43,243 bases of DNA. It comes from Candidatus Woesearchaeota archaeon (GTDB lineage: Archaea; Nanobdellota; Nanobdellia; Woesearchaeales; JACPJR01). Of this stretch, positions 1 to 43,243 are shown piece after piece. A model generated the notes under the pieces. That model ran no database searches. It had not been told where the DNA came from and saw only the letters and a list, made by a program, of their open reading frames with translations. How positions within the stretch are numbered: the stretch's first letter is position 1; every line of letters starts with the position of its first letter. The position numbers and the translations under genes are program-made. Location: the NCBI GenBank assembly GCA_016187565.1, contig JACPJR010000016.1, positions 1 to 43,243 on the forward strand, given 5' to 3'.

Positions 1-15
1 AGGTTTAACGTAAGA

Positions 16-1686
16 CTATTTCGTTACCATCATCTTCCTCGTTGCTGTACCTTCTGGCGTTTGTAAGCTATAGACATACACTCCTGAAGGAACTCCTTGT
101 GCATTCCAGGTGACAGCATGCTTTCCAGGTGAAAGAACACCCTCTTGAAGTATTTGAAGGATTCTTCCTGAAAGGTCATACACACCAACACGGCCACGCA
201 TCTCGTAGGGTACTTCAAAGAGGATGGTTGTTCTTGGGTTGAAGGGATTTGGAGCATTCTGACTGAGATACAGTCTTCCTTCTAATGAAGGTCCATTCCC
301 TCCATGAATGCCAACCATAGGATCATCGCTAGGAACATACCCATACTCTCCGGTGTGATGCCGATCGTGCATAAACATTGGCCATGGCTGCATTGCAGAA
401 TCAGAATTCCATGTGTTTGATCCTAGATCCCAACAATAAAAGTTACCATCCCATGATCCAACCATCAGTTCGGTGTGACCATCATTATCAATATCTCCTA
501 CTGCCGGGGAAGATCCAATCTCTCTCCCTGTGGGGATGGGAAATTCTGGTGAAAGATACGAACCATCGTCATTAAACGCATGGACATAACCATCTATTGA
601 GCCAATAGCAATATCTAATCTTCCGTCGTTATTTAAATCAGCAATAGCAGGTGAATTCGAAATTTGTGTGCCAAGAAGTTTTGGCCATGCAGGATTTAAG
701 TAAGACCCATCCAACTTGAGAATATGGAGTTGCCCATTATCATAGGAAGCAATTACCATTTCTAAAGTCCCATTCTTATCAAAATCTGCCAATGCAGCAG
801 GTGAACCTCGCATTGAGCTTCCTAATGGTTTTGGCCATGCTGGGCTATAATTCTCACCGGTTTTTCCATTAAGGACATAGAGTAAACTATCGCTAGAACC
901 AATGATTACTTCTAAACTTCCATTGCCATCGAGATCTCCAATAGAGGGTGATGATTCTACTGACCCTCCGGTTATTCTCTGCCAAAGAGGGGTTCCATCA
1001 TGATTAAACGCATAAATGGTTTTACTTGGATTTGATCCAAGAACAATCTCCATTTGACCATCGTTATCGATATCTGCAGTCGCAGGAGTTGTAGCTAAGA
1101 CATTGTTTTCGCCAGTATTTACTGGCCAGCCAGGTAAATCAGTCCCATCGTGTTTTTTGATATAGAGTTTACCGTCATAGGAGTTGAAGATGTTTTCCAA
1201 TTGGCCATCTCCATCTAAATTTCGAAGTGAAGGTGATCCAATAACCCAATCTTTGGTATTATACGGTGTACCAGGCATATTTGCACCATCCAGTGAAAAG
1301 GCATAGACTTTAGTATCATCGGATCCTGCAGTTATTTCTACCTCACCAGCACGATCAATATTCCCTATAGCAGGAGATGTTCCAACCCTATCTCCCGCAT
1401 ATTTTGGTTCAGTAACGAACTCTCCTCTAGAATTAACTACATACATACCACCATTCCAAGAGCCAAATGCAATGAGAGACTCTCCGTTCGGTTGTTGGTA
1501 TAGGGTTGGTGAGGATTCTATTGGTTCGCCAGTATTGATGGGAAATCCCGGTTGCGTAGTGATCACAAGTGCCTGAGCTGGTTGGGCATTAAAGCCAGAA
1601 GAGAGTGCCAGAAAAGGCAATGCCCGGGAAATAGTTCTCAATGGTCCTGAACTCATAATGTTTTGATACACTTGTTGCATGTCCAT
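16..1686 (-). CDS. Secreted FG-GAP beta-propeller protein with T9SS/FlgD-like C-terminal domain
   Basis: A 556-aa protein predicted to be exported. The N-terminus has a hydrophobic stretch ending near AQPAQA (about residues 20-40), consistent with a signal peptide preceded by a long n-region. About eight repeats follow (residues ~60-440) of the form P(A/S)xxDxDxDGxxE(I/L)xxGS.DGxxYxxxxDG, which is the calcium-binding FG-GAP/VCBS propeller blade. The last ~85 residues (from about 470) begin with SQNAPNPFNPRTTI and contain VYDLSGR and GVYVYSL; this matches the FlgD Ig-like / Por secretion C-terminal sorting domain family best known from bacteria. The start ATG lies directly after the stop of the upstream gene, and the ribosome site GGAGGTGA lies inside that gene's 3' end, so the two are translationally coupled. 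The substrate is unknown; a surface or released binding protein is inferred. Confidence 0.85.
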   Translation of the reverse strand: MDMQQVYQNIMSSGPLRTISRALPFLALSSGFNAQPAQALVITTQPGFPINTGEPIESSPTLYQQPNGESLIAFGSWNGGMYVVNSRGEFVTEPKYAGDRVGTSPAIGNIDRAGEVEITAGSDDTKVYAFSLDGANMPGTPYNTKDWVIGSPSLRNLDGDGQLENIFNSYDGKLYIKKHDGTDLPGWPVNTGENNVLATTPATADIDNDGQMEIVLGSNPSKTIYAFNHDGTPLWQRITGGSVESSPSIGDLDGNGSLEVIIGSSDSLLYVLNGKTGENYSPAWPKPLGSSMRGSPAALADFDKNGTLEMVIASYDNGQLHILKLDGSYLNPAWPKLLGTQISNSPAIADLNNDGRLDIAIGSIDGYVHAFNDDGSYLSPEFPIPTGREIGSSPAVGDIDNDGHTELMVGSWDGNFYCWDLGSNTWNSDSAMQPWPMFMHDRHHTGEYGYVPSDDPMVGIHGGNGPSLEGRLYLSQNAPNPFNPRTTILFEVPYEMRGRVGVYDLSGRILQILQEGVLSPGKHAVTWNAQGVPSGVYVYSLQTPEGTATRKMMVTK

Positions 1687-1929
1687 TTATTTCACCTCCA
1701 CGGTGATCTTTTTAGGTGATCTGGGATAATGACCGTCTCGAGGATTTGGGGGTAAATCAGGATCCGTTACAATCTGATTTCTATTATTATCATACCATAT
1801 TTCGACATTATACACATAGCTTCCTTTCTGTGCTGTTACGGGTGGTTGCACGCCGATGAGAAATACATGTTTCTCGATTTGCTTAATCTTTACGTCTTGA
1901 TTGAGCTCCACAGAACTTACCCAGCTCAT
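1687..1929 (-). CDS. C-terminal half of a frameshifted pilin-like protein
   Basis: An 80-aa open frame with no membrane segment and no obvious ribosome site. Read upstream of its ATG, the same frame stays open and continues PINIAPDQAMSWVSS, which joins smoothly to the end of the neighbouring 1944-2336 frame (ELNLEFKEATPKIG). The content, a beta-rich module with FLIGVQPPVTAQKGSYVYNV, looks like the extracellular part of an archaeal pilin-type protein. I therefore read it as the second half of one gene split by a single-base frameshift near 1955-1970, not as an independent gene. It ends directly at the start of the FG-GAP gene and contains that gene's Shine-Dalgarno sequence. Confidence 0.6.
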   Translation of the reverse strand: MSWVSSVELNQDVKIKQIEKHVFLIGVQPPVTAQKGSYVYNVEIWYDNNRNQIVTDPDLPPNPRDGHYPRSPKKITVEVK

Positions 1930-1943
1930 GGCTTGGTCTGGAG

Positions 1944-2336
1944 CTATATTGATCGGCGTCCTATTTTCGGTGTAGCTTCTTTAAACTCGAGGTTCAATTC
2001 AAACATATCCATACTGCTCAGCACATTCATCACACCAACACTGAAAAGAGCGAGTTCTCCTGGTGCAACCTCTTGTGTATCAATAGGTACGGAAACTCGA
2101 TTCGTATCCGTCAATAGTTGTTCGGTCTGTCGTTCCATTCGTGCCTGGATTGCCTCAACGCTTTCCTTACTACTCCCAAGCATCTTACTTACAGCAACAA
2201 AGGCAAATCCTAGAATGGCTATCATCAGAATCAGCAACACAAGATAAGTTACCGAGAGCTCAATACCTTTTTTATTGCATACACATCGCTGAGAAAAAGA
2301 ACGTTCGCTGCCTTTATTTGTTTGTATAGGCTTCAC
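1944..2336 (-). CDS. Pilin-like membrane protein, N-terminal half (frameshifted)
   Basis: A 130-aa frame starting with GTG. Residues ~20-50 read NKKGIELSVTYLVLLILMIA, a basic KKG followed by one long hydrophobic helix. This resembles the class III signal peptide of archaeal type IV pilins and pilin-like proteins, in which a PibD-type peptidase cuts after the Gly; the residue after the cut is Ile rather than the common Gln. After the helix comes a short coiled stretch (ESVEAIQARMERQTEQLL) and a beta-rich part that is cut off by a stop at GRRSI. The continuation is in another frame in 1687-1929. A TATA-like TTTTTATA lies 26-33 nt upstream, which fits a leaderless GTG start. Function inferred: surface filament subunit or membrane-anchored pseudopilin. 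Confidence 0.6.
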   Translation of the reverse strand: MKPIQTNKGSERSFSQRCVCNKKGIELSVTYLVLLILMIAILGFAFVAVSKMLGSSKESVEAIQARMERQTEQLLTDTNRVSVPIDTQEVAPGELALFSVGVMNVLSSMDMFELNLEFKEATPKIGRRSI

Positions 2337-2361
2337 AAATAGTTGATTAATGTGAAGAATC

Positions 2362-2369
2362 TATAAAAA
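2362..2369 (-). promoter_or_regulatory. TATA-like element upstream of the pilin-like gene
   Basis: The - strand reads TTTTTATA, about 26-33 nt before the GTG at 2336. That is the spacing expected for an archaeal leaderless transcript. No Shine-Dalgarno sequence is present between the two. Confidence 0.4.
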
Positions 2370-2449
2370 CCTTTCTATTTTTTGTTACTTAGTTGGGGTA
2401 AGAAGGATTTTCGAAGAAGAAATTAAAGAAACAAAAAGAAAAAATAAAC

Positions 2450-3886
2450 CTAAGACACGCTGATAATCTTCACTGCGTCAGCTGCAACAATACCACCCGT
2501 ACTGGGGAAGATCGCTACTCCTTGTAATTCTGAATCATCAAAGGTATATCTTCCTAAGTAAATCCATTGATCTCCTGGCGTGCTCTGATCAACATATTTG
2601 GTTGTTAGACCGTACTTGTGTTTGATCATGTACTTTGCTGCCGTACTCATCTGTGGGCTCCATGGATGATCGAATTTCCAAGCATAGACATCATACCGGC
2701 TGAGTAAACTGTGGACTTCCCAATAGACATAACTACTACTGCCACTTGCCGTATGGTACCATGTATTGCCATCAATCGCATCAGGGTAATTAATGCTCTG
2801 CCAGCCTGCGGTAATGACCATGTCATCACTCGGAACAATACCAGTAACTTCTGCTAATGGCCCATATCCCATGCCATTCAGTAAAGCAGCACCGCCATTA
2901 AACCACCCTCCTTGGTTGTCAAGGACTTCACTGCAATCTGGCTTGATGCAATCTCCCTCGCACGTAGGCGTAATGTTGAAATCCCAAGTGTTCTGGATAC
3001 CCTGGTAACAGTATAAATTATAATTAATATCAAGCCCATTGTTCTGGTTATGGATGGTGTTGCCCCACATCACATTGTTTTGTGAATTATCCATATAGAG
3101 ACCCCATCCTTCAAGAACTTCATCACCAACAGTTCGAGAACTTGAATTAACAGAGTTGCCCGTAATGCTGTTTAAATCTCCTCGGGTAATAATCACTGCA
3201 AGGAAATTATCCTCAAAGGTATTATTCGTTACTTCGTTATATTCTGATCCCCCCACATATCCACCGAGTTCGATGGCTGTCCAGAAACCCGTAAACGTAT
3301 TGTTAATATATCTGTTGTAGAGCGATTGGTCAGTATTAGAAATGGCCATGCCGAGACCACCAGCGTTTCCTACAAAGACATTATTTCTGACGGTATTTGA
3401 ATCAGAATGAACGTTGAGCCCAATCGTTTCAGTACTTACCGTAAACCTATTCCCCTCAAAGGTGTTCGAAGGTCCATTTAAGCCTACTTCTGCATTGAAT
3501 ACATTGTTTCTTACCAAATTGTTGGCTGAGCCAGCTATCAATTCAAAGACGTTTTGTAAGGTGTTGCCTTCAACAATGCTATTATTAACACCTTCTAAGA
3601 AGAGGTTACTGTAGCCAAAATTCCTAATAGCACAATTCTTAATACTAATCCCTGATTTGCTATTTGCGTAAATTCCATCCAAATATCCATTTCCATTAAT
3701 TGTATATCCCTGACAATCTAAGGTAATATCATTAGCACCGATAGTTATACACGGTGATCTATCAGCAGTAATATTTCCTATAAGAACACTATTGTCGTAG
3801 ATGGTTCGACAACCGGTGACTTCGACACCATAAACATTAACCACACTCACTAAGAGAACTAGCATTAATAGCCATAGTTTTTTCAT
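2450..3886 (-). CDS. Secreted NosD-like right-handed beta-helix protein with golvesin-like C-terminal domain
   Basis: 478 aa. A clear signal peptide covers residues 1-20 (MKKLWLLMLVLLVSVVNVYG). Residues ~35-290 are a parallel beta-helix of the NosD/CASH type, with repeated turns such as NTVRNNVFVGN, NRYINNTFTG and NEVTNNTFEDN spaced ~22-24 aa; this family binds or cleaves carbohydrates. The last ~130 residues (ADAIDGNTWYHT-like through YMIKHKYG, YVDQSTPGDQWIYLGRYTF and VAADAVKI) fit the golvesin C-terminal/CBD-like beta-sandwich found at the ends of secreted proteins. A TATA box and a GAGGGGTGG ribosome site precede the ATG. No catalytic residues can be assigned, so a role in binding surface polysaccharide is inferred. 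Confidence 0.8.
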   Translation of the reverse strand: MKKLWLLMLVLLVSVVNVYGVEVTGCRTIYDNSVLIGNITADRSPCITIGANDITLDCQGYTINGNGYLDGIYANSKSGISIKNCAIRNFGYSNLFLEGVNNSIVEGNTLQNVFELIAGSANNLVRNNVFNAEVGLNGPSNTFEGNRFTVSTETIGLNVHSDSNTVRNNVFVGNAGGLGMAISNTDQSLYNRYINNTFTGFWTAIELGGYVGGSEYNEVTNNTFEDNFLAVIITRGDLNSITGNSVNSSSRTVGDEVLEGWGLYMDNSQNNVMWGNTIHNQNNGLDINYNLYCYQGIQNTWDFNITPTCEGDCIKPDCSEVLDNQGGWFNGGAALLNGMGYGPLAEVTGIVPSDDMVITAGWQSINYPDAIDGNTWYHTASGSSSYVYWEVHSLLSRYDVYAWKFDHPWSPQMSTAAKYMIKHKYGLTTKYVDQSTPGDQWIYLGRYTFDDSELQGVAIFPSTGGIVAADAVKIISVS

Positions 3887-3932
3887 TCTTCCACCCCTCA
3901 GCGATATTTACTACTGTCTTAAGACGAATTAG

Positions 3933-3940
3933 TATATAAA
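3933..3940 (-). promoter_or_regulatory. TATA box of the beta-helix gene
   Basis: The - strand reads TTTATATA, 47-54 nt before the ATG at 3886. With initiation about 25 nt downstream, the leader would be roughly 25 nt and would contain the GAGGGGTGG ribosome site just before the start. Confidence 0.55.
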
Positions 3941-3990
3941 TCTGTCGGTTTTTTCCTGTTCCGTATTTTCTTCAATGCTAAATCGAAAGG

Positions 3991-3998
3991 TTAATATA
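3991..3998 (+). promoter_or_regulatory. TATA-like element of the 1199-aa surface protein gene
   Basis: TTAATATA lies 40-47 nt upstream of the ATG at 4038, with AGGGGA immediately before the start. It shares a ~150-bp divergent intergenic region with the promoter of the beta-helix gene. Confidence 0.4.
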
Positions 3999-4037
3999 GT
4001 TCTGTCATTGGGGAATAGAAAGTAACAAAAGGGGAAG

Positions 4038-7000
4038 ATGATTATAGAACACCGACGGTTAGGGAGAAGAGGGGGGACAAAATGGTTGATATTTTCTTTG
4101 ATAGTTATGATATTGTCTATGCTCTATTTTTTCGAGTATAATAACAAGGCACTGTGGAATCCTACGATTACCGGTCATGTTGTTGACCAACCATCTATTG
4201 ATGTTTTACAAGCAAATCTTGAAACGACCTTACAAAACGACGTCCACAGTACGAATATAGAGATAAAGAGTATTTCACAAAATTTAGACGGTTTATACGA
4301 GTTGAACGTGAGCTTTGTTTCCTCGCTCAATGAAGAGCAGGGCTTTATTACCTTTCATGGATTAAATGACCCATCGAAGATTGCCAGCATAGAGAGCGGA
4401 CACTACGGAAGATTCAGTAGTGATATTGTCTTTGTTAATGTCGGTGATGCTACCTTCACGAGTGCCACAATAAGATTACCAACCTATGCACCAACAACCA
4501 AGCTATTGAAATGTGAAAATTTCTATTGGAACAGCCAAGCCTTTAATTGTTCTCAATGGCAGAATGTCAGTATTCCATTTCAGGAAGTCGAGGGAGGGAT
4601 TCTGTTCAATGTGTCGTCCTTCTCAGGATATGTAGGTACTAGCTATACCTATGATAATTTTGAAGCGAGTTTTACAAATTATTGTAATGATCCTCCCAGT
4701 TCAATATGGAGTGGTTCCATCTGTTCGACTGGCGCAGGGAGTTTCAACATTATTCAAGATGTAAATTTTGCATTTCTTGACAAGAAATATGGCAATGTGA
4801 GCAAGTCAAATTCGGAGAATAGCTCCTTAATCAATGTGTTTGTTTATGACAGTTCGCTCAAGACTTTTGTGTATGAATCCGTGTTGAATGCTCGTGTGTA
4901 TGTAAATGTACAATCATTGAACATAGGAACAGGGAACAATATGTGGAAGTTCCTTGATTTTGGTGATAGCAATGCAGATTCTCAGGCATTTTTGTATTTT
5001 GACGAGAATGAGAGTTTAGGATGTGGGTATTATGCTGGTTCTGGTACCGGGACATTAACGGCATGTCCGAATCAGGTTCTTCAAAATCTAACGCTAGGAC
5101 AGTGGTCTGCTGTGGAACTCCACTACAACAAAACAGGAAGATTACAATGTTGGCTTAATTCATCTTTGTTTTGTAATGCCTCTAGCCTTTCGGTGAATAA
5201 TGAAGCTATCCGTTACTGGACATTGGGAGTAAGTAAAGGTTCAACGAATAATGCGACGGGTACATTATTGTTTGACGAATATCGTGCAGCAGCAAGTGAT
5301 ATAGGCGCGTACCCCTCAATAAGCAATATAACGGTAAGCAACCTATCAGTTTACGACGACCAGAATTTTTCTTTATGGGCATTGATAAGTGATCCGGATG
5401 CAGGTGATAGTATTCAGACAGCGTATGTCAACAAAAGCAGTAGCGAGTTGTTTCTCTTTCCAGAGTTGTCTCCTGAAAGTCGTGCAGGCACCTTGACCTT
5501 GCAGGCTGGCAATAATTATTCGCTGATAGTAAACGAGTCTTTGTATGACAAAAACCCTAGTTCTTCCTCCTTTACTCTCAACCTCTTTATTTTCGCCAAT
5601 GACTCAGTGGGACAGGTGCAGAAAGGGACAGCAAGTATAACGGTTCTTGATGGCAACCCAACGGTTTCACTTGACACTCCGCCAGCTCTATGGAGCAATA
5701 CCGGGAATATGACCCTAAACTGTAGTGCAACTGATCCGAGTAACAATCTCTATAATATCTCTTTATACACGAACCAGAGTGGCGTAGCTGCTATTAACCA
5801 AACGCAGAACATCAGTGGGAATGCATCGTCAGTCTCGTTTAATCTGACGAATCTTGGTGAAGGCGTGTACGGATGGAACTGTGAAGCTTATGATACTGAA
5901 TCGTTGGATGGCGATGCAGCCAATAGTGATACGGGAGATGTTAATAAAACCTTTACCGTGGACATGACCTCACCGGGAAGCATTACCAACCTGACGAACG
6001 AAAGTGCGAGTTTAAATTGGATTAAGTGGAACTGGAGCAATCCAACAAACGACGACTTTAACCATACTGAAGTGTGGCTGAACAATAGCTGGCTGGCAAA
6101 TGTGAGTTCTCCTACGAACAATTATGTTGCTACGGGTTTAACCAATACGACAAATTACACGGTGAGCATCCGAACCGTGGATCATGCCGGGAATGTCAAC
6201 ACGACGTTTGTGAATAATACGGTTAGTACCAATGCCGAGCCAGATACGACACCACCAAGTACGATAACTGATCTGACGAATGTTTCAGTAACTGATTCGA
6301 GCATTACGTGGAACTGGACTAACCCGAATGAAAGTGACTACAATCATGTTGAGCTTTACGTAAATGGCAGCTTTGTGGCAAACGTGAGTTACACGATGCA
6401 CAACTACACCGGTACTGGATTACAGAACAACACGAACTACATGTTAAGCACACGAACCGTTGATCATAGCGGCAACATCAACACCACATGGATCAACCAT
6501 ACTGTTGCAACCGCCATCGATACGACTGCACCGGGAACCATTAGCAACTTACTGGTTATCAACCGAGATTCGAGCTGGTTACAATGGAACTGGAGCAATG
6601 CGAATGGTGATTATAACCACAGTTTAGTGTACCTTAATGGCAGTTATGTCAGTGCTGTGTATGCACCGGATCATCAGTACACAGCGTCTAACTTATTAGC
6701 AAACAGCGTCTATATGTTGAGCCTGTTGAGCGTGGATCATTACGGCAATGTTAATACAACCTGGATAAATAACAGTGCGCAGACTAATGCGAGTTACTGT
6801 GGTGATGTCCGTTGTGACACCGGAGAAAGTTGTTCTTCGTGTCCAGTAGATTGTGGTGAATGTCCGGTGGGAGAGCAGGTTGGTGGTAATGCACCTGTTG
6901 TTACGATCGTGCAAACCGAACCAAAGGTTTCGAGAGCGTGGGATAAACTCGATCCAAATGCTGAAATAACCTGGAGGATCTATGATAACACTATTGCAAT

Positions 7001-7637
7001 TAAAGAGTTGTCGTTCACCACTAAAAAGGCAATGGAACACCCAGAGATCAGCATAACCACGTATGCCAATAGGCCGGTAGGGTTGTATGAAAGTGTTTCA
7101 GGCTTGTTGTATTATTATCTACAGGTGCAGACCAAGAACATGGACAGCAGTTCGTTGAAAGATCTTAGCTTTCAGGTTGCTGTTGAGAAGGCATGGCTGG
7201 ATGCTAACCAGTTAGCTGCTGCTGATGTTGTTGTCTATCGTTATACCAGTGATTGGGTAGCTCTGCCCACCAGCAAGAAGGATGAGAATTCTTTGGTGGT
7301 TACCTATACCGCTGAAACACCAGGCTTCAGCTACTTTGCGATTGCCGGTAAGAAACCAGAGCCCATCGTCATACCACCAGAGGAAGAGGAACCAGCGCCT
7401 GTTATCGAGGTACTGCCACCGGTGCACGACGTTCCACCGAAAGAACCAGAAATTGAGCGTCCATTGGTTGTGCCGAGTAATACGAGTGAACCTCGACCAG
7501 AGCCATGGAGATTTATCATACCTGAGGGGGATCTCTTGATGCTCCTTGGGTTTACGGCCTTACTCATTGTGTTCAGTGGTGTTAAGTACCTAAGGCAAAA
7601 GAAAAAAAAGGTGTTGACCAATGACCAGACCCTTTAA
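4038..7637 (+). CDS. Giant membrane-anchored surface protein (LamG-like, Ig/Fn3-like repeats, PGF-pre-PGF-like region)
   Basis: 1199 aa. A basic N-terminus is followed by one membrane helix (~residues 17-34) and then ITGHVV, a tag I associate with exported DPANN proteins. Residues ~205-430 resemble a concanavalin/LamG-like sandwich. Three Fn3-like modules of ~90 aa follow at ~640-930, each containing WNW(S/T)NP or WNWSNA and a (V)DHxGNxNTT(W/F) signature. A Cys cluster (CGDVRCDTGESCSSCPVDCG) sits near 930. Residues ~950-1110 match the PGF-pre-PGF type (TEPKVSRAW, LSFQVAVEKAWL, TAETPGFSYFAIAG), then a Pro/Glu-rich linker, a membrane helix and a KKKK tail. N-X-S/T sequons are very dense, suggesting heavy N-glycosylation. 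Role inferred: S-layer-associated or adhesive surface protein. Its last 17 nt overlap the next gene. Confidence 0.85.
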   Translation: MIIEHRRLGRRGGTKWLIFSLIVMILSMLYFFEYNNKALWNPTITGHVVDQPSIDVLQANLETTLQNDVHSTNIEIKSISQNLDGLYELNVSFVSSLNEEQGFITFHGLNDPSKIASIESGHYGRFSSDIVFVNVGDATFTSATIRLPTYAPTTKLLKCENFYWNSQAFNCSQWQNVSIPFQEVEGGILFNVSSFSGYVGTSYTYDNFEASFTNYCNDPPSSIWSGSICSTGAGSFNIIQDVNFAFLDKKYGNVSKSNSENSSLINVFVYDSSLKTFVYESVLNARVYVNVQSLNIGTGNNMWKFLDFGDSNADSQAFLYFDENESLGCGYYAGSGTGTLTACPNQVLQNLTLGQWSAVELHYNKTGRLQCWLNSSLFCNASSLSVNNEAIRYWTLGVSKGSTNNATGTLLFDEYRAAASDIGAYPSISNITVSNLSVYDDQNFSLWALISDPDAGDSIQTAYVNKSSSELFLFPELSPESRAGTLTLQAGNNYSLIVNESLYDKNPSSSSFTLNLFIFANDSVGQVQKGTASITVLDGNPTVSLDTPPALWSNTGNMTLNCSATDPSNNLYNISLYTNQSGVAAINQTQNISGNASSVSFNLTNLGEGVYGWNCEAYDTESLDGDAANSDTGDVNKTFTVDMTSPGSITNLTNESASLNWIKWNWSNPTNDDFNHTEVWLNNSWLANVSSPTNNYVATGLTNTTNYTVSIRTVDHAGNVNTTFVNNTVSTNAEPDTTPPSTITDLTNVSVTDSSITWNWTNPNESDYNHVELYVNGSFVANVSYTMHNYTGTGLQNNTNYMLSTRTVDHSGNINTTWINHTVATAIDTTAPGTISNLLVINRDSSWLQWNWSNANGDYNHSLVYLNGSYVSAVYAPDHQYTASNLLANSVYMLSLLSVDHYGNVNTTWINNSAQTNASYCGDVRCDTGESCSSCPVDCGECPVGEQVGGNAPVVTIVQTEPKVSRAWDKLDPNAEITWRIYDNTIAIKELSFTTKKAMEHPEISITTYANRPVGLYESVSGLLYYYLQVQTKNMDSSSLKDLSFQVAVEKAWLDANQLAAADVVVYRYTSDWVALPTSKKDENSLVVTYTAETPGFSYFAIAGKKPEPIVIPPEEEEPAPVIEVLPPVHDVPPKEPEIERPLVVPSNTSEPRPEPWRFIIPEGDLLMLLGFTALLIVFSGVKYLRQKKKKVLTNDQTL

Positions 7638-8817
7638 TTTCCCAAAAGAAAAACAACAATGTGTATGCTGTGGAAGGAAAAGCACAGGTAAAAACAAGCA
7701 ACGTCTCGCTGTTTGTGAGTTTCATAACCAAACAATAAAGAAGTACTCTCGGTACGAAGTGATTAAAATCTATGAAAAGGTTTTGGCTGGCTATCGGAAA
7801 AGATTCCCTGTATCCTTTTGGAAGTTTGATGGGAAACGCCATGCCAGAATATTGATTCGATATTTGATTGAAGAGAAATTACGATTAAAAAAAAGAGAAC
7901 AAATTCCTTTGCGGCTTACTTACGATTTGCTTCGAGAATATAAGTTACTTAGCATATATTTAACTTGTTTTCAGTCATTGTATACCCTTTTGGATAATGC
8001 CTATCCAGGACGATTTAAGCCATGGGAATTCGAAGTGACTACGCGAGGATTTTGGCGAGGAAAAGAAGGTCGAGAGCATGCCAAAGCAGCTCTCCGTTGG
8101 TTCGTTGAAAAGAGGTTAAAGATCCCCCTTCATGAAGTTCCGTTACACATCAATATTAAAACACTCACTGCACACGGTTTAAGCGGGTTGTTAGGCCGCA
8201 CCACCCCGTATCAGTCACAATGGGAGCTTGTTAATGACACGTACCCTGGTCTTTTTAAGCCATGGGATTTTAAAGTCATCAAAAGAAGCTATTGGCAGGG
8301 AGAACAAGGGAAACGTCATATACGCGAAGCAACAAAATGGCTGATTGAAGAGAAATTAAAGATCCCTCTAGATCAAATACCCACAACCATAACCGTATAC
8401 CATTTCAAAAAACACCGGTTAAATGGGGCACTTTCTGTTTGTGGTAATTCTCCTGCCGCAGTTATAGAGAATGCCTACCCTGGTCTTTTTAAGCCGTGGG
8501 ATTTTAAAGTCATCAAAAGAGGCTATTGGCAAGGAGAACAAGGAAAACGTCATGCAGGGGAAGCAACACGATGGCTGATTGAAGAAAAATTAAAGATCCC
8601 TCTAGATCAAATACCCACAACCATAACAACATACACGTTCTATGACCAGCGGTTAACGGGGGTACTCTCCGCTTGTCGTCGTTCTATCTATGGAGTTATT
8701 AACAATGCGTATCCTGGTAGATTTAAACCTGAGGACTTTGCCAGAAAAAGGAACGAAAAAGGACAAATTATAGTTAAAGCCAGTTCTCCTGTGTGCACAA
8801 GAGTCGTACAATCTTAA
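7621..8817 (+). CDS. Zinc-ribbon protein with four 78-aa DUF4046-like repeats
   Basis: 398 aa. The N-terminus holds a CVCCGRK...CEFH metal-binding cluster (residues ~14-36). Four repeats follow (~60-380), each with (Y/F)WxGExGKRHAxEATRWLIEEKLKIP, then a 30-aa variable part, then NAYPGxFKPWDF. The NAYPG.F.PWEF ending is what I recall from DUF4046-type repeats of Firmicutes and related sets; the assignment is from memory. The many Lys/Arg and Trp residues and the Zn ribbon suggest nucleic-acid binding, but no catalytic motif is seen. The start overlaps the surface-protein gene by 17 nt, and AGGTG lies 8 nt before it. It precedes the secretion operon by 45 nt, so it may be its regulator or cargo; that is speculation. 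Confidence 0.7.
   Translation: MTRPFNFPKEKQQCVCCGRKSTGKNKQRLAVCEFHNQTIKKYSRYEVIKIYEKVLAGYRKRFPVSFWKFDGKRHARILIRYLIEEKLRLKKREQIPLRLTYDLLREYKLLSIYLTCFQSLYTLLDNAYPGRFKPWEFEVTTRGFWRGKEGREHAKAALRWFVEKRLKIPLHEVPLHINIKTLTAHGLSGLLGRTTPYQSQWELVNDTYPGLFKPWDFKVIKRSYWQGEQGKRHIREATKWLIEEKLKIPLDQIPTTITVYHFKKHRLNGALSVCGNSPAAVIENAYPGLFKPWDFKVIKRGYWQGEQGKRHAGEATRWLIEEKLKIPLDQIPTTITTYTFYDQRLTGVLSACRRSIYGVINNAYPGRFKPEDFARKRNEKGQIIVKASSPVCTRVVQS
8244..8711 (+). repeat. In-gene tandem duplication, 234-bp unit
   Basis: Two consecutive 234-bp units (8244-8477 and 8478-8711) inside the repeat gene. The first ~150 bp of each unit are nearly identical at DNA level (for example both contain ATCCCTCTAGATCAAATACC), while the last ~84 bp are diverged. 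Earlier repeats of the same protein are much more different in DNA sequence, so this pair is a recent duplication or has been homogenised by gene conversion. Confidence 0.8.
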
Positions 8818-8862
8818 TAAACCCCTAGCGTAACTTCTTTAGACATAGCGGGGTGAAGTATC

Positions 8863-9183
8863 ATGAAATGGCAGATAGTTGTATTGGCATTACTTGTACT
8901 CATGCCATCTGTTTTCGCTTATGGGTTTAATGACACCATCAGCGATGAGGATAAAGCAACATTCGATGAGATATTAGTTCCGGTAATGAAAATCTACGAT
9001 TTTGTGAAGTATAGTGCAACGGTCATTGCGGTCGTGGTCTTACTGTTTGCAGGAGTGAAATTTATGATGCATGGCAATGATCCGCGGCAGCGAGATGATG
9101 CAAAGCATATGGCAATGTATGTCGTTATCGGATTAGTCATTATCTGGGGAGCTCCCCTGATCGTTGAATATATAATCGCATGA
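8863..9183 (+). CDS. VirB2/TrbC-like pilin of a type IV secretion-like system
   Basis: 106 aa. Signal peptide at residues 1-19 (ends PSVFA), a short acidic segment, then two membrane helices (~48-68 and ~86-104) separated by a basic loop HGNDPRQRDDAK. Size and topology fit the TrbC/VirB2 pilin family, whose mature subunits have two helices joined by a positive loop. The ribosome site GGGGTGA lies 6 nt before the ATG. The stop codon overlaps the next start (ATGATGA), and the following genes encode VirB6-like and VirB4-like proteins, which supports the call. It begins what looks like a five-gene operon. Confidence 0.8.
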   Translation: MKWQIVVLALLVLMPSVFAYGFNDTISDEDKATFDEILVPVMKIYDFVKYSATVIAVVVLLFAGVKFMMHGNDPRQRDDAKHMAMYVVIGLVIIWGAPLIVEYIIA

Positions 9184-10544
9184 TGAAACCATGGATATAC
9201 CTTGTAACTATAGTACTGTTCAGTATCCAGGGTATTGCAGTCGATTGTTCATGGTTTCTAGATCAAACCGATTGCAATGCAATCTTAGCGAGTAATCTGA
9301 CTGATGATGAAAAAGAACTTGCCGTTGTTAATTTGTTATATACGGATTATTATGTGGCCAATCATACTTTTATTCAGAACTGGAATACCGGGTTAGATAT
9401 CACTGAACCACCTGAGAACGTGATGGTAGCTAATAGCACGTTCATTGCAAACGCTTGGATGACATTGCTAACCATAATGCCTTCTATGCGCATTGAAGAC
9501 AACCCCCACATCCGATCTTCTGCTACTATCATGGCAGGATATGGTTATGAGGTGATCGTCCCGGAAAACTATCAGGCTCGAGCATATCCTGAAACGAACA
9601 ATGGTGACTGTCAACGTTCATACAGACTACAAAAAAACTCATCAGTATTTTCCGTGAGCGATGGTCAAAAAGAACTGGGTAATAACCGATCCGTTACTAC
9701 AAATTTTTCCAAGAACACCACGCTGTATGCGAACTATACCATTACCACACAGATATCGGTTGACCATTATCAGTGGAAATTGGAATGTTGTCGAGAACTT
9801 AATTACGAATGTGTTGAAGAATGCTGGCAATGTCGGCATAATACACATGAAGATCTGGTAGATAGTATCGTCCTCAACGATTCACTAGTTGTTGTTTATG
9901 ATGATGATCCTGAAATTACAGAATTTACGTTAATCAACCAGTACCGTGATACCAATATCGGTATCTTCAACAACAGGAACAGCAACATCCACATCGAATC
10001 AGGCAATGCATCCTATGCTAGCTATAAACAGTTCTATTCGTTGGATTATGATTCTAAACCCTATTATGTGTTGCAACTTGTTGCAGATCCTATCAACGAA
10101 ACTCAGGTAAGAAATGTTTATACCTCTCAGGATGTTCTGATCTTTGCCCGAGATCCTGATTGTCAGATAACCTATAGTACACATTTTTTGACCAAAAATG
10201 CGTCCTGTCTGCTTAACTTCTCACAAATAACCATAGGCATAGACACCAATAAGTTTCAGTATGCGATCAACGAATCAATCTATGTTACCCTACTGCCCGC
10301 AAACACACCGATGACCGTATCCTATGGAAACATTACAGTAGAAGCTGAAAACGCTACGGTATTTCGTGCAAATCCATTAGCAACGAGGATTACTGCACAA
10401 CACGGTTACCTGAAAACAGCAACCATCATTGCCATTACCAACCCAGAAAATTGGGAACTGGTTGCTGATGTATCAGTCTTTTCAGCACTGCACTATGTTC
10501 TTTTCCTCGTACTTCGTAAATATTGGGGTGGTTTCTTTGGCTGA
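9180..10544 (+). CDS. Secreted Cys-containing protein of the secretion cluster, unknown function
   Basis: 454 aa with a signal peptide (residues 1-20, ...FSIQGIA) and a largely extracellular, Asn-glycosylation-rich body. A Cys cluster LECCRELNYECVEECWQC lies near residue 205, a likely disulfide knot or metal site. The C-terminus has a hydrophobic stretch (SALHYVLFLVLRKYWG) that may anchor it in the membrane. I do not recognise the family. Its position, overlapping the VirB2-like pilin gene by 4 nt and the VirB6-like gene by 8 nt, argues that it is a structural part of the same apparatus, perhaps taking the place of a bacterial VirB5-like tip protein; this role is a guess from context only. 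Confidence 0.75.
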   Translation: MMKPWIYLVTIVLFSIQGIAVDCSWFLDQTDCNAILASNLTDDEKELAVVNLLYTDYYVANHTFIQNWNTGLDITEPPENVMVANSTFIANAWMTLLTIMPSMRIEDNPHIRSSATIMAGYGYEVIVPENYQARAYPETNNGDCQRSYRLQKNSSVFSVSDGQKELGNNRSVTTNFSKNTTLYANYTITTQISVDHYQWKLECCRELNYECVEECWQCRHNTHEDLVDSIVLNDSLVVVYDDDPEITEFTLINQYRDTNIGIFNNRNSNIHIESGNASYASYKQFYSLDYDSKPYYVLQLVADPINETQVRNVYTSQDVLIFARDPDCQITYSTHFLTKNASCLLNFSQITIGIDTNKFQYAINESIYVTLLPANTPMTVSYGNITVEAENATVFRANPLATRITAQHGYLKTATIIAITNPENWELVADVSVFSALHYVLFLVLRKYWGGFFG

Positions 10545-11370
10545 TTGTGGCTTGGCTAATTTAGGTGCTTGTCTGCCTGAGAAATTCTTTGAGTACATTC
10601 TCTCGCTCATCAATGCACCACTGCAATGGTTGCTTGATCTTATCCGATCGTTGCTGACTGAACCTGTTGATATTTACTTGTTTGGTTATTTCTGGGCTAT
10701 TGTGATTTATATCCTATCACTCTTTTATGGGCTCCTGTTAACGTACAGCGGGTTTCGATTCATGTTTTCAGGTCATGATGTAATTATGCGAGAGAATGCA
10801 AAATCATGGCTCAAAAACATCATTATCATGATGGTACTTGTCCAGGCATCTTTTTTCCTTTATGAGTTGGTCATTGAAGTAGGTGCAGCACTCACGGCAG
10901 GAATCATGACCTTAATACCAAATGATTTCTTTCTGTTAACCGCAGACAGTTTCATTAATTTCACGCTTGAACTCGTGTTTGGATTAATCTATCTCATCGT
11001 ATTACTCATCACGTTACTTGTATTGGTCATGCGTTATCTCTTTGTAGGCATAGGAGTTATCTTTTTTCCTATCGGTCTTTTTCTGCTGTTTATCCCGCCA
11101 TTACAGGGATATGGCAAAGGTATTCTGCATCTTTGTGGAACGTTTATTTTTATGACCTTTTTCCAGACCATTATTTTACTCGCAGCTTCATTAGTCGTCG
11201 AAGTACCCTTTTTTGAACATATCAAAATATTGGTCATGATTTGTGCTTTTTTGCTCGTCAATATACTCGTGGTTTTTCTCATGATGATCAGTATCGGTAA
11301 AATCAATGAGTTGAGTGGCATGAATACCAGTTTGAAAGTGGTTGCAAGTCGTTTAGTACGACTGAGTTAA
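10537..11370 (+). CDS. VirB6/TrbL-like polytopic membrane protein
   Basis: About 277 aa with roughly six membrane helices, including GYFWAIVIYILSLFYGLLL and a strongly hydrophobic block at LVFGLIYLIVLLITLLVLV. The size and topology suit the VirB6/TrbL inner-membrane channel component. I place the start at the TTG at 10537 because GGGGTGG (10525-10531) sits 5 nt upstream, like the GGGGTGA site of the pilin gene, and the protein then begins M-ADCGLANLGACLPE. ATG starts further upstream (10429, 10471, 10495) are possible but would overlap the previous gene by 50 nt or more. It is followed after 1 nt by the VirB4-like ATPase gene. Confidence 0.75.
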   Translation: MADCGLANLGACLPEKFFEYILSLINAPLQWLLDLIRSLLTEPVDIYLFGYFWAIVIYILSLFYGLLLTYSGFRFMFSGHDVIMRENAKSWLKNIIIMMVLVQASFFLYELVIEVGAALTAGIMTLIPNDFFLLTADSFINFTLELVFGLIYLIVLLITLLVLVMRYLFVGIGVIFFPIGLFLLFIPPLQGYGKGILHLCGTFIFMTFFQTIILLAASLVVEVPFFEHIKILVMICAFLLVNILVVFLMMISIGKINELSGMNTSLKVVASRLVRLS

Positions 11371-11371
11371 C

Positions 11372-14347
11372 ATGTCATATGAAATACCATCGCAATTAGC
11401 GTACCAGGAAAAGATCATCTTTGATCTTACCTTTGAACAATTAGTCTATGCAGGAATCTTTCTGCCCCTTGTCGTCATCATCCTGTTTAAAACAGCGTGG
11501 CCAGAATTCCTGCGATGGATGGTAAGTACCATTGTTATGATTCTCGGCATTTGTTTTATGTTTTTTGATTTGAAACACTGGCTCAAGAACTGGTACGAAT
11601 ATCTTAAGTTACGAAAAGTCGATACCAACAGCGAACGAATGATTCATTTTCTGGAAGTCAAACAGATAAAAGCACAAGTACTTACGACAAAAGAAAAGAA
11701 ATTAGCATTTCTGAAAGTAGAACCACTGAATTTTGCCATACGAACGCAGGAAGAACAAGAAATGATTATCCAGCAGTTTAAGAAATTCCTGAATGCACTT
11801 GATTTTCCGATTCAGATTCTCATGGATACGGTTCCCATACGACTTGAAGATTACCTGACATCACTCGAGAAACGAGTGCCTGCAACGTATAAGGAACAGT
11901 TTCTGGAATACAAAAAACATCTGTTGACGACTATAGAAAACGATAAAATCCTGAACAGGAATTTTTATGTCATCATTCCACAAAAAGAAGATCTTGATAT
12001 CCAAGTAACCTTATGCCAATCACGATTAAACGACCTCGGACTTAAAACCAGGAGATTAACAGACAACGAAATAGGATCGGTTATTTCAAAGTTCTATCGA
12101 GGAGATCCCATTACCTTTTGTCCTGACCGTATTGAAAACAATATTGATTTAGTTAAGGTTAATGAACAACTCAATCGCATCGTAGCTGCCGTCGGCTATC
12201 CACGCCTTGTTGAAGCTGGATTCTTAGATAAGATTGTCATGGCTGCTGGTGACTTTGATTTGGCATTGCACATCAATCCATTTCCCATTGAACAACTCAT
12301 GGTCATGCTCAACAAGGAATTACAAAAACAGCGGGCAGATCTGTATGCTGCCCAATTACAGAATGTTATTAATCCATCACTTGAAATCCAGTATACTGAT
12401 ACCAGAACAACACTCGAAAACCTGCAAAAAGGATCGGAAAAATTGTTTATGGTCTCATTGTACATCAATTGTCGGGCTGATACTGCTTATCAACTCAATC
12501 TCTTGACACGCAAAGTTCAGTCTGAACTCAATAGTTTAATGATTCAGCCAAAAGTACCCTTGTTTCGTATGATTGACGGTCTTAAATCCGTTGCTCCTTT
12601 AGCCGTTGACAAACTTAAATATCAGCGTAACATTACGTCAACTGCCTTAAGCGCATTCTTTCCCTTTACGTCACCGTTTTTGCAGGTCGATACGACGGGC
12701 GTAGGCTTTGGATTAAATAAAAATAATATCCCCATCATTCGGGACATCTTTAAACTGAGTAATCCAAATGGCTGTATTTTAGCTACCTCTGGCAGCGGCA
12801 AGAGTTACATGGCAAAATTGTTTATTGCACGACATCTCTTGAATGGCACTAACGTTATCATTATTGATCCACAAAGCGAATATAAAGATCTCGTCAGGAA
12901 GTTTCATGGAGAAGTTATTGCATTGCACCGGACTTCTCAAACCATGATTAATCCGCTTGATCTCATGGGACATGATTATGCTGAAAAGCGTCTTAGTTTA
13001 ATGGATTTAATGCAGGTCATGCTCGGAGAATTAACTGAACCGCAGAAAAGTTTCATTGATCGAGCATTGACCGAAACCTATGCACGAAAAGGTATAACCG
13101 ATGATGCTGCCACGTGGAACAATAAACCGCCAAAACTCAGCGATCTGTTAATCGTTCTTGAACAGATGGAAAAGCTGGCAACGGTTATGGAAAAAACAAC
13201 GTTGCGAAGTCTGGTTAACCGTTTAGCAATGTATGTCAGTGGCGTATTCTCATTCTGCAATCAGGATACCAATATGCAGTGTAATGATACACTGGTATGT
13301 TTTGATATCGGTGCCATGCCAAAACAGGTCAAACCAGTTATTATGTTCCTTGTCCTTGATTATGTCTACATGAAAATGAGAAAAGATATTCATCGTAAAT
13401 TACTGGTGGTGGATGAAGCATGGGCATTGTTGGAAAGAAGCGAAGAGGCTTCTTATATCTTCGAAATTGTTAAAACATGTCGAAAATTTAATCTGGGGTT
13501 ATTATTAATCAATCAGGAAGTTGAAGGACTCCTGACCAGTAAAGCAGGTAAAAGTGTGCTCGCTAATTCTGCCTATACCATCTTAATGCGTCAAAAACCG
13601 TCAGTCATGAAAGATATGGAACAGACCTTTGATCTCAGTAAGGCAGAAGTTAATTACTTGCTAAGCGCATCAGTCGGTCAAGGAATTCTGATCATGGAAA
13701 ATGACCATTCTGAACTCAGAATCCTAGCATCGCCCATGGAACATGAGTTGATAACAACCAATGCCGATGAACGGTTACAAAAGGATCAAGGAATAATCAC
13801 TGAAAACAGGAATGATGTCACCATAACCGTCGATGACGAAAAAGGCATTTACAGTCACAACAAACTGACCTTACCCGAGATCAAGTATTTGATAGCAAAG
13901 GGCTACAAGGATGTCCAGCAGTACAGCATTACTTCTCGGAAAAAGGAAAGATTTCTTTTGAAGCCAAGATTCAATGAAGGGATAAACCATTATTTCCTGA
14001 CTATGGATATTTACACTTTTATCAGACAGTTTACCGATAAGGTCTGGCTCTATGAAACCATCAAACCAGACATTGTGTTTACCATTGATGACAGGCAAAT
14101 CGGGATTGAAGTTGAAACAGGCAAACAGCTGGAAAAGGATAAACAAAAGGTTTTGGAGAAGGCTGCATACAACAATGAACATTATGCTGATTGGTTCTTT
14201 GTGGTGACTGATAAGAACATTGTACAAAAATATAAGCAGTTTGGCAAAACCATAGATAAACGATCTATAGGAAATTATCTCGCCAAAATATGCCAAAAAT
14301 GTCCGCAGCCAATTTGCTCAAAGAAGCCGTACGGACAAGGAATTTGA
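11372..14347 (+). CDS. virB4: PrgI-VirB4 type IV secretion ATPase with C-terminal PD-(D/E)XK-like domain
   Basis: 991 aa. Residues 1-80 (YEIPSQLAYQEKIIFDLTFE, two membrane helices) match the PrgI/VirB3-like family. Residues ~100-800 are a VirB4/TraC-type ATPase with Walker A SGSGKS near 473-478 and Walker B LLVVDEAW near 677-684; it would power pilus assembly or DNA/protein transfer at the inner membrane. After about residue 830 there is an additional ~150-aa part: a winged-helix-like stretch (SHNKLTLPEIKYLIAKGY), then KPDIVFTIDDRQIGIEVETGK, which has the PD...ExE layout of replication-relaxation/PD-(D/E)XK domains, and a Cys-containing tail. Usual VirB4 proteins lack this. Whether the domain cuts DNA is uncertain because the canonical ExK is ExE here. 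The start ATG is 1 nt after the VirB6-like gene. Confidence 0.88.
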   Translation: MSYEIPSQLAYQEKIIFDLTFEQLVYAGIFLPLVVIILFKTAWPEFLRWMVSTIVMILGICFMFFDLKHWLKNWYEYLKLRKVDTNSERMIHFLEVKQIKAQVLTTKEKKLAFLKVEPLNFAIRTQEEQEMIIQQFKKFLNALDFPIQILMDTVPIRLEDYLTSLEKRVPATYKEQFLEYKKHLLTTIENDKILNRNFYVIIPQKEDLDIQVTLCQSRLNDLGLKTRRLTDNEIGSVISKFYRGDPITFCPDRIENNIDLVKVNEQLNRIVAAVGYPRLVEAGFLDKIVMAAGDFDLALHINPFPIEQLMVMLNKELQKQRADLYAAQLQNVINPSLEIQYTDTRTTLENLQKGSEKLFMVSLYINCRADTAYQLNLLTRKVQSELNSLMIQPKVPLFRMIDGLKSVAPLAVDKLKYQRNITSTALSAFFPFTSPFLQVDTTGVGFGLNKNNIPIIRDIFKLSNPNGCILATSGSGKSYMAKLFIARHLLNGTNVIIIDPQSEYKDLVRKFHGEVIALHRTSQTMINPLDLMGHDYAEKRLSLMDLMQVMLGELTEPQKSFIDRALTETYARKGITDDAATWNNKPPKLSDLLIVLEQMEKLATVMEKTTLRSLVNRLAMYVSGVFSFCNQDTNMQCNDTLVCFDIGAMPKQVKPVIMFLVLDYVYMKMRKDIHRKLLVVDEAWALLERSEEASYIFEIVKTCRKFNLGLLLINQEVEGLLTSKAGKSVLANSAYTILMRQKPSVMKDMEQTFDLSKAEVNYLLSASVGQGILIMENDHSELRILASPMEHELITTNADERLQKDQGIITENRNDVTITVDDEKGIYSHNKLTLPEIKYLIAKGYKDVQQYSITSRKKERFLLKPRFNEGINHYFLTMDIYTFIRQFTDKVWLYETIKPDIVFTIDDRQIGIEVETGKQLEKDKQKVLEKAAYNNEHYADWFFVVTDKNIVQKYKQFGKTIDKRSIGNYLAKICQKCPQPICSKKPYGQGI

Positions 14348-14353
14348 GGGTTT

Positions 14354-14368
14354 CAGCCATTTTGGCTG
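14354..14368 (+). other. Hairpin between the VirB4-like gene and the 59-aa gene
   Basis: CAGCCA-TTT-TGGCTG forms a perfect 6-bp stem with a 3-nt loop, starting 6 nt after the VirB4 stop codon. No T-run follows, so it may be a processing or stability element rather than a terminator. Confidence 0.35.
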
Positions 14369-14417
14369 TACCCCATAAAGAGCTCTTTATTACAAGAGAA
14401 GTGAGGAGGAAAAAACC

Positions 14418-14597
14418 ATGGAAAACCAAGAAGTACAGCAGCAATTAAGACCAGTAAAGATTGAGCAGCTAAACAAGCAGCCAATCGTAGAAACGTCTTT
14501 GCAACTCAGCGAAGATAAGAAATGGATGGTTCACAAGACAACCATCACTGACATCAAACCGTTAAGTTATGTCGAGAAAGTTATGGGCTCAATTTGA
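14418..14597 (+). CDS. Small conserved-looking 59-aa protein at the end of the secretion operon
   Basis: 59 aa beginning MENQEVQQQLRPVKIEQ and containing SEDKKWMVHKTTITDIKPLS. There is no signal peptide, membrane segment or Cys. A strong ribosome site (GTGAGGAGG, 14401-14409) lies 8 nt before the ATG, and a hairpin-plus-T-run terminator overlaps the 3' end, so this is a real gene closing the operon. A second, start-less copy lies at 35822-35966 with a 41-bp identical stretch. Function unknown; small soluble partner of the secretion ATPase, or a regulator, are both possible. Confidence 0.7.
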   Translation: MENQEVQQQLRPVKIEQLNKQPIVETSLQLSEDKKWMVHKTTITDIKPLSYVEKVMGSI

Positions 14598-14609
14598 GCC
14601 CTTTTTATT
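14585..14609 (+). terminator. Hairpin and T-run terminator of the secretion operon
   Basis: GGGCTC-AATTT-GAGCCC (6-bp perfect stem, 5-nt loop) followed directly by TTTTTATT. The stop codon of the 59-aa gene lies inside the hairpin. It is shaped like an intrinsic terminator; archaeal termination relies mostly on the T-run. Confidence 0.65.
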
Positions 14610-14729
14610 ATATCTACTTCGTTGAATCTGTATGGTGGAAGAAGCATTCGTCTGTGGAGAGCCCATCTGTATTCGTTTTACCCTCGACTCGTTCGTTCTC
14701 ATGAACACGTAAAAATAAAAGCCTTGGGT

Positions 14730-15269
14730 TTAGAACTTTTTACTCGCTTTGAACAAAATCATAATTCCTAGAATATAAGCTGGAATAAGTAATATAATTC
14801 CTAGTATTGATAATATTACCGTCAGAAAAGAGATCCCAACGATTATCAATAATATGCCAGCTCCTTTTGCAAGACCGCCAAATAATCCTTTTAATTTAAG
14901 AACACTAATACCAAATATTATTTCTAGGATTCCAAATAATAACAGAACAAGAATAGAAAAAAATAATCCAAATAACTCAGGGCGGTATACAGACACAATA
15001 TAAAATCCATTTAAAATAAAAGCAAATATTAAAGAAATAATAGAAATGATTTTTAATAACGAATTTTTTGAATAAATCCCAAGTAACACATACCCATAAA
15101 TGAAAATTAAATATGAAAAAAAGGATATTAATAATATAATTACATAATAAGTTACTAAATTTCCTGTTAATTTATTAAGGCTTTTTAAAACCTCAAAAAT
15201 AATTGCAGGTACTACGGTTAAAAGAGTTATTATTCCTGCAACCGCAGAATGCTTAAGAGTTATATTCAT
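14730..15269 (-). CDS. Polytopic membrane protein, unknown
   Basis: 179 aa, almost entirely hydrophobic, with about five membrane helices and a short basic C-terminus (FKASKKF). I do not recognise the family; it resembles the many DUF-type small integral membrane proteins with no charged motif. A TATA box TTTATATA lies 26-33 nt upstream, so it is probably expressed alone from a leaderless transcript. It sits between the secretion operon, transcribed towards it, and the R-M operon, in a noticeably AT-rich stretch that continues into the R-M genes. Confidence 0.65.
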   Translation of the reverse strand: MNITLKHSAVAGIITLLTVVPAIIFEVLKSLNKLTGNLVTYYVIILLISFFSYLIFIYGYVLLGIYSKNSLLKIISIISLIFAFILNGFYIVSVYRPELFGLFFSILVLLLFGILEIIFGISVLKLKGLFGGLAKGAGILLIIVGISFLTVILSILGIILLIPAYILGIMILFKASKKF

Positions 15270-15294
15270 ACTGAAGTTATCGTGTTATCATATG

Positions 15295-15302
15295 TATATA
15301 AA
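15295..15302 (-). promoter_or_regulatory. TATA box of the 179-aa membrane protein gene
   Basis: The - strand reads TTTATATA, 26-33 nt before the ATG at 15269, the usual spacing for a leaderless archaeal start. Confidence 0.55.
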
Positions 15303-15348
15303 TGTTTCTTTGATAGGGAGTTTTCCGCCAGAAATCTCCTGCTTACGC

Positions 15349-15516
15349 CTAAGATTGGTAATTCCTTTTATCACTTGTTACTATATATTGCTTTCTGCCA
15401 CTGGGCCATTTGTCAGAAATATAATTCATAGAGTATTCAGAAGTATTTGATAGGCTACTATTAATCAACTCAGTTGTATCTTGACTAAATAATTCGTAAA
15501 GGCTTTTTATGTCCAT
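15349..15516 (-). CDS. Possible 55-aa ORF or gene remnant downstream of hsdR
   Basis: An open frame starting MDIKSLYELFSQ and ending at TAG, 43 nt downstream of the hsdR stop on the same strand. It has ordinary amphipathic composition (containing ISDKWPSGRKQYIV) but no ribosome site, and its frame is open upstream of the ATG without a better start. It could be a small gene, or the start of a longer gene cut short. The rest of the 290-nt gap between 15270 and 15559 holds only the promoter of the membrane-protein gene. Confidence 0.25.
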   Translation of the reverse strand: MDIKSLYELFSQDTTELINSSLSNTSEYSMNYISDKWPSGRKQYIVTSDKRNYQS

Positions 15517-15559
15517 TTTATAAGATCCGAGTCCATTCTTTCTTTCTAGAGGGAAAAAC

Positions 15560-18500
15560 TCATTTACTTACCCAACCCTTAGCAATTAATTCTGCTTGCT
15601 TCAAAACTGTTTCAATTGCATTCTTCTCTTTATCAGGAGGATAACCATATTTTCTTAAAATCTTCTTGACTTTCAAACGCATTCCTGCTTGTACACTTTC
15701 CCTTTGAGTCCAATCTATTGTTACACTATTTCTAATCATTTCAGTTAATTCTAATGCAATTTTTCTGAGAGCATCATCACCTAAAATTTTAACAGCACTA
15801 TCATTAACTTCAAGAGCATCATAAAATGCAACCTCATCATCACTCATATTAAGCTCTTTACCTCTGCCTTTCTCATCTCTTACTTTTCTTGCTAATTCAA
15901 TCAACTCTTCAATAACTTGGGCAGCTTCTATACTCTTATTTGTATATTTCTTGATGGTTTTATCGAGCAAGTCCATGAATGATTTAGCTTGAACCATATT
16001 TTTCTTTGAAATGATTCTTATTTCATCATTGAGCAGTTTCTTTAATGCTTCAAATGCAAGATTCTTCTGAGGCATTTCCTTGACTTCTGCCAAGAAACCC
16101 TCAGATAAAATGGAGAGTTCTGGTTTTTGAATTCCTGCTGCTTCAAAAATATCTATAATTCTATCGGAGATTACCGCTTTTGACAAAATCTGCTTAATTG
16201 CAGAATCAAATTTATCCTGTAATTCTCTCTTTGTTTCTGTTGTTTTAGTAATGGCAGATTTTATTGCTTGGAAAAGTCCCACTTCATCTTTTATTTTCAT
16301 CGCCTGATCATGTGGAACAGCTAAAGAAAATGCTTTTAGAAGCGCAGTTACTTCTCTGGCAAATCTCTCCTTTTTGTCTTTCTCTTTGAGAATATGCTCC
16401 ATTGCAGACGGAACAAAAGAGATTCTCTCTTCTGGTCTATGCTGGAAGAATTTTTTATAATTGAAGCCATAAAACATATCTTTTACAACTTCATACTTTT
16501 CCATCATGAGCTTAACTGCTTGCTCTTGGTCAAAAGTCGGTTTTCCTTTTCCACCACTTTCGGTATAATTCATTAAAGCTTTTTTAAGTTCAGCACCAAC
16601 ACCCATATAATCAACGATTAAACCGCCTTCTTTTCCCGGATAAACTCTGTTTACTCTGGCAATTGCCTGCATTAATGTATGTCCTTTTATGGGCTTGTCT
16701 AAATACATAGTATGAAGAGAGGGAGCATCAAAGCCAGTCAGAAACATATCTCTTACAACTATTAATTTTAATTCATGCTTATCATTTTTTAGATTATCTC
16801 CTATCTGCTTTCTTCTCTTTCTATTTCTTATATGCTGTTGCCATTCTTTAGGATCAGAAGCTGAACCAGTCATAACGATTTTTATAAAGCCTTTGTCATC
16901 ATCTTCATTATGCCATTCTGGTTTTACTTTTATTATTTCGTTGTATAAATCAACACAAATTCTTCTGCTCATACCAACAATAATTCCTTTTCCTTCTAAA
17001 ACAGATATTCTTTCCTCAAAATGCTTTACTATATCTTTGGCGATTCTGCTTATTCTTCTGGGAGAGCCTGCAACCTTTTCCAATTGCGCCCATTTGCTTT
17101 TTAGTTTGTCTTTGCCTTCAATTTCTTCCCCTTCTGTGGCTTCCTCAAACTCTTCATCTATTTTCGGTCTTTCTTCGGGCTTTAGTTCAAGTTTTGCTAA
17201 TCTACTTTCATAAAAAATTCTAACCGTAGCTCCATCTTCAACTGCCTGCTCAATATCATAGACATCAACATATTTCCCGAATACTGCTGGGGTGCTTCTA
17301 TCTGATTTCTCAATAGGAGTTCCAGTAAATCCAATAAACGAGGCATTTGGCAGGGCATCTCTCAAATACTTAGCATATCCATAAGTGATTAATGCTTTTT
17401 CTTTCTTGTCTAATATTTTAGCAGAAAAACCATACTGGCTTCTATGGGCTTCATCGGCAATAACAATTATGTTATCTCTTTCTGAGAGAATAGGATATTT
17501 TTCTCTGTCTTCTTCTGGAAAGAATTTTTGTATTGTTGTGAAAACAACACCGCCAGAAGATACTTTGAGAAGTTTCTGAATTTCTTTTCTGTCATTTGCT
17601 TGTGTCGGCTTCTGCCTTAGAATCTCTTGGCATTTTCCAAAAGTTCCAAATAGCTGGTCGTCTAAATCGTTTCTATCAGTTAAGACTATGATTGTAGGAT
17701 TGTCAAATTCTCTGACTAATTTTCCAGAGTAGAAAACCATCGTTAAAGACTTGCCAGAGCCTTGCGTATGCCAGACCACTCCTGCTTTTTTATCGCCTTT
17801 TGGCTGTTCTTTAACAGATGAAAGCCCATAAGATTCTGGAGCTTCTCTTACTTGCATGATTGATTTTGCACTGGCTCTTCTTGTTGATTCTATTGCTTTA
17901 ATCACAGCCCAATATTGATGATAAGCAGCTACTTTCTTTTTTGTCTCTTTATCTTTTTCAAAAACAATGAAGTTCCTGATAATATCCAATATTCTCTTTT
18001 TATCACACATTCCTCTGAGTAGGATTTCTATCTCGGTAAATCCTTTCTTTGGCTTTTCTCCGTTGATGGTTTTCCATTGCATAAACCTCTCTCTTTCAGA
18101 GGTGATTGTTCCTGCTCGTGCTTCGATTCCATCACTGATGATTAAGATTTCATTAAATCTGAATAAAGACGGTAGCTGTTGCATATAAGTTTGGAATTGG
18201 TCGTAAGCTGTCCAAATATCCGCTTTTTCATCTGCCAGATTCTTTAATTCCAAAACTACTAACGGCAAGCCATTTATGAACACAATAACATCAGGTCTTC
18301 TTTCAACATTATTTTCAATAATTGTAAACTGATTAACTGCTGAAAATTCATTATTTTCGAGGTTATCAAAGTCGAATAATTTAACTATAATGTGCCTTTC
18401 TTCTCCGCCTTTTGAGATTGGAATACTCACCCCATCAACAAGCAGCTTATGGAAACTTTCATTATCGGCAATGAGTTTCTGGCTTTCACTTCTCAGAATT

Positions 18501-18727
18501 TGCTTTATTGCCTGCTCTCTTGCTTCTTCTGGGATTGATGGGTTAATTTTCCTTAAAGCATATCGCAATTTATTAACAAGAACAACATCTTTGTAGTCTG
18601 CTCTTAAAGCAGAGCTTCCGCCAGGCAGATATTCCTCATTGCTTCCTCTGATTATATCATAATCAAGATTCTTGAGAATACCCAAAACATTCTCTTCAAC
18701 GTGTTCTTCAGTTATTAGTTTTTTCAT
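15560..18727 (-). CDS. hsdR: Type I restriction enzyme, restriction and translocation subunit HsdR
   Basis: 1055 aa, the usual length for HsdR. The N-terminal nuclease has RRPDVIVF...LVVLELKN (residues ~142-165, the PD...ExK motif). The SF2 motor follows with Walker A HTQGSGKS near residue 322, DEAH near 422 ([13 protein letters not shown]), GFTGTP near 470 and the later helicase motif [16 protein letters not shown] and QAIARVNR. With HsdM and HsdS it forms the ATP-dependent complex that cuts unmodified DNA. The start overlaps the ParB-like gene by 20 nt, so hsdR is the last well-supported gene of the operon. Confidence 0.95.
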
Positions 18728-20135
18728 GGTTTAATCCTTTTGTTAACTTTAGGTATTCTTGGTATTCTTGAGTAAATATCTCTGGTCTTTCTGTGATATA
18801 CTTCTCAATATTATTATACAATGCATCACTAATTTTTTTTATTAAATCAACTGTATCTTTTAAACTTTCTTCATTAAGAACAAGGATAGGTAAATAATAT
18901 CTCTCTTTTGCTGTGATTGGAAGCTTATCTAAGTCTTCACACGCAACTAAATAAAAGAAGGATTTTATCTCATCAAGACTTAATTCATTGTCAATATTTG
19001 CTTTGTATATGTTTGCTCTTGTAATTATAACCGGGAAAAGTCCGTTAAACTTGAAGCTTTTTTCATCGGTTATCCAAGATATTGATTTTTTATGTTGATA
19101 CTCGCATGCATTCAATAGATTATTTGAAGACTTAAACAAGGGTTCATTTCCTTTTTGTTCTAATTTACCATTATTATCTTGTAAATAAACGACTGATTTT
19201 GACACAACTACACTACCAAATTGTTTGATAAATTCGGATAATAATATATAACCTCCACCATAGCCCAATAAGTGAGAACTAATCGATAAAAAATTTGGAA
19301 ACATAAAGGGCAAGTTTTCTGGTTCTTCTCCATCTAATTCAAATATACATATCGACGAATTACTCCAATCTTTAACTTCGGAGATAACCCTGAGTTGTAA
19401 ACAGGGAAACAGATTCTTTTCTTTATTTTCAAAGGTTTTAAACTTGACATTTCCTAAAAGATCTATGTCTTTAGAAACTTCACCATACTGGTTTTTCTCA
19501 AAATATCTTGAAGAGAAAGTATTAATTCCCAAATCCTTCAGCTTCTCCCTTATTTGAACTTCAAAGGGAATTCCTGATTTCTTTAATGCCTCGATTATCT
19601 TTTCTTTTTGATTATCAATCTCTATTATCTCCAAAACAGATATTTGATCACATCTCTTTTCTGCAAACACCATAGTTCTATGATTGCCAGACATGATCTC
19701 AAAATTATTGTCTGCTTTTTTTACAATTATTGGCAAGTATTCATTAATAATATCAAAATTAGCTAATACAAATTTCACACGTTTTTTAACTTTTTCATTA
19801 TCTTTGTTTTCATTAAAGAAATCTGAAATCTTTTTACCTGAAGAACCAGAAATTCCATCCAAATTATCGTGATTCTTTTCAATGATCAAACTGTCTAACT
19901 TCACTGATTTTTTGCAGAATTTTTTATCTTTCAGTCTGTTAAGCCAGAATATGTTTCGTTCATTAATTTTTTTAACTTTTTCCTCTATAGCTTGTACAGT
20001 TAAATTCTTTGATTCTTCCGTAAATTCTTCTAATTTCTGTTTGATGTTTTTCGGATTAAAATCTGATGAATTTGTGAACTCACTAAATTTAATATCAACA
20101 TAAAAAAGTTGACATAAATAATCTGAATTGCTCAT
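18708..20135 (-). CDS. ParB/Srx-fold-like protein inserted between hsdS and hsdR
   Basis: 475 aa, cytosolic. Around residues 135-165 it has [20 protein letters not shown] followed by RTMVFAEK. This is the layout of the ParB/sulfiredoxin-like fold, in which a G-x-H-R box contacts a nucleotide phosphate (compare GxHR/GERR in ParB). The rest is helical and unfamiliar. It overlaps hsdS by 4 nt (ATGA) and hsdR by 20 nt, so it is firmly part of the R-M operon and presumably co-translated with both. ParB-fold proteins in defence loci can be nucleases, ATPases or CTPases; which applies here cannot be read. An accessory subunit controlling restriction is inferred. Confidence 0.75.
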
Positions 20136-21424
20136 GCTCTAACCTCAATTGGAACTCTTATCTTTCCAGACATTAGTCTTGGGAGAAGAGAGTCTCGGAT
20201 TTGTGATAAATTCTGAATTTCCCCTAAATTATCAATCATTTTAACAAAAAGATAATTCATCATCTTGTTTATCTTTTGCAAAAATATTTCATTAGGAATG
20301 AGGTAGATAAAATTTTCAATATCTGAATTGCTTATGTTGCCTTGAGCACTACTCGCAGAAGAGCCACCACTTATTAATCCCTGGATTTCATTAGTATTTA
20401 GTATAAGATACATAAGATATTTATTATTAGATTCAACTTTTCCTACTCGTTGATTCAATAAAATTTTATCTTCCGTTTTAGGAATTATCCCTATTTTCCC
20501 AATCTTTGCTCCCGTCATTGCAATTAAAACATCTCCGGAAAAAAGATAAAATCTATTATTTGTTTTATTGTATAATTCTTCTGAAATATAACTTTCAAAA
20601 TTAAAATCCATAAGGGGGGGTTGAATATTCTTAATCTTTGCTAAACCAATTCCATCATCTAAAAAATCCTTACTCTTAAAAGCAAAACCCGGCTGGATTT
20701 TTCCTAATTCTCCTAATTTACCGACATTCCAACCTTTCGGAATCTCTTTATCCAATTCTTCATTATGAACCATCTCTCCACCAGAGCTTTTGTATGGTTT
20801 GCCTTCCTCGCTTGGAAATTCAAAATCAACAAACCATCTTTTGAAAATTGCCTTTCCTATTGCTTCCAAAGTTTTGTTCATTTGCTGGTTGAGTTCAATT
20901 TTTGAATCTAAGTCTGAGAGGATTTTAGCGATGGCAATTTGTTCAGGAAAAGAGGGGATATTGATTTCATAGCTCATAATCGAATTTTTATCTCCACGTG
21001 GCATTTTGGTTCCCTTAGAAGTCAAAACAGTAAATTCAAAAAAGTTATCTTGAGATAAATAGTAGTAAAGATATTTGTTGTTTATGCTTGATTTTTTCCT
21101 TATAACCAATACATCATTAGAGCAACCACCGGAAAATTCTGCCAACCAAAATTTCTTAAAATATGTCCTAATATTTGAGAATAAAATATCTCCTTCTCTG
21201 AATTGAGTTACCTTCCCAACTTTGGGTAATGAAGAAGCCACAGTAATCCCGCCTTTTTCAGGCAGCATATTTTCGGTTGAAATAAAATTATTCAGATTTA
21301 TGTCAACAAGACTAATCTTTTCAGTAATATATGAAGCAGTTTCTTTTAACTCTTTAACTTCCCAATCTTCAGGAATTAGTCCTATTTCAGTTTCTTTAAA
21401 TTTTGTTGGCTTCATTTTTCCCAT
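20132..21424 (-). CDS. hsdS: Type I R-M specificity subunit HsdS
   Basis: 430 aa with the standard two-half design. Each half is a target recognition domain followed by a conserved helix; the first ends in LNQQMNKTLEAIGKAIFKRW, the second in NLSQIRDSLLPRLMSGKIRV. Each half opens with the typical E(I)PEDWxVxxL or EIPKGWNVGKLGELG entry. It sets the DNA sequence recognised by the methylase and nuclease. The first ATG follows immediately after the stop of the HEAT-like gene; a second ATG three codons on (MKPTKFKETEIG) is the more usual HsdS start. A partial copy of this start lies at 22038-22094. Confidence 0.92.
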   Translation of the reverse strand: MGKMKPTKFKETEIGLIPEDWEVKELKETASYITEKISLVDINLNNFISTENMLPEKGGITVASSLPKVGKVTQFREGDILFSNIRTYFKKFWLAEFSGGCSNDVLVIRKKSSINNKYLYYYLSQDNFFEFTVLTSKGTKMPRGDKNSIMSYEINIPSFPEQIAIAKILSDLDSKIELNQQMNKTLEAIGKAIFKRWFVDFEFPSEEGKPYKSSGGEMVHNEELDKEIPKGWNVGKLGELGKIQPGFAFKSKDFLDDGIGLAKIKNIQPPLMDFNFESYISEELYNKTNNRFYLFSGDVLIAMTGAKIGKIGIIPKTEDKILLNQRVGKVESNNKYLMYLILNTNEIQGLISGGSSASSAQGNISNSDIENFIYLIPNEIFLQKINKMMNYLFVKMIDNLGEIQNLSQIRDSLLPRLMSGKIRVPIEVRA

Positions 21425-22036
21425 TCATTGCCCATATTCATAATACAGATTATCCAGTTCATTTACCTTCTCCCATATCTGTTGGTATTTCTTATAGTCT
21501 TGTTTATTCAAATAGGCATCCATATCGTGCTGGTAGAGAATCTTAATGCATTCTATAAAGTGCAATTGCATTTTTCCTTCTTCTAAAGAGCGTATTTTTT
21601 CCCATAATGAAAACAATGAGTCAGACCACAAATCTACTATTTCTTTTTCGTCGGTATCCCATTCGCCCCAAGTAAAAAGAAGAAAGTTAGTTCTAAAATG
21701 TTCAAGGGCATTTCTTGCTGCAATCCTAACCCTCCCATCGTTATCATCAATTAATCTTAATGCATTAAGAAATTGTTTTCTGAAATCCTTAAAATCCCAG
21801 TTTTTTCTGTAAAACCTTGAAACAGCATACATTGCAACGTATCGCTCTTCCCAATCATTTGAATCAGATTTCAATAAAACCAAATTAAGAAATTCTTGTT
21901 TGTGGGTGGTTTTGTTTGACCGTGATAATTTCATAATATTATCTAGCACTTTATACCTCACCTTCTTATCTTTACTCTTCAAAGCACCAATTAACAGCTC
22001 AGCATTCATATTCCGGAAATATTTTTCTTGTGCCAT
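21425..22036 (-). CDS. HEAT-repeat-like protein inside the R-M operon
   Basis: 203 aa, all-helical. Residues ~10-120 show HEAT-like helix pairs (ELLIGALKSKDKKVRYKVLD; EERYVAMYAVSRFYRK; DNDGRVRIAARNALEHF). The C-terminal half is rich in Trp and aromatic residues. Such proteins act as protein-protein scaffolds; no enzymatic motif is present. The ATG begins 1 nt after the stop of a vestigial hsdS start, and its stop is immediately followed by the ATG of the real hsdS. The gene therefore appears to have been placed at the very beginning of hsdS, with the hsdS 5' end duplicated on both sides. A modulator of R-M activity is possible. Confidence 0.7.
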   Translation of the reverse strand: MAQEKYFRNMNAELLIGALKSKDKKVRYKVLDNIMKLSRSNKTTHKQEFLNLVLLKSDSNDWEERYVAMYAVSRFYRKNWDFKDFRKQFLNALRLIDDNDGRVRIAARNALEHFRTNFLLFTWGEWDTDEKEIVDLWSDSLFSLWEKIRSLEEGKMQLHFIECIKILYQHDMDAYLNKQDYKKYQQIWEKVNELDNLYYEYGQ

Positions 22037-22037
22037 T

Positions 22038-22094
22038 TCAGTCTTCAGGAATCAGTCCTATTTCAGTTTGTTTGAATTTTAATTTATGTTTCAT
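22038..22094 (-). pseudogene. Vestigial 18-codon copy of the hsdS 5' end
   Basis: Reads MKHKLKFKQTEIGLIPED then TGA. The functional hsdS begins MKPTKFKETEIGLIPED followed by Trp (TGG). The DNA of the TEIGLIPED part is nearly the same in both. The ATG overlaps the stop of the AlbA_2 gene (ATGA), the kind of coupling expected for a true hsdS. It is therefore the original or a former hsdS start, now stopped and followed by the HEAT-like gene; it may still be translated as a leader that couples to that gene. Confidence 0.75.
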
Positions 22095-23449
22095 CTCAAA
22101 ATCTCCCAATGCCCGCCTTTATCAGGGCCGACTCTTTTTATTCTTCCATCATCTTTGAGCTTGGTTATATTCCACTCTACACCTCTTCTTGAAAGCCCTG
22201 TTATTGATTCAAGCTGTTTTATGCTGACTGAGGGATTTTCTTTAATTGCATTGATAATTTTCTCCACAGTTTTCTCCACAGTTTTCTCCACAGTTTTCTG
22301 GGCACCGTAAAACCTCTGTTCATAGCTTTCCATCTGTAAATCAGGTCTCTTGAATGTTATAGTAAACCAGTTCTCATCAGTTTCTATCTTGGGATTGCTA
22401 AGCTTGTACTCTTTCATAGCATTCCTTATCCTCAATATTCCTGTGCCTGCTTTTTCCACAAGATTCATTTTGGAAAGTAATCCAAACAGAAGTTTATTCC
22501 TTGACAGGCTCTTTTTTCCAAGATCAGAAAGCCTTATCCCAGGAACAAGCCCGCCAGGATTTACTATTTCCAACCTGTCCTTAAAGATATAAACTTGAAT
22601 CTCTGCATTTGAGAAATAATCCCTGTGCACTATTGCATTGAGCAATGCTTCCCTTAATGCCTCTTCAGGCAATTCCAATTTTTCTTCCCTTGGACCAGCT
22701 GTTTTAATTATGTACTCTGTATTTAATTTAGATTTAATATAGTCTATTACATCCACATAGTTTGAATATAAATCTCCATCAAATTCTTTCTTGTCAAGGA
22801 TGTTTACCTTATCATTTCCCAAAAACAAGACGCAGGTAATCTGCGCATTTAAGAAAAATCGAGTAACCTTATTACAAAATAATAAGACTCCTGCATTTTT
22901 TATCTTGCTATCTTGCAAAAGCTCCATATTCCTAAGAATTTCCTTTTCACTTAAAATTGGGCTTATTTTTGACCTATCCAGAAATATTCTAAACGCCTCT
23001 TTATTGAAATCAGCATTCAGATTAAATCTCTCATTTACCTTCTCATCAAATAATATTTTTCCCTCTTTCTGGAAAAATTCCCTAATTTCATCTCTGTTAA
23101 GCTGCTGTGAATTTGCACCCTGCCTTACATAAAATTTTCCGTTTGTGGAGTAAGGCTTATTCTTTCCTTCATGAACAATAATGATAAGGACATTTGAAAA
23201 TTCCTCTAAGAACACTTCCAATTTTGGATCACAATTTCTTGCTATATCCTGGATTTGAGATTTCAGCCTGTTTGTTATCTCAATTCCCTTTATTTTCCTG
23301 TCATCGGAAATGCCAATCAAAATTTTGCCGCCGTTTCCATTAGCAAAAGAGCAAATCTCTCTAGCTAAATCAGAAGAAAATGACTCTTTAAACTCGACAT
23401 TGTACCCTTCTCCCTCTGAAATCAGGAACTCAAATTCTTTCTTATCCAT
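22091..23449 (-). CDS. AlbA_2 / HATPase_c_4 winged-helix regulator (Schlafen-AlbA-type)
   Basis: 452 aa. Residues ~10-115 match the AlbA_2 (Schlafen-type) domain: YNVEFKESFS, ICSFANGNGGKILIGISDD, YVRQGANSQQLNRDEI. The middle holds an HATPase_c_4-like segment (EEALREALLNAIVHRDYF near residue 265, then LEIVNPGGL). The C-terminal ~60 residues form a winged helix (ISVKQLE-type; ITGLSRRGVEWNITKLK). Such proteins are annotated as transcriptional regulators or RecG-like and often accompany R-M operons. A short linker repeats KTVE three times. The gene starts 2 nt after hsdM ends and its stop overlaps the hsdS remnant, so it sits between hsdM and hsdS. Confidence 0.85.
   Translation of the reverse strand: MDKKEFEFLISEGEGYNVEFKESFSSDLAREICSFANGNGGKILIGISDDRKIKGIEITNRLKSQIQDIARNCDPKLEVFLEEFSNVLIIIVHEGKNKPYSTNGKFYVRQGANSQQLNRDEIREFFQKEGKILFDEKVNERFNLNADFNKEAFRIFLDRSKISPILSEKEILRNMELLQDSKIKNAGVLLFCNKVTRFFLNAQITCVLFLGNDKVNILDKKEFDGDLYSNYVDVIDYIKSKLNTEYIIKTAGPREEKLELPEEALREALLNAIVHRDYFSNAEIQVYIFKDRLEIVNPGGLVPGIRLSDLGKKSLSRNKLLFGLLSKMNLVEKAGTGILRIRNAMKEYKLSNPKIETDENWFTITFKRPDLQMESYEQRFYGAQKTVEKTVEKTVEKIINAIKENPSVSIKQLESITGLSRRGVEWNITKLKDDGRIKRVGPDKGGHWEILR
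22258..22299. repeat. 12-bp tandem repeat in the AlbA_2 gene
   Basis: TTTTCTCCACAG is repeated three times head to tail plus a half unit. It encodes KTVEKTVEKTVEK in the linker before the winged helix. Copy number could vary by slippage without breaking the frame. Confidence 0.85.
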
Positions 23450-23451
23450 AT

Positions 23452-24975
23452 TTACACCTTAAACCCAATACTCTCCAAATTCTTCTTTATTTCAACATCC
23501 AACTTCTGCCCTTCTTTCATCTGTTCAGACAATTCAGCAGTTAATCGTTTCATTCTCTCTTCAAAAGCTTCGTCATCTTCTACTTCTTCTTGGATTCCAA
23601 CATATCTTCCAGGAGTTAGGATAAAATTGTTCTTTTCAATCTCTTCTAATTTAGCGGATTTGCAAAAGCCAGTAACCTCTTCATATTTGAGCTTATTTTC
23701 TCCTCTCCATGAGTGATAAGTGGAAGAGATTTTCTTAACATCATCTTCAGTCAACTCACGATGCCGTCTATCAATCATCACGCCCATATTTCTGGCATCA
23801 ATAAACAAGATTTGCCCTCTTCTGTCCCTAAACGAATGGTCTTTTTTATCTCGTGTAACAAACCATAAACACGCAGGTATCATGGTGTTATAAAATAACT
23901 GAGATGGCAAAGCTACCATGCAATCAACCATATCAGCATTAACGATATTTTTCCTTATTTCTCCTTCATTGGAAGTATTAGAACTCATTGAGCCATTTGC
24001 CAGAACAAAACCTGCCACCCCAGTAGGGTTTAGATGATGAATAAAATGCTGAACCCATGCAAAATTAGCATTATTCTTTGGAGGAACTCCAAACTTCCAG
24101 CGTACATCTTCCTGCAATAATTCACCGTTCCAATCAGAATCGTTAAATGGAGGATTAGCAAGAATAAAATCTGCTTTCAAATCTTTATGCTGGTCATCAT
24201 GGAAAGCATCGCCCCATTTGATATTTGAGTCAATCCCTCTAATCGCCATATTCATCTTACAAAGCCGCCATGTTGTCTGGTTGCTTTCCTGTCCATAAAC
24301 AGAGATGTCTCCTATTCTTCCGCCATGTGCTTCAACGAATTTTTCGGATTGAACAAACATTCCACCTGAACCACAGCAGGGGTCAAATATTCTTCCCTTG
24401 TATGGCTCTAACATCTCAGTTAATAGCTTTACGATAGAACGAGGAGTATAGAACTGCCCGCCTTTCTTTCCTTCAGCAGAGGCAAACTCGCCTAAAAAGT
24501 ATTCATAAACTCTTCCAAGAATGTCTTTACTTCTGTTTTCTTTATCACCAAGTCCAATCGTGCCAATTAAATCGATTAATTCCCCTAATCTTTGTTTATT
24601 CAATCCTGGACGAGCATAATTCTTCGGAAGAACACCTTTAAGTGTGGGATTATCTCTTTCAATAATATCCATTGCTTCATCAAGAAATTTTCCAATCTCT
24701 GGTTTTTTTGCATTGGCTTGAAGATGCTCCCATCTTGCTACTTTTGGAACAAAGAAAATTCTCCTAGAGACATACTCATCAACATCTTCTGGATCTGAAT
24801 CTTTCTCTGTCTTCAGTTTTTCATAAACTTCTATAAAAGCATCAGAAATATACTTTAAAAAAATCAAACCTAAAACAACGTGCTTATATTCAGCAGCATC
24901 CATATTGCTTCTTAACTTATCAGCAGAAGACCATAATTTTTGTTCAAAACCTAAGTTAGCACCGTTATTTGACAT
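23452..24975 (-). CDS. hsdM: Type I R-M DNA methyltransferase subunit HsdM
   Basis: 507 aa from the ATG at 24975. An N-terminal helical domain ([20 protein letters not shown]) precedes the adenine-N6 methylase core with SAM motif [10 protein letters not shown] near residue 200 and catalytic motif IV NPPF near 272. [14 protein letters not shown] is the typical HsdM signature before motif I. It methylates the site chosen by HsdS and protects the host DNA. I prefer ATG 24975 ([12 protein letters not shown]) because GGGGGGCGAG stands just before it; a GTG five codons upstream is also possible. It is the first gene of the R-M operon. Confidence 0.95.
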
Positions 24976-25010
24976 TTTCTCGCCCCCCACTTAAACGCTA
25001 CTTCTCCGAT

Positions 25011-25063
25011 TCACTTCAGCATCTCCCAACGTCCGCCCCCTGCCAGGGCCAACTCGTTTTAAA
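25011..25063 (-). pseudogene. C-terminal remnant of a second AlbA_2-type regulator gene
   Basis: The - strand encodes KRVGP, then after a one-base shift GGRWEMLK and TGA. The intact AlbA_2 gene ends KRVGPDKGGHWEILR and TGA. The DNA is clearly related in this stretch. Only about the last 17 codons remain, placed 35 nt upstream of hsdM. This is a scar of a lost regulator gene at the head of the operon. Confidence 0.65.
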
Positions 25064-25140
25064 AGTATTACGGTGGACTTTATGCATAATAATGACACTT
25101 CCTTATAACTATTACGTTTTATACCCCCTCTTCCTATTTT

Positions 25141-25156
25141 TTCGGTCTATACCGAA
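25141..25156. promoter_or_regulatory. Perfect palindromic element, possible operator
   Basis: TTCGGT-CTAT-ACCGAA has 6-bp perfect arms. It lies in the 277-nt divergent gap between hsdM and the ribbon-helix-helix gene, close to a TATA-like stretch at 25108-25119. A ribbon-helix-helix or AlbA-type regulator encoded next to it could bind here. The rest of the gap contains the regulator-gene remnant and no other supported gene. Confidence 0.4.
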
Positions 25157-25252
25157 TGATTTCCGAAGATTCAACCACAAAACATATGAAGGTGGAATAC
25201 TTTCCGCTAGTTAAGCAAGATTTTTCAGTTCAAGAGGTGATGGAGGCACCGT

Positions 25253-25486
25253 ATGGTTGCCGTACATCGAATAACTGTTCGGGTAACAAAAAATCAACTT
25301 GAACGAGTTAAGCTCAATGCACAAGCAAATGGGTATGTGAACCTGTCTGATTATATACGATGTTTAGCGCTGGAAAGGGATATCTCAGTTGAAAAGATGC
25401 TCTATGAGCTATATAACAAACTTCTTCCTGAGAAAGCCAGCCACAAGCCTTCCCGCGTTGATAAACCACTAACCCGATTCATGTAG
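25253..25486 (+). CDS. Ribbon-helix-helix (CopG/MetJ-type) DNA-binding protein
   Basis: 77 aa. Residues 4-42 fit the ribbon-helix-helix fold: a beta strand VHRITVRVT, helix QLERVKLNAQANG, then LSDYIRCLALER. These are small dimeric repressors that bind short palindromes, often as antitoxins or plasmid regulators. GGAGG lies 6 nt before the ATG. It is transcribed away from the R-M operon and a 16-bp palindrome lies about 100 bp upstream, so it may regulate itself or the R-M operon. No toxin gene is recognisable next to it. Confidence 0.7.
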   Translation: MVAVHRITVRVTKNQLERVKLNAQANGYVNLSDYIRCLALERDISVEKMLYELYNKLLPEKASHKPSRVDKPLTRFM

Positions 25487-25544
25487 ATTTGTGCAGACAT
25501 CTGGCGTACAAACTTTATAAGCCCGATTCCTTTCCTGTTAAGGA

Positions 25545-25634
25545 ATGAAACGCTCAGACTTTACTGACGAGGAATGGGAGAAGCTTAGAGAGATCGTTCA
25601 GCTCTATCAGGAAGAGCATGGAAAGGTTGAATAA
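25545..25634 (+). CDS. Tiny 29-aa ORF, MKRSDFTDEEWEKLREI...
   Basis: A 29-aa acidic/helical frame (DFTDEEWEKLREIVQLYQEE). A TTTATAA box lies about 26-33 nt upstream, giving good leaderless geometry, and AAGG just precedes the ATG. It follows the ribbon-helix-helix gene by 58 nt. The size makes it uncertain; it could be a real microprotein. The 262-nt stretch from 25635 to 25896 has nothing else I can support apart from the glycosyltransferase promoter. Confidence 0.35.
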   Translation: MKRSDFTDEEWEKLREIVQLYQEEHGKVE

Positions 25635-25866
25635 TCCTATTCAGGAGTGCTATTTTCTGTTTTCAGCAGGTTTATATACAAGCTGTACTCATATATTACT
25701 AGCCAAATTCTTTGGAATAAATCTCTACTCGATAAAGCGGGAATCATCATAAAACTATCATCTGCCCCCATCGGGCATTCTTCTCCTTTTAACCTATGAG
25801 ACTCTCTTAGTCGACAAGAAATCTCCACCAACTAAATATTACTTAAAAGTAGTGAATTTAGAAAGG

Positions 25867-25873
25867 TTTATAA
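25867..25873 (+). promoter_or_regulatory. TATA box of the glycosyltransferase gene
   Basis: TTTATAA lies 24-30 nt before the ATG at 25897 with no ribosome site between, consistent with leaderless transcription. Confidence 0.5.
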
Positions 25874-25896
25874 GGAAGTTATGAAACAACTTATTT

Positions 25897-27207
25897 ATGA
25901 TTCACCTCCAGACATTACGCAGTTCTTTTCCTGACTTGCAATTCTTTGGAAATACATTTATTGCCATGTATTTAGCAGCAAATATTCCTCAAGGCACACT
26001 TGTTTCAAGAAAAGTAGGTGGTTCTTTACCGGAATTACACTGGCAGGCAGTTATGCAGGAGAATTTGGGTGTTCGATTGGTATATCATGATTATTTAGGA
26101 AACTCTACAAATGGTCAAGGCCTAGCAGCCCTTGTCCGTCAAGAAGCAGATAGAGGGGAAAATCCTGTGGTTGTTAATTACCACTTCCCGGATAATGACC
26201 TTGAGGAGCGCGTAATTGCCAAAAAAAATGATGCAGGTAGTGATGTTCGACAATTCGTGCATTTACATTGTTCTGCAGAATTCTTCTTTCAGAACAGAAA
26301 AACACAAGAACAACGGCAAGTGAATCTTAGACGTGCTTATGACGAGAGGTGGGTCGATAAATTTATCGCAGTTAGCTACGCTGTAAGAGATTCATACCTT
26401 AGCGTACTCCCCCATGATGCAATGGAAGTGGTAAGAAATGGCGTACCTGAAGAGGTTTATGAATTCCGACCTGAAAGGGATAAGGATGCATTCAAGAATC
26501 AAGTACAACTACAAGGAAAATTTCTTGTAGGATATTCTGGAAGACTAGATACAGTCAAAGGCTATCAGGATTTAATTGCTATTTTATCATGGTTTAATAA
26601 ACATCCCGAATACGATGTAGGATTTCTCATCGCAAGTTCTGGTGGAGCAAAATTACCTCAATTTGAGGGCGATGTTGCTTCACGTGCACCTAGGCTATTA
26701 AGAGAGAATCGCTTAGGAATGGTACTAGATGTTGCAAAATTTGTGGGAGGAAAAAAGCACTACAATACAACCGTTTATGATTTTTTCACGCAATTCGTAG
26801 AGACTAGCTTACGTCCTCAGTGCAGACTTTACAAATGTGTTAGTCCTGCACCACTACAAGCAATGGTCGATGTCTATATACAACCTTCTGAATCCGAAGG
26901 TCTGCCTTTGGCTGTAATCGAAGCAGCGTTTACAGGGGTACCTATTGTCGCTTACAGAGTAGGAGGCATTCCGGAGATTGTCTCTGATGCCAATGGCAAA
27001 TGTGTTGATTATCATCCAAAACAGAGAGTAAGAGTTAATGAATTCTGTGATGCAATAGTGGCTGGTATTGAGCAAAACTATCGACGTGATGGGTTACATG
27101 ATTCAACAAATTTTAGAATGGAGTTAAGAAATAGACTAGTACCTATCTTTGGAGCAAATGCCATGACCACCAATATAAATAGAGTCTATAGAGATGCCAT
27201 CCGATAA
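25897..27207 (+). CDS. GT4-family glycosyltransferase (GT-B fold)
   Basis: 436 aa, cytosolic. The C-terminal half carries the group 1/GT4 signature: GYSGRLDTVKGYQDLIAIL at ~210 (domain entry) and IQPSESEGLPLAVIEAAFTG near residue 330, where the E(x7)E motif contacts the sugar nucleotide, followed by VPIVAYRVGGIPEIV. The N-terminal half is the acceptor-binding domain. It transfers a sugar from a nucleotide donor to an unknown acceptor, perhaps in surface glycan or protein N-glycosylation, which would suit the sequon-rich surface proteins of this window. It stands alone, convergent with the aminotransferase gene. Confidence 0.88.
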   Translation: MIHLQTLRSSFPDLQFFGNTFIAMYLAANIPQGTLVSRKVGGSLPELHWQAVMQENLGVRLVYHDYLGNSTNGQGLAALVRQEADRGENPVVVNYHFPDNDLEERVIAKKNDAGSDVRQFVHLHCSAEFFFQNRKTQEQRQVNLRRAYDERWVDKFIAVSYAVRDSYLSVLPHDAMEVVRNGVPEEVYEFRPERDKDAFKNQVQLQGKFLVGYSGRLDTVKGYQDLIAILSWFNKHPEYDVGFLIASSGGAKLPQFEGDVASRAPRLLRENRLGMVLDVAKFVGGKKHYNTTVYDFFTQFVETSLRPQCRLYKCVSPAPLQAMVDVYIQPSESEGLPLAVIEAAFTGVPIVAYRVGGIPEIVSDANGKCVDYHPKQRVRVNEFCDAIVAGIEQNYRRDGLHDSTNFRMELRNRLVPIFGANAMTTNINRVYRDAIR

Positions 27208-27289
27208 AGATCTTTTAGTACCGTAAAAGATATGACCCCAATCTCCACACTTCGATATAGAGATTTATGGCTAAACGAGATTAAAGTTT

Positions 27290-28459
27290 TCAAATCACCT
27301 TCTGAAATCGTCCTATCACTTCATCTACCTTATCAGAGTCAGGGGTACACAAGGCTAGTCGAACATACTGAGGAATGCCGAAAGGACGTCCAGGAACAAC
27401 ACCAATGCCAACTTGCAACAAGTTTTCTGAAAGCCTGTCTCCATCATAAACTGGATGTCGGGCACAAAGATAAAGACCTCCTTGTGGGGTAAGGACAGTA
27501 AACCCAAGCCTCGAAAGTTCTTGTTCGTACGTTCGTAACTTTTGAAGTGCTGGTTGCCAATCAACGTTCAGAGGAAGATGACATTGACTAAGAGCTAGCT
27601 GTTCACGGGTTGGAGCCTGAACCACTCCTCGTGCAGGAAGTCGATCTGCCAAACGTTGTACTGCCCCCTGATAATCAGGGAATTCAGGATGCAACGCAAC
27701 ATAGCCTATTCGACATCCAGCTAAACGCCCCTCTTTAGAGAATGAATACACAACCGCAGTAAGCTCGTAATCAAGAGTTTTAATAACTGAGTTCCATTGT
27801 TCACCTTCACGTACTAAAGCACGATAAGGCTCATCCGAAATAACCAACAGATTCCTCTTATCATTGTTACTACCATGAAGCATATCTCCCAAGTTACGAA
27901 GAAAATTGACTGAGAAAATCTTTCCTGAGGGATTGTTGGGAGAATTAAGAATCAATGCACGTGTGTTTTGATGCACGTTTGTTGTTATCTGCTGGAGTAA
28001 TGTTTCTTCGTTGTTGGTATAGGGAATAATGTTTGGAGTAAGGCGAGTATGCGTTGCATATTTAACATAGAGCGGGAAATAGGGAGATATAATCAACACT
28101 TCTCCAGGAGAGAGTTGGTCAAGTAAAGCAACAATTCCCTGAGCAGCACCAGGCATGGCCACAATGTGCTCTTCAGTTGTTGCAAGACCATTTACCCTAC
28201 GTTCAAGATCTGCCACTGAACTGCGAAAGTCTGAGTGTCCTGAAGAAGATGTATACGCATTACTCTCTGAGACTCCTTCACGCTCTCTTATGATCAGGTC
28301 TTGTAATCGCTGCGCATATTCTCCATTAATACTGCCACAAGGATTACCTTGAGATAAATCCAGTGGTGTAACCCCAGCTTCCCTTGCAGCCGATAGCAGC
28401 CTCTGGCGACGGCTACGTATGGGATCTGGTCGAAGAGGACGTTCAAAAGGGGTTTGCAT
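27290..28459 (-). CDS. Class I/II PLP-dependent aminotransferase
   Basis: 389 aa, fold type I. Visible motifs: NSPNNPSGK (substrate/PLP region), VISDEPYRAL (Asp and Tyr that hold the PLP ring), and YSFSKEGRLAGCRIGY with the Schiff-base Lys at about residue 242. The family includes aspartate- and branched-chain-type enzymes; exact substrates cannot be read. It lies 110 nt downstream of the M20 deacylase gene of the arginine cluster on the same strand, but that gap holds an AT-rich TATA-like stretch, so it may have its own promoter. As no class III ArgD is present, it is a candidate for N-acyl-ornithine transamination; this is inference. Confidence 0.88.
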   Translation of the reverse strand: MQTPFERPLRPDPIRSRRQRLLSAAREAGVTPLDLSQGNPCGSINGEYAQRLQDLIIREREGVSESNAYTSSSGHSDFRSSVADLERRVNGLATTEEHIVAMPGAAQGIVALLDQLSPGEVLIISPYFPLYVKYATHTRLTPNIIPYTNNEETLLQQITTNVHQNTRALILNSPNNPSGKIFSVNFLRNLGDMLHGSNNDKRNLLVISDEPYRALVREGEQWNSVIKTLDYELTAVVYSFSKEGRLAGCRIGYVALHPEFPDYQGAVQRLADRLPARGVVQAPTREQLALSQCHLPLNVDWQPALQKLRTYEQELSRLGFTVLTPQGGLYLCARHPVYDGDRLSENLLQVGIGVVPGRPFGIPQYVRLALCTPDSDKVDEVIGRFQKVI

Positions 28460-28569
28460 GTTACTTTATCTCATCTTTTACATGCAAAGAACCACTGATG
28501 ATTTAAAAATATATCTTCATCGAGGTATGTCGTTAAATGTAAAGAATAAAACATATGAAACAAGAAACA

Positions 28570-29631
28570 CTAAGAAGATCTTGCAAAATACTCACGGACA
28601 ATAGCGGTGTAAGCACGTGTTGCCTTCTCAAGCTCTTCAATCAGAATAAATTCATTGGCAATATGCGATTGTGCGCTATCTCCGGGACCAAGGATAATAC
28701 CAGGAGCATCAACCCAGTTTAAATCACAGGTTGTTGGCGTTCCATAGACCCTGTTTGCTGTGAGTGCACGCTTTGCTGCACGAACAATGAGCGCATCTCT
28801 TTCTGTTTGTTTTGGATGATAACGATTCGCAACGACCGTAACCGTACCTGTAACTGTTTCGGTAAGTACGTCAATCATCCTCTCATTGGGATATTCTGGT
28901 GTTGTTCTGATATTTAAGCCAAAGGTACATGATGCAGGAATGATATTAGGGCGTTCTCCGCCATTTATGCTCGTTACCGCTATTGTCGGATAGCCCAACA
29001 GAGGATTTTTCTGATGAAATTGCAGGGATTGTATTCTCTTCATATCCTCAACAGCTGCAAGAATAGCGTTGGTACCAAGTTCTGGTTTTGCCGCATGACA
29101 ACTAACTCCGCGTGCATGAACTTCAAGAAGAACAACGCCTTTCATAGCAACTCGTATCTTCAGTCCCGGTTCTCCAATAATTGCTGCATCTATTTGCGGT
29201 AAACGATGAATCAAATCTGCAAGACCTTTATCTCCTATTTCTTCTTCGCACGTCAAAGCAAGGATAATGCTTCCTCGAGAAGGAGGAGATTTCGCGAGAT
29301 CATTGAAAGCAGTAACCATAGCAGCGACGCATCCCTTGGCATCATTTGCTCCTCGGCCATAGATCCTTCCCTTTTGCTCAACTGCCTGAAAGGGATGAGT
29401 AATCCAGCCTTCTCCTGGAGGAACAGTATCAGTATGCGTATTCAGTAAAAGCGTTGGCTTTCCTTTACCAAGCATACAATAAACATTTCTGCCATGGACA
29501 ACCGGCTTAAGCCCTTTTTTTTTCAGATACAAAGTAATAAAACGAACAATATCCTTTTCCTGTCCACTAATACTAGGAATTGCAATAAGATGCTTCAGGA
29601 GCGTCTTGGTATCATAATCCTCGTTCAGCAT
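28570..29631 (-). CDS. argE: M20 deacylase, ArgE/DapE/LysK family (candidate N-acyl-citrulline deacylase)
   Basis: 353 aa. M20 metal-binding motifs are present: NTHTDTVPP (H66, D68), GRGANDAKG (D97, bridging ligand) and TCEEEIGDKG (general base and ligand around 129-131); a dimerisation domain follows. These zinc/cobalt enzymes remove acyl groups from amino acids. In a cluster with an acyl-ornithine transcarbamylase the logical substrate is N-acetyl- or N-succinyl-citrulline rather than acyl-ornithine; this is inferred from context. LysK-type amino-group removal is less likely because no LysW-like carrier is visible. The start overlaps argB by 20 nt; the gene ends the tightly packed part of the operon. 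Confidence 0.85.
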   Translation of the reverse strand: MLNEDYDTKTLLKHLIAIPSISGQEKDIVRFITLYLKKKGLKPVVHGRNVYCMLGKGKPTLLLNTHTDTVPPGEGWITHPFQAVEQKGRIYGRGANDAKGCVAAMVTAFNDLAKSPPSRGSIILALTCEEEIGDKGLADLIHRLPQIDAAIIGEPGLKIRVAMKGVVLLEVHARGVSCHAAKPELGTNAILAAVEDMKRIQSLQFHQKNPLLGYPTIAVTSINGGERPNIIPASCTFGLNIRTTPEYPNERMIDVLTETVTGTVTVVANRYHPKQTERDALIVRAAKRALTANRVYGTPTTCDLNWVDAPGIILGPGDSAQSHIANEFILIEELEKATRAYTAIVREYFARSS

Positions 29632-30532
29632 ACGACATTTTCTCCTGGGATGTCACCATCATGGTTCCAATTCCTTCTTCAGTGAATATCTCAAAAAGCA
29701 ATGCGTGTTGCTTACAACCGTTAATGATCTGTGCTCGCCGAACACCGTGCTCAACCGCATGCAAAAGCGTGACGAGCTTGGGATGCATGCCCTGGGTTAT
29801 AACACCATCCTTAACAAGTTGGTGAAAATCTGTAGTATCAATAACACTTATCACACTATTTTCATCATGGACATTACGGAGAACACCATTGCAATCGGTA
29901 AGACTGATGAGCTTACAGGCCTTTAGCTGAACAGCAATCTCTGCTGCAATAGTATCAGCGTTAATATTATAGATCTTTCCTTGATCATCTGCTGCAAGAG
30001 AGGAAATAACCGGAACATAATCATTTGCTAGAAGGACCTGCAACAGCTGTGTATCCACTTGTTGTACATCACCAACATGACCATAATCCACCTCAGTAAC
30101 GTCCCCGGTCTCTATATTTTCGACCTTTTGTACCGGACGCTTTGCTGCATAAATAAGACCACCATCTATTCCAGAAATACCAACTGCTTGGACACCATGC
30201 TTCCGCAAAAGTGAAATGAGGTCAGTGTTAATTTTACCTGCAAAAACCATTTTGACTATTTCAAGATCCTCATCGCTTGTTACTCTTCTGCCATTGATAA
30301 TTGTTGGTGTATGTCCTAACCGTTTGGAAAGCTCAGTTGCCTGCTTTCCTCCACCATGGACAAGGATAATGTGGATGCCTACTTGATGGAGCGCTGCAAT
30401 GTCAGCTGCAATAGTATTGAGAAGCATTTGATCGTCAATTAAACTACCACCTAGTTTAATAACAAAGGTTTCTCCTTTAAATTTTCGAATATAAGGAATT
30501 GCTTTGGTAAATCCCTGAATAGCTTCGAGCAT
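29612..30532 (-). CDS. argB: N-acetylglutamate kinase-like protein ArgB
   Basis: 306 aa, amino-acid kinase family. FVIKLGGSLIDD (residues ~22-33) and LVHGGGKQ (~58-65) are the phosphate-binding loops; GRRVTSDEDLEIVKMVFAG and VGISGIDGGLI fit the N-acetylglutamate kinase signature. It phosphorylates the gamma-carboxyl of N-acylglutamate. The ATG shares one base with the argF' stop (TAATG), and the gene overlaps the deacylase, so the genes are translationally coupled. LysZ-type activity cannot be fully excluded by sequence alone, but the neighbours point to arginine. Confidence 0.9.
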   Translation of the reverse strand: MLEAIQGFTKAIPYIRKFKGETFVIKLGGSLIDDQMLLNTIAADIAALHQVGIHIILVHGGGKQATELSKRLGHTPTIINGRRVTSDEDLEIVKMVFAGKINTDLISLLRKHGVQAVGISGIDGGLIYAAKRPVQKVENIETGDVTEVDYGHVGDVQQVDTQLLQVLLANDYVPVISSLAADDQGKIYNINADTIAAEIAVQLKACKLISLTDCNGVLRNVHDENSVISVIDTTDFHQLVKDGVITQGMHPKLVTLLHAVEHGVRRAQIINGCKQHALLFEIFTEEGIGTMMVTSQEKMSYAERGL

Positions 30533-31542
30533 TAGGGTTCACCGAGTAACGTCATAAGAAGACCCATCTGGGCATACAAACGGTTTGCAGCCTGCGTATA
30601 GATAATAGAAGCAGGACTATCAATAACAGCATCAGTGGCAACCACGTTTCTTCGAATGGGAAGACAGTGCATAAATTTCGCTCCTTTTGTCTGATGCATT
30701 TTTTCTTCATCAACAATCCAATCTTTGTAGGCTTGCCGCATTTTTTTCTCTTCTTGTAGATTTCCATAATAAAGCCGTGATCCCCAACTCTTAGCATAAA
30801 TAATAGAGCTATCATCCAGTGCGTTATGGTAATCGTGCTGCTGCTCAAACCGAGAATGTTGGGATAGACAGTTCTGTTTTACTTGCTGAAGAATATCCTC
30901 ATCAAGATCATGGTCAGGAGGATTAATGATGGTTACATCCATACCCATCCTGCTCGCAATAAGTACCGCTGAGTTAGGCACAGCCATAGGTAAAGGACTA
31001 GGATGATATGCCCAAAAAAGCACAAATTTTTTTTGGTGAACATTGCCGAGTACTTCCTGCATGGTCATGATATCAGCCAGTGCCTGACAAGGATGGTAGC
31101 ACGAGGATTCCATATTGATAACGGGTTTTTCACTGTAACGGACAAACCCTTGCATGATCTCATCCTTTTTATCTTGTTCCCAGTTTTCCATAGTAGGAAA
31201 GGCTCTAACTGCAAGCACATCACAATATTGAGAAAGAACGTGTGCAGCTTCTTTAATGTGTTCAGCCTTATCACCATCCATGACAACATGGTCCCGCCAT
31301 TCCAAATTCCACATACCCTTACCCACTTCAAGATTAATTGCATGACCACCCAAAAGAGCCATTCCTGCCTCAAAGCTCGCACGAGTACGCAACGATGGAT
31401 TAAAAAAGAGCATACCAAGGATTTTTTGCTTAAGTACCTGAGGATAAGATTTTGTTTGCTTAAGCGAAAGACCTAAGGTAACAAGGTGTTGCAGTTCCTC
31501 AACAGAAAAATCCTGAGTTGTTATAAAATGCCTGAGTTTCAT
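30532..31542 (-). CDS. argF': N-acetyl/N-succinyl-ornithine carbamoyltransferase (ArgF' type)
   Basis: 336 aa from the ATG at 31542, beginning MKLRHFITTQDFS; a GGTGGTG ribosome site precedes it (a TTG six codons upstream is less likely). The carbamoyl-phosphate loop is FFNPSLRTR. Several stretches match the acetylornithine transcarbamylase of Xanthomonas as I recall it rather than classical OTCase: GKGMWNLE, VMDGDKAEHIKEAAHVL, VRAFP, HPSPLPMAVPNS, YAKSWG and HCLPIRRNVVATDAV. It would carbamoylate N-acyl-ornithine to N-acyl-citrulline. At the residue that separates acetyl (Glu) from succinyl (Pro) enzymes it has Ala93, and the position of the carboxylated Lys of the acetyl enzyme is Val, so succinyl or other acyl specificity is possible. 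Confidence 0.88.
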   Translation of the reverse strand: MKLRHFITTQDFSVEELQHLVTLGLSLKQTKSYPQVLKQKILGMLFFNPSLRTRASFEAGMALLGGHAINLEVGKGMWNLEWRDHVVMDGDKAEHIKEAAHVLSQYCDVLAVRAFPTMENWEQDKKDEIMQGFVRYSEKPVINMESSCYHPCQALADIMTMQEVLGNVHQKKFVLFWAYHPSPLPMAVPNSAVLIASRMGMDVTIINPPDHDLDEDILQQVKQNCLSQHSRFEQQHDYHNALDDSSIIYAKSWGSRLYYGNLQEEKKMRQAYKDWIVDEEKMHQTKGAKFMHCLPIRRNVVATDAVIDSPASIIYTQAANRLYAQMGLLMTLLGEP

Positions 31543-31565
31543 ACGTTCACCACCAGTCAACGGAG

Positions 31566-32630
31566 TTAGGGACTGCTCCCCAAAAAATCAAGTCCTGCTC
31601 GCTGATCAAAGCCAAACATCAAATTCATATTTTGAATCGCCTGACCTGCAGCCCCCTTCACGAGGTTGTCAAGAGCACTACAGACAACGACAAATGTATG
31701 CTTGCCTTCTTGTTTGCTCTCCACATTGATGTCACAATAATTAGTCAAGGAAACAACACGACTTTCAGGTGAGGCATCGCGTATCCGAATAAATGGTTGG
31801 CCTGCATAAAAATCCTTGTAAAGCTGCCGAAGTTCTGACGACGATAAAGGACGAACGAGTTTTGTGTGAATGGTTGCAAAGATACCCCGAACAAACGGAG
31901 CTGAATGGGTAATGAAATGAAAGTTCTCAGGGACAGTACCAAGCAATGTTAACTCTTGCAGAATTTCAGGAGTATGTTGATGGGTAAAGAGTTTGTAGGC
32001 ATAAAAATTATTCGTTCGAAATGCATGGGTTGTTTCCTGTTTAGGGATATGGCCACTACCTGATGAACCGGTTTTTGCATCAACAATCAAATAATCACTG
32101 AGCAATTTTTTCGTAACTAAAGGTATGCATCCTAATAACACTGCTGTTGCAAAACATCCTGGATTTGCGACATAACGTGCCTTAGCAATTGCAGTAGCAT
32201 GGAGTTCGGGCAACCCATACACAAAATAATGAAGATGTTCATGCGACTGATGTTGCTTTTGATAATACTTTGCATAAATCTCTGGATCTTTGAGACGGAA
32301 ATCGCCGCTTAAATCAATAATCTTTACTCCCTTGTGCAGAAGATCAGGAACAAGTTCCATTGAGGTTCCATGTGGTGTTGCTAAGAAAACAAGATCTGCG
32401 CTCTTTGCAATTTTTATTGCATCATACTCCTCAAAACACAGATTTGTTACACCCAACAGATTTTTGTGCACCTCTGCAATTAGTTTTCCTCCATGAGTCG
32501 TTGAGGTAACAGAAACAAGTTCTCCATGAGAATGATGTAGCAATAAACGGATGAGTTCTCCACCAATAAATCCTGAGCCCCCAACCACAGCTACCTTAAT
32601 TGACTTCACAGGTGTTGATGTGCTGCTCAT
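31566..32630 (-). CDS. argC: N-acetyl-gamma-glutamyl-phosphate reductase-like ArgC
   Basis: 354 aa. The N-terminal Rossmann motif is VAVVGGSGFIGGELIRLL (residues ~13-30), and the active-site Cys lies in YVANPGCFATAVLLG (~150-165). DLSGDFRL and the His-containing HSAPFVRGI stretch are also as in the family. It reduces acyl-glutamyl phosphate to the semialdehyde with NADPH, between ArgB and transamination. The gene overlaps the DUF1611-like gene by 35 nt and is followed after 23 nt by argF'. GGGATTAATC before the ATG supplies the ribosome site. Confidence 0.92.
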   Translation of the reverse strand: MSSTSTPVKSIKVAVVGGSGFIGGELIRLLLHHSHGELVSVTSTTHGGKLIAEVHKNLLGVTNLCFEEYDAIKIAKSADLVFLATPHGTSMELVPDLLHKGVKIIDLSGDFRLKDPEIYAKYYQKQHQSHEHLHYFVYGLPELHATAIAKARYVANPGCFATAVLLGCIPLVTKKLLSDYLIVDAKTGSSGSGHIPKQETTHAFRTNNFYAYKLFTHQHTPEILQELTLLGTVPENFHFITHSAPFVRGIFATIHTKLVRPLSSSELRQLYKDFYAGQPFIRIRDASPESRVVSLTNYCDINVESKQEGKHTFVVVCSALDNLVKGAAGQAIQNMNLMFGFDQRAGLDFLGSSP

Positions 32631-33702
32631 GATTAATCCCTAGACAATGGATACGATGTTCTTCAGTCTTCAGATGCTTAGCCTTTAGTTTTTTTTCAAC
32701 GAGGGCAGAAAATTTCTTTGGATTACTCCATGCGTTTGCTGCGGATAGGCCAAGTTTTTTCTCAACAAAGGCTATGCCAACCTCGTCATCGGTAGTTGGC
32801 CCACACATGATATCAATAGTATGACCATAGAGGTCCATTGCTTTTTTCGCTCCCCATGCAGCAACAGGATCGCTTGCTGCCATTACCAAGCAACAAACAT
32901 GCTGCACAAGATCATTATCAGCTAAAATTTCTTGAACTCCATAGTCTCCCATAATACCATCACCAAGTTCCACAACAATGAAATCAGGGTTATAGGCATG
33001 TAACGCTTGAATAATTCCTTTAGCTGCTTTTGGAACGACGGCTGCATTTGTTGTTGAAGGGAATCCTACATCAGTAAAGGAAAGTGCCTTAACAGCGCCA
33101 TGATCTTCCATATTCAACAAGTCTCGCATAAGGGAAACACCAGTAACCTTTGCACCGGCAACAATGTACTGCTTGCTGTGAAGATACTGAATAATCTCGC
33201 ATGCTGCCTGGGTTTTTCCCGTATTCATACAGGTGCCTGCAACCATGATTAATGGTACTGATGTTGTGAGTGTTTCCTGTAACGGCAGGGCAAAATCCTT
33301 CATGTTACATGGCTTACCATCGATAAGAACTCCGCCGAGAACTTCAACTTTTAAGGCATGACCAATACTTTTATTTTCCGAGGTGCAAAGGCCAATAACA
33401 CCACCCATATTCAGGACATGCAACACATCGCCAACAACCACGGTTTCAGGAATATGACCGACAAATCCCTTCAAAGCTTTACGTTCACCTAAAACACTCA
33501 CGATAATATCATTTTTAGAGATCTTGGCCATTCTTCCGGTAACAAGTTCCATTTGGTCATAAATCCGTTTTTCTTCAAGTGCCCGTACGACAACAACTTG
33601 GCCCTCTTGTGCAACAATGTCAGCCGTCAGGGTAACTTGTTTCTCTAAAGGGATATTTTTTGTCGGCGAAGCAATCTTGTGTACTTCTATCGTAGTCATC
33701 AT
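32596..33702 (-). CDS. DUF1611-like P-loop protein, first gene of the arginine operon
   Basis: 368 aa. A beta-rich N-terminal part (~1-145) is followed by a P-loop domain: VAGTCMNTGKTQAACEIIQ (Walker A at ~156-164), then KVTGVSLMRDL, FTDVGFPSTT and PDFIVVELGDGIMGD. This layout recalls DUF1611, one member of which (DgcN) has been reported, as I recall, to acylate D-glutamate; the family call is from memory and not certain. It is the promoter-proximal gene and overlaps argC by 35 nt. No ArgA or ArgJ is present, so it may catalyse the first N-acylation of glutamate or regulate the pathway; both are inference. Confidence 0.7.
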   Translation of the reverse strand: MMTTIEVHKIASPTKNIPLEKQVTLTADIVAQEGQVVVVRALEEKRIYDQMELVTGRMAKISKNDIIVSVLGERKALKGFVGHIPETVVVGDVLHVLNMGGVIGLCTSENKSIGHALKVEVLGGVLIDGKPCNMKDFALPLQETLTTSVPLIMVAGTCMNTGKTQAACEIIQYLHSKQYIVAGAKVTGVSLMRDLLNMEDHGAVKALSFTDVGFPSTTNAAVVPKAAKGIIQALHAYNPDFIVVELGDGIMGDYGVQEILADNDLVQHVCCLVMAASDPVAAWGAKKAMDLYGHTIDIMCGPTTDDEVGIAFVEKKLGLSAANAWSNPKKFSALVEKKLKAKHLKTEEHRIHCLGINHEQHINTCEVN

Positions 33703-33753
33703 TCACTCTCCGTAGTTTGTAATTTTTGAAAGAACTATAATCATAAAGATCTT

Positions 33754-33764
33754 GTTTATATATC
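33754..33764 (-). promoter_or_regulatory. Promoter TATA element of the arginine operon
   Basis: The - strand reads GATATATAAAC about 53-61 nt before the ATG at 33702. With initiation ~25 nt downstream, the leader would be ~30 nt and carry the GGAG ribosome site found 7 nt before the start. Confidence 0.5.
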
Positions 33765-33842
33765 TTCCGTCTAAGAAGAAACAGGTATGGACAGAAGTGT
33801 CTGAAATGGGACAAAAGAAAAGACTTGTGAAAAAAGCCCAAA

Positions 33843-33850
33843 CTTTAAAT
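33843..33850 (+). promoter_or_regulatory. TATA-like element of the AlkD-like gene
   Basis: CTTTAAAT lies 23-30 nt before the ATG at 33873, without a ribosome site between, which fits a leaderless start. It is divergent from the arginine operon promoter about 90 bp away. Confidence 0.45.
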
Positions 33851-33872
33851 AGAAGACTTCTTCCAAATACCT

Positions 33873-34571
33873 ATGCTAATCAAACTCAAGCAAACATTAC
33901 AAAGGCATGCAGATTCTGAAAGAGCAAAAATTCTCCAACGATTTTTTAAAACAGGAAAGGGTGAGTATGGCGAAGGAGACATCTTCTTGGGGATTACTGT
34001 TCCCGTACAACGACAAATTGCAAAAACATTTCATAATCTTACGATAAAAGACATCCATGAACTGCTCAAAAGCAAAATTCATGAACATCGGTTGCTCGCC
34101 CTGCTTATTCTCGTAGGACAATACGAAAAAGGAAGTAGTACAGAAAAAAAGGAGATCGTTGTATTTTATCTCAAGCACGGTCAATGGATTAATAATTGGG
34201 ATCTTGTTGATCTCTCGGCACCAAAAATTCTTGGTGATTACTTATTGGACAACCCAAGAGATGTACTCTACAAACTTGTAAGATCACCATCAGTATGGGA
34301 AAGAAGAATTGCAATCATTGCAACCTATACGTTTATTCGTCATCAACAATTTGACGATACTATCCATATTGCAGAGCTCCTGATGAAGGATTCACATGAT
34401 CTTATTCACAAAGCAGTTGGATGGATGCTTCGAGAAGTAGGAAAGCAAAGTCTTGATGTAGAAGAACAATTTGTAAACGAACATTGCCAGCATATGCCAA
34501 GGACCATGTTGCGGTATGCTATTGAACGATTTCCCGAGCAAAAACGAAAAATATACCTCCAGAAGAGATAA
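33873..34571 (+). CDS. AlkD-like DNA alkylation repair HEAT protein
   Basis: 232 aa, all-helical. GKGEYGEGDIFLGITVPVQR near the N-terminus, NNWDLVDLSAPKILGDYL near 110-125, and VWERRIAIIATY are the conserved family signatures of AlkD-type alkylpurine DNA glycosylases (HEAT-like repeats wrapping DNA). The Asp of NNWDLVD is the residue proposed to act in base excision, and the Arg/Trp of WERR contact DNA. It removes N3- or N7-alkylated purines without base flipping; activity here is inferred from family. A leaderless promoter precedes it, and it forms no operon with its neighbours. Confidence 0.88.
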   Translation: MLIKLKQTLQRHADSERAKILQRFFKTGKGEYGEGDIFLGITVPVQRQIAKTFHNLTIKDIHELLKSKIHEHRLLALLILVGQYEKGSSTEKKEIVVFYLKHGQWINNWDLVDLSAPKILGDYLLDNPRDVLYKLVRSPSVWERRIAIIATYTFIRHQQFDDTIHIAELLMKDSHDLIHKAVGWMLREVGKQSLDVEEQFVNEHCQHMPRTMLRYAIERFPEQKRKIYLQKR

Positions 34572-34586
34572 CAAATCAGCAAAAAA

Positions 34587-34595
34587 TATATAAAA
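34587..34595 (+). promoter_or_regulatory. TATA box of the Cys-pair lipoprotein gene
   Basis: TATATAAAA lies 22-30 nt before the ATG at 34617, as expected for a leaderless transcript. Confidence 0.5.
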
Positions 34596-34616
34596 GCAGA
34601 AATTTCCCCTCACCAC

Positions 34617-35324
34617 ATGAGCAAATTAAAACTGTCCACGGTAGCCCTCTTGGGATTAAGTGTCATCTTACTCCTCCTGAGTATTGGCTGTACACAAAAA
34701 GCTAATGCATGTAGCACTTTGGAGGGGCATGAACGAGATCTCTGTATCAAAGAGAAAGCCATCAATGACACCAACCTTAGTCTTTGTCAAACAATCGCGA
34801 ATGAAAACTGGCGAGCAGATTGCGTAAGCAAGATAGCTGTGAGTACGAATAATATTACGCTTTGTGCCCAAGTAACCAATCAAAGCAGAGAATACTGCAT
34901 TACTGAAATTGCACGACAGAAAAATAATGTTAAACTCTGCACTGCACTAACGGATGAGTACTGGAAAGATACCTGCTATAGTGATTATGCCATCAATAAT
35001 AGTCAAGATGAATTTTGTCAGGAGATAAATGTTGAGTGGCGCCATGATAGATGTTATAGCACTATTGCAAAGCATGAAAATAACGAGCTACTCTGTGTAA
35101 AGATAAAGAACGATGCAACACGCGATCAATGTTTCCGTACCATTGCAGTTACTAAACAAGACATAAAGATCTGTTCACATCTTGTCGATAGACTCGGTGG
35201 AGAATACTGTAGGTATTCGGTTGCTCTTGCTCGGAAAGATATCAACGATTGCTTCACCATTACCTTTTCACCAATTCGTCTCGATTGCTTGCAGAGATTT
35301 ACAACACTCAACCAAACATCCTAA
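34617..35324 (+). CDS. Secreted lipoprotein-like protein with Cys-paired helical repeats
   Basis: 235 aa. The N-terminus is a signal peptide ending in a lipobox-like LLSIGC (residues ~20-25). The rest is built of ~28-aa repeats of the type C..I.N..WR..C...IA....N...LC (for example LCQTIANENWRADCVSKIA, and LCTALTDEYWKDTCYSDYA). The regular Cys pairs suggest disulfide-stapled helical hairpins outside the cell, similar in spirit to Sel1/TPR scaffolds; I cannot name a family. Function unknown; binding of a partner on the cell surface is likely. The stop codon is immediately followed by tRNA-Ser. Confidence 0.75.
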   Translation: MSKLKLSTVALLGLSVILLLLSIGCTQKANACSTLEGHERDLCIKEKAINDTNLSLCQTIANENWRADCVSKIAVSTNNITLCAQVTNQSREYCITEIARQKNNVKLCTALTDEYWKDTCYSDYAINNSQDEFCQEINVEWRHDRCYSTIAKHENNELLCVKIKNDATRDQCFRTIAVTKQDIKICSHLVDRLGGEYCRYSVALARKDINDCFTITFSPIRLDCLQRFTTLNQTS

Positions 35325-35408
35325 GCCAAGGTGCGACAATCAGGTACTCGGACCGCCTCGAAAGCGGTTTGGCTCTCGCCTTTCCCGGTTCAAATCCGGG
35401 CCTTGGCG
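35325..35408 (+). tRNA. tRNA-Ser (anticodon CGA)
   Basis: 84 nt with all elements of a class II tRNA: acceptor GCCAAGG/CCTTGGC with discriminator G, anticodon arm ACCGC-CTCGAAA-GCGGT (anticodon CGA, reading UCG), long variable arm GGC-TCTC-GCC, and T arm CCCGG-TTCAAAT-CCGGG. CCA is not encoded. The gene starts at the base after the stop codon of the lipoprotein gene, so its promoter must lie in that coding region. Confidence 0.93.
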
Positions 35409-35427
35409 TTGTACCCCTTTGTGATAC

Positions 35428-35684
35428 TTAGAAAATACCAAATCTCTTTTTTTCTTTTGGTTTATCTAAGGTATCTTTAATTTTTATTTTTTTCTTTTGC
35501 TCTATTTGTCCTTCTTCAACATAATCAGAAATTATTTTGTAAAGTTTTTCTCGACAGTTTATACACAATTGAGGCATTTCTCCATCATGTGATTTAAATC
35601 CACATCAAAATATTCGAATCCAGGTATATCACTTTCTCGTTCAATAGGTTTTCCGCATCTATCACAAAAGAGTATCTTAACCAT
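35428..35684 (-). pseudogene. Small zinc-ribbon protein gene interrupted by a frameshift
   Basis: The first frame reads MVKILFCDRCGKPIERE...GFEYFDVD and would stop after 41 aa. A shift of one base near 35600 gives a second frame, SHDGEMPQLCINCREKLYKI...KKRFGIF, ending at 35428. Joined, they make an ~85-aa protein with CDRC and CINC, a complete four-Cys zinc ribbon, followed by a Lys-rich tail. A TTTATATA box stands 23-30 nt upstream of the ATG. It is either a decayed gene or a sequencing/assembly error in a real one. Confidence 0.6.
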
Positions 35685-35706
35685 TTAAATCTATAAATTA
35701 ATGAAA

Positions 35707-35714
35707 TATATAAA
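35707..35714 (-). promoter_or_regulatory. TATA box of the zinc-ribbon gene
   Basis: The - strand reads TTTATATA 23-30 nt before the ATG at 35684. The stretch 35715-35821 beyond it shows no gene I can support. Confidence 0.45.
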
Positions 35715-35821
35715 ACTTTTTATTGAGAGACTTATTTGCCTGAGAACTAGACTAAATATTCACAGGATGGGCATTCCATTATATGTAAAAGTTCTTACAG
35801 GCGTTTAATCAAACACCGGGC

Positions 35822-35966
35822 CCTGTTAAGATCAGTAAAGATTGAACAGCCGATCATAGAAATATCTTTGCAACTCAGCGAAGATAAGAAATGGATGGTT
35901 CACAAAACAACCATCACTGAAACCAAACCTTTGAGTTGTATCGACAAGGTTATAGGCTCAAACTAA
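35822..35966 (+). pseudogene. Degenerate copy of the 59-aa secretion-locus gene
   Basis: The frame reads LLRSVKIEQPIIEISLQLSE, then DKKWMVHKTTITETKPLSC and IDKVIGSN before TAA. It aligns to the intact protein at 14418-14597 with a three-residue deletion, and 41 bp (35865-35905) are identical to 14496-14536. The part carrying the start codon and ribosome site is missing; no ATG, GTG or TTG lies upstream in a sensible position. It is read in the same orientation as the intact copy. Confidence 0.7.
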
Positions 35967-36020
35967 GTCTATTTTCAACAATTTAAGATGGCTGGAAGCA
36001 AATTAATATGCCCCTTCATT

Positions 36021-36293
36021 TCACTCGGTAGTCGATGATTCAATAACTTCTTGTTCTGTTTTAACTTGTGCTGTTTTTAAGAGACATTGGGGGATAGTTT
36101 GATTACAAGATTGCTGTACATCCTTTGCGTTTTGGACGAGTGGTGTGTCAACCACCATATTGCGCACCACCTCTACCTCATCGTTTTCGGGGTTATCTAT
36201 AACAGTTCTGATCTCTAGATAATAAGATATAAACCAGTTGACAATCGCAATAATCGCTATTACCACTACTAATGATAGTATTAGGCGCGACAT
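36021..36293 (-). CDS. Small single-pass membrane protein
   Basis: 90 aa. An N-terminal membrane helix (ILSLVVVIAIIAIVNWFISY) is followed by an acidic/polar extracellular or cytosolic tail with two Cys (CNQTIPQC). No family recognised. It starts 2 nt after the stop of the two-helix membrane gene, so the two form an operon. Its downstream neighbour is the degenerate small-gene copy on the other strand. Confidence 0.55.
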   Translation of the reverse strand: MSRLILSLVVVIAIIAIVNWFISYYLEIRTVIDNPENDEVEVVRNMVVDTPLVQNAKDVQQSCNQTIPQCLLKTAQVKTEQEVIESSTTE

Positions 36294-36295
36294 AG

Positions 36296-36493
36296 TTACA
36301 CAATCCTTCTATACATCTTTGCTGCTCCAAATAACGCGTACATCACTCCTATAATTAATGATGCTACAATAAAAAGGTACCCAAGGATAGTGCTTGTTTT
36401 TGTGAAAACAAGTAAGAATCCAATTACAGATAGAACAACTACAATTCCACCACCTTTAATGCTTCTTTGAGAGATATGGATCCATTGAACCAT
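36296..36493 (-). CDS. Small two-helix membrane protein
   Basis: 65 aa with two membrane helices (GGGIVVVLSVIGFLLVF and LGYLFIVASLIIGVMYALFG) and short basic ends. No family recognised. A TATA-like ATTTATAC lies 22-30 nt upstream of the ATG, which fits leaderless expression. It is the first gene of a two-gene unit with the 90-aa membrane protein. Confidence 0.55.
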   Translation of the reverse strand: MVQWIHISQRSIKGGGIVVVLSVIGFLLVFTKTSTILGYLFIVASLIIGVMYALFGAAKMYRRIV

Positions 36494-36626
36494 AAGAGGG
36501 CATATGATGACTAGTTGTATAAATAATTTGCTATGGTCTACCGCTTTTCAATTACGTATAGCATTGGCTTTGGACTTTGATAAGCTACTCACTAAGCGTA
36601 GTCACAGCATGAGGTTGGACTAGCCA

Positions 36627-37346
36627 TTAGAATCGTTTAAAATTTAAATCCCCAAGATATTGATAGAGATTAGGAACACCAATCCAGCTCTTGTACATCC
36701 CACCAAATAATCTTGTAGAAAAAACCATCAAACTATCTTCATTTGTTTCAAGAAATTCCACTTTTAGTACTTTTTCTTTTTTATCATAAATTTTGATCAT
36801 CACGTATTTATTTAAAACGCAAACTGCATCTATTTGATTATCAATCATTTTTTCATCTTTATAGATATCTAAAATCTTCTCCTTGAATTTCTCTTTACTT
36901 AAACCTTCATAAGCAAACAAGCAGGAAAATATACTTCTAGGTAAACTCCCAGAATTTGCTGTAACATCTAAATCTCTATTTAAGCTTTTTACAGATTTTG
37001 TAATACCTAGCGATTTTGACAATTCACCAGAAGTCAAATTTGATTTTACTTCAATATGGGCTAAAACGCCACCACTCAGAAAATGTTTGGTACTGCCATA
37101 ATCAAAAATTGGCAAGAATTCATCGTAAATAACAATATCAGCTTGTTTGCTTTTTTTGTCTTTAGAATCAATAATTTCTCCAGTCCCTATAACAAATTTT
37201 TTAGGAAAAGCTTTGGTTAAAAAATTTTGGATAAAAATCTCTCTATTTTGACCTTTTAAACCACTATGTGAAATTTCAGAACTTCTTTCAAGTTCTGACT
37301 TAAGTATCTTGGATGTATTTCTAAAAAAATTTTGAATTATTGTCAT
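36627..37346 (-). CDS. DUF6602-like protein (PD-(D/E)XK-type nuclease fold)
   Basis: 239 aa from the ATG at 37346 (MTIIQNFFRN). The motif sequence is LKGQNREIFIQNFLTKAFPK, GTGEIIDSKDKKSKQADIVI with D, then VLAHIEVKSNLTSGEL: the Asp and the ExK pair (IEVKS) are arranged as in DUF6602 and related PD-(D/E)XK proteins. I chose 37346 because the TATA stretch TTTATATATATA (37367-37378) is 21-32 nt upstream; ATG 37358 would sit inside the promoter spacing. DUF6602 proteins are linked with mobile and defence loci; the substrate here is unknown. Confidence 0.7.
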   Translation of the reverse strand: MTIIQNFFRNTSKILKSELERSSEISHSGLKGQNREIFIQNFLTKAFPKKFVIGTGEIIDSKDKKSKQADIVIYDEFLPIFDYGSTKHFLSGGVLAHIEVKSNLTSGELSKSLGITKSVKSLNRDLDVTANSGSLPRSIFSCLFAYEGLSKEKFKEKILDIYKDEKMIDNQIDAVCVLNKYVMIKIYDKKEKVLKVEFLETNEDSLMVFSTRLFGGMYKSWIGVPNLYQYLGDLNFKRF

Positions 37347-37366
37347 ATATTTAGGCATGAAGATCT

Positions 37367-37378
37367 TATATATATAAA
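37367..37378 (-). promoter_or_regulatory. TATA box of the DUF6602-like gene
   Basis: The - strand reads TTTATATATATA, 21-32 nt before the ATG at 37346. It favours that start over the ATG at 37358 or the TTG at 37403. Confidence 0.5.
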
Positions 37379-37498
37379 CTTCGATAACCCCCCGCGATAG
37401 CAAATCTTTTCAGGACATTGTTGTCAATATCGAGAATAACTCTTAGTCCCCAACTCGTAATCTAAAATAAGGGCTCCCTACTACTCGTTTTACATGAG

Positions 37499-37523
37499 CA
37501 TAAGGTCTTATGCTAACCTTATG
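37499..37523 (-). terminator. Stem-loop at the 3' end of the secreted-protein operon
   Basis: CATAAGGT and ACCTTATG form a perfect 8-bp stem with a 9-nt loop. The stem contains the stop codon of the 690-aa protein gene. There is no T-run, so it may protect the mRNA end rather than terminate. Confidence 0.4.
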
Positions 37524-39591
37524 ACTTCTTGACTACCATTGTATCAACCAACTCCTTTTGAGGTGTTTCTGGGTAGGGAATCAATACGTCAGATGAGACA
37601 GAGTCACAAGCCTCGTCATGGATACACGACCCTTTTCGCTGTGAACTTATTGAAGGCATGACTGGCACTCTATAGGTTCGTACAACGGTCTCATTTTCTG
37701 TTTCTACAAATTCCTGCTCCAAGATAAAGCCTACCGAAAGATTGGCAGGCACTTTTTCCATTTCTACCGGAATACGATGAGACTCAGCCCATGCATCATG
37801 GCGTATACCAGAGACTTGCCATGAAAACTTACACTGCGATTGATCACTGGTTACAACAAACTTGTTATCACTAATCTCCTCACTAATGTAAAAGGAACAA
37901 AACTTACCAATGGATGTTATCTGATAGGTGTATTCACTCGTATCGTAACCATTCAATGCTTGCCACCATGATGGTAAAGCTACCGTTGCTTTTTTATCAT
38001 TTCCTGTTTTAGCTTGGCCAAAATACATATTGCGCATTTCCGGACTTTCCACAAATGAATGCTGGAGGATCTTATTTGATGGGTCAAGCGGATGATCAAT
38101 AGTAAAACTTCCTCCTGCCTTACTAATGGATCCATCAATCTGAAGATCGCCATCTATATCAAAGGAACCAATTTCTTCGCTGCTATCGTACCATGATTGG
38201 AGCTTAACACCAAAGCCACCATTATGCTGCACCTTTAGTATCCCCTGCATACTAGGATCTACCGAAGCACCTTGGAGGTAGAGTGTTGGTGAATCCTCAC
38301 CATTCGCAGAAGGATCCATGTTATACATGTACGATCGAATATTGCCAACCGCATTGATTGGTCTTCCTCCATCACGAGAATCTATTGAGATACCATGACC
38401 ATTACCAGACTGAACAATTCTTAGGGCAGCTTGATCATCTCCACTGTTATCTTGGACAATATCAACCACTGGTGCACCAGTATAATCACTCCCTAAATTT
38501 CGATAAAAATACCCTGCTTTTCGATAACCATTATCTCCCATGGCAAACACTGCCCTGTTGAGATTATTTCCTAAAGATTGGTCCCTAAATTGACCAGTAG
38601 CTTCAGCGGTGTCTAAATACTTGTTAGCTATCAGTGCATTTGCATTCCCCTTTTGATTGATCCATAATGCGGTCTGATCGTCATTCACATTATCCTGATA
38701 TATTTCAGCGACAGGAACACCGGTATTTTCAGTAGGAAGGTTTCGATAAATATACCATGTCCTTCGGTTAGTGTCTGTCCCTCGTGGACCTTCAACGTAA
38801 TTCTTTCCGAATCCTTTACTCGCATCCTCTGCAAGAAGAGCAGTTGTATCTGCATCCGCAGTTAATGTCGCTCGTAATGCATACGATGTTCCTGCTTGTC
38901 GAATCCGGAATGCAGGCTGATCATCGTTTGTGTTATCTTGTTGGATTAAAACTACTGGAATGGCTGTTGCGCTACTGTTTAAGTTTCGATAAAATGTACT
39001 TGACCCATAGCCATACGTTGCAGTCAATGGATTCACACCTAAACGTACCTGATCGTTTGAGCTACGTTTAAAGAATCCTAATGCTGCACCACCATAACCA
39101 TAGCCATTTCCAGGTGAGCCAGTGACTTCAATGACTGCAATGTCTGCAGCAGTTGTTGTTCCTTTTACTGAAAGTGTTGTCGCATTGTTTTCCTGTTGCA
39201 CGGTTAATGACGGAGATATGCTGTTCGTATGAATCGTCAGGCTCTCGTCCAAATCCTGAATCTTGCCTTGCCACCAAACGACCTCTTTCCGATCATTGGC
39301 ATCAAAATTAAGATCATTGCCATTAATTGCAATATCCAGATAATAGGTCTTGCCATAAATCAATGATGAGGGATTTAGTTCAACATCAAAATACCCGTTT
39401 CTCACAGCGCCTGGAAAGAACTCACTGTACAACAACACACCACCAACAGGATAGTCATAAATGGAAACCGTTAAATCTCCTGTTTCAATGATATTTCCTT
39501 CATACAATGCTTTCCCTGAAAACCCTGTCTGTGCATAAACTCCACTGACAACAAGTAAAACTAACATTACATACATGAAAAACGTTTTCAT
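37519..39591 (-). CDS. Secreted tail-fibre-like repeat protein
   Basis: 690 aa with a signal peptide (residues 1-20, ...VSGVYA). Three ~65-aa repeats contain (F/Y)YRNLxS...PVVxIxQDNxxDDQxAxxIxQ. After them, from ~residue 480, comes GGSFTIDHPLDPSNKILQHS, ESPEMRNMYFG, a TVALPSWWQALN strand and DNKFVVTSDQSQ, WQVSGIRHDAWAESHRIPVE. This block matches a C-terminal module I know from bacterial and phage fibre-like proteins. A Cys-containing tail follows. GGAGGGATAATC directly precedes the ATG, and the gene is 2 nt from the upstream cadherin-like gene. Inferred: trimeric surface fibre or adhesin. Confidence 0.8.
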   Translation of the reverse strand: MKTFFMYVMLVLLVVSGVYAQTGFSGKALYEGNIIETGDLTVSIYDYPVGGVLLYSEFFPGAVRNGYFDVELNPSSLIYGKTYYLDIAINGNDLNFDANDRKEVVWWQGKIQDLDESLTIHTNSISPSLTVQQENNATTLSVKGTTTAADIAVIEVTGSPGNGYGYGGAALGFFKRSSNDQVRLGVNPLTATYGYGSSTFYRNLNSSATAIPVVLIQQDNTNDDQPAFRIRQAGTSYALRATLTADADTTALLAEDASKGFGKNYVEGPRGTDTNRRTWYIYRNLPTENTGVPVAEIYQDNVNDDQTALWINQKGNANALIANKYLDTAEATGQFRDQSLGNNLNRAVFAMGDNGYRKAGYFYRNLGSDYTGAPVVDIVQDNSGDDQAALRIVQSGNGHGISIDSRDGGRPINAVGNIRSYMYNMDPSANGEDSPTLYLQGASVDPSMQGILKVQHNGGFGVKLQSWYDSSEEIGSFDIDGDLQIDGSISKAGGSFTIDHPLDPSNKILQHSFVESPEMRNMYFGQAKTGNDKKATVALPSWWQALNGYDTSEYTYQITSIGKFCSFYISEEISDNKFVVTSDQSQCKFSWQVSGIRHDAWAESHRIPVEMEKVPANLSVGFILEQEFVETENETVVRTYRVPVMPSISSQRKGSCIHDEACDSVSSDVLIPYPETPQKELVDTMVVKKS

Positions 39592-39593
39592 GA

Positions 39594-42215
39594 TTATCCC
39601 TCCGTTTCATTAAATCCTTTCATCATCAATGATGCATTGATAACCATTGCATCTTTCTTGATACGAACATAGGTGTACTGTGAACCTGGAAGTACATAGC
39701 TCATGATCCTTTCTGAAGATCCACCAACAAAACCATCAATAGTTCCATTGTATGGCTGAACAATAACAGGAACGTTTTGTATGGTCGTATTCATCCCATC
39801 ATCAACAGAAACTCTTAGTGTAAAATTGTCTGCATCTCCTTCTTGAGTAGCATACTTCAACATGCTTCCATTCAAGCTAAAGCGAGAATCATTGATGTTG
39901 TAGTAGAGTAGATCTTTCTCTACATCAAAGGCATACAAAGGTTGGAAGAGGATGTTGCCCTCGCTAACTGTCAATGGTGGAATCATTGATAAGAAAGGTG
40001 CATCGTTGACCGACAGTACGGTAACCATCATCGTGTCATGGGCAATCCCACCATGATTGTCGTCCACGGAGATAGCACAAGAACTCGTACCATACCAGTT
40101 TACTATCGGCTGATAGCTGAATATATTGCCATAGACTGCACAATCCACTGCACTTCTGTTTTCTTCAGTCAGCATAAACAGCAACGGATCGCCATCAACA
40201 TCATCTGCGTAGAACGTTAAGTCTAACGTAGAGAGTTCTGAATCCTCATCAATCGTTTTTGTGGGTAGCACTAACGTTGGTGGATCATTAACTGGCAAGA
40301 CCGTTATTGGCAAAGGTCCTTGGGTTGTGCCATTAGGGTTACCATCATCTGCTTTGATTAAACAACTGGTTGCGCCATTCCAATGTGGTGCAGGTGTCAT
40401 GGACAATGTCGTATTGATAATCGTACAATCTACCTGTGCAGGGTTTTCTTGGAGGACGGTAAACGTTAAACGATCATCCTCTATGTCACGAGCATAGGTC
40501 ATAAGCTCTAGAGATTGAGACCAAGCATCTTCAACCAAGGTTTCTGTGACAAATGACAACACTGGAGGATCATTGACAGGAGTTACATTGACAAAAAAGG
40601 TTTGATTAACAACAGCCATACCATCATTTACTCCAATAGTACAGGAAGCTGCCTCATTACCAATGCCATTCCAGTTCGCTGCAGGAGTCATGGTCAAGAG
40701 TTCTGCATTGATCTCACAATTGAGCTCTGCCAGATTTTCTTGGATGACCATAAACTGTAACTGATCATTATCAGGATCGGTTGCATACTGACTCACATTA
40801 ATGGTTTTTCCCTGATCTTCATTGGTGTCTTGATCAGGAATATTCACAAGAGGTAATTGATTAATTATCAAATGATACATTCCAAGATCCTCTAGGTCTA
40901 GTTTTCCCACTGCATTCGAACGAAAGTCTATAACGATGGTACATTTCTGGTCTGGATCAGGGGTACAACTCGGTAAGCTTTGGTTTATGGGTTCAGTGAA
41001 GTTATCAACATATTCGGGGCCTGCGAAATAACCCGCACGCTCCCACACCGGTATTGTCTCAACATCCATACGCAGATCCTTTACTGTTGATTGAATAATA
41101 ACGGTATTACTTTGGACAGGTAGGCCAGCTTGGATTCCATCATGAGGAATGACTCTACAGAACCAATTATCTCCTGAATTGAGGTAACTTTTATTGAGCA
41201 TCCTTGTGGTGATACTTTGATAAACATTGTTCTTCCACCACTCATAGCTCGAATTTGCTTCCTGAAATCCCTCAGGATCAATAAAGGTATACTCACAGAA
41301 AATATCATGCCCTGCAGTCGGCGTAAGCGGAAGTATGCGAACATCAGTTGCGTAAGGTGCCTCATTCGGTCGTTCACAGATTTGATAATTGGTTATGGAA
41401 ATATTTGCAGGAGTGGTATAAACACGGTACCCCGTATACCCTAAGCGATTCCATCCTACGTACTTTCCCGCACAACGATTATCAGTGTACAGATTTACAT
41501 CTGGATTTCCTTTTTCTACGAAATGACCAGTCATGATAAATAAAGAGGTATCTCTACCTACACAACCAGAAGCACAGTTAATTGTCGGAGAAAAATTCGA
41601 CAGAAGATCACATGCCATTGCACTCGGAGCACAATAGACGTAATTAGCAGTAGCATAGTCCAGTGCAAAATGTGGATCCTCAATGCTATCTTCATCAGTA
41701 TGAGCACGCATCAGTTTAAGCATGTGGTTGTATGAAGAAGATGGATCTGTTACATTGAGATAATTTGGTTCAAACCATCCACCATTTTGTATATTCTTGT
41801 ACCAAGGATCATTTCTATTGGTATTGTCAACTAATGCCGCCATTCCTTCTACGTCACAAACATCATACCCATCAACTTCAGCTTTAAAAAAAACATTATC
41901 GCGTGTAGGGTAATATTCAAATCGATAACACTGGTTAATGGAAGGTGGGGTGTAAGAATTAAACGTGGCTGAATCATAATTTTTTCGTTCATCCCAGATA
42001 AGTCCTGCTCGATAATCATCATGTGGTAAATCCCATGATGCATTATCACAGGCAAAACCACTACAGCGTCGAGAACATGCAGAACCACTACAGACAACAC
42101 CATTATCAGTAAAACCTTCAGGACAAGCCTGAGGTGTACAATCTGACCATGCCTGTGTTTCGGGAATGACGGTAAAGAGCAAAACAGCTATAACAACAAA
42201 GAGCATTCGCTTCAT
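39594..42215 (-). CDS. Secreted cadherin-like (tandem-95) repeat protein
   Basis: 873 aa with a signal peptide (residues 1-22). The N-terminal ~280 residues are Cys-rich (TPQACPEGFTDNGVVCSGSA, SPTINCASGCVG) and unfamiliar. From ~460 on there are at least three ~95-aa modules of the tandem-95/cadherin-like type, each with a DPDNDxLxF or DxDGDPLLF core and ending PVNDPP or SVNDAP; each carries a conserved Cys pair (C...SC.I..DDG), unusual for the type and suggesting a stabilising disulfide. A large extracellular adhesive or matrix role is inferred. The start overlaps the upstream gene by 4 nt (ATGA). Confidence 0.85.
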   Translation of the reverse strand: MKRMLFVVIAVLLFTVIPETQAWSDCTPQACPEGFTDNGVVCSGSACSRRCSGFACDNASWDLPHDDYRAGLIWDERKNYDSATFNSYTPPSINQCYRFEYYPTRDNVFFKAEVDGYDVCDVEGMAALVDNTNRNDPWYKNIQNGGWFEPNYLNVTDPSSSYNHMLKLMRAHTDEDSIEDPHFALDYATANYVYCAPSAMACDLLSNFSPTINCASGCVGRDTSLFIMTGHFVEKGNPDVNLYTDNRCAGKYVGWNRLGYTGYRVYTTPANISITNYQICERPNEAPYATDVRILPLTPTAGHDIFCEYTFIDPEGFQEANSSYEWWKNNVYQSITTRMLNKSYLNSGDNWFCRVIPHDGIQAGLPVQSNTVIIQSTVKDLRMDVETIPVWERAGYFAGPEYVDNFTEPINQSLPSCTPDPDQKCTIVIDFRSNAVGKLDLEDLGMYHLIINQLPLVNIPDQDTNEDQGKTINVSQYATDPDNDQLQFMVIQENLAELNCEINAELLTMTPAANWNGIGNEAASCTIGVNDGMAVVNQTFFVNVTPVNDPPVLSFVTETLVEDAWSQSLELMTYARDIEDDRLTFTVLQENPAQVDCTIINTTLSMTPAPHWNGATSCLIKADDGNPNGTTQGPLPITVLPVNDPPTLVLPTKTIDEDSELSTLDLTFYADDVDGDPLLFMLTEENRSAVDCAVYGNIFSYQPIVNWYGTSSCAISVDDNHGGIAHDTMMVTVLSVNDAPFLSMIPPLTVSEGNILFQPLYAFDVEKDLLYYNINDSRFSLNGSMLKYATQEGDADNFTLRVSVDDGMNTTIQNVPVIVQPYNGTIDGFVGGSSERIMSYVLPGSQYTYVRIKKDAMVINASLMMKGFNETEG

Positions 42216-43243
42216 GATGCCTCACCTTCTATCTTCATGGTTCCATAGATAAGCTGTGCTTTCTTGGGGATCTTGATGGTAACTCTCTGTACTTGGCCTG
42301 CCTCAGTAAACACGAGAGTTTTGTTGAATGAGCCATCAGCAAAGACATTGATAAGTTGCGTGCCTTCAGGCAATACCTTGACAGGAACATACTGGTGATG
42401 GGATAAATTACCATCAGATACTTCTACCAGAATGGTGTAATCTCCGGTATCATTGTTCGTTGGCAGCCATTGTCCGGTCTCATTGAACGGTGCACTGTAA
42501 TACAAGGTTAGGGTATCATTATCAGGATCTGAAGCATTTGCTTGTAAGCTTGCTGTTTGGCCTGCTATCGCAATAACCGGTTTCATGGGTTCGAGGTATG
42601 GCTGATGGTTGTTGCTGCCCAAGGTTGCCATGATACTGTACGGAGAGCCTGCCCGTTTCACCACAATCTCTGCTTTACCATCATCATCAATGTCAGCAAT
42701 CGCTGGAGAACTTCCTATTAAGCCACCAAAGCTGTAGTTGAACAGCTGGGTGCCATCACCGTTAATAACGTGCAAGATTGACTTGTTATTCTCAGGAATA
42801 ATAATCTCATTATCACCGTTTCCGTCGATGTCGGCTATGACCGGAGCAATATTCGGGCTATGAAAAGTTCCACCATTGGTGTACTCACAGTCTATTCGTT
42901 GACCCTGGATGTCAATGCAAACCACGCCACCTAACTCTTCTTCGGGATCATAGCGAAAGGATAAGGCAGCTTCAGTATTCGTGTCTTGGTCGAGATTGGC
43001 AAGAGCAACCGTGGTTGGACTATGGAAACCTAAGCCGGTTATTTTTTCTAAATTTCCTGTTGCACCATCAAACGCATAAAAGGTATCTGCACAGCTCCTG
43101 TACACACTACAGTAGTAGGATGTAGTACTTACCAAGATTTCATAGGTATTGTCACGATCATAATCATACACCACAGGCGCTCCTTCCATAACTCCAAAGC
43201 TATTTGCCCATTTCAACTGGAGTTCATTATTCGCAAAGTCAAA
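42212..43243 (-). CDS. FG-GAP/VCBS repeat protein, 5' part outside the window
   Basis: The frame is open to the right edge (reading FDFANNELQLKWANSF), so the gene is partial; the visible part is at least 343 aa. FG-GAP blades are visible: PVVYDYDRDNTYEI, PVIADIDGNGDNEIIIPE and PAIADIDDDGKAEIVVKR, with DxDxDG calcium loops, followed by an Ig-like C-terminal region (DPDNDTLTLYYSAP, YTILVEVSDGN). It is the first visible gene of the secreted-protein operon, overlapping the cadherin-like gene by 4 nt. It is similar in type to the FG-GAP protein at the left edge, but lacks the T9SS-like C-terminal domain. Confidence 0.85.
   Translation of the reverse strand, partial: FDFANNELQLKWANSFGVMEGAPVVYDYDRDNTYEILVSTTSYYCSVYRSCADTFYAFDGATGNLEKITGLGFHSPTTVALANLDQDTNTEAALSFRYDPEEELGGVVCIDIQGQRIDCEYTNGGTFHSPNIAPVIADIDGNGDNEIIIPENNKSILHVINGDGTQLFNYSFGGLIGSSPAIADIDDDGKAEIVVKRAGSPYSIMATLGSNNHQPYLEPMKPVIAIAGQTASLQANASDPDNDTLTLYYSAPFNETGQWLPTNNDTGDYTILVEVSDGNLSHHQYVPVKVLPEGTQLINVFADGSFNKTLVFTEAGQVQRVTIKIPKKAQLIYGTMKIEGEAS

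Follow-up and report, generated by a model that had tools for sequence, protein, structure and literature searches.

We propose that five tightly packed genes of Candidatus Woesearchaeota archaeon (assembly GCA_016187565.1) likely make citrulline from glutamate via N-acylated, most likely N-succinylated, intermediates. The genes encode a P-loop protein, ArgC, the knotted carbamoyltransferase ArgF', ArgB and an M20 deacylase, and lie in the 43,243-nt window analyzed here, positions 1 to 43,243 of contig JACPJR010000016.1. The proposal is built on the observed gene order, the protein families, the linkage across phyla, the mutual exclusion with ArgJ, the specificity residues of ArgF' and the gene content of the genome.

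Six open reading frames, all on the minus strand, occupy positions 27290-33702 with exactly the limits given in an earlier sequence-only reading of this DNA, and curated models bear out five of the six gene identities assigned there. In the order of transcription, the gene of the 368-residue P-loop protein comes first (32596..33702), followed by argC for the N-acyl-γ-glutamyl-phosphate reductase (31566..32630; TIGR01850, 403 bits against a cut-off of 234), argF' for the knotted N-acylornithine carbamoyltransferase (30532..31560; NF003384, 453 bits against 288), argB for the N-acylglutamate kinase (29612..30532; TIGR00761, 238 bits against 151) and the gene of the M20 deacylase, proposed to be an N-acyl(succinyl)citrulline deacylase (28570..29631; Pfam Peptidase_M20 and M20_dimer). 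The true start of argF' is probably the ATG at 31542. The four junctions measure -35, +5, -1 and -20 bp, respectively, whereas a gap of +110 bp separates the M20 gene from that of a class I aminotransferase (27290..28459; Pfam Aminotran_1_2), which adjoins the cluster but probably stands outside the arginine unit. The overlapping unit thus consists of the first five genes, to which the earlier description of genes packed with overlaps applies, and does not include the aminotransferase. Read by eye, the interval 28460-28569 includes an AT-rich stretch resembling a TATA box, and the aminotransferase may thus be transcribed from a promoter of its own; a scan with a sigma-70 model, which is ill-suited to archaea, gave no more matches than in shuffled sequences. 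Among the neighbours, an ABCE1-like and a deoxyhypusine synthase-like reading frame look archaeal by eye, in line with the archaeal assignment.

The P-loop protein matches no Pfam or NCBIfam model, even at E=10, and nothing better than E=0.15 among the PDB sequences. Twelve of its 17 relatives weakly match DUF1611_C or CbiA through the Walker region (best 1.6e-4 and 1.2e-4, respectively). The distant relatives scanned score below the 25-bit cut-off of PF07755, and two full-length ones are labelled 'DUF1611 domain-containing' by NCBI. Membership of DUF1611 was rejected for the window protein, and the earlier label 'DUF1611-like' holds only as a resemblance within the P-loop superfamily, because of the absent family matches and the predicted fold. 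The AlphaFold2 model of the whole protein, built with 17 aligned sequences, has a pLDDT of 90.4 and consists of an all-β domain of ~140 residues followed by a SIMIBI P-loop domain. Modelled separately, the β domain (residues 1-140; 33283..33702, minus strand) has a pLDDT of 92.3, and a Foldseek search with it revealed no structural match in the PDB (best E 0.75). The P-loop domain carries the Walker A motif G-T-C-M-N-T-G-K-T (residues 156-164; 33211..33237, minus strand) and has its best structural matches in FtsY, HypB, dethiobiotin synthetase (BioD) and CTP synthetase (CTPS), each with a Foldseek probability of 1.0; by motif and fold, the protein is a SIMIBI P-loop NTPase. Residues G156, G162, K163, K185, D194 and E245 are invariant in 10 distant members, at identities down to 24%, and in the alignment K185 falls on the final Lys of the BioD stretch. 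With a β domain joined to a P-loop domain, the model has neither the GNAT domain nor the ArgJ fold of the known types of N-acylglutamate synthase.

A scan of 84,980 species genomes revealed 15 relatives (40-50% identity) that are spread over several bacterial phyla and surrounded by argG, argC, an argD-family gene, argF', argB, an M20 gene and argH. In nearly every cluster fetched, the P-loop gene sits directly upstream of argC; this arrangement is found in Acidobacteriota, Planctomycetota, Gemmatimonadota and Rhodothermota/Bacteroidota, as well as in five archaeal genomes of one order, the window genome included. In clusters devoid of argF' (loci L080-L087), the P-loop gene still precedes argC-argD-argB, and therefore belongs to the early steps. 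ArgJ is absent from 14 of the 15 bacterial genomes of this first scan; in the remaining one, the P-loop gene lies outside any arg cluster. One archaeal exception to the joint pattern of linkage to argB, argC and argD and exclusion of ArgJ is genome G029, which has a full operon with argJ at its end (locus L024).

The exclusion was quantified in 247 bacterial genomes from the phylum that includes G033, whose locus L010 is labelled Acidobacteria. Among them, 53 have both the P-loop gene and knotted ArgF', 12 the P-loop gene alone, nine ArgF' alone and 173 neither, a strong linkage. ArgJ was found in none of the 65 P-loop-positive genomes, compared to 93 of the 182 P-loop-negative ones. As knotted ArgF' also excludes ArgJ (0 of 62 genomes), the comparison was repeated among the genomes without ArgF', where ArgJ occurs in 0 of 12 P-loop-positive and 93 of 173 other genomes (p=1.6e-4; most of the 12 belong to one clade). 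Since the sampled genomes are related, such p-values are optimistic and overstate independence, and more weight lies on the occurrence of the gene across phyla. The nine genomes with ArgF' but no P-loop gene have no ArgJ either, and therefore either use another acyl-donor enzyme or are incomplete. Because the P-loop family lies beside arginine genes in many bacteria and is never found together with ArgJ in the 247 genomes, it probably represents a novel type of enzyme for the first step of arginine synthesis.

The gene content of the window genome, as sampled through family searches and a small number of sequence stretches, is consistent with this assignment. The family search detected no ArgJ. 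PF00583, which picks up E. coli ArgA at 1.9e-11 as a control, matched only two GNAT proteins in this genome, an Elp3-like protein of 568 residues and a protein of 402 residues without the ArgA architecture; no recognisable ArgA was thus found with this model. Both argG and argH are present on contig C15. These searches are among those that the sequence-only reading had called for, and the lack of ArgJ and of a recognisable ArgA, together with the linkage and the exclusion of ArgJ, supports its suggestion that the P-loop protein provides N-acylglutamate. The simplest reading of the sequence evidence, and one we consider quite probable, is that the protein forms N-acylglutamate. We found no earlier description of a P-loop acylglutamate synthase in the freely available journal literature searched.

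A different role in the pathway, for example in regulation, in supplying carbamoyl phosphate or as an NTPase that assists ArgC or ArgF' in the manner of a chaperone, appears improbable to us. The SIMIBI fold is indeed common to GTPases of the HypB and FtsY type as well as to BioD and CTPS, and the G029 operon with its own ArgJ would suit a helper. Distant full-length homologues also occur outside arginine clusters, adjoining ABC exporters or within a phosphonate-like cluster, and the superfamily thus extends beyond arginine. However, the persistence of the gene with argC-argD-argB in clusters lacking argF' counts against the supply of carbamoyl phosphate, a helper would not need to exclude ArgJ as completely as in the 65 P-loop-positive genomes, and the ArgJ and PF00583 searches of the window genome revealed no other enzyme for the first step.

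The nature of the acyl group was deduced from ArgF' and the M20 enzyme. ArgF' shows HPCQ, HCLP and the proline-rich loop in the alignment, in addition to its score with NF003384, and knotted enzymes of this type act on N-acylornithine (PMC4581275). Three residues at positions E92, N185 and K302 of the X. campestris enzyme separate acetyl- from succinyl-ornithine transcarbamylases, with A/S/P/V/Q, P and V/I/E, respectively, in the succinyl type (review PMC4581275). The window ArgF' has A, P and V at these positions, and in every P-loop cluster fetched ArgF' has P at 185, V/I/E at 302 and A/S/T at 92. The sole ArgF' examined with the true acetyl-type E/N/K belongs to a genome that lacks the P-loop gene. 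For the M20 enzyme, the best PDB match is 3ct9, which we take to be Bacteroides BT_3549, at 7e-59, compared to 7e-15 for the acetylcitrulline deacetylase 2f7v. BT_3549 is a candidate desuccinylase (PMC7311316). As the ArgF' residues match the published succinyl-ornithine signature, the acyl group is rather likely to be succinyl than acetyl. The pathway might also run as proposed with an acetyl group, which we regard as a doubtful variant: the NCBIfam model matched by ArgF' is named for acetylornithine, and several relatives have at position 92 a T that is outside the published list, yet all three diagnostic residues are of the succinyl type in the window protein and two of the three in every relative from a P-loop cluster, and the M20 enzyme is far closer to the Bacteroides protein. 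Since the acetyl variant is a form of the main explanation, the likelihoods given to the competing readings overlap.

The conversion of the semialdehyde to N-acylornithine requires an aminotransferase, for which the sequence-only reading had nominated the class I enzyme downstream, making the cluster self-contained from glutamate to citrulline. This enzyme adjoins the cluster on the same strand, and the argD-family gene that lies between argC and argF' in four archaeal relatives is absent in the window lineage, as it is at locus L012 and, within the stretch covered, at L020. Moreover, class I enzymes for acylated diamino acids exist, and models of the DapC type match weakly. By contrast, the protein is not a class III aminotransferase scoring over the ArgD model TIGR00707, and its best NCBIfam matches stay under their cut-offs; it is set apart by the 110-bp gap, and no homologue turned up in any related cluster that was fetched. 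The genome in turn encodes an ArgD-family LysJ on contig C1 that exceeds the TIGR00707 cut-off (447.8 against 410). The class I enzyme was rejected as ArgD, being superfluous given LysJ and not conserved in the related clusters, and we consider its replacement of ArgD very unlikely. The earlier reading had itself named an argD elsewhere in the genome as evidence against it, and LysJ is such evidence for the ArgD half of the claim. Because this ArgD-family protein is encoded in the genome, LysJ quite likely supplies the ArgD activity; such a dual role has a precedent in the NCBIfam model of Sulfolobales LysJ, which is named for both the aminoadipate and the glutamate semialdehydes. The economical explanation would be that argD was lost and that LysJ fulfils its role.

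LysJ belongs to a locus separate from the arginine cluster, where contig C1 also encodes LysW, LysX, LysY and LysZ; LysX, LysZ and LysW exceed their cut-offs, and LysX matches the archaeal LysX model. The earlier statement that LysW is missing is therefore true of the cluster, but the genome has the components of the LysW carrier pathway (LysW, LysX, LysZ and LysJ). As a single set serves both lysine and arginine in some archaea (PMC4490483), arginine might be made on the LysW carrier, with the acyl-type cluster being a remnant or serving another product. We regard this as highly improbable, since the cluster retains its own intact argB, argC, argF' and M20 genes with conserved specificity residues, its ArgF' is of the type acting on N-acylornithine, and a second M20 gene elsewhere in the genome could serve lysine.

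In the phylum to which the window belongs, 371 genomes were compared, of which the window genome and three others gave a strong match to the P-loop protein, and a fourth other archaeal genome with a strong match came from another sample. The sequence-only reading had suggested that the combination of genes would be new for an archaeon, which proved too narrow: the operon, with argD, is found in four other archaea of the order, and the cluster is also widespread in bacteria. In the tree, the archaeal P-loop genes are interleaved with bacterial ones, which suggests that they were acquired from bacteria.

Altogether, these data lead us to a pathway in which we infer the activity of the P-loop protein, the succinyl group, LysJ as the aminotransferase and the underlying chemistry. 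The P-loop protein would convert L-glutamate to N-acyl-L-glutamate, which ArgB would phosphorylate; ArgC would reduce the acyl-glutamyl phosphate to the semialdehyde, and an ArgD-family aminotransferase, here probably LysJ from the other contig, would turn it into N-acylornithine. After carbamoylation by ArgF', the M20 enzyme would remove the acyl group to give citrulline, and ArgG and ArgH, encoded elsewhere, would complete arginine. BioD, CTP synthetase and CobB/CobQ use ATP to activate a carboxyl-like oxygen. They share with the window protein the P-loop fold, the aligned Walker A motif and Lys, and the invariant Asp and Glu, but differ in the extra domain, and the sequence match to them ends with the Walker region. 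By analogy to BioD and CTPS, the preferred chemistry would consist of the activation of a carboxylate by ATP to an acyl phosphate and subsequent attack by the amino group of glutamate. We give such an ATP-dependent N-acylglutamate ligase about an even chance; transfer from CoA ranks below it and seems rather unlikely.

Compared to known systems, the proposed route is distinguished by its first enzyme. DgcN, a D-glutamate N-acetyltransferase, acts on glutamate, and DUF1611/DgcN proteins have a C-terminal P-loop domain of the same superfamily, but DUF1611_N is Rossmann-like whereas the N-terminal domain of the window protein is all-β in the AlphaFold2 model. Furthermore, PF07755 does not match the window protein, and no racemase neighbour was seen beside its gene. 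The gene dgcN is described as key to a pathway of D-Glu racemization (PMC12363236). The succinylated arginine pathway of Bacteroides comprises the GNAT protein ArgA2/BT3761, the SOTCase BT3717 and the desuccinylase BT3549 (PMC7311316, PMC9026213, PMC4581275). Similar to the window cluster, it has a knotted succinyl-type ArgF' and an M20 deacylase and keeps the acyl group up to acyl-citrulline; however, its GNAT enzyme is unrelated in sequence and fold to a P-loop protein with a new β domain. The acetylated pathway of Xanthomonas (NAGS-K, AOTCase and acetylcitrulline deacetylase) likewise places carbamoylation before deacylation, but differs in the E/N/K residues of its AOTCase and in its GNAT first step.

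More tentatively, and as a possibility we hold at somewhat less than even, the widespread and previously unrecognised P-loop family could be an ATP-dependent N-succinyl-L-glutamate ligase, unlike the GNAT, ArgJ and LysW/ArgX solutions in both fold and chemistry. It would then define a succinylated route to arginine that exists outside Bacteroides, archaea included, and form part of a wider superfamily of uncharacterised amide ligases. If so, it would add a further solution to acyl protection with a new enzyme chemistry, and would show that archaea have a succinylated pathway. Predictions of arginine prototrophy are drawn from genomes, and clades with an unrecognised first enzyme look auxotrophic; a common family for the first step would correct such predictions for several phyla.

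The LysW homologue encoded in the same genome on contig C1 (locus L022, 2844-3005), which also carries lysX, lysY, lysZ and lysJ, ends in ...EEDWGQ, with a glutamine in place of the terminal glutamate that usually serves as the substrate carrier of LysW. Between lysY and lysZ of this cluster lies an ORF for a class II glutamine amidotransferase-like protein (L022, 8410-9066).

Within the window, a DNA alkylation repair enzyme (PF08713; 33873-34571) is encoded divergently from the arginine cluster, followed by a Cys-rich ORF (34617-35324) whose start resembles that of a lipoprotein and whose interior holds degenerate repeats. This ORF sits directly before a tRNA-Ser gene and gave no Pfam match. 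An HsdM-like ORF (23452-24990) was identified by eye, and together with the co-directional ORFs that extend to 15560 it probably constitutes a type I restriction-modification locus.

Distant homologues of the P-loop protein occur in other settings. One of 32% identity is found on a Priestia megaterium plasmid, in a cluster (L102, 2745-12444) that also encodes PEP mutase, an M20 enzyme, one ornithine carbamoyltransferase, two ThDP subunits and two ATP-grasp proteins. This cluster seems to be one for a phosphonate product, with the ornithine carbamoyltransferase as an extra copy. Members of a distant subfamily adjoin an ABC transporter gene (L100, 5902-8672; L101, 6001-8639; L088, 7752-10640), and are carried by Rhodobacterales plasmids and one genome of the acidobacterial phylum.

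Clusters ordered argC-argD-argF'-argB (loci L070-L073, L075 and L076), the ArgF' of which is largely succinyl-type by its diagnostic residues, occur in some genomes lacking both the P-loop gene and ArgJ. In the archaeal relative G029, argJ (L024, 17091-18263) stands at the end of an operon that also contains the P-loop gene, argF' and the M20 gene, where its role might be to return the acyl group to glutamate, or it might be dispensable as a redundant enzyme.
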